Positions 1 to 34,120 of a stretch of 34,120 bases of DNA are shown one piece after another; within the stretch, counting starts at the first letter, position 1, and each line of letters begins with the position of its first letter. Under the pieces are notes generated by a model. That model was not told the DNA's origin. It saw only the letters and a program-made list of their open reading frames with translations, and searched no databases. The position numbers and the translations under genes are program-made. Origin of the DNA: Pseudomonadota bacterium (lineage in GTDB: Bacteria > Pseudomonadota > Gammaproteobacteria > Pseudomonadales > Azotimanducaceae); the NCBI GenBank assembly GCA_022571865.1, contig JACZXA010000016.1:1-34120 (forward strand), read 5' to 3'.

Positions 1-631
1 CAGTCCCTGGCTCCGCGTCCCCTCCCCACAGCCCCAATCCTGTAAACGCCACCGTATACAGATGTTCCGGGTCCTCTCCCCGACCGTGGGCATGGCTGTC
101 TGGCAATACCCAGCCATTGTGCCCGGCCGTGATCGAACCTTTGCGGCCTCGGATGTATGCGGGTAAGCGAGTGTGTCCAGTCGTGCTTACCCCGCGAGCC
201 TGCACCAAATCACCGACCCGAAAGACGGGTTTCGTATCAAGCGGACGGATCGAGTCGGACGCTTCGCTCTCGTAGCCAACCACATCGGGTTGTGCAACCG
301 GTCGTGCTGCCACTGGCCAGGTTGGGTCGGCGCCAAGCTCGAGTGCTCTCGTGGCGATCTCTTTCTGACTCAACACACCCGCCTCGACAAGCAGGTTTTC
401 CACTCCCCCGAGCCAGCGCCCATAATAGCCGTGACTCAAATAGCCAACAGGATCAATACGCTCTATGGCGTGGCGCAATTGATCGGTATTCATGAGCGCA
501 CCAGCCGAACCTGTGGCACGCACCAGCGCAAACACCTTTGCTTCCCAACGACCGTGGAACACCGGCTCGTTATCTTCGCGCAACCCGCGCCCGAAACCCT
601 GTTTGCCACCGAGATCGTGAATGCCGTCCAC
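1..631 (-). CDS. nthB: Nitrile hydratase beta subunit (C-terminus cut by window edge)
   Basis: The minus strand reads 210 codons without a stop. It begins MDGIHDLGGKQGFG, the hallmark N-terminus of the nitrile hydratase beta subunit, and continues with a YYGRW segment (69-73), GHTRLPAYIRGRKG (152-165), HAHGRGEDPEHLYTV (180-194) and LWGG (201-204), all typical of the family's C-terminal SH3-like domain. Nitrile hydratase is a cytoplasmic alpha/beta metalloenzyme (Fe or Co) that hydrates nitriles to amides; the metal sits in the alpha subunit, which is not in view and would be expected further left. Beta subunits usually run about 210-230 residues, so only a short tail is missing. The start must be this GTG, because a TAG lies two codons upstream in frame. 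A TAAGG Shine-Dalgarno overlaps the stop of the preceding rhamnosidase-like gene 10 bases away, so the two are probably co-transcribed. Identification is confident; substrate is unknown. Confidence 0.9.
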   Translation of the reverse strand, partial: MDGIHDLGGKQGFGRGLREDNEPVFHGRWEAKVFALVRATGSAGALMNTDQLRHAIERIDPVGYLSHGYYGRWLGGVENLLVEAGVLSQKEIATRALELGADPTWPVAARPVAQPDVVGYESEASDSIRPLDTKPVFRVGDLVQARGVSTTGHTRLPAYIRGRKGSITAGHNGWVLPDSHAHGRGEDPEHLYTVAFTGLGLWGGDAEPGT

Positions 632-641
632 TGCCTAACCC

Positions 642-3263
642 TTAACCGCCTGAAACTTCTCTCAGTACCGGGATGCCGTCACCCGCATCGCCCAAAACCA
701 TCATGAATCGATGGCTTCCTGCGACAACTTCATGCTCGACCCCATCAGGCATGATGACTTGGGCGCTGGCGTTACACGGTATCACCACCTGAAGCTCGAA
801 ATTTTCTGTATCGATACTCCAGCGAACCTCGAACCGGCCGTTGACGCTATCGAAAGATGCCTCAGTGGAGCAAATGGAAGGGCCTTCCGCAAAACCAACC
901 CCGATAGGAGGGCGCGGATGAATCCGTACTTTGCGATAAGCGTTGGTATCGACTGCTAGATCGGTGTGCAAATCGATGCCAGCCATCGTGGTGTACAACC
1001 ACTCGGTCATCGCACCCGCCGCAATTCCGCAGTTGGGTTCATCGCCCCGATCACCATATAAGAGAGTTGCGCCATCCATGACCGGGTGCAACCAGCTTGG
1101 CGAACTCGTCTGCAAGACGAGCTGATAAGCGAGATCCATTCGGCCTTCACGCGTCAGTACATCCAACAGGAACGGTGCAACCACTGGATCGGTGGACTGA
1201 TGGTACCCATCACTGCGAATCCTGTGCACGAGCATGTCCAAAGCCAGTTTCCGCTCATCACCCTCGACGAGCCCATGACATAAAGCCAGTACGTACCCCG
1301 TCTGGGTGTCGCCCACCAGGCGCCCATCATGGGTCACGAACCGCTTACGGAATGCGGAGCGAATTTTCCCGGCAAGCTCATCAAAGGCTTCCAGATCACT
1401 CAACTTGCCGAGCACACCGGCAATGCGAGCCGTCCGTTTCGTACTCGCATAGAATACGGCGGTCGCCAGCAGATCTTCTGCCGAATCGTCACACAGTCGA
1501 GCGAGGGGGTTGCCCGAAGGCTGTCGAATCAGATCCGGGTGGCGGTCCTGCAATCCGCGAATGAAGTCGACGATGACCGGATAGTGCCGTTCCAGGGCGC
1601 GCCGATCGCCGAACGTTCGATAGAGATTCCAAACGCCGTGAATGATGGCGTCCGACCAACCCGCACCGCCGTCACCGGCAAGCATCGGCGTGCGCGGCAA
1701 TGCAGGAACAGCAGGTGGAAAACCTCCGCCTTCGAGCTGCGCATCTTCCAGATCGCGTAACCACTTGCCGATAAACGCGCTGATATCCATGTTGAAAGCA
1801 GCCGCCGGGAGGAAGGTCTGGGCGGGCCCGGTTTGTGCAAACCGCTCATCGCTTGCGATGCCGGCCAGAGGGACGCCGACAAAACTCGAGCGCTGAGTCC
1901 ACTCAATGTTGTTCTGCAGCTTGTTCAGCAACGGATGATCACACCGAAATTCACCGGTGCTCTCGAGCGCTGTCGCAACCGCTATCGCCTCCACTTTCAG
2001 GATTCCAACCCTGTTGAATTCTCCGGATATCTCCAGATAGCGAAACCCGTGGAGCGTGAACTCCGGCTCAAATAGCTCTTCGTTTTCGTCGCCCCGAACG
2101 GTGTAGTTGTCGACTCCGGCATCAAACGGTGGAGCCAACTCCCCCTTATCGGTGATGTTCTGTGCATAACGCAACTTGATATGGCTTCCACCGGGACACG
2201 ACAACGAGACGCTTACTCTTCCGAGCAGATTCTGCCCGAAATCGTATATCAGCCGCTCGTTCCCCAACGACGCGACGCGGTGTAGTGGATCCGTCAGCGG
2301 CTGCAGTTTTCGAACGGGCCTTATGGGAGGACTCATACTGGCCACCAGTTGCAGCGACGGCGGATCAATGACGGTAACCCGGTGCCAGCCTTTGTCTGCA
2401 TATTCCGGCGTGCTCCAACCCGGCACGTATTGCCGACCGTCAACACTTTCACCCTGTTGTAAATCCGAGTGCAGTATCCAGGAACGCTGCCACTTCCACT
2501 GGTGATCGGTGCCAATAACGAACCTGTTACCGGATTTGGTGGTGACGTGGAGTTGAGCGATCAGTAATGGCTGGTTGCCATAATTCTCACGGTCGGCATG
2601 AGCAAGTGAACCACAATACCAACCGTCACCGACGATCGCCCCCAACACATTGTCACCCACAACCAGCAGCGAGGTTACATCGTAGGTCTGGTAGTAGACG
2701 CGCTTCTTGTAGTCGCACCAGCCAGGGGCAAGGGTGTCCTGTGATACCCGCTGACCGTTGATCTCGGCGACATAGACACCGAGTGCGGTTATGTACAACC
2801 GTGCCTTGTGAATGTCCGTTCGAACTTCAAACGTTCGGCGCAACAACGGTACCGGCGCGCCGCTCGCGCGGCTGCCCATGAGTGGCGCACCCACCCACCG
2901 AGCACGCCAGTCTGCGTCGTGGATCAATCCTGTTTCGAACGACGCTGCATCGCTCCAGGGGCTCGGCAATCCATCACTATCGAAAGTGCGTACCTTCCAC
3001 CAGACCGATCTGCCGGACTCGAGCGGTGACCCGGCATATTCGATGCCGTGCACCTGGCCGCTCTCGATCTTGTCGCTATCCCAGAGATCGGCTTCATTGG
3101 CTCGCAACTTGTCGGGATCGCTGCTCGCAAGAACATGGTAGGCAGATTGAATTTCGGCGGGACGCTCATCGTTCACCCACCAGGAAAGTCTGGGCCGAAG
3201 TTCGTCAATGCCAAGAGGATTGGTGAGGTACTCGCAGCGAAGCCTTACCGGCGCACCAAGCAT
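642..3263 (-). CDS. GH78-type alpha-L-rhamnosidase homologue with altered catalytic motifs
   Basis: 873 residues with the full GH78 layout: an N-terminal Ig-like domain starting near RLRCEYLTNPLGID (7-20), a DUF4961/Bac_rhamnosid_N-like beta domain (about 120-300), a central beta domain ending near LHGFRYLEISG (404-414), the (alpha/alpha)6 catalytic barrel (about 435-765) and a C-terminal beta domain. No signal peptide is visible, so it is probably cytoplasmic. GH78 enzymes remove terminal alpha-L-rhamnose from glycosides. The general-acid segment is kept as SDER (471-474), but the usual GWTGDAQ that follows reads AQTGPAQ, and the segment that normally ends in the catalytic base Glu (GATTIWE) reads GATLLYG (731-737); the NHYAFG motif is NCGIAAG. 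It may therefore be inactive or have changed specificity. The ATG has a GGAG six bases upstream. The nitrile hydratase beta gene follows immediately. Confidence 0.85.
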   Translation of the reverse strand: MLGAPVRLRCEYLTNPLGIDELRPRLSWWVNDERPAEIQSAYHVLASSDPDKLRANEADLWDSDKIESGQVHGIEYAGSPLESGRSVWWKVRTFDSDGLPSPWSDAASFETGLIHDADWRARWVGAPLMGSRASGAPVPLLRRTFEVRTDIHKARLYITALGVYVAEINGQRVSQDTLAPGWCDYKKRVYYQTYDVTSLLVVGDNVLGAIVGDGWYCGSLAHADRENYGNQPLLIAQLHVTTKSGNRFVIGTDHQWKWQRSWILHSDLQQGESVDGRQYVPGWSTPEYADKGWHRVTVIDPPSLQLVASMSPPIRPVRKLQPLTDPLHRVASLGNERLIYDFGQNLLGRVSVSLSCPGGSHIKLRYAQNITDKGELAPPFDAGVDNYTVRGDENEELFEPEFTLHGFRYLEISGEFNRVGILKVEAIAVATALESTGEFRCDHPLLNKLQNNIEWTQRSSFVGVPLAGIASDERFAQTGPAQTFLPAAAFNMDISAFIGKWLRDLEDAQLEGGGFPPAVPALPRTPMLAGDGGAGWSDAIIHGVWNLYRTFGDRRALERHYPVIVDFIRGLQDRHPDLIRQPSGNPLARLCDDSAEDLLATAVFYASTKRTARIAGVLGKLSDLEAFDELAGKIRSAFRKRFVTHDGRLVGDTQTGYVLALCHGLVEGDERKLALDMLVHRIRSDGYHQSTDPVVAPFLLDVLTREGRMDLAYQLVLQTSSPSWLHPVMDGATLLYGDRGDEPNCGIAAGAMTEWLYTTMAGIDLHTDLAVDTNAYRKVRIHPRPPIGVGFAEGPSICSTEASFDSVNGRFEVRWSIDTENFELQVVIPCNASAQVIMPDGVEHEVVAGSHRFMMVLGDAGDGIPVLREVSGG

Positions 3264-3579
3264 TGCCGCTCCATATCCATCCTTCAGCTAGCTTCCCCAC
3301 GAGCTGTCGTCAGTCTGACTGCAGACACATGCGTGCGCAAGCGCTGCTCGTGCGCTGTCCATCCTCAACCTCCAGGATCATTGAAACCGCGGCCCGCCAT
3401 CGTCGAGACGCGATGCCCTGGGGTCGCGCACGGCAACGACGCAGGTAGTCGGGCTTGTGGACTCGCCGGGCGGGTGCCCTGGAACGCCCCGCACGGCGTT
3501 GCACTTCGTCAATGCGTCGACGGTTGGTTCCGAACCTGTTTCCGGGCCATTGATCCTGAATTTGAGGGGGGACAGAGCA
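3264..3579. other. Intergenic gap of 316 bases, no gene recognised
   Basis: Between the rhamnosidase-like gene and the alpha/beta hydrolase no reading frame has recognisable protein content; the open frames here are arginine-rich shadows. The right end carries the minus-strand GGAG ribosome site of the rhamnosidase homologue. No convincing terminator for the hydrolase gene was seen. A GGGGGGACAGAGCACT segment at about 3565-3580 resembles end sequences I associate with IS200/REP-type transposase relics, but nothing else supports a mobile element. Confidence 0.4.
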
Positions 3580-4458
3580 CTACGGAGTATGCAGGTCCGC
3601 CAGCAACTCGACCGACAGCCTCACCACCTCGTCGAGCCGATCGTGGTGAGCCCAGTGCCCGGCTTCAGAGATATCCACGAGCCGGACGTTGGCGAAATGT
3701 CGCACGGTGCCATTCTGGCCAATTCGATGAGGAAAACCTTCACTCGCGTTAATGATAAGCACCGGGCAGGTGACGCGCTCCCACAAGGCGACAACCTCTT
3801 CTTCCGGAATGCCATAGGCCGCATACGCGTGGGTATAGTTGTCATACTTCCAACTGTAGCTACCATCTTCGTTCTGATGGCTGCCGTGAATGGTCAGGTG
3901 CCGAGCTTGTTCCTGAGACAAGTGAGCATTTGCCTGGTGCATCCTCTCGTATGCCTCTTCGAGCTTCGAGTAGCGGCGCGGCTGGCGCCCGGCCAGATGG
4001 CGGTTATTATCGATCCACTGTCGAACCCTTTCATGGGCCGGCGCTCCCTCGAACCTCCCCGGCCACAACCCCACACCCTCGATGATCACAAGTGCGGCCA
4101 CCGCCTCGGGATAAACGCCCGCATAGAGTGCCGCCAGGGTTCCCCACATGGAATGAGCGACCAATATGGTGGGGGCCAACTGCGCCTGCCTGATAAGCTG
4201 CGCAAGATCGTATACATAGTCGATCTGATGATAGCTCGAACCGCGAGCCCACTCGGAATCCCCGTGCCCGCGCATATCCGGAGCGATGATGTGATAGTCG
4301 TCGAGAAACTCGCGCGCGTACCAGTCCCAGGTACGGCAGTGATCCTGCACGCCGTGCACCAGTACCATGGTCGGTGCCGCGACGTTACCCCAGTCCAGGT
4401 AGTGCAGTCGCAACCGCTGTGAGTAAAAGCTGTGGGAGGTCGGGTTTTTCTGCTTCAT
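3580..4458 (-). CDS. Alpha/beta fold hydrolase
   Basis: A soluble alpha/beta hydrolase of about 292 residues from this ATG (303 if the in-frame GTG at 4491 is used; that one lies inside the LysR stop region and has no better ribosome site). Numbering from the GTG: the oxyanion segment LVHGVQDHCRTWD (44-56), the strand-turn DMRGHGDS (72-79), the nucleophile elbow AHSMWG with Ser114, and the C-terminal AGHWAHHD with His279. The elbow departs from the usual G-x-S-x-G because Gly is Ala before and Trp after the serine. The family cleaves esters, amides, epoxides or C-C bonds, so the substrate cannot be deduced. It lies directly after a LysR gene on the same strand, suggesting a regulator-target pair. 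Confidence 0.85.
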   Translation of the reverse strand: MKQKNPTSHSFYSQRLRLHYLDWGNVAAPTMVLVHGVQDHCRTWDWYAREFLDDYHIIAPDMRGHGDSEWARGSSYHQIDYVYDLAQLIRQAQLAPTILVAHSMWGTLAALYAGVYPEAVAALVIIEGVGLWPGRFEGAPAHERVRQWIDNNRHLAGRQPRRYSKLEEAYERMHQANAHLSQEQARHLTIHGSHQNEDGSYSWKYDNYTHAYAAYGIPEEEVVALWERVTCPVLIINASEGFPHRIGQNGTVRHFANVRLVDISEAGHWAHHDRLDEVVRLSVELLADLHTP

Positions 4459-4480
4459 GTCGTATCGGTGTTGGTCGAAT

Positions 4481-5419
4481 TCATGTTTCACCCAGCAAAC
4501 GACCCGGATGGTCGCGGAACGTCTGTTGCAGAAACTCCATCAACGCCTGTACGCGGACAAGATTTCTGAGGTCCGGGTGGATGAACATCCACACGTGCTG
4601 CGTTGCAAACGCGTCCACACCAGGCAGACGAACCAATTCAGGGTCCGAATCGCCCAGCACGCAGGGTAACGACCCGATTCCCATATCACCTCTGATGGCG
4701 ACAAGCTGCAACATCAAGCCGTGCACGCGGGCGCCATCGGGCATCGTCGCGAAATACCGCGATTTCAATGAGGCTTGGGGGGTAAGACCCACTTGCGTGA
4801 CGACACTCATATCTTCATCCGCAGCCGGGCCCGGGGTTGCATCCATACCTGAATCAGTTTCTATCCATCGGCAATCCTCAGGGTTGACCCAGGGATCTCG
4901 ATCGCTCAGATAGCGATGGCTGCAATACACGGTAGCCGACAACTTTCCCAGCCGGCGTCCGATGAGATGATCCGGCGGGTCGTCCGTTACGCAGACACTA
5001 ATTTCTACCTCGTGTTTATCGAGATCCGGGTGCTGATGTGACGGGATGAACTCCAGTCGCAATTCCGGATGACGAGCGCTGAACTCAGCAAAATCATGGC
5101 TCAGCAGATTTTCCACAAACACCTCCGCAATCGTGATTCTCACTGGCCCTGCCATGTCGGCATGGCGATATTGCAGACGTCGTTGAATCGCACCGAGTTC
5201 GGCCGCCACCTCGTCGACCTGTTGTATGACTTCAGACCCTTCAGGCGTAATCACCAGGCCGCTGCGGGTGCGGGTGAACAATCTCACCCCCAGGTGGCGC
5301 TCGAACTGATCCAACCGGCGGGTCACGGTGGACGCATGCACACCGAGCAGCACCGCGGCTTTGCGAACCGACCCCGAGTGGGCAACGGCGGTGAAGTATT
5401 TGAAGTCATCCCAATCCAC
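4481..5419 (-). CDS. LysR-family transcriptional regulator
   Basis: 312 residues, standard LysR length. The N-terminal winged helix-turn-helix occupies about residues 3-62, with the core GSVRKAAVLLGVHASTVTR (16-34) and RLFTRTRSGLVITPEG following. Residues 90-300 are the periplasmic-binding-protein-like effector domain. It starts with GTG; a TGA sits directly upstream in frame, so no earlier start is possible. No Shine-Dalgarno precedes it, and a good promoter -10 (TATGAT) ends only five bases before the GTG, so the mRNA may be leaderless. Downstream on the same strand is the alpha/beta hydrolase. Effector unknown; the family usually controls itself and an adjacent or divergent unit, here possibly the candidate small RNA on the other strand. 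Confidence 0.92.
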   Translation of the reverse strand: MDWDDFKYFTAVAHSGSVRKAAVLLGVHASTVTRRLDQFERHLGVRLFTRTRSGLVITPEGSEVIQQVDEVAAELGAIQRRLQYRHADMAGPVRITIAEVFVENLLSHDFAEFSARHPELRLEFIPSHQHPDLDKHEVEISVCVTDDPPDHLIGRRLGKLSATVYCSHRYLSDRDPWVNPEDCRWIETDSGMDATPGPAADEDMSVVTQVGLTPQASLKSRYFATMPDGARVHGLMLQLVAIRGDMGIGSLPCVLGDSDPELVRLPGVDAFATQHVWMFIHPDLRNLVRVQALMEFLQQTFRDHPGRLLGET

Positions 5420-5424
5420 TCAGG

Positions 5425-5454
5425 GATCATAACGGTGTTGCGTTTTTGCAACAA
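5425..5454 (-). promoter_or_regulatory. Likely LysR-gene promoter with overlapping inverted repeat
   Basis: On the minus strand TTGTTG (5454-5449) and TATGAT (5430-5425) are separated by 18 bases, giving a sigma70-like promoter whose transcript would begin at or next to the GTG start of the LysR gene. An inverted repeat TGTTGC-N6-GCAACA (5436-5453) covers the -35 and spacer, with T-N11-A-like geometry seen in LysR sites, so autorepression is plausible. Read by eye only. Confidence 0.5.
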
Positions 5455-5473
5455 GGTGCTGCGTTACTTACGG

Positions 5474-5501
5474 TTGCAATTTGTGTTACTTAAAGTAACA
5501 T
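5474..5501 (+). promoter_or_regulatory. Plus-strand promoter overlapped by a 17-base palindrome
   Basis: TTGCAA (5474-5479) and TAACAT (5496-5501) are 16 bases apart and would start a plus-strand transcript near 5508. Between and over the -10 lies the perfect interrupted palindrome TGTTACTT-A-AAGTAACA (5484-5500), a likely operator. Its placement over the -10 would suit repression. The divergent LysR gene is the obvious candidate for the binding protein, by inference only. Confidence 0.45.
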
Positions 5502-5507
5502 AGCATC

Positions 5508-5635
5508 TTGATCGTCGAGGGGTACCCGAAATTCCCTCCCCTCCCCTTCCTCGGGTACTCCTCCGTATCATCCCCTCCTAGACTATTTCTGGCAGGGTCG
5601 GAGATCTTGGATTTCTCACCCTGCCGTATTTTTTT
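5508..5635 (+). ncRNA. Candidate small RNA with C-rich anti-Shine-Dalgarno loops
   Basis: A plus-strand transcript starting near 5508 would be about 128 nt. Its first hairpin pairs 5517-5529 with 5551-5563 (13 pairs, one G-U) and exposes a 21-nt pyrimidine loop containing CCCTCCCCTCCCC. A single-stranded linker follows with CCCCTCCT (5572-5579), complementary to a ribosome-binding AGGAGG. The molecule ends in a strong terminator hairpin with a T tract. Two C-rich unpaired segments plus an intrinsic terminator are the design of known trans-acting small RNAs such as Xanthomonas sX13 and the alphaproteobacterial C-loop RNAs. No protein-coding sense is visible on either strand. It could alternatively be only a structured spacer; expression is not shown. 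Confidence 0.5.
5591..5635 (+). terminator. Rho-independent terminator, plus strand
   Basis: GGCAGGGT (5591-5598) pairs with ACCCTGCC (5618-5625), helped by an inner GAGA/TCTC pairing, and is followed by T7 (5629-5635). The T tract is on the plus strand only; no plus-strand protein gene ends here, which supports the small-RNA reading. In the minus direction it lacks a T run and so is a poor terminator for the MFS gene. Confidence 0.65.
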
Positions 5636-5664
5636 GGGCGTGAGGCAAAACCTAAGCGGGCGGA

Positions 5665-6810
5665 TCAGCCACGGAGCTTGGTGGCTGCGAGGATCGCCAG
5701 AACATAGAGAATCCCACCCAAACCCAGAGACAATCCGGGATCGGTCAACCACGCAACCACCAACCAACCGAGGAGAGGACCGCACGCCGAGCCAAAATCC
5801 GAAGCCGTCAGGTAACGAGCAAAAGCCGCGGAGCCATGGCGGCTCGCGGTACCCGCAACGCCCGCCTGCAAACCCGTGCCACAGACGAAAAACAGGATAA
5901 TTGCCAGCACGAACAACCCGAGAGGCGGTGTACTCGACGCCATCACGAGGGCAAGGCCACCAACACCGAGATAAACCACTGAGGCACGACGAACGCCCCA
6001 GCGATCGGTGGCGCCCCCAAGCCAGGGCGCAACGGCGGTATCCATCAGATAACGGATACCGAGCAGGAGACCCGTCAGGGTCGCCGCGCTGAACAACCCA
6101 CCAGTACCCACATAGCCCGCGATGCTGGCACCGAGGGTGCCCATGACAAACCCCGGGCCGACCGCACCCAGAACAAAACCGAGAACCAACAACGCACCTG
6201 GCAAAACACTGGCCGAGACAACGACGGAAGGGCCAACCCGATCCCCTGAGCGCAGGCCTTTAGCCGCCAACGGCAAGCTCACGAGGCTGACGACGGCTAA
6301 CATCAATACCCCTGCGGAAAAGCCGAACAGATCAACGAGTACCGCACCACCCAGCAAACCCACGACGGACCCTGCCCGCGAAAAGCCGTTATACAGTCCC
6401 ATCGCGCGTCCCACGCGATTTCCAGCGATATCCACCATGACGTTCTGAACGCCTATGTGACGGATGAACGACCAGGCAAGCCCCCACGCCAGGCGCGCGG
6501 CAAGCAACAACCAGAAGTGGGTGGTCAGGGCGTACGCGAGTGTGGTGATGGCACCGAGGGCAAATGCTCCGAGGAACAAGGGCCGTTCACGATCCGGCGT
6601 CGCCACTCGATGAGCCAGTTCGTTGGTGAGCAAACGGATCCAACGGTTTGCCGACAGCACAATGCCAACCTGAATTGGCGTGAGGTGCAAGGATTGGTAA
6701 TAAACCGGCAGAACCGCGTAAAGCACCTGATCACCCAGCAGGGAAAATGCCGTTGCGGAACCGATAAACGCAACTGAACGATTGCGTTGAATCCAATTAG
6801 CCGTTTTCAT
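5665..6810 (-). CDS. MFS transporter
   Basis: About 381 residues from the ATG at 6810, beginning MKTANWIQRNRSVAF; the longer open frame upstream runs into the divergent crotonase gene and has no transporter-like sequence. The protein shows roughly twelve hydrophobic segments, an LLGDQVLYAVLPVYYQ first helix, an RWIRLLTNELAHRVATPDR loop and an RLAWGLAWSFIRH segment with the arginine pattern of the loop 2-3 region of major facilitator proteins. It sits in the inner membrane; the substrate is unknown, though close relatives are mostly drug- or metabolite-type exporters. Only about 40 bases separate it from the plus-strand crotonase, so the two probably share a divergent promoter region. No clear Shine-Dalgarno precedes the start. 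Confidence 0.85.
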   Translation of the reverse strand: MKTANWIQRNRSVAFIGSATAFSLLGDQVLYAVLPVYYQSLHLTPIQVGIVLSANRWIRLLTNELAHRVATPDRERPLFLGAFALGAITTLAYALTTHFWLLLAARLAWGLAWSFIRHIGVQNVMVDIAGNRVGRAMGLYNGFSRAGSVVGLLGGAVLVDLFGFSAGVLMLAVVSLVSLPLAAKGLRSGDRVGPSVVVSASVLPGALLVLGFVLGAVGPGFVMGTLGASIAGYVGTGGLFSAATLTGLLLGIRYLMDTAVAPWLGGATDRWGVRRASVVYLGVGGLALVMASSTPPLGLFVLAIILFFVCGTGLQAGVAGTASRHGSAAFARYLTASDFGSACGPLLGWLVVAWLTDPGLSLGLGGILYVLAILAATKLRG

Positions 6811-6852
6811 CAGCGGTTGAGGAATATTCTCGAGCGCTACAGGATAATCAAG

Positions 6853-7641
6853 ATGACCTATGAACACATTCTCCTCACCCGCGCGGGTCACATCGCGACC
6901 GTGACTTTCAACCGGCCAGACAAGGCCAACGCGCTGAATTTCGAGCACCTCCTCGAGATCGAAGACGCCGCGCTGTCCTTTCGAGAAGACCCGGACACCC
7001 GAGTGGTCATCTTCACCGGCGCTGGCAAACACTTCTCTTCCGGCGCGGACCTGACCGATCCAGGGGACGCCTATCAAGGGCCGCTGACGCTGCGTCGGCG
7101 CCGGGCGAGAATCGGCGAACGCACGATCGACGCGCTCTACAACATGGACCAGATCACCATCGCAGCCTGGAACGGAGCAGCCATGGGCGGCGGTGCCTGC
7201 ATAGCCACGGCCCTGGATTTTCGGATCGGCTCAGCCGACTGTTTCATGCAATACCCCGAAATCGACATCGGCGTGAATCTGATGTGGAAAAGCCTGCCCC
7301 TGTGCGTTCACCTTGCCGGACCCGCACGCGCTAAACGTCTGGTCGTTGGGGGTGAGCGCGTTGTTGGCGAAACGCTGCTGCAATGGGGAATCCTCGATGA
7401 GCTCGTGCCAGGTTCAGCGCTACTCGAACGAGCGCAATCGATGGCCGAAACTTATGCGGGTAAGCCGCCGGTCGCGGCGCAGATGATCAAACGCAGCGTC
7501 AACCAGATCGTCTCCGCGCTCGATCACGCAATCATGCACATGGACTCGGATCAGAATCTGTTGATCCAGGGGAGCGAAGATCGCAAGATCGCCATCGACG
7601 CCTATCTGAACAAGAAAACCCCGACCTTCACCGGAAACTGA
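6853..7641 (+). CDS. Enoyl-CoA hydratase/isomerase (crotonase) family protein
   Basis: 262 residues from the ATG preceded by AGGAT at a good distance; an earlier in-frame ATG at 6787 overlaps the divergent MFS gene and adds no family sequence. Crotonase landmarks are the N-terminal VTFNRPDKANALN, the first oxyanion segment FTGAGKHFSSGADL, the second WNGAAMGGGACIATALDFR, and MQYPEIDIGV. The Glu of PEI matches the first catalytic glutamate of rat crotonase, but the region of the second (normally GTIPGAGGTQ) reads GVNLMWKSLP, so a classic hydratase mechanism is doubtful; isomerase, hydrolase or lyase activity is equally possible. Cytoplasmic, acting on a CoA thioester. The Rieske gene converges on it from the right. 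Confidence 0.88.
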   Translation: MTYEHILLTRAGHIATVTFNRPDKANALNFEHLLEIEDAALSFREDPDTRVVIFTGAGKHFSSGADLTDPGDAYQGPLTLRRRRARIGERTIDALYNMDQITIAAWNGAAMGGGACIATALDFRIGSADCFMQYPEIDIGVNLMWKSLPLCVHLAGPARAKRLVVGGERVVGETLLQWGILDELVPGSALLERAQSMAETYAGKPPVAAQMIKRSVNQIVSALDHAIMHMDSDQNLLIQGSEDRKIAIDAYLNKKTPTFTGN

Positions 7642-7656
7642 TCCAAACTCACAAAT

Positions 7657-8478
7657 TCAGAGTCGAACCAGGGTCAACTCACCGCCCGCTTCGACCAGCC
7701 GTGGCAGGTTGCTCAAGCTGTAACTCTGCCCCGTGACGCAGTCACCGGTTCGCACATCGAATCCATATCCATGCCACGGGCAGATGACGATTCCATTTTT
7801 GAGCTCGGCCTTCGCAAGCGGACCAGACTGGTGAGGGCAGACCGCAGGATATACGACAAGTTGTCCCCCCACCTCCGCCACCACATATTCACGCCCCCCT
7901 ACCTGCGTCGTACAGGGTAACTGCAGGTCCGCGCGTCGACCCAGCGAAATTCGTCGCGGCTGCGATTGACTGCCAACCTTCCCGCCACCGACCCGCGTGT
8001 CCAGCTGGCGTTGTCGCTCGACCATCATCGCAACATCTTCGTCGTACAGCGTCTGGTACAACCGCGCATAGACGAGACCTACTTTTTCGCGCGCATCATC
8101 CGGTACGTCCGGTACAAAAAAATCCACCACGATATCCACTCGCTGTTCCGAAATTGGAAAAACGTGAGTCCAGATCTCCGCACCCTTGCCGCGCCCTTCG
8201 AGGTTTCGGGTGATCCAGCGGCGGCATTTCTTGTCCAACCGCAGCTCAATCAGGGCTTCGTGACCAACCTGATCGGTGGTCCAGGCACGCCAACCCCAGG
8301 GTCCCGCGTCTTCACAGCGAAGGTCCGCAAAGCTCGAGGCATGCACATGAGGCAGATGCTCCCAATCCAGCGTATTTTCATACATGCGCTCGAGACTGAC
8401 CGGGAGTACGCGCCGATACGTGCCGACATGGGGTATGGCGCTGCCGGGAAACGGGGCGATTGTCGAATGATCTGGCAT
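7657..8478 (-). CDS. Rieske [2Fe-2S] protein with reversed domain order (oxygenase-like domain first)
   Basis: 273 residues. The N-terminal part resembles the catalytic domain of Rieske non-heme iron oxygenases: ENTLDWEHLPHVH gives the mononuclear iron ligand pattern D-x2-H-x4-H as Asp38, His41, His46, and LYDEDVAMMVERQ (144-155) resembles the late helix that supplies the carboxylate ligand. The C-terminal part (about 178-273) is a complete Rieske domain with CPHQSGPL (Cys214, His216) and CPWHGYGF (Cys233, His236). In canonical oxygenases the Rieske domain comes first, so this protein looks circularly permuted. It would act as a cytoplasmic oxygenase or demethylase on an unknown, perhaps aromatic or alicyclic, substrate and would need an electron-donating reductase, which is not in view. 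The start has only a weak GAGAG ribosome site. Confidence 0.85.
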   Translation of the reverse strand: MPDHSTIAPFPGSAIPHVGTYRRVLPVSLERMYENTLDWEHLPHVHASSFADLRCEDAGPWGWRAWTTDQVGHEALIELRLDKKCRRWITRNLEGRGKGAEIWTHVFPISEQRVDIVVDFFVPDVPDDAREKVGLVYARLYQTLYDEDVAMMVERQRQLDTRVGGGKVGSQSQPRRISLGRRADLQLPCTTQVGGREYVVAEVGGQLVVYPAVCPHQSGPLAKAELKNGIVICPWHGYGFDVRTGDCVTGQSYSLSNLPRLVEAGGELTLVRL

Positions 8479-8480
8479 GG

Positions 8481-8520
8481 GTGGGTGCTCTCAAACTACC
8501 GTGGGATGCCTCAAACTACT
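8481..8520 (-). repeat. Two tandem 20-base repeats just upstream of the Rieske gene start
   Basis: Two copies with a 20-base period, both beginning GTGGG and sharing the exact core CTCAAACTAC (8489-8498... and 8510-8519 region), lie within three bases of the Rieske start codon. On the minus strand the shared core reads GTAGTTTGAG. Spacing of about two helical turns suggests a paired regulator site or a structured leader, but could be chance duplication. Confidence 0.5.
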
Positions 8521-8573
8521 GGAGAATGTACCCTGAGCGGTCACGGGCGAAGGATTCAAGCTCTCCAGCAACA

Positions 8574-8603
8574 TTGACAAACCCGGCATGATTCTGCTGT
8601 TAT
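8574..8603 (+). promoter_or_regulatory. Strong sigma70-like promoter, plus strand
   Basis: A perfect -35 TTGACA (8574-8579) is followed after 18 bases by TGTTAT (8598-8603, four of six matches to TATAAT). It points into a short non-coding stretch that ends in a terminator, not into a protein gene. Confidence 0.45.
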
Positions 8604-8609
8604 CGGGGT

Positions 8610-8687
8610 GGGGGAGGAACGGGAGAACACACACCGTGTATCCCGATTCGGAAAATCGGCCGGGTTTGACGACTCGGCCGTTTTTTT
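8610..8687 (+). ncRNA. Candidate short non-coding RNA
   Basis: From the promoter above, a transcript of about 78 nt would start with a G-rich segment (GGGGGAGGAACGGGAG), fold a CGGGA...TCCCG hairpin (about 8620-8645) and a small CCGATT/AATCGG hairpin, and finish in the CGGCCG terminator with T7. No plus-strand protein gene uses this terminator. The only short open frame, starting at 8589, has no family resemblance. Weaker than the candidate at 5.5 kb because the terminator also serves the opposing gene. Confidence 0.35.
8657..8687. terminator. Bidirectional intrinsic terminator
   Basis: CGGCCGGGT (8657-8665) pairs with ACTCGGCCG (8672-8680) with one G-U, loop of six, followed by T7 on the plus strand. 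On the minus strand the same hairpin is followed by ATTTTCC and lies about 25 bases beyond the stop of the DUF6265 gene, so it can end that transcript too. Confidence 0.7.
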
Positions 8688-8705
8688 GTGAGAAAAATGG
8701 CTGAA

Positions 8706-9122
8706 TTAACATCGTCGATAATCAAAAACCAGTTTTCCCCCGTCCACCTCAACCTTGAGGTTATCCGGGCCCGCTGTTTCATCAAGGAGTTCAAAACTCA
8801 AGCCTTCGAAGCGTATTCGATGCGGTCCGACTTCCTGCAACGGAAACTGCACCACTTCCTCACGTGTTTCCCATGAAACCATGTCTGGCTGAAAGTGTTT
8901 CAATCTCAGCAGCCAGCGGCCCTCCTCTTGCACGATCACAAAAAACTCGTGAAAAGCCACCGCTTCGTCCTTCACGACCGTCATGGTGCCGGTCATGGCA
9001 TTGCCGAAAGGTGCATCCCAGCGTTCGATGACTTGTCCACCCAAAGCACTACCGCACCAGTTTCCCTGCAGGAACTCAAAATCCGCAAACGTCACGGCCC
9101 CGGCAACCAACCAGATCAACAT
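8706..9122 (-). CDS. DUF6265 family protein, probably exported
   Basis: 138 residues. A short hydrophobic N-terminus (MLIWLVAGAVTFA) looks like a brief signal peptide. The rest has the DUF6265 signature: FEFLQGNWCG, VIERWDAPFGNAMTGTM, a FHEFFVIVQEEGRWLLRLKHFQPD stretch in two halves, and a late FEGLSFELLDE. Members are small beta-barrel, lipocalin-like proteins of unknown role. The ATG is well supported by AGGAG eight bases upstream. The bidirectional terminator lies just beyond the stop. Monocistronic. Confidence 0.75.
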   Translation of the reverse strand: MLIWLVAGAVTFADFEFLQGNWCGSALGGQVIERWDAPFGNAMTGTMTVVKDEAVAFHEFFVIVQEEGRWLLRLKHFQPDMVSWETREEVVQFPLQEVGPHRIRFEGLSFELLDETAGPDNLKVEVDGGKLVFDYRRC

Positions 9123-9293
9123 CCCTCATACTCCTGAGTGGCCAACACCCGTCATCGAACGGTTCGCCAGTTTACACACATACTCGAAACTGGTTGATGC
9201 CCATTCGCCGCGCTCGATAGCGACAGGGTATAGTCCGCAGGCGGATGCAGGGACGTTCGAGTTCGACATCAGACCCAGCAAGGAAACCTGGCA

Positions 9294-10121
9294 ATGGAAA
9301 CCATCGAAACAGGCACCGAGGAACTTCTATGCGCGCTCGATGATCGGGTCGCAACAGTTACGCTGAACCGTCCCGAAAAACGTAACGCGCTCAGCGACAA
9401 CCTCACGCCCGCACTGCGCGAGATATTGCTTGTGCTCGAATCCGACTCCCGCGTGGGTTGTATTGTCATCACCGGCGCTGGCAAAGCGTTCTGCGCAGGC
9501 GGTGATATTTCTGGTATGGGAGGCGCTCGCTCCACATCAGACACACCCCGGCCCAGCCTCGAAGAAGGCATTCGCACGCTGCAACACAAACAGGAAAGCC
9601 TGTCTCTGCGCCTCCACGAACTCGTCAAACCCACTATTGCCGCTCTTCCCGGCCCCGCTGCGGGAGCCGGGCTTTCGATCGCACTGGCATGCGATATGCG
9701 CATCATGGCCGACAGCGCATTCATCACCACCGCTTTTGCCAACATCGGATTGTCAGGCGATTACGGCGCCAGCTGGTTTCTCACCCGACTGGTTGGACCT
9801 GCGGTCGCCAAGGAGCTGTTCTTTTCGAGCCGCCGAGTCGGTGCGCAGGAATGCAAAACGCTTGGCATCGCCAACAAGGTGGTGGCTTTTGCAGACCTGC
9901 AAACCGAAACCCAGGCCTTCGCTCGACAGGTGGCCAACGGTCCCGCCACCGCAATTCGTTACATGAAGGAGAACCTCAATCGCGCCATCGATCAGGATCT
10001 GAAAACCTGCCTCGCCATGGAGGCCGATCGCATGGTGCGATGCACACGGACGGCTGATCACAAAGAAGCGGTTCGGGCCTTCATGGAGAAACGTCCACCT
10101 CGATTCGATCACTCGACCTGA
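9294..10121 (+). CDS. Enoyl-CoA hydratase/isomerase family protein, PaaG-like
   Basis: 275 residues of crotonase fold: VTLNRPEKRNALS near the start, first oxyanion segment ITGAGKAFCAGGDISGM, second LPGPAAGAGLSIALACDMR, then FANIGLSGDYGASWFLTRLVG. The aspartate in the GLSGDYG segment is where PaaG-like isomerases and many short-chain enoyl-CoA isomerases keep their single acid, while the first glutamate of true hydratases is absent (TAFANIG). An isomerase-type reaction on a CoA thioester is therefore more likely than simple hydration. The start has AGGA about ten bases upstream. Its TGA shares a base with the ATG of the next gene (TGATG), so the two are translationally coupled. Confidence 0.88.
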   Translation: METIETGTEELLCALDDRVATVTLNRPEKRNALSDNLTPALREILLVLESDSRVGCIVITGAGKAFCAGGDISGMGGARSTSDTPRPSLEEGIRTLQHKQESLSLRLHELVKPTIAALPGPAAGAGLSIALACDMRIMADSAFITTAFANIGLSGDYGASWFLTRLVGPAVAKELFFSSRRVGAQECKTLGIANKVVAFADLQTETQAFARQVANGPATAIRYMKENLNRAIDQDLKTCLAMEADRMVRCTRTADHKEAVRAFMEKRPPRFDHST

Positions 10122-11116
10122 TGGCCGCGCCCATTCGCTTCGGCACCCTGGGTGTTGCCAAGATCACCAAACGCGCCTTGATTCATCCGGCTGACAGCGC
10201 TCGTCAGGTGGTCATCTACGCTATCGCTGCAAGGCAGAAGACGCGGGCCGAATCTTTTGCCGCACATGAAGGCATCCGCGCTGTCCTGGATGACTACCAG
10301 GCTGTCATCGACCACCCGGATGTGAACGCGATCTACAACCCGCTGGTGATATCGCTACACAAGTTGTGGACGATCAAGGCGCTCGAAGCGGGCAAACATG
10401 TATTGTGTGAAAAGTCTTTTGCCATGAACGCCGCGGAAGCCGAGGAGATGGCGGCGGTCGCCAAAACCCATAATCTGGTGCTGATGGATGCGTTCCACTA
10501 TCGATATCATCCGGTGTTCAAACGTGCGATCGAGATCGTCCGCTCCGGCACCATCGGCAAGCTCGAACATGTGGAAGGTTATTTTCATATCCCGGTAAAT
10601 GATCCGGACAACATCCGCATGGACTACTCACTCGGTGGCGGGGTCACCATGGACATCGGGTGTTATCCCATTTCCTGGTTGCGCCACCTGACGGGTGAGG
10701 AACCACGGGTCACACGGGCAGAAGCGATCGTCGGACCACCCAACGTCGACATCACGCTGACGGCGTCTTACGAGTTTCCAAGCGGCGTAACCGGCACCAG
10801 TTCGGGTGACATGGCAGTGGATACAAAATTTCGCGCCGAACTCATCGCCCGCGGCAGCGCCGGTACCTTGACCGTCACCAACCCACTGGTGCCACAGATG
10901 GGTCACGACATCCAAGTGGAAACAGCGACCGAAACCACCCACGAGCAACTTGATCGGCGGCCAACCTACGACTATCAGCTGGATGCGTTCATCGATGCCG
11001 TATTGAACCAGGCGCCGATGCTGACGGACGCGCAAGACGCGGTCAACCAGATGCGAGTGATCGATGCCGTCTACGACGCTGCCGGACTGCCCAGGCGCGG
11101 TAGCAACTCGGTTTGA
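10121..11116 (+). CDS. Gfo/Idh/MocA family NAD(P)-dependent oxidoreductase
   Basis: 331 residues. Residues 5-120 form the Rossmann domain (FGTLGVAKITKRAL, with a slightly altered glycine motif), and 125-325 the C-terminal alpha/beta dimerisation and substrate domain (GGGVTMDIGCYPISWLRHL). The family EKP motif reads EKS (97-99), keeping the lysine, and is followed by DAFHYRYHPVF. These features resemble the dimeric dihydrodiol dehydrogenase / xylose dehydrogenase branch, which oxidises cyclic diols or sugars. The start overlaps the crotonase stop by one base, arguing that both act on one catabolic route. Confidence 0.88.
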   Translation: MAAPIRFGTLGVAKITKRALIHPADSARQVVIYAIAARQKTRAESFAAHEGIRAVLDDYQAVIDHPDVNAIYNPLVISLHKLWTIKALEAGKHVLCEKSFAMNAAEAEEMAAVAKTHNLVLMDAFHYRYHPVFKRAIEIVRSGTIGKLEHVEGYFHIPVNDPDNIRMDYSLGGGVTMDIGCYPISWLRHLTGEEPRVTRAEAIVGPPNVDITLTASYEFPSGVTGTSSGDMAVDTKFRAELIARGSAGTLTVTNPLVPQMGHDIQVETATETTHEQLDRRPTYDYQLDAFIDAVLNQAPMLTDAQDAVNQMRVIDAVYDAAGLPRRGSNSV

Positions 11117-11201
11117 TCCTTGATCTGAAGCTACGAACACCGAGCGCATCCTCGCCGGTGGCGGGAATCGAAAGTGAGGGTTGGGTCGGTTGCTGCCAGC
11201 C

Positions 11202-11873
11202 TTACTCGGCTACATCAAAATGGACGATCTCGGTAAAGTCATACATATTGAAGTTACCCGCCCTGTCGAAGAGGGTCATTTCCGACAGTCCCCAAGTGCC
11301 GGGAATGGAGCCCACGGGTAGAACGATACTTCGAGTGTAGGTGTGCCAGGCGGTTGGATCATCAGTCGGAAATAGTGACCAGGTAGCGTCGTTATAAACG
11401 TAATACGGATGCTCGATTCCTTGTGGGTCGCGCAATCTCAATGAGGCAATGTTATAACCCGAAATATTATCCCTTACCCGGAAGGTGATGGTGACCACTG
11501 TTTCACCATTGGGATTATCGGGGTTGGTAGCAACCGCGGAAATTTGAATGTCATTCAGATCAAGTTCTGGTAACTCGATATCCGGGTTGTTGGTTATCAG
11601 TTCAATCTGTTGGGGCCGTTCATCAACGCTTTCTTCGGTGACTTCTGAAGTAGTGAAGTTAGTACCTCGCCGATTGAGCGCAGCATCGAGCATCATTGGA
11701 GCGCTGTTCGATGGTGGAGGCTGAGTGACCGGGGGCTGAGTGGGTGGGGGGTCGGTGGCTGGGGGTTGGGCGGACGTAGGCGAATCACCTCCGCTTCCAC
11801 TACAGCCGGTAATACTCAAACACAGCACAACTCCTAAAGAGCATGCCGCTAAACACTCAAACACAGACTTCAC
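11202..11873 (-). CDS. Putative outer-membrane lipoprotein with proline/threonine linker
   Basis: 223 residues. A signal peptide ends in the lipobox LSITGC (Cys24), followed by Gly/Ser and a PPxT-rich linker (37-56). The C-terminal half is beta-rich: VVTITFRVRDNISG, LRLRDPQGIEHPYY, and PGTWGLSEMTLFDRAGN before FTEIVHFDV. That last block resembles a small beta-sandwich repeat found near the end of large secreted proteins of aquatic bacteria. Function unknown; probably surface-exposed. The GTG at 11873 has a poor ribosome site; the GTG three codons later has AAGG at a better distance. The gene is visibly richer in A and T than its neighbours, which may signal acquisition or fast change. Confidence 0.7.
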   Translation of the reverse strand: MKSVFECLAACSLGVVLCLSITGCSGSGGDSPTSAQPPATDPPPTQPPVTQPPPSNSAPMMLDAALNRRGTNFTTSEVTEESVDERPQQIELITNNPDIELPELDLNDIQISAVATNPDNPNGETVVTITFRVRDNISGYNIASLRLRDPQGIEHPYYVYNDATWSLFPTDDPTAWHTYTRSIVLPVGSIPGTWGLSEMTLFDRAGNFNMYDFTEIVHFDVAE

Positions 11874-12106
11874 GCCTTGACTCTAGTACAGGAGAACAGC
11901 AGCCTTTTTGTTAGAAACCACTTTTTTAGACTATTGCGAACCGCGTCACGCTATTGGTAACCCCAGTTGAGGGCAGGACGGATTAGCGTGTGTTTGTCTT
12001 CCTGAGCTATGCGAAGCTGGCGGGGATTATTCAACCTGGCGCGGCCGCTACCGGACTAAGTCCACAGTTCAGGCCGTGATCGATTCCGTGGCATGAATAG
12101 CGGGCG

Positions 12107-13570
12107 CTATTTCTTAAACCCGAGCGTGCCGACGCGATCGATCAGATCGACCGGATTGCCGTCGATATCGGTCAACGGCCGCGGTGGGTCGATTTTCTGC
12201 GTCAACTGCACGACCATGACCATCGCAACGAAAGAGACACCGAAGCCGATGAGGTCTGGCGGAAATTCCGATCCTGCGATTGAAGCGCCCATCCACGCCA
12301 GGAGCCCGCCGAGCATGCCCGCGAGCGCACCCAGACGATTTGCCTTTTTCCACCAGAAACAAAGAATGAACGGCACGATGATAGCGGCCAGTAGCACCGC
12401 GGCCGACTCGATTAGAACTTCGACGACCCTGTTTGCGTTGAAGGCAATGTAAGTAGCAATCAGTCCGCAAACAGGAATGGCATAACGAGCAACCTGCAGG
12501 CGTAATTTTTCGCTCGGATCCTTCTTTACTAGCGGCAGCAAATTGGTGCTTATGATCGAAGAAACGCCAAGTAGAATACTGTCGGATGTGCTCATGATCG
12601 CCGAAAGAATTGTCCCGACAAACAGCGCAACGAATACAGGGTGCATGTGTTTGATGGCGAGGTCGGTGAGAACCGCGTTGGGATCGTCGAGGTCGGGCAG
12701 GGTAATGGTTGCGGCGAATCCAAGCATCAACGGAACCAGGCCGATAGTCAGGTATCCGAAAGCGGCAATGTAAAACGAGTTTTGTGCGACACCCTCCGTT
12801 CGTGCAGACAACGCACGTTGGATAATCGAAGAGCTGGCAACTGCGGCGACGCCCAGAGCCATCCAGACATGTATGTGGTCGATCCAATTGGCAAAGGTGT
12901 GTTCGATCGGCATCGGCCGGAAAGAATGTTCGGGCAACTGTGCGACCACGGCACTCCAGCCACCAGCGTCGTCCAACACGAAATAAAGCAAGACAAACAT
13001 GCCGATGACGAACACCAACATCTGTATAAAGTCAGTTAACGCGACGGCCCACATTCCACCGATCATCGTATAGAGGACGATGACGAATAGCCCACCAAAT
13101 ATACCCACGGCCATTGGCGCGCCCGCGAGCGATTCCAAAAGCACTCCGAAAGTGAAGAGAACCCCGCCCAGCCAAATGATGTGTGCGGTCGCGTCCGCAA
13201 CAGAGCCGATGGCACTGGCCAGCTTGCCGAAACGAGCTTCGAAAAATTCCGGCCAGGTGAGACGCCTCGAGCGCCGATATAGCCTCGCGAAGAACAGTCC
13301 CGAAAGCAACAACGCCAATCCGGAGCCGAACGGTTCGCCGATCATCAGCAGTGTGTTGCCTTCGTATGCAGCGGTCGCCGCACCCATCATTGTGCCGCTG
13401 CCAAACCAGGTGGCAAAAATAGAAATTGAGCAAAGCCACAATGGCATCCTGCGACCGGCAATGATGAAGTCTGTCAGCGATTGGGTTCCGCGGGAGGCGT
13501 AGTAGCCGATGACAACCATGATCGCCAGGTAAAACACAACGCCGATCAAAATGAGGGTTTGAGTGGCCAT
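12107..13570 (-). CDS. Sodium:solute symporter (SSS family)
   Basis: 487 residues with about 13 hydrophobic helices. SSS landmarks include the N-terminal YYASRGTQSLTDFIIAGR segment, WFGSGTMMGAAT in helix 2, the LTWPEFFEARFGK loop, the GGMWAVALTDFIQMLVF segment matching the family's conserved G-G-x-x-A-V-x-W/L-T-D-x-x-Q signature, and LSAIMSTSDSILLGVSSI, which carries the sodium-site serine/threonine residues. It would import a small solute, such as a carboxylate, amino acid or sugar, with Na+ across the inner membrane; the substrate cannot be told. An AATAGC/GCTATT stem-loop overlaps its stop codon without a T tract. Confidence 0.92.
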   Translation of the reverse strand: MATQTLILIGVVFYLAIMVVIGYYASRGTQSLTDFIIAGRRMPLWLCSISIFATWFGSGTMMGAATAAYEGNTLLMIGEPFGSGLALLLSGLFFARLYRRSRRLTWPEFFEARFGKLASAIGSVADATAHIIWLGGVLFTFGVLLESLAGAPMAVGIFGGLFVIVLYTMIGGMWAVALTDFIQMLVFVIGMFVLLYFVLDDAGGWSAVVAQLPEHSFRPMPIEHTFANWIDHIHVWMALGVAAVASSSIIQRALSARTEGVAQNSFYIAAFGYLTIGLVPLMLGFAATITLPDLDDPNAVLTDLAIKHMHPVFVALFVGTILSAIMSTSDSILLGVSSIISTNLLPLVKKDPSEKLRLQVARYAIPVCGLIATYIAFNANRVVEVLIESAAVLLAAIIVPFILCFWWKKANRLGALAGMLGGLLAWMGASIAGSEFPPDLIGFGVSFVAMVMVVQLTQKIDPPRPLTDIDGNPVDLIDRVGTLGFKK

Positions 13571-13752
13571 ATATTCTCATTGTTAGTGGGCCTGAGGGGT
13601 GGAGAGTAACAGTAATTTCCGCCCGTCTCTCATCAGGACATCAAGCGCTGCGGGTCTGCTATCGGGGAACCCAAGGTAGGCCTGGAAACAAAAAAGCAGA
13701 CATTCGGATCCGGTTACCAGGCAGCCGGTCGCCTCGACCCGTTTATCTTCGC

Positions 13753-13775
13753 AGTTCTCACGAGTCTGGAGAACT
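13753..13775 (-). other. Stem-loop overlapping the ileS stop codon
   Basis: On the minus strand a perfect seven-pair stem (13769-13775 with 13753-13759, AGTTCTC and GAGAACT) with a nine-base loop begins inside the TAG stop of ileS. It lacks a following T run, so it is more likely an mRNA 3'-end stabiliser than a full terminator. Confidence 0.4.
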
Positions 13776-16700
13776 ATCTGTACTTTGCCTTACTGACGCG
13801 GAAACGAAACTCCCTGCCGTCAATCTCGGCATCCGCAAAATTATTCAACCACTCGTCACGCTCGAACGTCGTCGCGAGTGTTTCCTTCATGATGTAGTCG
13901 CCGTGTTCACTCGCGGCATTGAGCAGCTCGGCATCGCCATCGAAGCTAACGGCAATTCGGTCGGCTACATGCAAACCCATCTCTTTACGACGTCGATTCA
14001 ACCGATTGACAATCGCGCGTGCGTACCCACCTCGAACCAATCCGTCATCCAACTCACAGTCGAGGTCCACTGCAATGAATCGGTTCGACAAGGTGTTGGT
14101 ACCGGGTCGTGGTTGTTGCAGAACTCGAATTTCATCGAGGTCGAAAGTTTCGCCTTCGAGCGTGATGTTACCTTCGGCTTGAAACTCGCTGATTTCGGCC
14201 GCCGACAGGTTCTGTATGAGGTTTTGAAACTCCTTCATGCGTTTGCCGAGCCTTTTGCCCAACAGCGGAAAGTTCGGCCTGGCCACAAGTTCGATATAGG
14301 CACTCTCATCGGCGTCGTAACTGACAGACTGAACGTTCAGCTCCGCTTTCACATAGTCTTCCAGAAGCGCCATGTTGGTGAGTAACTGCGGATCCCGATT
14401 GATGATCGTCAGAGATTTGAGTGGTGTGCGCAAGCCGATCTTCACCTCTTCGCGTCTCTGCCGCCCGAGCAATACCACCTGCTGCATACGTTCCACGGCG
14501 ACCTCGAGCTCCGGTTTTACCGCGTGCTCCTCGGCTTCGGGAAAGTCGCAAAGATGCACGGATTCGGGTCTCGCCTGTGTTCCCCCGAGCTTGGCGAGCT
14601 CCAGGTATACATGCTCCGCAAGAAACGGTGCGAAAGGCGCCATCACCTGGGAAAGTTCATAGAGGGTGGTGAAAAGCGTACTGTAAGCGGCGATCTTGTC
14701 GGCAGTGATGTCTTCGCCCCAGAACCTGCCGCGATTCAGCCTGATATACCAGTTGGTGAGATCTTCGATGAAACCGAACAACTGAGGCACGACATTGTAC
14801 AGTTGGTAACAATCCATCTCACGAGCGACGTTCGTCTTCAATGTCTGCAACCGTGAAAGAATCCACTGATCCAGAATGTTGTCGCCTCTATGCACGCCTT
14901 TGTCGGGCGACCAGTTATCGATCTCAGCGTAAGTCTTCAAGAATGAGAAAGCGTTGTACCATGGCAGCAAAGCCCGCCGAGCCATGTCCCTGACGCCTGA
15001 GTCTGCGAACGATTGTTCTTCCCCGCGTACAAGACCGGAGGTAATCAGGTACAGGCGCAAGGCATCGGCACCATAGGTCTCCATGAGTTCGTCGGGAGGC
15101 GTATAGTTCTTCAACCGTTTCGACATCTTCTTGCCGTCTTCGGCGAGCACCATGCCGTTCACGATGACGTTGCGAAACGCTGGCTTGTCATAAATTGCCG
15201 CCGCGAGCACGGTCAACGTATAAAACCAACCTCGAGTCTGATCCAGACCTTCGGCGATAAATTCCGCCGGAAAACCTCCTTCGAATAATTTCTGGTTCTC
15301 GAACGGATAGTGCAGTTGGGCATAAGGCATGGAGCCCGATTCGAACCAGCAGTCGAGCACTTCCTCGATCCGCCGGTATGTTCCTTCCTCACCCTCGATT
15401 TCGAATGTGAGTGGGTCGACATATTCACGGTGAAGATCGTCAACGCGTACACCCGTATATTCCTCGAGCTCATCGAGGGAACCGATGCAGATTCGCTTGT
15501 CGGTCACATCGTTGACCCAGATGGGAATCGGCGTTCCCCAGATCCGGTTGCGGCTGATAGCCCAGTCGACCGAACCTTTGAGCCAGTTGCCGAAGCGCCC
15601 GTGTTTGATGTGATCGGGCACCCAGCGGATCTGCTCGTTGGCCGCAATCAGCTTGTCACCAAATGACGAAACCCGTACATACCAGGACGGAATGGTCCGG
15701 TAGATCAGCGGCGTATCCGAGCGGTAGCAGAACGGGTAGCTGTGCTGAATCACATCCTGCACGTAGAGCATGCCGTTGCTCTTGAGATCTTTGATGATTT
15801 GTTTATCCGCTTCTTTGACGTCGAGCCCCGCGTAGGCTGGTACTTCGTCAGTGAATACACCGTGAAGCGTAACCGGGCAGACGAACGCCTCGATGCCGGC
15901 TTCTCTGAGTACCCGATAGTCATCCTCGCCGAAGGCCGGCGCCTGATGGACGAGACCCGTGCCGCTTTCGGTGGTGACGTAGTCATCCATGACGACGACG
16001 AAAGCACCGCGCTCGACTTCGTGCATGAAAAACGGAAACGGTGGCTCGTAGTGTCGCCCGACAAGTTCGCGACCGGTCAATCGGGCCTTGATTTCGAACT
16101 CACCGTATTCGCCAAGCCGCGCCGCGGCGAAGTAGATATCGACATCTCGTTCAGGATCGTGGGCTTTGACGTAGTCGATGTCCGGGCCGACGCAGACAGC
16201 CAGGTTTGAGGGCAAGGTCCATGGCGTGGTCGTCCATACCGACAGGTAGGCGTCCTCGTCGGAAAGTTTCAACAACACGGTGATCGCCGGATCCTGCACG
16301 TCCATGTAGTTGGAAGTTGCTTCGAAGTTCGACAAGGGCGTACCGAGCGCGGTGGAAATCGGCATCACCTTTACACCCTGGTAGATGAGATCTTTTTCCC
16401 AGAGTTGTTTCAACACCCACCACAGTGACTCCATGTACCACGTGTCCATGGTCTTGTAGTCATTGTCAAAATCCACCCAGCGTCCGAGCCGGGTGATGGT
16501 ATAGCGCCACTGGTCGACGTACCGCTGCACAATGGAGCGGCACATCTGGTTGTACCCATCGACTCCCATCTCCTCGACGGCTTGTGACGCCGACATGTTG
16601 AGTTGTTTATCGATTTCGTGCTCGACGGGCAACCCGTGGCAATCCCAACCAAACCTGCGCATGACGTATCGACCGCGCATGGTCCAATAACGTGGCACGA

Positions 16701-16905
16701 TATCTTTGATGGTATTGGCAACGAGATGCCCGTGATGAGGCAGACCCGTGGCAAAAGGCGGCCCATCGTAGAAAATGTAAGGCTTTTTCTCTTTCGTGTT
16801 ATCCAGAGATTTCTGAAAAATCTGCCCGGCTTCCCAGAACGCGAGAATCTCGTGTTCCATGTCTACGAATGAGAAAGTTGCCGAGCTAGGGGCGGGTTCA
16901 GCCAT
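13774..16905 (-). CDS. ileS: Isoleucyl-tRNA synthetase, long (type 2, eukaryote-like) form
   Basis: 1043 residues from the ATG at 16905; the GTG at 16944 would add 13 residues of no family character. Class I signatures are HHGH (57-60) within GPPFATGLPHHGH, GWDCHGLPVEHE (86-97) and KMSKR (593-597). The editing domain shows TTTPWTLP (225-232) and GTGLVHQAPAFGEDD (315-329). The GPPFATG and GWDCHGLPVE context, the length and the absence of a C-terminal zinc finger place it in the IleRS2 group, whose members are typically insensitive to mupirocin. It charges tRNA-Ile in the cytoplasm. No tRNA-dependent leader or T-box is visible upstream. It is divergent from an LLM oxidoreductase gene. Confidence 0.96.
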   Translation of the reverse strand: MAEPAPSSATFSFVDMEHEILAFWEAGQIFQKSLDNTKEKKPYIFYDGPPFATGLPHHGHLVANTIKDIVPRYWTMRGRYVMRRFGWDCHGLPVEHEIDKQLNMSASQAVEEMGVDGYNQMCRSIVQRYVDQWRYTITRLGRWVDFDNDYKTMDTWYMESLWWVLKQLWEKDLIYQGVKVMPISTALGTPLSNFEATSNYMDVQDPAITVLLKLSDEDAYLSVWTTTPWTLPSNLAVCVGPDIDYVKAHDPERDVDIYFAAARLGEYGEFEIKARLTGRELVGRHYEPPFPFFMHEVERGAFVVVMDDYVTTESGTGLVHQAPAFGEDDYRVLREAGIEAFVCPVTLHGVFTDEVPAYAGLDVKEADKQIIKDLKSNGMLYVQDVIQHSYPFCYRSDTPLIYRTIPSWYVRVSSFGDKLIAANEQIRWVPDHIKHGRFGNWLKGSVDWAISRNRIWGTPIPIWVNDVTDKRICIGSLDELEEYTGVRVDDLHREYVDPLTFEIEGEEGTYRRIEEVLDCWFESGSMPYAQLHYPFENQKLFEGGFPAEFIAEGLDQTRGWFYTLTVLAAAIYDKPAFRNVIVNGMVLAEDGKKMSKRLKNYTPPDELMETYGADALRLYLITSGLVRGEEQSFADSGVRDMARRALLPWYNAFSFLKTYAEIDNWSPDKGVHRGDNILDQWILSRLQTLKTNVAREMDCYQLYNVVPQLFGFIEDLTNWYIRLNRGRFWGEDITADKIAAYSTLFTTLYELSQVMAPFAPFLAEHVYLELAKLGGTQARPESVHLCDFPEAEEHAVKPELEVAVERMQQVVLLGRQRREEVKIGLRTPLKSLTIINRDPQLLTNMALLEDYVKAELNVQSVSYDADESAYIELVARPNFPLLGKRLGKRMKEFQNLIQNLSAAEISEFQAEGNITLEGETFDLDEIRVLQQPRPGTNTLSNRFIAVDLDCELDDGLVRGGYARAIVNRLNRRRKEMGLHVADRIAVSFDGDAELLNAASEHGDYIMKETLATTFERDEWLNNFADAEIDGREFRFRVSKAKYR

Positions 16906-17001
16906 GACCAACGCTGCCGCGAAAAAGAGCCGCGGATTGTACACGTGAATTTCGTTCCTAGCTCGGTTACCGTTCTATCCAAGACGGTGCAAGGCGATGA
17001 C

Positions 17002-17865
17002 ATGGAATTTGGTGCGGTTTTTCCTCACAACGAGATCGGTACCGACCCGGGTGCCATCAAGGCATATGCGCAAGGGGTGGAAGCGCTCGGCGCTACCCAT
17101 CTGCTCATCTACGATCATGTGCTCGGTGCCGATCCGAACCGCGCTGGTGGCTGGAAAGGTGCCTACGACAAGGACGTCGCATTCCACGAGCCATTCACGA
17201 CGTTTGCCTTTGTCGCTGCGGTAACCGAAAAACTCGAGATGATCACCACGGTACTGATCCTCCCACAACGCCAGACGGTGCTGGTGGCCAAGCAGGCCGC
17301 TCAGGTTGCCCTGCTCTCCAACAACCGTTTCCGCCTTGGTATCGGCACCGGCTGGAACGAGATCGAATACGAGGCGCTGAACGAAACCTTCACGAACCGC
17401 GGCAAGCGACAAGCAGAACAGGTGGAACTCATGCGCAGGCTCTGGCGGGAGGACACGCTCACCTATCGGGGCGATTACCACACCATCAGCGGTGCCAGTA
17501 TCAATCCTCGCCCAAGCCGACCCATCCCAATCTGGTTTGGCGGCTCCGCGCCCAAGTTACTCGAACGCTGTGGCCAACTCGGCGACGGCTGGATACCGCT
17601 CATGGGCGCCAACGACGCCGCTCGTCAATGTGTGGACACCCTTCGCAGGAGCCGCGAAGCGGCGGGTCTCAGCTTCGAAGGTTTTGGCATTCAGGCGCAG
17701 GCCCAATATTCCGGTGGCAATCCGGACCGGTGGGCGTCACACGCGGCAAAGTGGCGCGATATCGGGGCAACCCATCTCGCCATCGCCACCCACAACGCAG
17801 GGCCAACCGATGTCGACGGACACCTTGCTCGAATCCAGGAATATCTGAGTGCGGTAAACGCTTGA
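17002..17865 (+). CDS. LLM-class (luciferase-like) flavin/F420-dependent oxidoreductase
   Basis: 287 residues from the ATG with AAGG eight bases upstream; a GTG at 16945 gives a non-homologous extension. It begins MEFGAVFPHNEIG and contains YDHVLGAD (about 38-45), FTTFAFVAAVTEKLEM, LILPQRQTVLVAKQAAQ, FRLGIGTGWNEIEYEAL and RPSRPIPIWFGGSAPK, the order typical of the TIGR03619-like branch. Proteins of this kind are TIM barrels that use reduced F420 or FMN for hydride transfer or monooxygenation. Gammaproteobacteria seldom carry F420, so FMN may be used; this is inference. It is followed by a convergent carboxymuconolactone-decarboxylase-like gene. Confidence 0.9.
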   Translation: MEFGAVFPHNEIGTDPGAIKAYAQGVEALGATHLLIYDHVLGADPNRAGGWKGAYDKDVAFHEPFTTFAFVAAVTEKLEMITTVLILPQRQTVLVAKQAAQVALLSNNRFRLGIGTGWNEIEYEALNETFTNRGKRQAEQVELMRRLWREDTLTYRGDYHTISGASINPRPSRPIPIWFGGSAPKLLERCGQLGDGWIPLMGANDAARQCVDTLRRSREAAGLSFEGFGIQAQAQYSGGNPDRWASHAAKWRDIGATHLAIATHNAGPTDVDGHLARIQEYLSAVNA

Positions 17866-17898
17866 GCTTCACCGCCCCGGCGAATCGACCTTAATCAG

Positions 17899-18531
17899 TC
17901 AGTCATCCACTCCGGGAATGATGTCTCCTTCGTAGTCGTCCGGTGCCGGAATCTCTGCGATGCGTTCTTCGACGTTGTCGTATTCAAGCTTCAAGGCGCG
18001 GCACATGGTCGCGTGCATATCGTACATACAGGTAATGTAAGTGAACTCGAGAATTTCCTCATCGGAGAGATGGGATTTGAGGGCATCGAACAAACCGTCC
18101 GGGGTACGGCCGCTTTCGAGAACCAGACAGTCAGCATAAGCGAGCACCAGTCGCTCGAGTTCGGAAAAACAGTCCGCCGCTTGCCAATGTGGAATCGCCT
18201 CGATTTGTTCTTCGGTGAAATCCAGCGAGCGCATGGATTTGCAATGTTGCGAAAACACGAAGTGGCTGCCGCGAACATAACCGGCTCGGGTCTGGCCGAG
18301 TTCTCTGAGCTTCGCATCGAGCATGCGCTTGGGGCTCTGGTACAGGCGAAAACCATCTACGGCGTGGTCGAAACAATCGGGGACGAGAGCAAAAACCGTC
18401 CACCAGTTTCCGGGCGTGCCGGTTGCAGTGCCCGGTTCGGCTACGGGGTCACGGTCTCCGAACAGAAATCCGTACATGTGCTGGACTTTTTCCGGGGCAT
18501 CTTCACGGCTGACTTGGCGTAGGCGCGGCAT
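17899..18531 (-). CDS. Carboxymuconolactone decarboxylase-like (AhpD-fold) protein
   Basis: 210 residues. The core 70-115 (LDAKLRELGQTRAGYVRGSHFVFSQHCK in two pieces, then FTEEQIEAI) fits the CMD/AhpD helical fold: a conserved helix ending in SQHCK (His96) followed by the turn and the EEQI helix. A second helical unit is at LVLAYADCLVLESGRTPDGLFDALKSHLSDEEILEFTYI. The CxxC pair of peroxidase-type AhpD proteins is missing, so peroxide reduction is unlikely; a decarboxylase-like or unknown role is more probable. No signal peptide. It stands alone between two convergent or tandem neighbours and may share a promoter region with nothing else. Confidence 0.8.
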   Translation of the reverse strand: MPRLRQVSREDAPEKVQHMYGFLFGDRDPVAEPGTATGTPGNWWTVFALVPDCFDHAVDGFRLYQSPKRMLDAKLRELGQTRAGYVRGSHFVFSQHCKSMRSLDFTEEQIEAIPHWQAADCFSELERLVLAYADCLVLESGRTPDGLFDALKSHLSDEEILEFTYITCMYDMHATMCRALKLEYDNVEERIAEIPAPDDYEGDIIPGVDD

Positions 18532-18573
18532 CGCTCGTCCCCTCCTTGAGGATGAGACAATTATGCGCGGTTT

Positions 18574-18864
18574 TCAGTTGCTCTGCTGGTAAAGCGCTTC
18601 ACGGAAGTGGGGCGTCAAGGGTCGACCCATGGCGTAGGAATCCAGCACGAACTCCCGGATGACGGCCAGAGAATTGTCGCCTGAAACTTTCTCGCGCATG
18701 AGTTCCTTGAGCATGCCTGCTTCGATTTCGGCTTCAAACTGGGATTCGTAGGGCCCAACGTCCACACCTTCGCGGGTGTGAAAAAACCACCGTCCATCCA
18801 CCAGGAAAACCCGTTCCGAGCGGAACCATGTGTGGGGTTCTTCGTTATTGCGACTTTCACTCAT
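18574..18864 (-). CDS. DUF6316 family small protein
   Basis: About 96 residues from the ATG at 18864 (a TTG at 18873 is possible). The sequence HTWFRSERVFLVDGRWFFHTREGVDVGPYES matches in pieces the DUF6316 pattern WFRS-x-R-x-F-x-x-x-G-x-W-F-F-x-TRE-G-x-x-x-GP-Y/F, followed by an acidic helix (EAEIEAGMLKELM). The family is small, soluble, of unknown role, and largely found in gammaproteobacteria. The C-terminal extension (60-96) is not conserved as far as I know. Ribosome site weak. Confidence 0.75.
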   Translation of the reverse strand: MSESRNNEEPHTWFRSERVFLVDGRWFFHTREGVDVGPYESQFEAEIEAGMLKELMREKVSGDNSLAVIREFVLDSYAMGRPLTPHFREALYQQSN

Positions 18865-18988
18865 AGCGGGCAACCACCATGGAAAGGCGCTAGTTTCCTC
18901 CGTCGAACACCAAACTGTCTGTGCGGGGGATGTAACCGGAAGATACCAAAAAGTTACACTTAACCCGCTGATTTAGCTCTATTTTATG

Positions 18989-19852
18989 TTATCGAACAGC
19001 GCTCGTCAGTTCCAGCATGTTGTCCACCCGACGCGCAAGCCGGTCAATGTTACCGGCCATGAGTGGAACGATGAGTTGTTCGACGCCAAGATCCCGGTAT
19101 TGGGCAACACTTTCTGAATTGATCGGTTTGGTGCTCGGACCCACAAATATCCGCAACTCCGAAACGTCCCGATTTTTCTCTTCGGCCAATTGCCCAAGCC
19201 GTTGCAGGCGCTGCTCGAGTTGACCCGGATCAAGATCGAAGCCGTACCAGCCGTCACCATGCGACACCACACGCTTGAGTGCAGCATCGCTTTCGCCACC
19301 GAAAAAGATGGGCGGATGGGGACTCTGCACAGGCTTCGGGTAAAAATGACAGTCACTAAGTCGGTAAGTCTCGCCTCGGTAGGAACTCAACCCCGGTGCC
19401 CAGAGCGCCTTCATGACCTCAATGTACTCCAGGCAGCGGCTTGCACGAGTTTTGAAATCCATCTGCAGATTGTCGAATTCTTCCTTCAGCCAGCCAATAC
19501 CCACACCAAAGTCAACGCGTCCGCCCGACAGATAATCGAGATCCGCCACCGCCTTGGCCGTATAAACGGGCTGCCTTTGCGGTACCAGACAGATACCGGT
19601 GCCAAGTCTGATGGTTGAGGTCCGGGCCGCGATGAAGGTCAGTCCCGCAAACGGATCGAGAACCCCCTCGGGGTTCCCGGGGATTTTGCCATCCTGAGAA
19701 TAGGGATAGTGTGACGCGTACTCGGCGAATAGCAGTACATGTTCGGGTAACCAAACGGAGTGAAACCCCGCCGACTCCACCAGTTGCGCCGCCTCGACAA
19801 TAAAGCCAGGTTCCGTCAAGTGGCTGAACGCCATGGTCGCGCCGATTTTCAT
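18989..19852 (-). CDS. LLM-class F420/flavin-dependent oxidoreductase
   Basis: 287 residues. Luciferase-like TIM barrel with MKIGATMAFSHL at the start, SVWLPEHVLLF (31-42), IRLGTGICLVPQRQPVYTAKAVADLDYLSGGRVDFGVGIGW in overlapping segments, YRGETYRLSDCHFYPKPVQ and PPIFFGGESDAAL. This matches the TIGR03619 type better than bacterial luciferase itself. Likely a cytoplasmic oxidoreductase using F420H2 or FMNH2; substrate unknown. It is the second such gene within 2 kb and divergent from an MFS exporter with about 45 bases between them, which may be co-regulated. Confidence 0.9.
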   Translation of the reverse strand: MKIGATMAFSHLTEPGFIVEAAQLVESAGFHSVWLPEHVLLFAEYASHYPYSQDGKIPGNPEGVLDPFAGLTFIAARTSTIRLGTGICLVPQRQPVYTAKAVADLDYLSGGRVDFGVGIGWLKEEFDNLQMDFKTRASRCLEYIEVMKALWAPGLSSYRGETYRLSDCHFYPKPVQSPHPPIFFGGESDAALKRVVSHGDGWYGFDLDPGQLEQRLQRLGQLAEEKNRDVSELRIFVGPSTKPINSESVAQYRDLGVEQLIVPLMAGNIDRLARRVDNMLELTSAVR

Positions 19853-19896
19853 CGTCGTCCTCCGAAGGGTATGAGCAATGTTCTGAGGGTAACGGT

Positions 19897-21165
19897 ATGA
19901 TTACCGGCAAACAACGAGCGCCTATGTCCGACACCGAGAAACCCGCCCGGTCTGCCTTCCCTTGGTATCTGACCAGTTCCAGCCTCTGGATGGCCGGGAT
20001 GAGCCTGCAGGGGTTTCTCTTCACCTGGCTGTTGGTCGGCGTATTGGATCGACCCGCTGACGAAGCGGGTTTTGCCCGCTCGCTTGCCGAGTTTCCGCCC
20101 CTCATCGTGTTGTTAGTCGGCGGCATCCTGGGCGATCGCATCAACGGTCGTACCTACCTGAGCCTGATGCACATGCTCATGGTTCTGCCACCATTGTTAA
20201 TCGCGATGATCTTCAATCTGGGGCTGTTGAGTTATTGGTGGGTCGTCTTGTTTGGTGTCTTGATGTCGAGTATTCAAGCGTTGAGCGACCCGGCCCGTCA
20301 GTCGGTGTTGAGCCGCGTAACCCGTATCGACATTCAGCGCACGGTTACCGTGATGACCATTGCCACCTCGCTTGTTGGGATGATGGGCTTCTATCTCGGC
20401 GGGCAACTCGACGTGCTGGGCCTGGAGATCGTACTCATGTTGCAGGCCTCGTTATTTTTTGTCGGTATTTTTGCAACCCAACGCCTCCCACAACTACCGA
20501 TGCCAAAACAGTCTCCCCCGAACATGGCTGCTGGAATCAAGGCCGTGTGGGGGCACAGGCTCATTAGAAACATCGTGGGATTGAACTTCCTTTCCAGCCT
20601 CTTCAACGCCGGGGCGTATATCGTCGCGGTGCCCTACATCGTCAAGGAAGTCTATTCGGGCGACGCCGCATTGTTCGCCACGGTGATGATCGTATTCACG
20701 GCCGGCGGCATGGGCTCAAACGTCATCCTGCTGATGTTTATGCCGCTGCGTCATCCGGGCCGCCTGTTCCTGCTGCTGCAACTGACCCGCATGCTGATTC
20801 TATTTCTGCTCTGGACCGAGCCCAGCCTGCCGCTCTTCTATGTGATGATTTTCGCCTGGGGGCTGAACATGGGATCCACCACCACGATGGTACGAGCCAC
20901 CGTGCAGGAACTGGCACCGATGACGTTTCGAGCACAGATACTGTCGGTGTTGTTGTTGAGCTTTATGGTTTCCTCACCGATCAGTTCGATATTGCTCGGC
21001 GTGCTCATTTCCGCAACGAGCCCACTGACCGCCCTCGTACCGGGAATTGTCATCTCGATGGTGATCTTCGTCATTGGGGGCTTGAAGAGCGGTCTGTGGC
21101 AATACACTTCCAGCTCCGCGCTCTCTCGGCAAACCCAAGACCCGGCCGAGGAGTCTGCACGGTAG
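19897..21165 (+). CDS. MFS transporter, EntS-like (MFS_3)
   Basis: 422 residues, about 11-12 hydrophobic helices. The SLWMAGMSLQGFLFTWLLVGVL opening, the GGILGDRINGR loop 2-3 motif, and the ALSDPARQSVLSRV segment between helices 4 and 5 are typical of the EntS-like MFS_3 group of exporters. The ATG at 19897 has GAGGG at the right distance; an internal ATG at 19924 is less well supported. Inner-membrane efflux or metabolite transport is likely. The convergent GNAT gene ends nine bases beyond its stop. Confidence 0.88.
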   Translation: MITGKQRAPMSDTEKPARSAFPWYLTSSSLWMAGMSLQGFLFTWLLVGVLDRPADEAGFARSLAEFPPLIVLLVGGILGDRINGRTYLSLMHMLMVLPPLLIAMIFNLGLLSYWWVVLFGVLMSSIQALSDPARQSVLSRVTRIDIQRTVTVMTIATSLVGMMGFYLGGQLDVLGLEIVLMLQASLFFVGIFATQRLPQLPMPKQSPPNMAAGIKAVWGHRLIRNIVGLNFLSSLFNAGAYIVAVPYIVKEVYSGDAALFATVMIVFTAGGMGSNVILLMFMPLRHPGRLFLLLQLTRMLILFLLWTEPSLPLFYVMIFAWGLNMGSTTTMVRATVQELAPMTFRAQILSVLLLSFMVSSPISSILLGVLISATSPLTALVPGIVISMVIFVIGGLKSGLWQYTSSSALSRQTQDPAEESAR

Positions 21166-21174
21166 AAAAGACTC

Positions 21175-21714
21175 CTAAGTTTCGTTTTTCTGGAAAGTGA
21201 AATAAGACCAGCGCAGTCCTTCCACCTCATGGATGTCCTCATCGAACGCTCCGCGGGTATATCCGGAAACGGCGGCGCGCCAGAACGGCAGCGCGGGTAG
21301 ATTGCGCTGCAATACCCGAACTACCCATTTCCCCGGATACAGATTCCAGACGTGTTCGGCGAATATTCGGCCAACCCCTTTTCTTCTATATTTGCGAACG
21401 ACGAAGAACTCGACGAGATCGCGAGCGGTTTCGTCTCCAACCCAATGCTCTGCAGAACCGACAACCGCAAACCCAATAGGTATCACCTCCGAATACGCAA
21501 CGAACACAGCAAACCCGTCGCCCCAGAACCGGTCCGTAGCGTAGGAATAGCTGCCGTCTTCCCGGGAATCGAACTCGAACCACTCGGCCATATCATGCAG
21601 GTAGTGTTCCATCAGATTCCGAAGAATCTGATCGGACGAACGACCCACTCGATCTACCCGGAAATCAGATGCAGACATTCGGCTTCCCTGTCGCGCAGGA
21701 TTTTTCGGCTCCAT
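21175..21714 (-). CDS. GNAT-family N-acetyltransferase
   Basis: 179 residues. The middle holds the GNAT acetyl-CoA-binding loop VRKYRRKGVGRIFAEHVW (R-x-x-G-x-G/A type) after the strand LVEFFVV, with FAVFVAYSEVIPIGFAVVG as the preceding sheet and VLQRNLPALPFWRAAVSGY as the C-terminal half. It would transfer an acetyl group from acetyl-CoA to an amine of unknown identity. The ATG at 21714 shares one base with the stop of the upstream YeaQ-like gene (TGATG). An ATG at 21678 has a clearer AGGGA ribosome site, and the 12 residues before it look non-conserved, so the protein may start there. Last gene of a three-gene minus-strand operon. Confidence 0.85.
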   Translation of the reverse strand: MEPKNPARQGSRMSASDFRVDRVGRSSDQILRNLMEHYLHDMAEWFEFDSREDGSYSYATDRFWGDGFAVFVAYSEVIPIGFAVVGSAEHWVGDETARDLVEFFVVRKYRRKGVGRIFAEHVWNLYPGKWVVRVLQRNLPALPFWRAAVSGYTRGAFDEDIHEVEGLRWSYFTFQKNET

Positions 21715-21968
21715 CACCCTTGGCGCTTGAAGAGTCGATAAACGATCAACAGTATGAGCGCCCCCCCGGTTGCCAATCCGAGGCTCGGCAAGTCAAAACC
21801 ACCGACGCTCCCGAGGCCAAGCGTTGAGCCGAGGTAGCCACCCAGGCCCGCACCCGCGATGCCGATCAAGATGGTAACAACCAACCCGCCGGGGTCTTTG
21901 CCAGGCATGATCAGTTTGGCGGCGACGCCAACCACGAGGCCCATGATGATCCAGGATACGATCCCCAA
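21714..21968 (-). CDS. GlsB/YeaQ/YmgE-type small membrane protein (transglycosylase-associated family)
   Basis: 84 residues, almost entirely hydrophobic and glycine-rich: IVSWIIMGLVVGVAAKLIMPGKDPGG, then LVVTILIGIAGAGLGGYLG and LATGGALILLIVYRLF, giving three membrane helices. The AKLIMPG-D-PGG segment is the family signature. Members sit in the inner membrane and are often stress-induced; the enzyme-associated family name does not reflect proven activity. It starts four bases after the hydrolase stop and overlaps the GNAT start. Confidence 0.9.
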   Translation of the reverse strand: MGIVSWIIMGLVVGVAAKLIMPGKDPGGLVVTILIGIAGAGLGGYLGSTLGLGSVGGFDLPSLGLATGGALILLIVYRLFKRQG

Positions 21969-21972
21969 TGGC

Positions 21973-22875
21973 TCACTCCCCTATCTTGCTATCGAAAGAC
22001 GCATTCTCATCGACTATGAACCGCGCCACCAGACCAGGATCCTGCATAGGAATGAAGTGGGTCAGATGCGGCAGATAAACGTCCCGCCCTTGCGGAAAAC
22101 TGCGGGCCAACCCAGGCCAGGTAGGTGACTTGGAGAAATCCATTTCCGGCACCGCGCCGAGCAGTCGAGATTCGGCACGTAACACGACCACCGGCATGTC
22201 GATCTCGGGGATGCGATGATGGATATCGGTCTGGGTATTAGCCAGATATATCGACGCCTCGACAACCGGCGGGCAGGCGAGTTCGTAATCCTCGGCATGT
22301 TTTCGCACCACCACGCCATAACGACAGTAATCCACGAGCGCTTCGGTTTTCCACAACGAAAACGGCTTGCGGTTCTCGAATCGCTGGTACATGGCCTCCC
22401 AGGAAACCCAGCGGTTGTGTCGTCGGGCTACCGGAAAATCCTCTGGATTCGGGAATCTCGGATGAAGGTTTACGCCGTAAACTTCCGGAGCGAAGATGAC
22501 GGGGTCAACCAGCACCAGGCGGGTAAAACTATCCGTCAGATCGGCAGCCACCTGTATCATGCAATGCCCGCCCAACGAGTGACCCACACCGACGGTTTCA
22601 CGTAGATGCAGATGTTCCACAAGCTCTCTCACGTCTTGCGCTAAGGTTCCCCAGACGTAGGGGGGCACCTTCTCGCTACGTCCGTGGCCTCGCATGTCGA
22701 CGGCAATCACATGATGAGCCGCTGGCAAATTCGCGATCACCTGATCCCAGCACCGAGCGTGAAAGCCGGTCGCGTGCAGCAGCACGACGCTCGGATCGCC
22801 CAGGTTTCCCCATTCGAAGTAGCAGATTCGGGCACCACTTGCCTGAAAGTAGTGTTGGGTAGGTTGGTCGTGCAT
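21973..22875 (-). CDS. Alpha/beta fold hydrolase
   Basis: 300 residues with a complete catalytic set: LLHATGFHARCWD oxyanion segment (33-45), DMRGHGRSEK, nucleophile elbow GVGHSLGGH (Ser in GHSLGG, near 100), and PHLTHFIPMQDP with the catalytic histidine near 274. No signal peptide. Family members act on esters, epoxides, haloalkanes or meta-cleavage products, so the substrate is open. First gene of the operon that continues with the YeaQ-like and GNAT genes; divergent from the phosphorylase-like gene. Confidence 0.88.
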   Translation of the reverse strand: MHDQPTQHYFQASGARICYFEWGNLGDPSVVLLHATGFHARCWDQVIANLPAAHHVIAVDMRGHGRSEKVPPYVWGTLAQDVRELVEHLHLRETVGVGHSLGGHCMIQVAADLTDSFTRLVLVDPVIFAPEVYGVNLHPRFPNPEDFPVARRHNRWVSWEAMYQRFENRKPFSLWKTEALVDYCRYGVVVRKHAEDYELACPPVVEASIYLANTQTDIHHRIPEIDMPVVVLRAESRLLGAVPEMDFSKSPTWPGLARSFPQGRDVYLPHLTHFIPMQDPGLVARFIVDENASFDSKIGE

Positions 22876-22953
22876 TCCTTCGTCTTACCGCAAAAGCCAG
22901 GCATGGTAGACAGCCGCTTGCGGGGCGTCCAGCGACACCGCCATACTGAAGCG

Positions 22954-23574
22954 GTGACCCAGTCTTACTTTCGCATCGGCGTTGTTGCGCCAATGCGCAT
23001 CGAATTCGAGCAGATCACGCCTATGCGATCTGACCGCTTGCTCATCCGACGCTCGGGAGTTGGCCCCGCCAGGGCCGCGGCCGCTGCAAAAACGCTGATC
23101 GGTGACGGCTGCGAACTGATCATCAGTTGGGGTTTCTGTGGAGCACTTACAAATCTCACACTAGGAGATATCGTGCGCGCAGGCTGTGTGATTGACGAGT
23201 CCACGAATGAGCGATTTACCTCGTCACTTTTACTGCCCGACACGGTGATCTCTACCGAGGAGGTGGCGGATCGAACCCGCAAGTCGGAGCTTGCCTCGGG
23301 CGGCGCGCTGGCTGTCGACATGGAAAGTGCTGCGATCGCACGCACCTGCGACGCTGCAAACGTTGCTTTTACCGTGTTACGGGTAGTCGTAGACGACAAG
23401 CGGGCAAACTGGCCTTCGAAGTTCGACGGCTTTGCGAACATGAGCCTTCCGGGAAAGCTGGCAGTCGCGATGAAGCACCCACTCGAGTTGATCGTCGCCG
23501 GGTACAGCATCTATCGGGCGAAGGTTGCTCTGAAACGGTTGTCAGTCGAGCTTGCAGGGTTTTTAGGAGAGTGA
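22954..23574 (+). CDS. Nucleoside phosphorylase-like protein (HpnG-like)
   Basis: About 206 residues from the GTG at 22954; the open frame extends further upstream but that part overlaps the divergent hydrolase and has no family resemblance. An ATG at 22903 is the other candidate. Landmarks are IGVVAPMRIEFE at the N-terminus, RRSGVGPARAAAAAKTLI, IISWGFCGALTNLTLGDIV (phosphate/ribose-binding segment) and AVDMESAAIARTC, the MTA/SAH nucleosidase and purine phosphorylase ESA motif. Overall layout recalls hopanoid-associated phosphorylase HpnG, which removes adenine from adenosylhopane. No other hopanoid gene is visible, although an isoprenoid gene (idi) follows convergently two bases away. Function otherwise uncertain. 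Confidence 0.75.
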   Translation: MTQSYFRIGVVAPMRIEFEQITPMRSDRLLIRRSGVGPARAAAAAKTLIGDGCELIISWGFCGALTNLTLGDIVRAGCVIDESTNERFTSSLLLPDTVISTEEVADRTRKSELASGGALAVDMESAAIARTCDAANVAFTVLRVVVDDKRANWPSKFDGFANMSLPGKLAVAMKHPLELIVAGYSIYRAKVALKRLSVELAGFLGE

Positions 23575-23576
23575 AA

Positions 23577-24212
23577 CTATTTTGCCGGTTTGATCGCTAG
23601 CGGGAATTCTCCGCATATACGTTCCCACTCCATCTTGAACCATGGGGTAAATCGTTCGGGTTCGGTATCGAGCTGTGACGTCAACACTTCACCTTCAATC
23701 CAACGCCAGCTCGCGATTTCAGCCGTGTTGATCACCGGCTCGCTACTCGCTAATCCGCAATACACGGAACACAGTTCGTGTTCCGTACCCTGATCTTCGA
23801 ACGATGCCGAATATTCGAATTTGTAGAGATATCGTAGCGCGATGTTCAAACCAAGCTCCTGTTCGAGCCTGCGGCCAACCGCTGTCTCAATGGACTCCCC
23901 CCGCCGGGGATGGGAGCAACAGCTGTTAGACCAGAACGACGGCCACAGGCGTTTATTCTCAGCGCGCTGTTGAATGAGTAGCTCACCGCGTTCGTTGAAA
24001 ACGAACAACGAGAACGCGCGATGCAGCACGCCTGCGCCATTGTGGCACGCGGACTTATCGAGGAAACCCAGTTCGCGGTCGTCAGAATCGACGAGGATCA
24101 ACGATTCCTCGTCGGACGACACGATTTCATTTTTACTCAACGGCTGGCTCACGATCAAACGGATCTGGTGGGGAATCGTCAGTGTACTGAATTCGAGGGA
24201 ACCCGTCGCCAA
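23577..24212 (-). CDS. idi: Isopentenyl-diphosphate delta-isomerase, type I
   Basis: Nudix-fold isomerase interconverting IPP and DMAPP. Numbered from the TTG at 24212: metal-site histidines His57 and His64 in ACHNGAGVLHRAF with the same seven-residue spacing as E. coli Idi, SNSCCSHPRRGE with the catalytic Cys99, the Nudix-like ETAVGRRLEQELG helix, and GTEHELCSVY with Glu143 and Glu145. The enzyme is cytoplasmic and needs Mg2+ or Zn2+. The first 35 residues are not conserved and no ATG is available; GTG codons at 24152 or 24119 are possible true starts. Proteobacteria using the MEP pathway often carry idi as an accessory balancing enzyme. Confidence 0.92.
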   Translation of the reverse strand: MATGSLEFSTLTIPHQIRLIVSQPLSKNEIVSSDEESLILVDSDDRELGFLDKSACHNGAGVLHRAFSLFVFNERGELLIQQRAENKRLWPSFWSNSCCSHPRRGESIETAVGRRLEQELGLNIALRYLYKFEYSASFEDQGTEHELCSVYCGLASSEPVINTAEIASWRWIEGEVLTSQLDTEPERFTPWFKMEWERICGEFPLAIKPAK

Positions 24213-24306
24213 GGTATGCGCTCAAGAACAAACTTGAGAAAAATTAACCCCTTTGTCACCAACCCGACGTTTATTACCAGGTGACGTTCAATCAAGGCGC
24301 AAAGAA

Positions 24307-26094
24307 ATGATGACCCAACGGTATCTGATTATCCTAATCCTGAGCGGTGTGTTGCTCGCCTGCAGCACCGCCAACAATGACCCGCAGCCCCGGGAGGTCC
24401 GCAACGAACAAGCGCAACCGGGAAAGATCAGCGTGCAGCCACGACAACATGATGACCTTGACTCCCGCACCCCCCCCGAAAACAAGCCCACGGCTCCTAC
24501 CGTCGCACACCAAGTGGCGATCGAGGAGATGGTCAACACGGCCAAACACCACTCGGCATCGAGGAATCCCGCCGGCATCTCGAGAATCAGTTTCCGCGCT
24601 GACCATCGAGATGCGTCCCTGCGCCTGCCTTCAGAGCCCCTCGATCGCGAAAATTACCTCCACTTCGACGACAACCCCGTGCACCTGGTGAGCGAGGATC
24701 CGGTTTCCACGTTTTCCATCGACGTCGATACCGCTTCCTACAGCAATCTGCGGCGACTGTTGAATCAGGGCAGGCTGCCACGCCAGGATGCCGTGCGGAT
24801 CGAGGAACTCATCAACTACTTTTCTTATGACTACCCGACCCCTGCCGAGGACGATACCCCGTTTGCGGTTTTTACCGAGATTGGGCCAAGTCCCTGGCAT
24901 GCAGACCGAAAGCTACTGCATATAGGCATCAAGGGCTTTGAGCTGACAGGGTCCGAAATACCGGACGCAAATCTGGTTTTCCTCATCGACGTTTCCGGCT
25001 CGATGAGAAGCCCAAACAAGCTGGAACTGTTGAAAACTTCGATGAAACTCCTCGTCAAACAACTCGATGCCGATGACACGATCAGTATTGCCGTCTATGC
25101 GGGCGCCGCCGGTCGGGTCCTGGAACCGACATCGGGTGCCGAGCGTGGAAAAATTCTCGCAGCGATAAACCGACTGGCGGCAGGTGGCTCCACCAACGGC
25201 GGTGCTGGAATTCGTCTGGCTTACGCGATGGCGGAAGAAGCCTTCATCGAAGGCGGTGCCAACCGCATCATTCTCGCAACCGACGGTGACTTCAACGTCG
25301 GCACCACAGATCTGCAGGCACTCAAAGACCTTGTGGAGGAGAAACGCAAAAGCGGTGTGGCACTCACGGTGCTCGGTTTCGGCGGCGGAAACTACAACGA
25401 CGCACTGATGCAGGAGATCGCCCAGATCGGCAACGGCAACGCGGCTTACATCGACACCATCAACGAAGCGCGCAAGGTGTTGGTCGACGAGTTGGTGGCG
25501 ACCCTGAACATCATCGCCAAGGACGTAAAAATCCAGGTTGAGTTCAATCCCAACGTGGTCAGCGAATACCGACTCATCGGTTATGAAACACGCCACCTGA
25601 ACCGGGAAGATTTCAACAACGATAAAGTCGACGCCGGTGACATCGGTGCAGGGCATACGGTCACAGCCATCTATGAGCTTACCCTTGCCGGGTCTAGGGG
25701 CCTCATCGACCCTCTACGTTATGGCGAAGATCGCTCACCGGAAAACCGCAGTGACGCCGAAGTGGCTTTTCTCAAACTTCGTCACAAGGCGCCCGGCAGC
25801 GATACCAGCATGCTGATCAACATACCCATCTATACTAACGACATCCGCGAGTCACTCGCCGACACCAGCCAGATTTTCCGTTTCTCCGCGGCGGTCGCCG
25901 CGTTCGGTCAACTGCTTCGCGGTGGTGACTATACCGATGATTTCGGCTACCAGGCACTGATCGATCTGGCCAACGAAGCCCGTGGCAAAGACCCCTTTGG
26001 TTATCGCGGTGAGTTTATTACTCTAGTGCGTACTGCGGATGCCCTCACCACACCACCGCGCGACGCCGTGCAGGTGGGGCAACGCCAGAAATAA
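24307..26094 (+). CDS. vWA-domain lipoprotein, YfbK type
   Basis: 595 residues from the first of two adjacent ATGs. A lipoprotein signal peptide ends LSGVLLAC (Cys at 18-19). A disordered charged region follows (about 25-120), then the YfbK N-terminal segment FSIDVDTASYSNLRRLLNQG, LPRQDAVRIEELINYFSYDYP, the von Willebrand A domain with MIDAS motif DVSGS (about 227-231) and ATDGDFN, and the C-terminal DUF3520 region up to the end (LANEARGKDPFGYRGEF). It is probably anchored to the outer membrane and binds a protein partner through a metal ion. A 6+6 inverted repeat GTCACC/GGTGAC lies in its leader (24256-24285 region). It starts the operon containing the ECF sigma factor and anti-sigma-like protein. 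Confidence 0.9.
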   Translation: MMTQRYLIILILSGVLLACSTANNDPQPREVRNEQAQPGKISVQPRQHDDLDSRTPPENKPTAPTVAHQVAIEEMVNTAKHHSASRNPAGISRISFRADHRDASLRLPSEPLDRENYLHFDDNPVHLVSEDPVSTFSIDVDTASYSNLRRLLNQGRLPRQDAVRIEELINYFSYDYPTPAEDDTPFAVFTEIGPSPWHADRKLLHIGIKGFELTGSEIPDANLVFLIDVSGSMRSPNKLELLKTSMKLLVKQLDADDTISIAVYAGAAGRVLEPTSGAERGKILAAINRLAAGGSTNGGAGIRLAYAMAEEAFIEGGANRIILATDGDFNVGTTDLQALKDLVEEKRKSGVALTVLGFGGGNYNDALMQEIAQIGNGNAAYIDTINEARKVLVDELVATLNIIAKDVKIQVEFNPNVVSEYRLIGYETRHLNREDFNNDKVDAGDIGAGHTVTAIYELTLAGSRGLIDPLRYGEDRSPENRSDAEVAFLKLRHKAPGSDTSMLINIPIYTNDIRESLADTSQIFRFSAAVAAFGQLLRGGDYTDDFGYQALIDLANEARGKDPFGYRGEFITLVRTADALTTPPRDAVQVGQRQK

Positions 26095-26120
26095 CGATCG
26101 CTACCTATGCAACAACATGT

Positions 26121-26735
26121 ATGACTGAAAAGGAAACCTTGCCGGATGGTGAGGTTTCCTCGAGTGCCTTGCCGGATGAAGAACTCATGAAAGCTTACGC
26201 GGGCGGTAGTCAGCGAGCGTTTGAAATCCTGTACGCCCGACACAAAGGTGCTTTATACCGTTACTTTCTCCGTCAACTGGGCGACGAGCGCGCCAACGAT
26301 TGTTTTCAGAATCTCTGGATGCGCTTGATTAAAGCGCGTGATCGTTATGAACCCAGTGGCGCGTTTCACGGTTATCTGTTCACTCTGGCCCACAACGTGC
26401 TGATGGACGAGCACCGACAATCCATGCGCAACCCCGTGTATAAAGCGGATGAACTGGAAACGATCGACAACGGGTCACAGGTCACGGAACTAGCCATCGA
26501 CGGAGCTATCGACAGAACTATCGACCGCGACCAGCTACGCTACCGGTTGCATCAATTGCTGCTCACATTGCCGTTTGCGCAACGTGAGGCGTGGGTGCTG
26601 AGACAAGAAACGGAGTTGTCGACTCAAGAGATTGCTGAATTAACGGACACCTCGGAAGAGGGCGTGAAGAGTCGATTGCGTTACGCAACCTCAAAACTCA
26701 AAGCAGGAATGGCGCGTTATGCCACAAGAAACTGA
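26121..26735 (+). CDS. ECF-type RNA polymerase sigma factor
   Basis: 204 residues. Region sigma2 (about 20-95) contains DEELMKAYAGGSQRAFEILYARHKGALYRYF and DCFQNLWMRLIKARDRYEP in pieces, the region that binds core polymerase and the -10; sigma4 (about 135-200) holds LLLTLPFAQREAWVLRQE and the helix-turn-helix TQEIAELTDTSEEGVKSRLRYATSKLK in pieces. Regions 1.1 and 3 are absent, defining the ECF class. It starts about 25 bases after the vWA lipoprotein gene and its last 17 bases overlap the next gene, so it is co-transcribed with its likely anti-sigma partner. Confidence 0.93.
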   Translation: MTEKETLPDGEVSSSALPDEELMKAYAGGSQRAFEILYARHKGALYRYFLRQLGDERANDCFQNLWMRLIKARDRYEPSGAFHGYLFTLAHNVLMDEHRQSMRNPVYKADELETIDNGSQVTELAIDGAIDRTIDRDQLRYRLHQLLLTLPFAQREAWVLRQETELSTQEIAELTDTSEEGVKSRLRYATSKLKAGMARYATRN

Positions 26736-27744
26736 TCAGGATCGCGATGAGCTTAGTGTTATTTATCGCGAAGGAAGCGATGCGCAGCCGCCTGCGGAAT
26801 TGGATGCGGCTATTCTCGCGGCAGCCGGAAAAGCCCTGACACCCTGGTACCGACGACCCGCAGCAGCGGCAATCAGCACCGCAGCAGTCGTTATTCTTGC
26901 GGTCGGTCTGATTGTAGACAACCCTGACCTGGGCGTTCCTGACAATGAGTCGTTTTCCATATCAGAGAAAGCACGATTGCCAAATTCGCTGGACGTAACC
27001 GGACCCTCGTCTGCTAAAGTGAATCCAGTAAACCACGTTGCCAATAAACCCGTCCCACCACCAGCCGAAGAATTGCCTTGGCAGGAAGCGCGCATAGCAG
27101 ATGTTAAGGCAAAGCCTTTGCCAGTTTCACCGACCGCGTCGAGCACGCTACCGGTCCCCATAACCGTCGATGAGGATTCACCGCGGCAACGGTCGGATAT
27201 TTCAGCGTCGGCTCCGCCTCCACCGGTGAATCAACTTCGCCGCGAAGAGCTGGTTCAACTGCGCAAGGCGCCGATTGAATCCCAACAACAAACTTTTTCG
27301 AATCTCACAGAATCGACTGACAACGTTACCGACCCATCAGTGGCTGTGGAGAAACGTGTCGAGCCGGAACCAGAGACATCTACTTCGACTCGTTCCTTCG
27401 GTTTCAGTGCGAGCTCGCGCTCGCGGGACACGGAAACCGCGCAAATAGAAGAAATCATCCCAACCGCGTCTTATTTAACTCGGGCAAACGGCAACTGCGC
27501 GGATGGACGGCTTCAGCGCCTCACGCCCCGGGAGGCAGCGCCTCTGGTGATTTGCAGTTTTCCCGACTATTCGCAGGTGCATGCCGAAGGTTGTGACTCT
27601 CCGTATCGAATCGATCCCGCCGTGACCGCCACCGTTTACCGGGTCGGCATCGAACTAACCGGTGCAGGGACCGCGTTTCGTCTGCGGTGCGAGCGCGGTC
27701 GTTGGTTCAACGTCGCGTTACCCGTTCAGCCAACAGTCGATTAG
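26719..27744 (+). CDS. Single-pass membrane protein, probable anti-sigma factor
   Basis: 341 residues. The cytoplasmic N-terminus (ELSVIYREGSDAQPPAELDAAIL in two parts, 11-33) has the acidic, PP-x-x-LDA-x-IL pattern often seen in putative anti-sigma proteins; one membrane helix follows (about 47-66, AAAAISTAAVVILAVGLIV). A long low-complexity periplasmic stretch rich in Pro, Ser, Thr and Glu spans 75-235, and a cysteine-containing C-terminal domain (about 255-341) has four cysteines (GNCADG, VICSF, EGCDS, LRCERG) that may form two disulfides. No zinc-binding HxxxCxxC motif is present. The role as anti-sigma factor rests on gene order and the 17-base overlap with the ECF gene. Confidence 0.75.
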   Translation: MPQETDQDRDELSVIYREGSDAQPPAELDAAILAAAGKALTPWYRRPAAAAISTAAVVILAVGLIVDNPDLGVPDNESFSISEKARLPNSLDVTGPSSAKVNPVNHVANKPVPPPAEELPWQEARIADVKAKPLPVSPTASSTLPVPITVDEDSPRQRSDISASAPPPPVNQLRREELVQLRKAPIESQQQTFSNLTESTDNVTDPSVAVEKRVEPEPETSTSTRSFGFSASSRSRDTETAQIEEIIPTASYLTRANGNCADGRLQRLTPREAAPLVICSFPDYSQVHAEGCDSPYRIDPAVTATVYRVGIELTGAGTAFRLRCERGRWFNVALPVQPTVD

Positions 27745-27771
27745 GCATTCTGGTCAAGAAAGAAGCGGGCC

Positions 27772-28647
27772 TTACAGCAAAAGGTAAATACCCAATACGA
27801 TCAGCAGAACACCGATTACCTCACGCCTTCCGACAACTTCTTTGAAGAACCATACCGAGGTGGTAAACGTAAAAACCAGCTCAACCTGTCCGAGCGCTCG
27901 CACTACAGCCGCGTTCTTGAGCGTCATGGCACTGAACCAGCCTGCGGAAGCCACCATGCCGAACAGACCCACCCAGAGGGCTGCCCGCCAGGCAAGGGCC
28001 ACCCGTGCGAGTTCCCCTGGCTCACGGGCAATCAGATAGGCACCCATGATGAGCGTTTGCAGAGACACAGTGACTGCAAGCGTCAGTGCAGCCCTGACGA
28101 GGAAGTCACCTTCGGGTAGTGACAACGCTGCCCCCCGAAAGCTGACGGCGGCGAGGGCGAAACCCGCCCCGGCGAACAAACCCAGGGTCATGGATTTATC
28201 GATGCGGCGCACCTCGCTCACGCTGATCCGGGTGGCCAGTAACACGACGCCAACCAGGCTCACGACAATACCCAACATCACCGCCAGCGAAACCTCGTCG
28301 CCCAGAATCACCAAGCCGATCAACGCCGTCTGCGCCACCTCGGTTTTCGAAAACGCGGTTCCAACCGCAAAGTTGCGCCGTGTGAACGAGGCGATGAGGC
28401 AAGCCGTGCCGACTATCTGCCCCACCCCACCGGCGAGGCAGTAAGTGAAAAATTCGACGCTCGGCCGAGGCAGGGAGTCAGTGCTACCGAGCAGCCCCAG
28501 GTAGCCCCAGGCGAACGGCAGCGCGTAGCAGAATCGCACATAGCTCGCGCCTTTTACCGACAGTTTACCGGTCAGGCGTTTCTGCAGCAGTGACCTGACA
28601 TTCTGCAAAAAAGCCGCCGCGACGGTAATCGGAATCCAGAGTTCTAT
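27772..28647 (-). CDS. DMT-superfamily (EamA-like) transporter with apparent ATA start codon
   Basis: From the ATA at 28647 the protein is 291 residues with ten hydrophobic helices, two EamA repeats. Reading from ATA gives IELWIPITVAAAFLQNVRS, which fits the normal N-terminus of this transporter group (M-E-L-W-I-P-I-T). The first usual start codon is the TTG at 28608, which would lose most of helix 1. A TGA three codons upstream of the ATA prevents any earlier start, and a GAGG Shine-Dalgarno lies four bases before the ATA. So the natural start appears mutated from ATG to ATA. The second repeat ends WFFKEVVGRREVIGVLLIVLGIYLLL in parts. It probably exports a metabolite across the inner membrane. 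Confidence 0.82.
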   Translation of the reverse strand: MELWIPITVAAAFLQNVRSLLQKRLTGKLSVKGASYVRFCYALPFAWGYLGLLGSTDSLPRPSVEFFTYCLAGGVGQIVGTACLIASFTRRNFAVGTAFSKTEVAQTALIGLVILGDEVSLAVMLGIVVSLVGVVLLATRISVSEVRRIDKSMTLGLFAGAGFALAAVSFRGAALSLPEGDFLVRAALTLAVTVSLQTLIMGAYLIAREPGELARVALAWRAALWVGLFGMVASAGWFSAMTLKNAAVVRALGQVELVFTFTTSVWFFKEVVGRREVIGVLLIVLGIYLLL

Positions 28648-28705
28648 TTCGCCTCACAACCCATATGATTGCGCACTAACCTTACGGTCCATCCTTAACG
28701 ATGTC

Positions 28706-29389
28706 GTGCGTTGCGCGCTTCAGGTATGCTCAGGCGCTCTTGGCAACACGCTCCAGCTTACCTTCAGAGTCGACACATTGAACGATCAGCGATTCCATAT
28801 CCGTGATCACTTCACGACGGTTCAGCTTACCTTACTCTCGATTATCGTCGCGTTGGTTCTGGAGAATCTACTGAGTGCGTTCTGGGATCGAGAAGCTTCC
28901 AGCGTGGTCGATCTCATCACGCTGTTGTGGTGGCTCCAGGTTGCGTTGGTTCTATTGTCAGCGCTCAGCGCCTGGGCGGGTTTCACGTTTGCGCTGAGCA
29001 CGAATTCACGCCGCGTCGACTTCGTCGACGTTCTCGCTCCGTTTGCGCTGCTGATCACCTTAAATCTAGCGATTGGCGTGTTGCACCCTGGCAGCATCTC
29101 CGCCTACCTGCTCGCTATTGGAAGTGCGTCTCTCGTTGCGGGGTTCATGCTCTTATCCGACGTGCGCGCTTCCTCCCCTGATGCGGGCGCAGCAACCACC
29201 GGCATCGACGGGCTCGAAAGCGCAATGAAACTGCAACTGAGTATCGGCGCCTGGGACTTTATCGGTGTTGTTTTGCTCTGGTCAGGCATCATCGAGACGC
29301 TCGGCGGGTGTATCATCATCACATTGGCCTGCATCGGACAAAGTTTTGGGTTGTATCGGACCATTCAAGGTTGGCACAGCGCTACATGA
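28706..29389 (+). CDS. Integral membrane protein of unknown function
   Basis: Up to 227 residues from GTG; a TTG at 28778 (LNDQRFHIRDHF) may be the true start because the 24 residues before it are not membrane-like. Five to six hydrophobic helices: TLLSIIVALVLENLLS, ITLLWWLQVALVLLSALSAW in pieces, DVLAPFALLITLNLAIGVL, AYLLAIGSASLVAGFMLL and DFIGVVLLWSGIIETLGGC. The QLTLLSIIVALVLENLLSAFW opening reminds me of small uncharacterised proteobacterial membrane proteins, but I do not recognise a family. Its TGA overlaps the ATG of the ABM protein by four bases, so the pair is probably functionally linked. Confidence 0.7.
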   Translation: MRCALQVCSGALGNTLQLTFRVDTLNDQRFHIRDHFTTVQLTLLSIIVALVLENLLSAFWDREASSVVDLITLLWWLQVALVLLSALSAWAGFTFALSTNSRRVDFVDVLAPFALLITLNLAIGVLHPGSISAYLLAIGSASLVAGFMLLSDVRASSPDAGAATTGIDGLESAMKLQLSIGAWDFIGVVLLWSGIIETLGGCIIITLACIGQSFGLYRTIQGWHSAT

Positions 29390-29682
29390 TCACTGAAATC
29401 GCACCGCTGGTCGTGATCCCGGGAGAGGAAGAGGCATTCGAGGAAGCCTTTGCGGAAGCTCACCAGATCATCGCCAGCATGCCCGGCTACCTCGGTCTTG
29501 AACTACAGCGCTGCCTCGAAACCCAAAACCGTTACACGCTCATCGTTCGCTGGGACCGACTGGAAGACCATACCGAAGGTTTTCGCGAAGGTCCCGCCTA
29601 CGAAACCTGGAAAGATCTGCTTCATCACTATTACGATCCACATCCCGAAGTGTTGCACTACCGGATGGTGCTCGCGGATTAG
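29386..29682 (+). CDS. ABM-domain (antibiotic biosynthesis monooxygenase-like) small protein
   Basis: 98 residues, a single dimeric alpha+beta ABM barrel: ITEIAPLVVIPGEEEAFEEAFAEA (in parts), IIASMPGYLGLELQRCLETQNRYTLIVRWDRLEDH (in parts), FREGPAYETWKDLLHHYYDPHPEVLHY. The layout with LVVIPGEE at the first strand and RWDRLEDHTEGFRE is that of quinol- or heme-related ABM proteins. Possible roles are co-factorless oxygenation or ligand binding; nothing here decides between them. It starts on an ATG that overlaps the preceding stop (ATGA). Confidence 0.88.
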   Translation: MITEIAPLVVIPGEEEAFEEAFAEAHQIIASMPGYLGLELQRCLETQNRYTLIVRWDRLEDHTEGFREGPAYETWKDLLHHYYDPHPEVLHYRMVLAD

Positions 29683-29697
29683 CCATGGGAGTCCGGC

Positions 29698-31086
29698 TCA
29701 GCGAACCGCGAACTCCCTGATGCGGGTCTCTTCGCTGGAAAGCCAACGAAATCTCGCGACGAGGATCACCGAAGCGACAACCAACCCGACTACCAGACCT
29801 ACCCAGTAACCCCTCACGCCCTGGAAACCATCGACTGGCAACCAGCCGGATCCAATGGCGATTCCGATTGGCAAGCCGATGAACCAGTACGCGAATATCG
29901 CCACCCACAAGGGTGTGCGTGTGTCTTTGAACCCGCGCAATGCACCCGTTGCGGTCACCTGTGCATCGTCGAAGAACTGATATACCACGATAAACAGCAA
30001 AAGATCCGTGGCCAGGATCAACACGGGCAACTCCGTGCTGTAGAGACCAGCGATGAAGTCTCGCGAGAAGAACACCCCCACCGCCGCTATCGCTGCAAAT
30101 GCCAGGGAGACATTGATCGCCACCCAGCCGCTCAGTCGCGCCCCGGGTAAATCGTTCGACCCAACGTTGAATCCGACCCGAATGGATGCAGCCATACCCA
30201 GAGCCAGCGGTACCATGAAGGTCATTCCACCGACGTTGCTGGCAATCTGATGAGCGGCTACCGCGTCCACACCCAGACGTCCGATAAGCAGGGTGACAAC
30301 GGAAAACATGGAGAACTCCAGAAACATCGTTGCACCGATGGGCAAGCCAAGTCTCACCAACCGCTTGATCTCGGTAAAGTCCGGCTTGGCAAAGTGGGTA
30401 AAAACACCGGTGACCTTTATCCTGGAAAACGCCACCAGCAGCGAGATCGCGATGAGTTCATACCACATCACAATGGCACTCGACCAACCGCACCCCTCGC
30501 CTCCCATAGCCGGGATGCCGAATCCCCCGTAGATGAACAGGTAGTTGAGCGGAATCTTCAACATGAGCCCGGAGAAAGCGATCAACATCGCCGGAAGCGC
30601 CCACGACATACCTTCGCACAAATAGCGCATCGCAAAGTAACCGAGCAGCGGAAGCAGTCCCCAGGAGAGCGCTTTGAGATAGGCTACCGAGATGGGGATG
30701 GCCAACGGGTCGACGCCGACCAGGTGATAGATGGGCTCCACATTGCGCAACACCACCGTGAGCAGCCCGCCGCCGATCGCCGCGATCCAGAGCGCCTGCT
30801 GAACGACTTTTCCCGCCTCTTTCTGCCGTCCAGCACCGTGTAGTTGAGAGACCGAGGGGGTAATGGACATGATGATGCCGGAGATCAAAAGCAGCACCGG
30901 CCAGAATAAGTTGCCGCCCAGGGCAACCCCGGCGAGGTCTGCAGCACTGACTCTACCCGCCATAATGGTATCGGCCACACCCATGCCCATCTGTGAGAGC
31001 TGAGTGAGAATCATCGGCAAAGCGAGCCTCGTTAGCTGAACCAGTTCTCGACGAATCACGTGATCGACCTGACAAAGGGCGCGCAT
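29698..31086 (-). CDS. MATE family efflux transporter (NorM-like)
   Basis: 462 residues from the ATG at 31086 (a GTG at 31110 would add eight). About twelve membrane helices with MATE features: LTRLALPMILTQLSQMGMGVADTIMAGRVSAADLAGVALG in consecutive segments, a second-repeat start LVRLGLPIGATMFLEFSMFSVVTLLIGRLGVDAVAAHQIA, and KDTRTPLW in the late loop. It uses Na+ or H+ to expel cationic or other drugs across the inner membrane. The gene converges with the ABM gene, with about 15 bases between. No strong ribosome site is seen. Confidence 0.93.
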   Translation of the reverse strand: MRALCQVDHVIRRELVQLTRLALPMILTQLSQMGMGVADTIMAGRVSAADLAGVALGGNLFWPVLLLISGIIMSITPSVSQLHGAGRQKEAGKVVQQALWIAAIGGGLLTVVLRNVEPIYHLVGVDPLAIPISVAYLKALSWGLLPLLGYFAMRYLCEGMSWALPAMLIAFSGLMLKIPLNYLFIYGGFGIPAMGGEGCGWSSAIVMWYELIAISLLVAFSRIKVTGVFTHFAKPDFTEIKRLVRLGLPIGATMFLEFSMFSVVTLLIGRLGVDAVAAHQIASNVGGMTFMVPLALGMAASIRVGFNVGSNDLPGARLSGWVAINVSLAFAAIAAVGVFFSRDFIAGLYSTELPVLILATDLLLFIVVYQFFDDAQVTATGALRGFKDTRTPLWVAIFAYWFIGLPIGIAIGSGWLPVDGFQGVRGYWVGLVVGLVVASVILVARFRWLSSEETRIREFAVR

Positions 31087-31213
31087 TGTAACCGAGCGCG
31101 TGACCGGCACACGATGTTACTTCGGGTATGATTCGTTGCGATGTCATTGCATGATGTGGGTGTTAAAAGTACCCATCGTCAACAGACGCAAAGTTTAAGA
31201 GAGGCACGACGTT

Positions 31214-31552
31214 GTGGATCTGAAGGACAGCGCAACTTTACAAAATCTGAAGGACGCCTTTGCGGGCGAATCCCAGGCCAACCGCCGTTATCTGTATTTT
31301 GCGGCAAAAGCCGACATTGAAGGTCAAAACGACGTAGTCGCCGTATTCCGTTCAACCGCCGAAGGAGAAACAGGCCACGCGCACGGACACCTGGAATACA
31401 TGGAATCGGTGGGTGACCCCGCAACCGGGCTTCCCATTGGCGGTACGGAGTACCGAGGGTCGAGAGAATCTTTACAAGCGCCGAGATTGCCGAAGAAATC
31501 AATACGTACAATCCGCTTATCCCCGACGGCAGTAACTGGAAGGCGACGCTGA
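31214..31552 (+). pseudogene. Truncated rubrerythrin (N-terminal half, out-of-frame tail)
   Basis: From the GTG with GAGAGG upstream, the first 79 codons (to about 31450) read as a rubrerythrin: LKDAFAGESQANRRYLYFAAKADIEGQ and AVFRSTAEGETGHAHGHLEYM supply the first ferritin-like helix pair with Glu and the ExxH of one half-site. After GLPIGGTE the sequence stops matching and runs 33 residues in the wrong frame (YRGSRESLQ...) to a stop at 31552. The second helix pair, and hence half of the di-iron site, is gone. The join is the DUF3501 remnant. Probably non-functional. Confidence 0.8.
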
Positions 31553-31860
31553 TGATCGAATTCGCCGACGTCGAGGAACGACGAGCGGCACTTGCGCGCA
31601 TGGTCGGCATCGAACATCGGGTGTGGGTAAAAGTGGGGGGCAACGATCAGGTAGTTGCGGTGGCCAACGAAGATCTTGCGCGCTCGACGGATGAGAAGAC
31701 CTCTGCGGTACATTTCCTGCGGTTCGAGTTCGATCACGCGATGGTGGTTGCCATCAAGGCTGGCGCTGACGTTCGCTTTGGCGTCGACCATGAAGCCGTG
31801 CCGGACGAGGTTGTTCTAGACGACGTTTTACAAAAAAACCTTGCCAAAGATCTCGAGTAG
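31456..31860 (+). pseudogene. DUF3501 family protein remnant (N-terminus deleted)
   Basis: Codons from 31456 read RVERIFTSAEIAEEIN, TYNPLIPDGSNWKATLMIEF, ADVEERRAALARMVGIEHRVWV and EDLARSTDEKTSAVHFLRFEF, clear DUF3501 sequence from about its middle to its natural end (LAKDLE). The first roughly 60 residues of the family are missing and upstream sequence in this frame is rubrerythrin DNA. An in-frame ATG at 31552 could still yield a 102-residue C-terminal piece. In intact operons of proteobacteria the order is rubrerythrin, an Fe-S protein, then DUF3501; here the middle is gone. Confidence 0.8.
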
Positions 31861-31892
31861 AATGATCCGTTCGACCGCTTCGAGCTGAGCCG

Positions 31893-33578
31893 ATGAGCTT
31901 AAACGTTGTCAAGCAGGCGAACGATACGGTTGTGCTCGACTTTCAGACACATCCCGAACGCTACCAACACTGGCAGCTTGAGATCACTCCGCCTTGCGCC
32001 ACCTTGCGCCTTTCGGTCGCGGAGGATGGCGGCGTGTTTCCCGGCTACCAGTTGAAGCGCAACTCCTACGACATTGGCGTGGACATCGAACTTCATGACG
32101 CCATTCAGCGCCTGCGCTTCGAGCATCCCGAGATCCGGGTGGTAATAATCACCTCCGCACTCGCCAGCTCGTTCTGTGCCGGGGCGAACATCCAAATGCT
32201 CGCGCAGGCCTCCCACCACCACAAAGTGAACTTCTGCAAGTTCACGAATGAGACTCGCAATGCCATCGAGGATGCAACCGCCCACTCCGGGCAACGTTAC
32301 CTGACGGCCATCAACGGCACGGCCGCTGGAGGCGGGTACGAATTGGCATTGGCAACCGATTACATCGTACTGATCGATGACGGCCGAGCAGCGGTCTCGC
32401 TACCCGAAGTATCGCTGTTAGCCGTCCTCCCGGGTACCGGGGGTCTTACCCGCCTGGTGGATAAACGCAAGATCCGCCGAGACATTGCAGATGTTTTCTG
32501 CACCTTGGAGGAAGGAATGCGCGGGGCACGCGCATTGGAAAACAAGCTGGTCGACGAAACAGTACCTTCTTCGAGTTTCGACGAAAGAGTCGCGACCCTT
32601 GCCACGGAACTTGCCGATAAATCGGATCGGCCAAGCGACCAGACAGGCATCTCCATGACAACTCTCGACAAAAACATCAGAAGCGACGGTGTGGATTATG
32701 AGTACGTGTGCGTCGACTACCAGCCCGGCGTCGCGACGGTCACGTTAAGAGGGCCGACAAATTCTGCTCCCGCTGACATCGCGGGGGTGCACATGGCGGG
32801 CGCGAGCTTCTGGCCATTGGCCTTGTTGCGAGAACTGGATGATCTGCTGTTACATCTACGTTTCAATGAACCTTCGCTTGGATCTCTGGTGTTCAAAAGC
32901 CGCGGTGATCTCGAATGTGTACTGAACTACGACGCACTTCTCATTGAGCACGCTGACGACTGGTTGGTTCGAGAGGTCAATCTGTATGCCGCTCGAGTCT
33001 TCAAGAGACTCGATCTCACCGCGAGATCTCTGTTTGCATTAATCGAGCCGGGTAGCTGTTATGCAGGATGGCTCAGCGAAGTGCTTTTTGCCGTCGATCG
33101 CAGTTACATGTTCAAAGGAACGTATGACGTGGAGGAGGAAATCGAACCCGCGGTCATCGTGTTGAGCGAAAACAACTTCGGCCGTTACCCCATGGTCAAC
33201 GGTCTCAGTCGGCTGCAAACTCGATTTCTGGGCGAAACCGATAAGGTGACGAGCGTGCACACCCAAGTCGGCGTCAGGCAAACGGCGCAGACCGCACTGC
33301 AACAGGGATTGGTGACGTTTGCACTGGATGACATCGATTGGGAGGATGAGATTCGCCTGCTCCTGGAGGAACGGTCGAGCTTTTCACCCGACGCGCTGAG
33401 TGGCATGGAGGCAAACCTGCGTTTTCCGGGTCCGGAGACCATGGAAAGCAAGATTTTTGCGCGCTTGAGTACCTGGCAGAACTGGATATTCCAACGGCCA
33501 AACGCTGTGGGTGAAAACGGCGCGCTGCGGCGGTTCGGTACCGGGAGACGCCCGGATTTTGATAAGAAAAGAGTTTAG
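31893..33578 (+). CDS. boxC: 2,3-epoxybenzoyl-CoA dihydrolase (benzoyl-CoA ring cleavage)
   Basis: 561 residues, a two-part crotonase-fold enzyme and the usual length of BoxC. The N-terminal third has the crotonase site: SSFCAGANIQML oxyanion segment, INGTAAGGGYELALATDY and SLPEVSLLAVLPGTGGLTRLVDKRK, followed by IRRDIADVFCTLEEGMRG. The C-terminal half has LRELDDLLLHLRFNEPSLGSLVFKSRGD, SLFALIEPGSCYAGWLSEVLFAVDRSYM and ENNFGRYPMVNGLSRLQTRFLG in pieces, typical of BoxC. It hydrolyses the epoxide-derived ring to an aldehyde plus formate in aerobic benzoate degradation. The boxB gene follows 164 bases later on the same strand. Confidence 0.95.
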   Translation: MSLNVVKQANDTVVLDFQTHPERYQHWQLEITPPCATLRLSVAEDGGVFPGYQLKRNSYDIGVDIELHDAIQRLRFEHPEIRVVIITSALASSFCAGANIQMLAQASHHHKVNFCKFTNETRNAIEDATAHSGQRYLTAINGTAAGGGYELALATDYIVLIDDGRAAVSLPEVSLLAVLPGTGGLTRLVDKRKIRRDIADVFCTLEEGMRGARALENKLVDETVPSSSFDERVATLATELADKSDRPSDQTGISMTTLDKNIRSDGVDYEYVCVDYQPGVATVTLRGPTNSAPADIAGVHMAGASFWPLALLRELDDLLLHLRFNEPSLGSLVFKSRGDLECVLNYDALLIEHADDWLVREVNLYAARVFKRLDLTARSLFALIEPGSCYAGWLSEVLFAVDRSYMFKGTYDVEEEIEPAVIVLSENNFGRYPMVNGLSRLQTRFLGETDKVTSVHTQVGVRQTAQTALQQGLVTFALDDIDWEDEIRLLLEERSSFSPDALSGMEANLRFPGPETMESKIFARLSTWQNWIFQRPNAVGENGALRRFGTGRRPDFDKKRV

Positions 33579-33742
33579 GAGTTAATACTCTGTACTCCTT
33601 CGACTGGATATTACCCGAACGCAATGGATACACGTGTCTTGTCAGCGCCTCTTTCCCTCGGGAGCGCGCCTAGCCACACACACTCCTCATTACTAAAGAG
33701 TGGGGCGCGTTGAATTTAACCGAACTAAAGGACAGGACAGAA

Positions 33743-34120
33743 GTGGCAACACTAAATTACGACACCCTGATACCGAACAACGTAAATCTATCTACCGACC
33801 GTCGGTTGCAGCGGGCCCTGGAGCAGTGGCATCCCAAGTTCTTGAACTGGTGGCTGCATCGAGGGCCAAAAGATTTTCAAACCAACGAGATTTATCTGCG
33901 AACGGCCGTGGGCGTCGAACGGGGTAACTGGGCAAAGTTCGGATTCGTCCGGATGCCGGATTACCGGTGGGGTATCCTGCTGGCACCCGCCATCGAGGAC
34001 CGAAAGATTCCGTTCGGGGAACACAAGGGCGAGCCCGTCTGGCACGACGTACCCGGCGAGTATCGCGGGCTGATCAAGCGTCTGTTGGTTGTCCAGGGCA
34101 CTACCGAACCCTCATCCGTC
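33743..34120 (+). CDS. boxB: Benzoyl-CoA 2,3-epoxidase, BoxB (C-terminus beyond window)
   Basis: 126 codons to the edge without a stop. It starts at a GTG preceded by AGGA six bases away and reads MATLNYDTLIPNNVNL, RRLQRALEQWHPKFLNWW, EIYLRTAVGVERGNWAKFG, MPDYRWGILLAP and GEHKGEPVWHDVPGEYR, all characteristic of BoxB. BoxB is a di-iron oxygenase that epoxidises the ring of benzoyl-CoA using electrons from BoxA. The full protein is about 470 residues, so roughly a quarter is visible. A TTG at 33710 in the same frame is a less likely start. Confidence 0.93.
   Translation, partial: MATLNYDTLIPNNVNLSTDRRLQRALEQWHPKFLNWWLHRGPKDFQTNEIYLRTAVGVERGNWAKFGFVRMPDYRWGILLAPAIEDRKIPFGEHKGEPVWHDVPGEYRGLIKRLLVVQGTTEPSSV

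Follow-up and report, generated by a model that had tools for sequence, protein, structure and literature searches.

On the minus strand of the window, as we call the whole 34,120-nucleotide stretch analyzed here, positions 7657–8478 hold a complete gene (ATG to stop) for a 273-residue protein of the Rieske oxygenase (RO) type with reversed domain order. The first-pass annotation had described an oxygenase-like domain in front of a Rieske domain, and our analysis agrees: the encoded protein begins with an RO-type motif and ends with a Rieske [2Fe-2S] domain, with D38-x2-H41-x4-H46 and C214-x-H216-x16-C233-x2-H236 at the positions originally reported. The protein consists of (i) a catalytic SRPBCC (helix-grip) domain, residues 14–160 (7999–8439, minus strand), defined by VIA-align and by pLDDT block means of at least 90; (ii) an interdomain linker, residues 161–175 (7954–7998, minus strand), variable in sequence and length, which is marked by alignment gaps and the lowest pLDDT; and (iii) a Rieske [2Fe-2S] domain, residues 176–273 (7660–7953, minus strand), detected by PF00355 (E 1.3e-12 over residues 188–251) and by Foldseek.

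The open frame, followed upstream, comprises 277 codons, and the next ORF lies 227 bp away; neither this frame nor the gap hides an in-frame Rieske domain. By eye, the gap holds a GC-rich inverted repeat. The gene upstream (8706–9122, minus strand) encodes a DUF6265 protein and is found near the Rieske gene in four loci, including the window.

Scanning one genome per species, we found 34 related loci, mostly in metagenome-assembled genomes of Gammaproteobacteria/Pseudomonadales, along with one alphaproteobacterium (L020) and one member of the Myxococcota (L032, 36% identity). The main alignment comprises 30 of the resulting 35 sequences, the window included; one of its rows (L024) contains an ambiguous residue. 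Left out were three sequences cut by contig ends (L021, L031, L034) and two with ambiguous residues (L022, L026), and these five show the same motifs wherever those parts are present, L031 and L034 ending before the Rieske domain. A second alignment of 20 rows adds the distant members L066, L100, L101 and L107 (rows 29–43% identical to L066). The first-pass annotation had called for homologues sharing the domain order. In characterized ROs the Rieske domain comes first and the catalytic domain last (PMC7293229), and this order is reversed in every examined member that spans both halves.

Conserved residues and predicted fold of the N-terminal half

Every expected ligand and the bridging residue are conserved. 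The N-terminal motif, E34-N35-x2-D38-x2-H41-x4-H46 (8341–8379, minus strand), is invariant in all 30 aligned sequences, as are D146 and D148 of the D146-E147-D148 segment (8035–8043, minus strand), located in the helix that closes the catalytic domain, and the Rieske ligands C214, H216, C233 and H236. The 20-row alignment retains all of these residues except N35 (19 of 20 rows). Lack of conservation of the D/H/H residues had been named in advance as grounds for rejecting an oxygenase-like domain; D38, H41 and H46 are invariant in 30/30 and 20/20 rows. The single exception at N35 is L101 (genome G463), a divergent 222-residue member with Asp at this position and fewer residues ahead of the Rieske ligands, which keeps D38, H41, H46, D146, D148 and the Rieske ligands. 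When the window protein was shuffled 200,000 times, D-x2-H-x4-H appeared in 1.6% of the shuffles (3,184), the Rieske pattern in 101, and E-N-x2-D-x2-H-x4-H in none.

In SxtT, N158 and the bridging D161 are followed by the iron ligands H164, H169 and D280 (PMC7293229). The N-x2-D-x2-H-x4-H spacing is identical to that of SxtT N158/D161/H164/H169, so that D38, at the motif position of D161, is by analogy the counterpart of the bridging Asp and would have a bridging role, while H41 and H46 are the counterparts of the two His ligands. The first-pass annotation had taken Asp38 for an iron ligand together with H41 and H46; the two histidines stand, D38 does not, and the third ligand, to which it had made no reference, is most likely D148, corresponding to SxtT D280. 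The resulting 2-His-1-Asp triad (H41, H46, D148) is present with RO-like spacing and is predicted to bind metal: H46 and D148 are 102 residues apart in 21 of the 30 members (range 102–109), and in SxtT the third ligand lies 111 residues past the second His (PMC7293229). Using hhalign against seven canonical ROs, the alignment covered the motif and continued as far as the helix SEDLEML/DEDVAMM (P 6.4e-5, probability 64) and paired D148 with an Asp that is invariant in these seven; matches to two other RO sets were weak (P 0.023 and 0.089).

In the window protein, Pfam VanA_C matches residues 29–55 (E 0.02, 15.4 bits versus a cut-off of 23.5) and Ring_hydroxyl_A residues 105–166 (E 0.15, 12.4 bits versus 24.9); neither these nor any other RO catalytic-domain model passes its Pfam cut-off, and no NCBIfam family scores above cut-off. 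Across the 30 aligned members, at E values up to 10, RO catalytic families are the commonest Pfam matches to the N-terminal half (VanA_C in 29, Ring_hydroxyl_A in 13, KshA_C in 4); the iron-free family Polyketide_cyc2 matches in 1. Of the 29 members examined singly (all but L024), only L012 passes the VanA_C cut-off (27.8 versus 23.5 bits, residues 29–56), and most VanA_C matches span the motif alone. The Ring_hydroxyl_A matches in nine members (the window protein, L003–L007 and L010–L012) cover approximately residues 105–166, with a best E of 0.005; since they include the third-ligand helix, they provide support for an RO relationship that is independent of the motif. A KshA_C match in L010 spans residues 22–151 (E 0.03). 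When the catalytic-half profile was compared with the PDB by sequence, no RO was found; the only two matches (E 1.1 and 2) are both unrelated proteins.

AlphaFold2, run on the 30-sequence alignment, returned a model with a mean pLDDT of 92.6 and a pTM of 0.83, in which the main dip is in the linker (mean pLDDT 61 over residues 161–170, the lowest of the model). The distant member L032 gave a pLDDT of 89.4 and a pTM of 0.79, with its structural elements arranged in much the same sequence, so the same layout appears in models of two members that are 36% identical. These pTM values suggest that the two domains are placed relative to each other with some confidence. In the model, the motif lies on and just past two short helices that follow strand 17–25, and D148 on the long helix 127–167. 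The N-terminal half has the helix-grip SRPBCC fold: the best VIA-align match has a Z-score of 15.7 (rmsd 2.4, 132 residues aligned), and the 50 matches listed have Z-scores of 12.9–15.7, mostly over model residues 11–160. Small SRPBCC proteins of the Bet v 1/START type fill and crowd these lists, and no RO chain is among the 50 matches listed. Neither sequence nor fold points to an unrelated N-terminal domain without an iron site, the outcome that the first-pass annotation had considered fatal to its reading, and iron binding there is predicted.

In having N-x2-D-x2-H-x4-H, a third-ligand Asp on a helix late in the catalytic domain, and one Rieske [2Fe-2S] domain, the protein resembles the alpha-only VanA/KshA/SxtT-like ROs. 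It differs from them in that its Rieske domain occupies the C-terminus rather than the N-terminus and its catalytic half falls mostly below the Pfam cut-offs; because of the latter, such proteins are expected to carry only a Rieske-protein annotation. It is also smaller than canonical ROs, with 273 residues compared to ORFs of 318–512 residues for the 32 ROs in our tree. We set it apart from the canonical RO members on account of its reversed domain order, that order being a defining feature.

The Rieske half and the origin of the domain order

The two Rieske ligand pairs, C214-P-H216 (7831–7839, minus strand) and C233-P-W-H236 (7771–7782, minus strand), form the expected C-x-H ... C-x2-H pattern, and PF00355 scores above its cut-off. 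The C-terminal half is predicted to adopt the fold of soluble Rieske ferredoxins such as CarAc and the ferredoxins of naphthalene and nitrotoluene dioxygenases (Foldseek 5bok, E 3.3e-6, TMt 0.77; with 3gce and 1vck, TMt 0.75–0.79). Unlike these ferredoxins it does not stand alone, being fused behind a roughly 150-residue SRPBCC domain.

A first tree of 60 Rieske domains seemed to group the reversed-order family with ferredoxins (96/85); we discarded this result, as its labels had rested on length alone. As judged from their sequences, L038 in that tree is a fragment adjoining the frame of an RO catalytic domain, and L093 (genome G010) carries a Rieske ferredoxin domain at the N-terminus of an apparent thiamine-pyrophosphate enzyme. 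With labels corrected and L038 and the long-branched L079 removed, the rebuilt, unrooted tree has 58 rows and 110 columns, four of the rows being of ferredoxin type. Both trees used 18 of the 30 rows of the family alignment and omitted two wrong-frame pattern matches (L053_Fd_140, L061_Fd_157) and a duplicate (L065). In the rebuilt tree, the reversed-order family forms one group (99/99) that is clearly separate from the Rieske domains of all 32 canonical ROs sampled (100/98); the family, the ferredoxin-type domains and the canonical ROs meet at one unrooted node, and either of the latter two may be the sister group.

These results bear on how the order arose. The first-pass annotation had suggested a circular permutation. 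In such an event the N-terminal Rieske domain of a canonical RO would have moved behind the catalytic domain, with the chemistry unchanged. This is one possible origin: both canonical domains are present, phmmer ranks two RO chains, SxtDIOX and SxtT, as the best PDB matches of the Rieske half (E about 2e-5), and the three-group node is compatible with sisterhood to the ROs. However, the Rieske half falls outside the sampled RO clade, the Rieske chains among the 50 Foldseek matches listed are free ferredoxins, and the soluble-ferredoxin model Rieske_4 matches 25 of the 30 members (best 2.2e-4), all of them below its cut-off. Moreover, three surveys with the catalytic half, each scoring a limited number of candidates per genome, revealed no canonical-order protein with the same catalytic domain. 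Because of the position of the Rieske half outside the sampled canonical domains, we consider it at least as likely that a Rieske domain became fused to a catalytic domain of the RO type, and favor such a fusion modestly, and we regard a true permutation as possible but doubtful. The same three surveys detected no stand-alone catalytic domain; their shortest frame (203 residues, genome G474) apparently ends at a contig edge.

Domain order may also bear on the electron route. The two centers are described as about 45 A apart within one chain in SxtT or GxtA (PMC7293229); in CntA they are separated by 44 A within a chain and by 12.2 A over the interface between subunits (PMC7948474). It is conceivable, if on balance unlikely, that the reversed-order proteins are a separate RO lineage with a ferredoxin-type Rieske domain fused behind the active site, each working as a single chain whose cluster lies within reach of its own iron, without the trimeric path between subunits that known ROs use. 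A natural family of opposite order, kept in many environmental bacteria, can test whether the usual between-subunit route is obligatory. No paper on a reversed or permuted RO was present among the literature matches listed, as judged from titles and abstract openings in a collection covering a minority of subscription papers, and 'permut' occurs 0 times in the passages covered of PMC12445004.

Proposed function, distribution and genomic surroundings

Our preferred reading, to which we assign a probability of roughly 0.7, is that the gene encodes a reversed-order Rieske oxygenase, probably one in which a catalytic domain of the RO type gained a Rieske domain at its C-terminus, placing the sole Rieske cluster after the active site in the chain. 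The N-terminal SRPBCC domain would bind a mononuclear iron via H41, H46 and D148, and O2 would be activated in this domain; electrons would reach the iron from the ferredoxin-like Rieske domain at the C-terminus across D38 as the bridging Asp, within or between chains. The protein most likely works like a Rieske oxygenase. Its reversed order would represent another way to assemble an RO from parts, and at 273 residues it may offer a small scaffold for enzyme work.

Alternatively, the protein may be no oxygenase at all, with the N-terminal half serving as an SRPBCC ligand-binding or sensing domain, or the whole as an electron-transfer protein, and the D/H/H/D residues holding no catalytic iron. 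Its predicted N-terminal fold is that of the SRPBCC/START/Bet v 1 superfamily, to which the listed structural matches belong; no redox partner was recognized nearby; and in L032 the iron-free family Polyketide_cyc2 (1.7e-4) outscores VanA_C (0.07). We nevertheless judge this explanation improbable, as neither the bridging Asp nor any of the three expected ligands varies, their spacing is close to that of ROs, and RO catalytic families prevail among the N-terminal matches. The invariant iron-motif residues and the fused Rieske domain distinguish the protein from SRPBCC/START/Bet v 1 proteins.

Of 58 relatives, 20 carry the reversed-order protein (matches at E 4e-69 or better): 19 of these are among the 37 members of the window's own family and 1 is among the 21 others. 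The protein was also detected in 8 of 293 genomes of the order, in 5 of 61 genomes around G434, and in 2 of 398 genomes sampled across the phylum; these sets overlap one another and probably the 34 loci too. A third match in the phylum survey (L067, E 5e-4) was dropped as a chance match, since its sequence reads as a family-B DNA polymerase. Among 72,556 plasmid records, none covers 80% of the query; the seven matches fall on the Rieske half, and two of them (H2 and H6) are annotated as thiamine pyrophosphate-binding proteins, which L093 too appears to be. Although the source genome is a draft of 315 contigs, an annotation or assembly artefact joining a truncated canonical RO to a neighboring ferredoxin gene is refuted for practical purposes by relatives with the same layout: 34 loci of other assemblies carry the protein without internal stops, 32 of them spanning both halves, and it recurs in the further surveyed genomes.

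We also looked for an electron donor. None of 333 ORFs from the loci, the Rieske gene included, contains the plant-ferredoxin or FNR-like motifs tested, and the one further Rieske-pattern match among these ORFs reads as a hydrolase. In G434 there are only two Rieske matches, the reversed-order protein and a 191-residue frame of apparent bc1-type pattern, and no separate Rieske ferredoxin was seen. The FNR-type model PF00175 matches in G000 and G505 and has no match in G434, G462 and G463, while the plant-ferredoxin model PF00111 matches in all four genomes searched, in some cases in proteins of about 110 residues. Reductase_C (PF14759), which we take to be typical of BphA4-type reductases, occurs once each in G000, G434, G462 and G463. 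Of the 20 genomes among the 58 relatives that encode the reversed-order protein, 18 also have Reductase_C. However, the presence of Reductase_C in 25 of the 38 genomes without the protein, and its absence from G048 (99% complete), which has the reversed-order protein, weaken the Reductase_C protein as a candidate donor.

Of the 42 loci that contain the gene, 26 have ileS as the adjacent upstream ORF in the same orientation, although some of the loci look like one species taken from two collections; in the window, according to the ORF list, five ORFs lie between ileS (13774–16944) and the Rieske gene. Recurrent neighbors are an enoyl-CoA hydratase (28 loci) and a LysR regulator (16 loci), both named after the window genes, and what is presumably an alpha/beta hydrolase (14 loci). 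In L102 and L103 (genomes G434 and G462), the gene follows an enoyl-CoA hydratase, an alkyl-sulfatase-like protein, two acyl-CoA dehydrogenases and a nitronate monooxygenase-like protein, as read from sequence. Together with the Rieske gene, this run of CoA-ester and flavin enzymes is perhaps one operon, and it hints at CoA-linked catabolism. The window also contains, on the plus strand at 31893–33578, a gene of the aerobic benzoyl-CoA epoxide pathway, boxC, encoding 2,3-epoxybenzoyl-CoA dihydrolase (TIGR03222, 838.9 bits versus a cut-off of 712.3).
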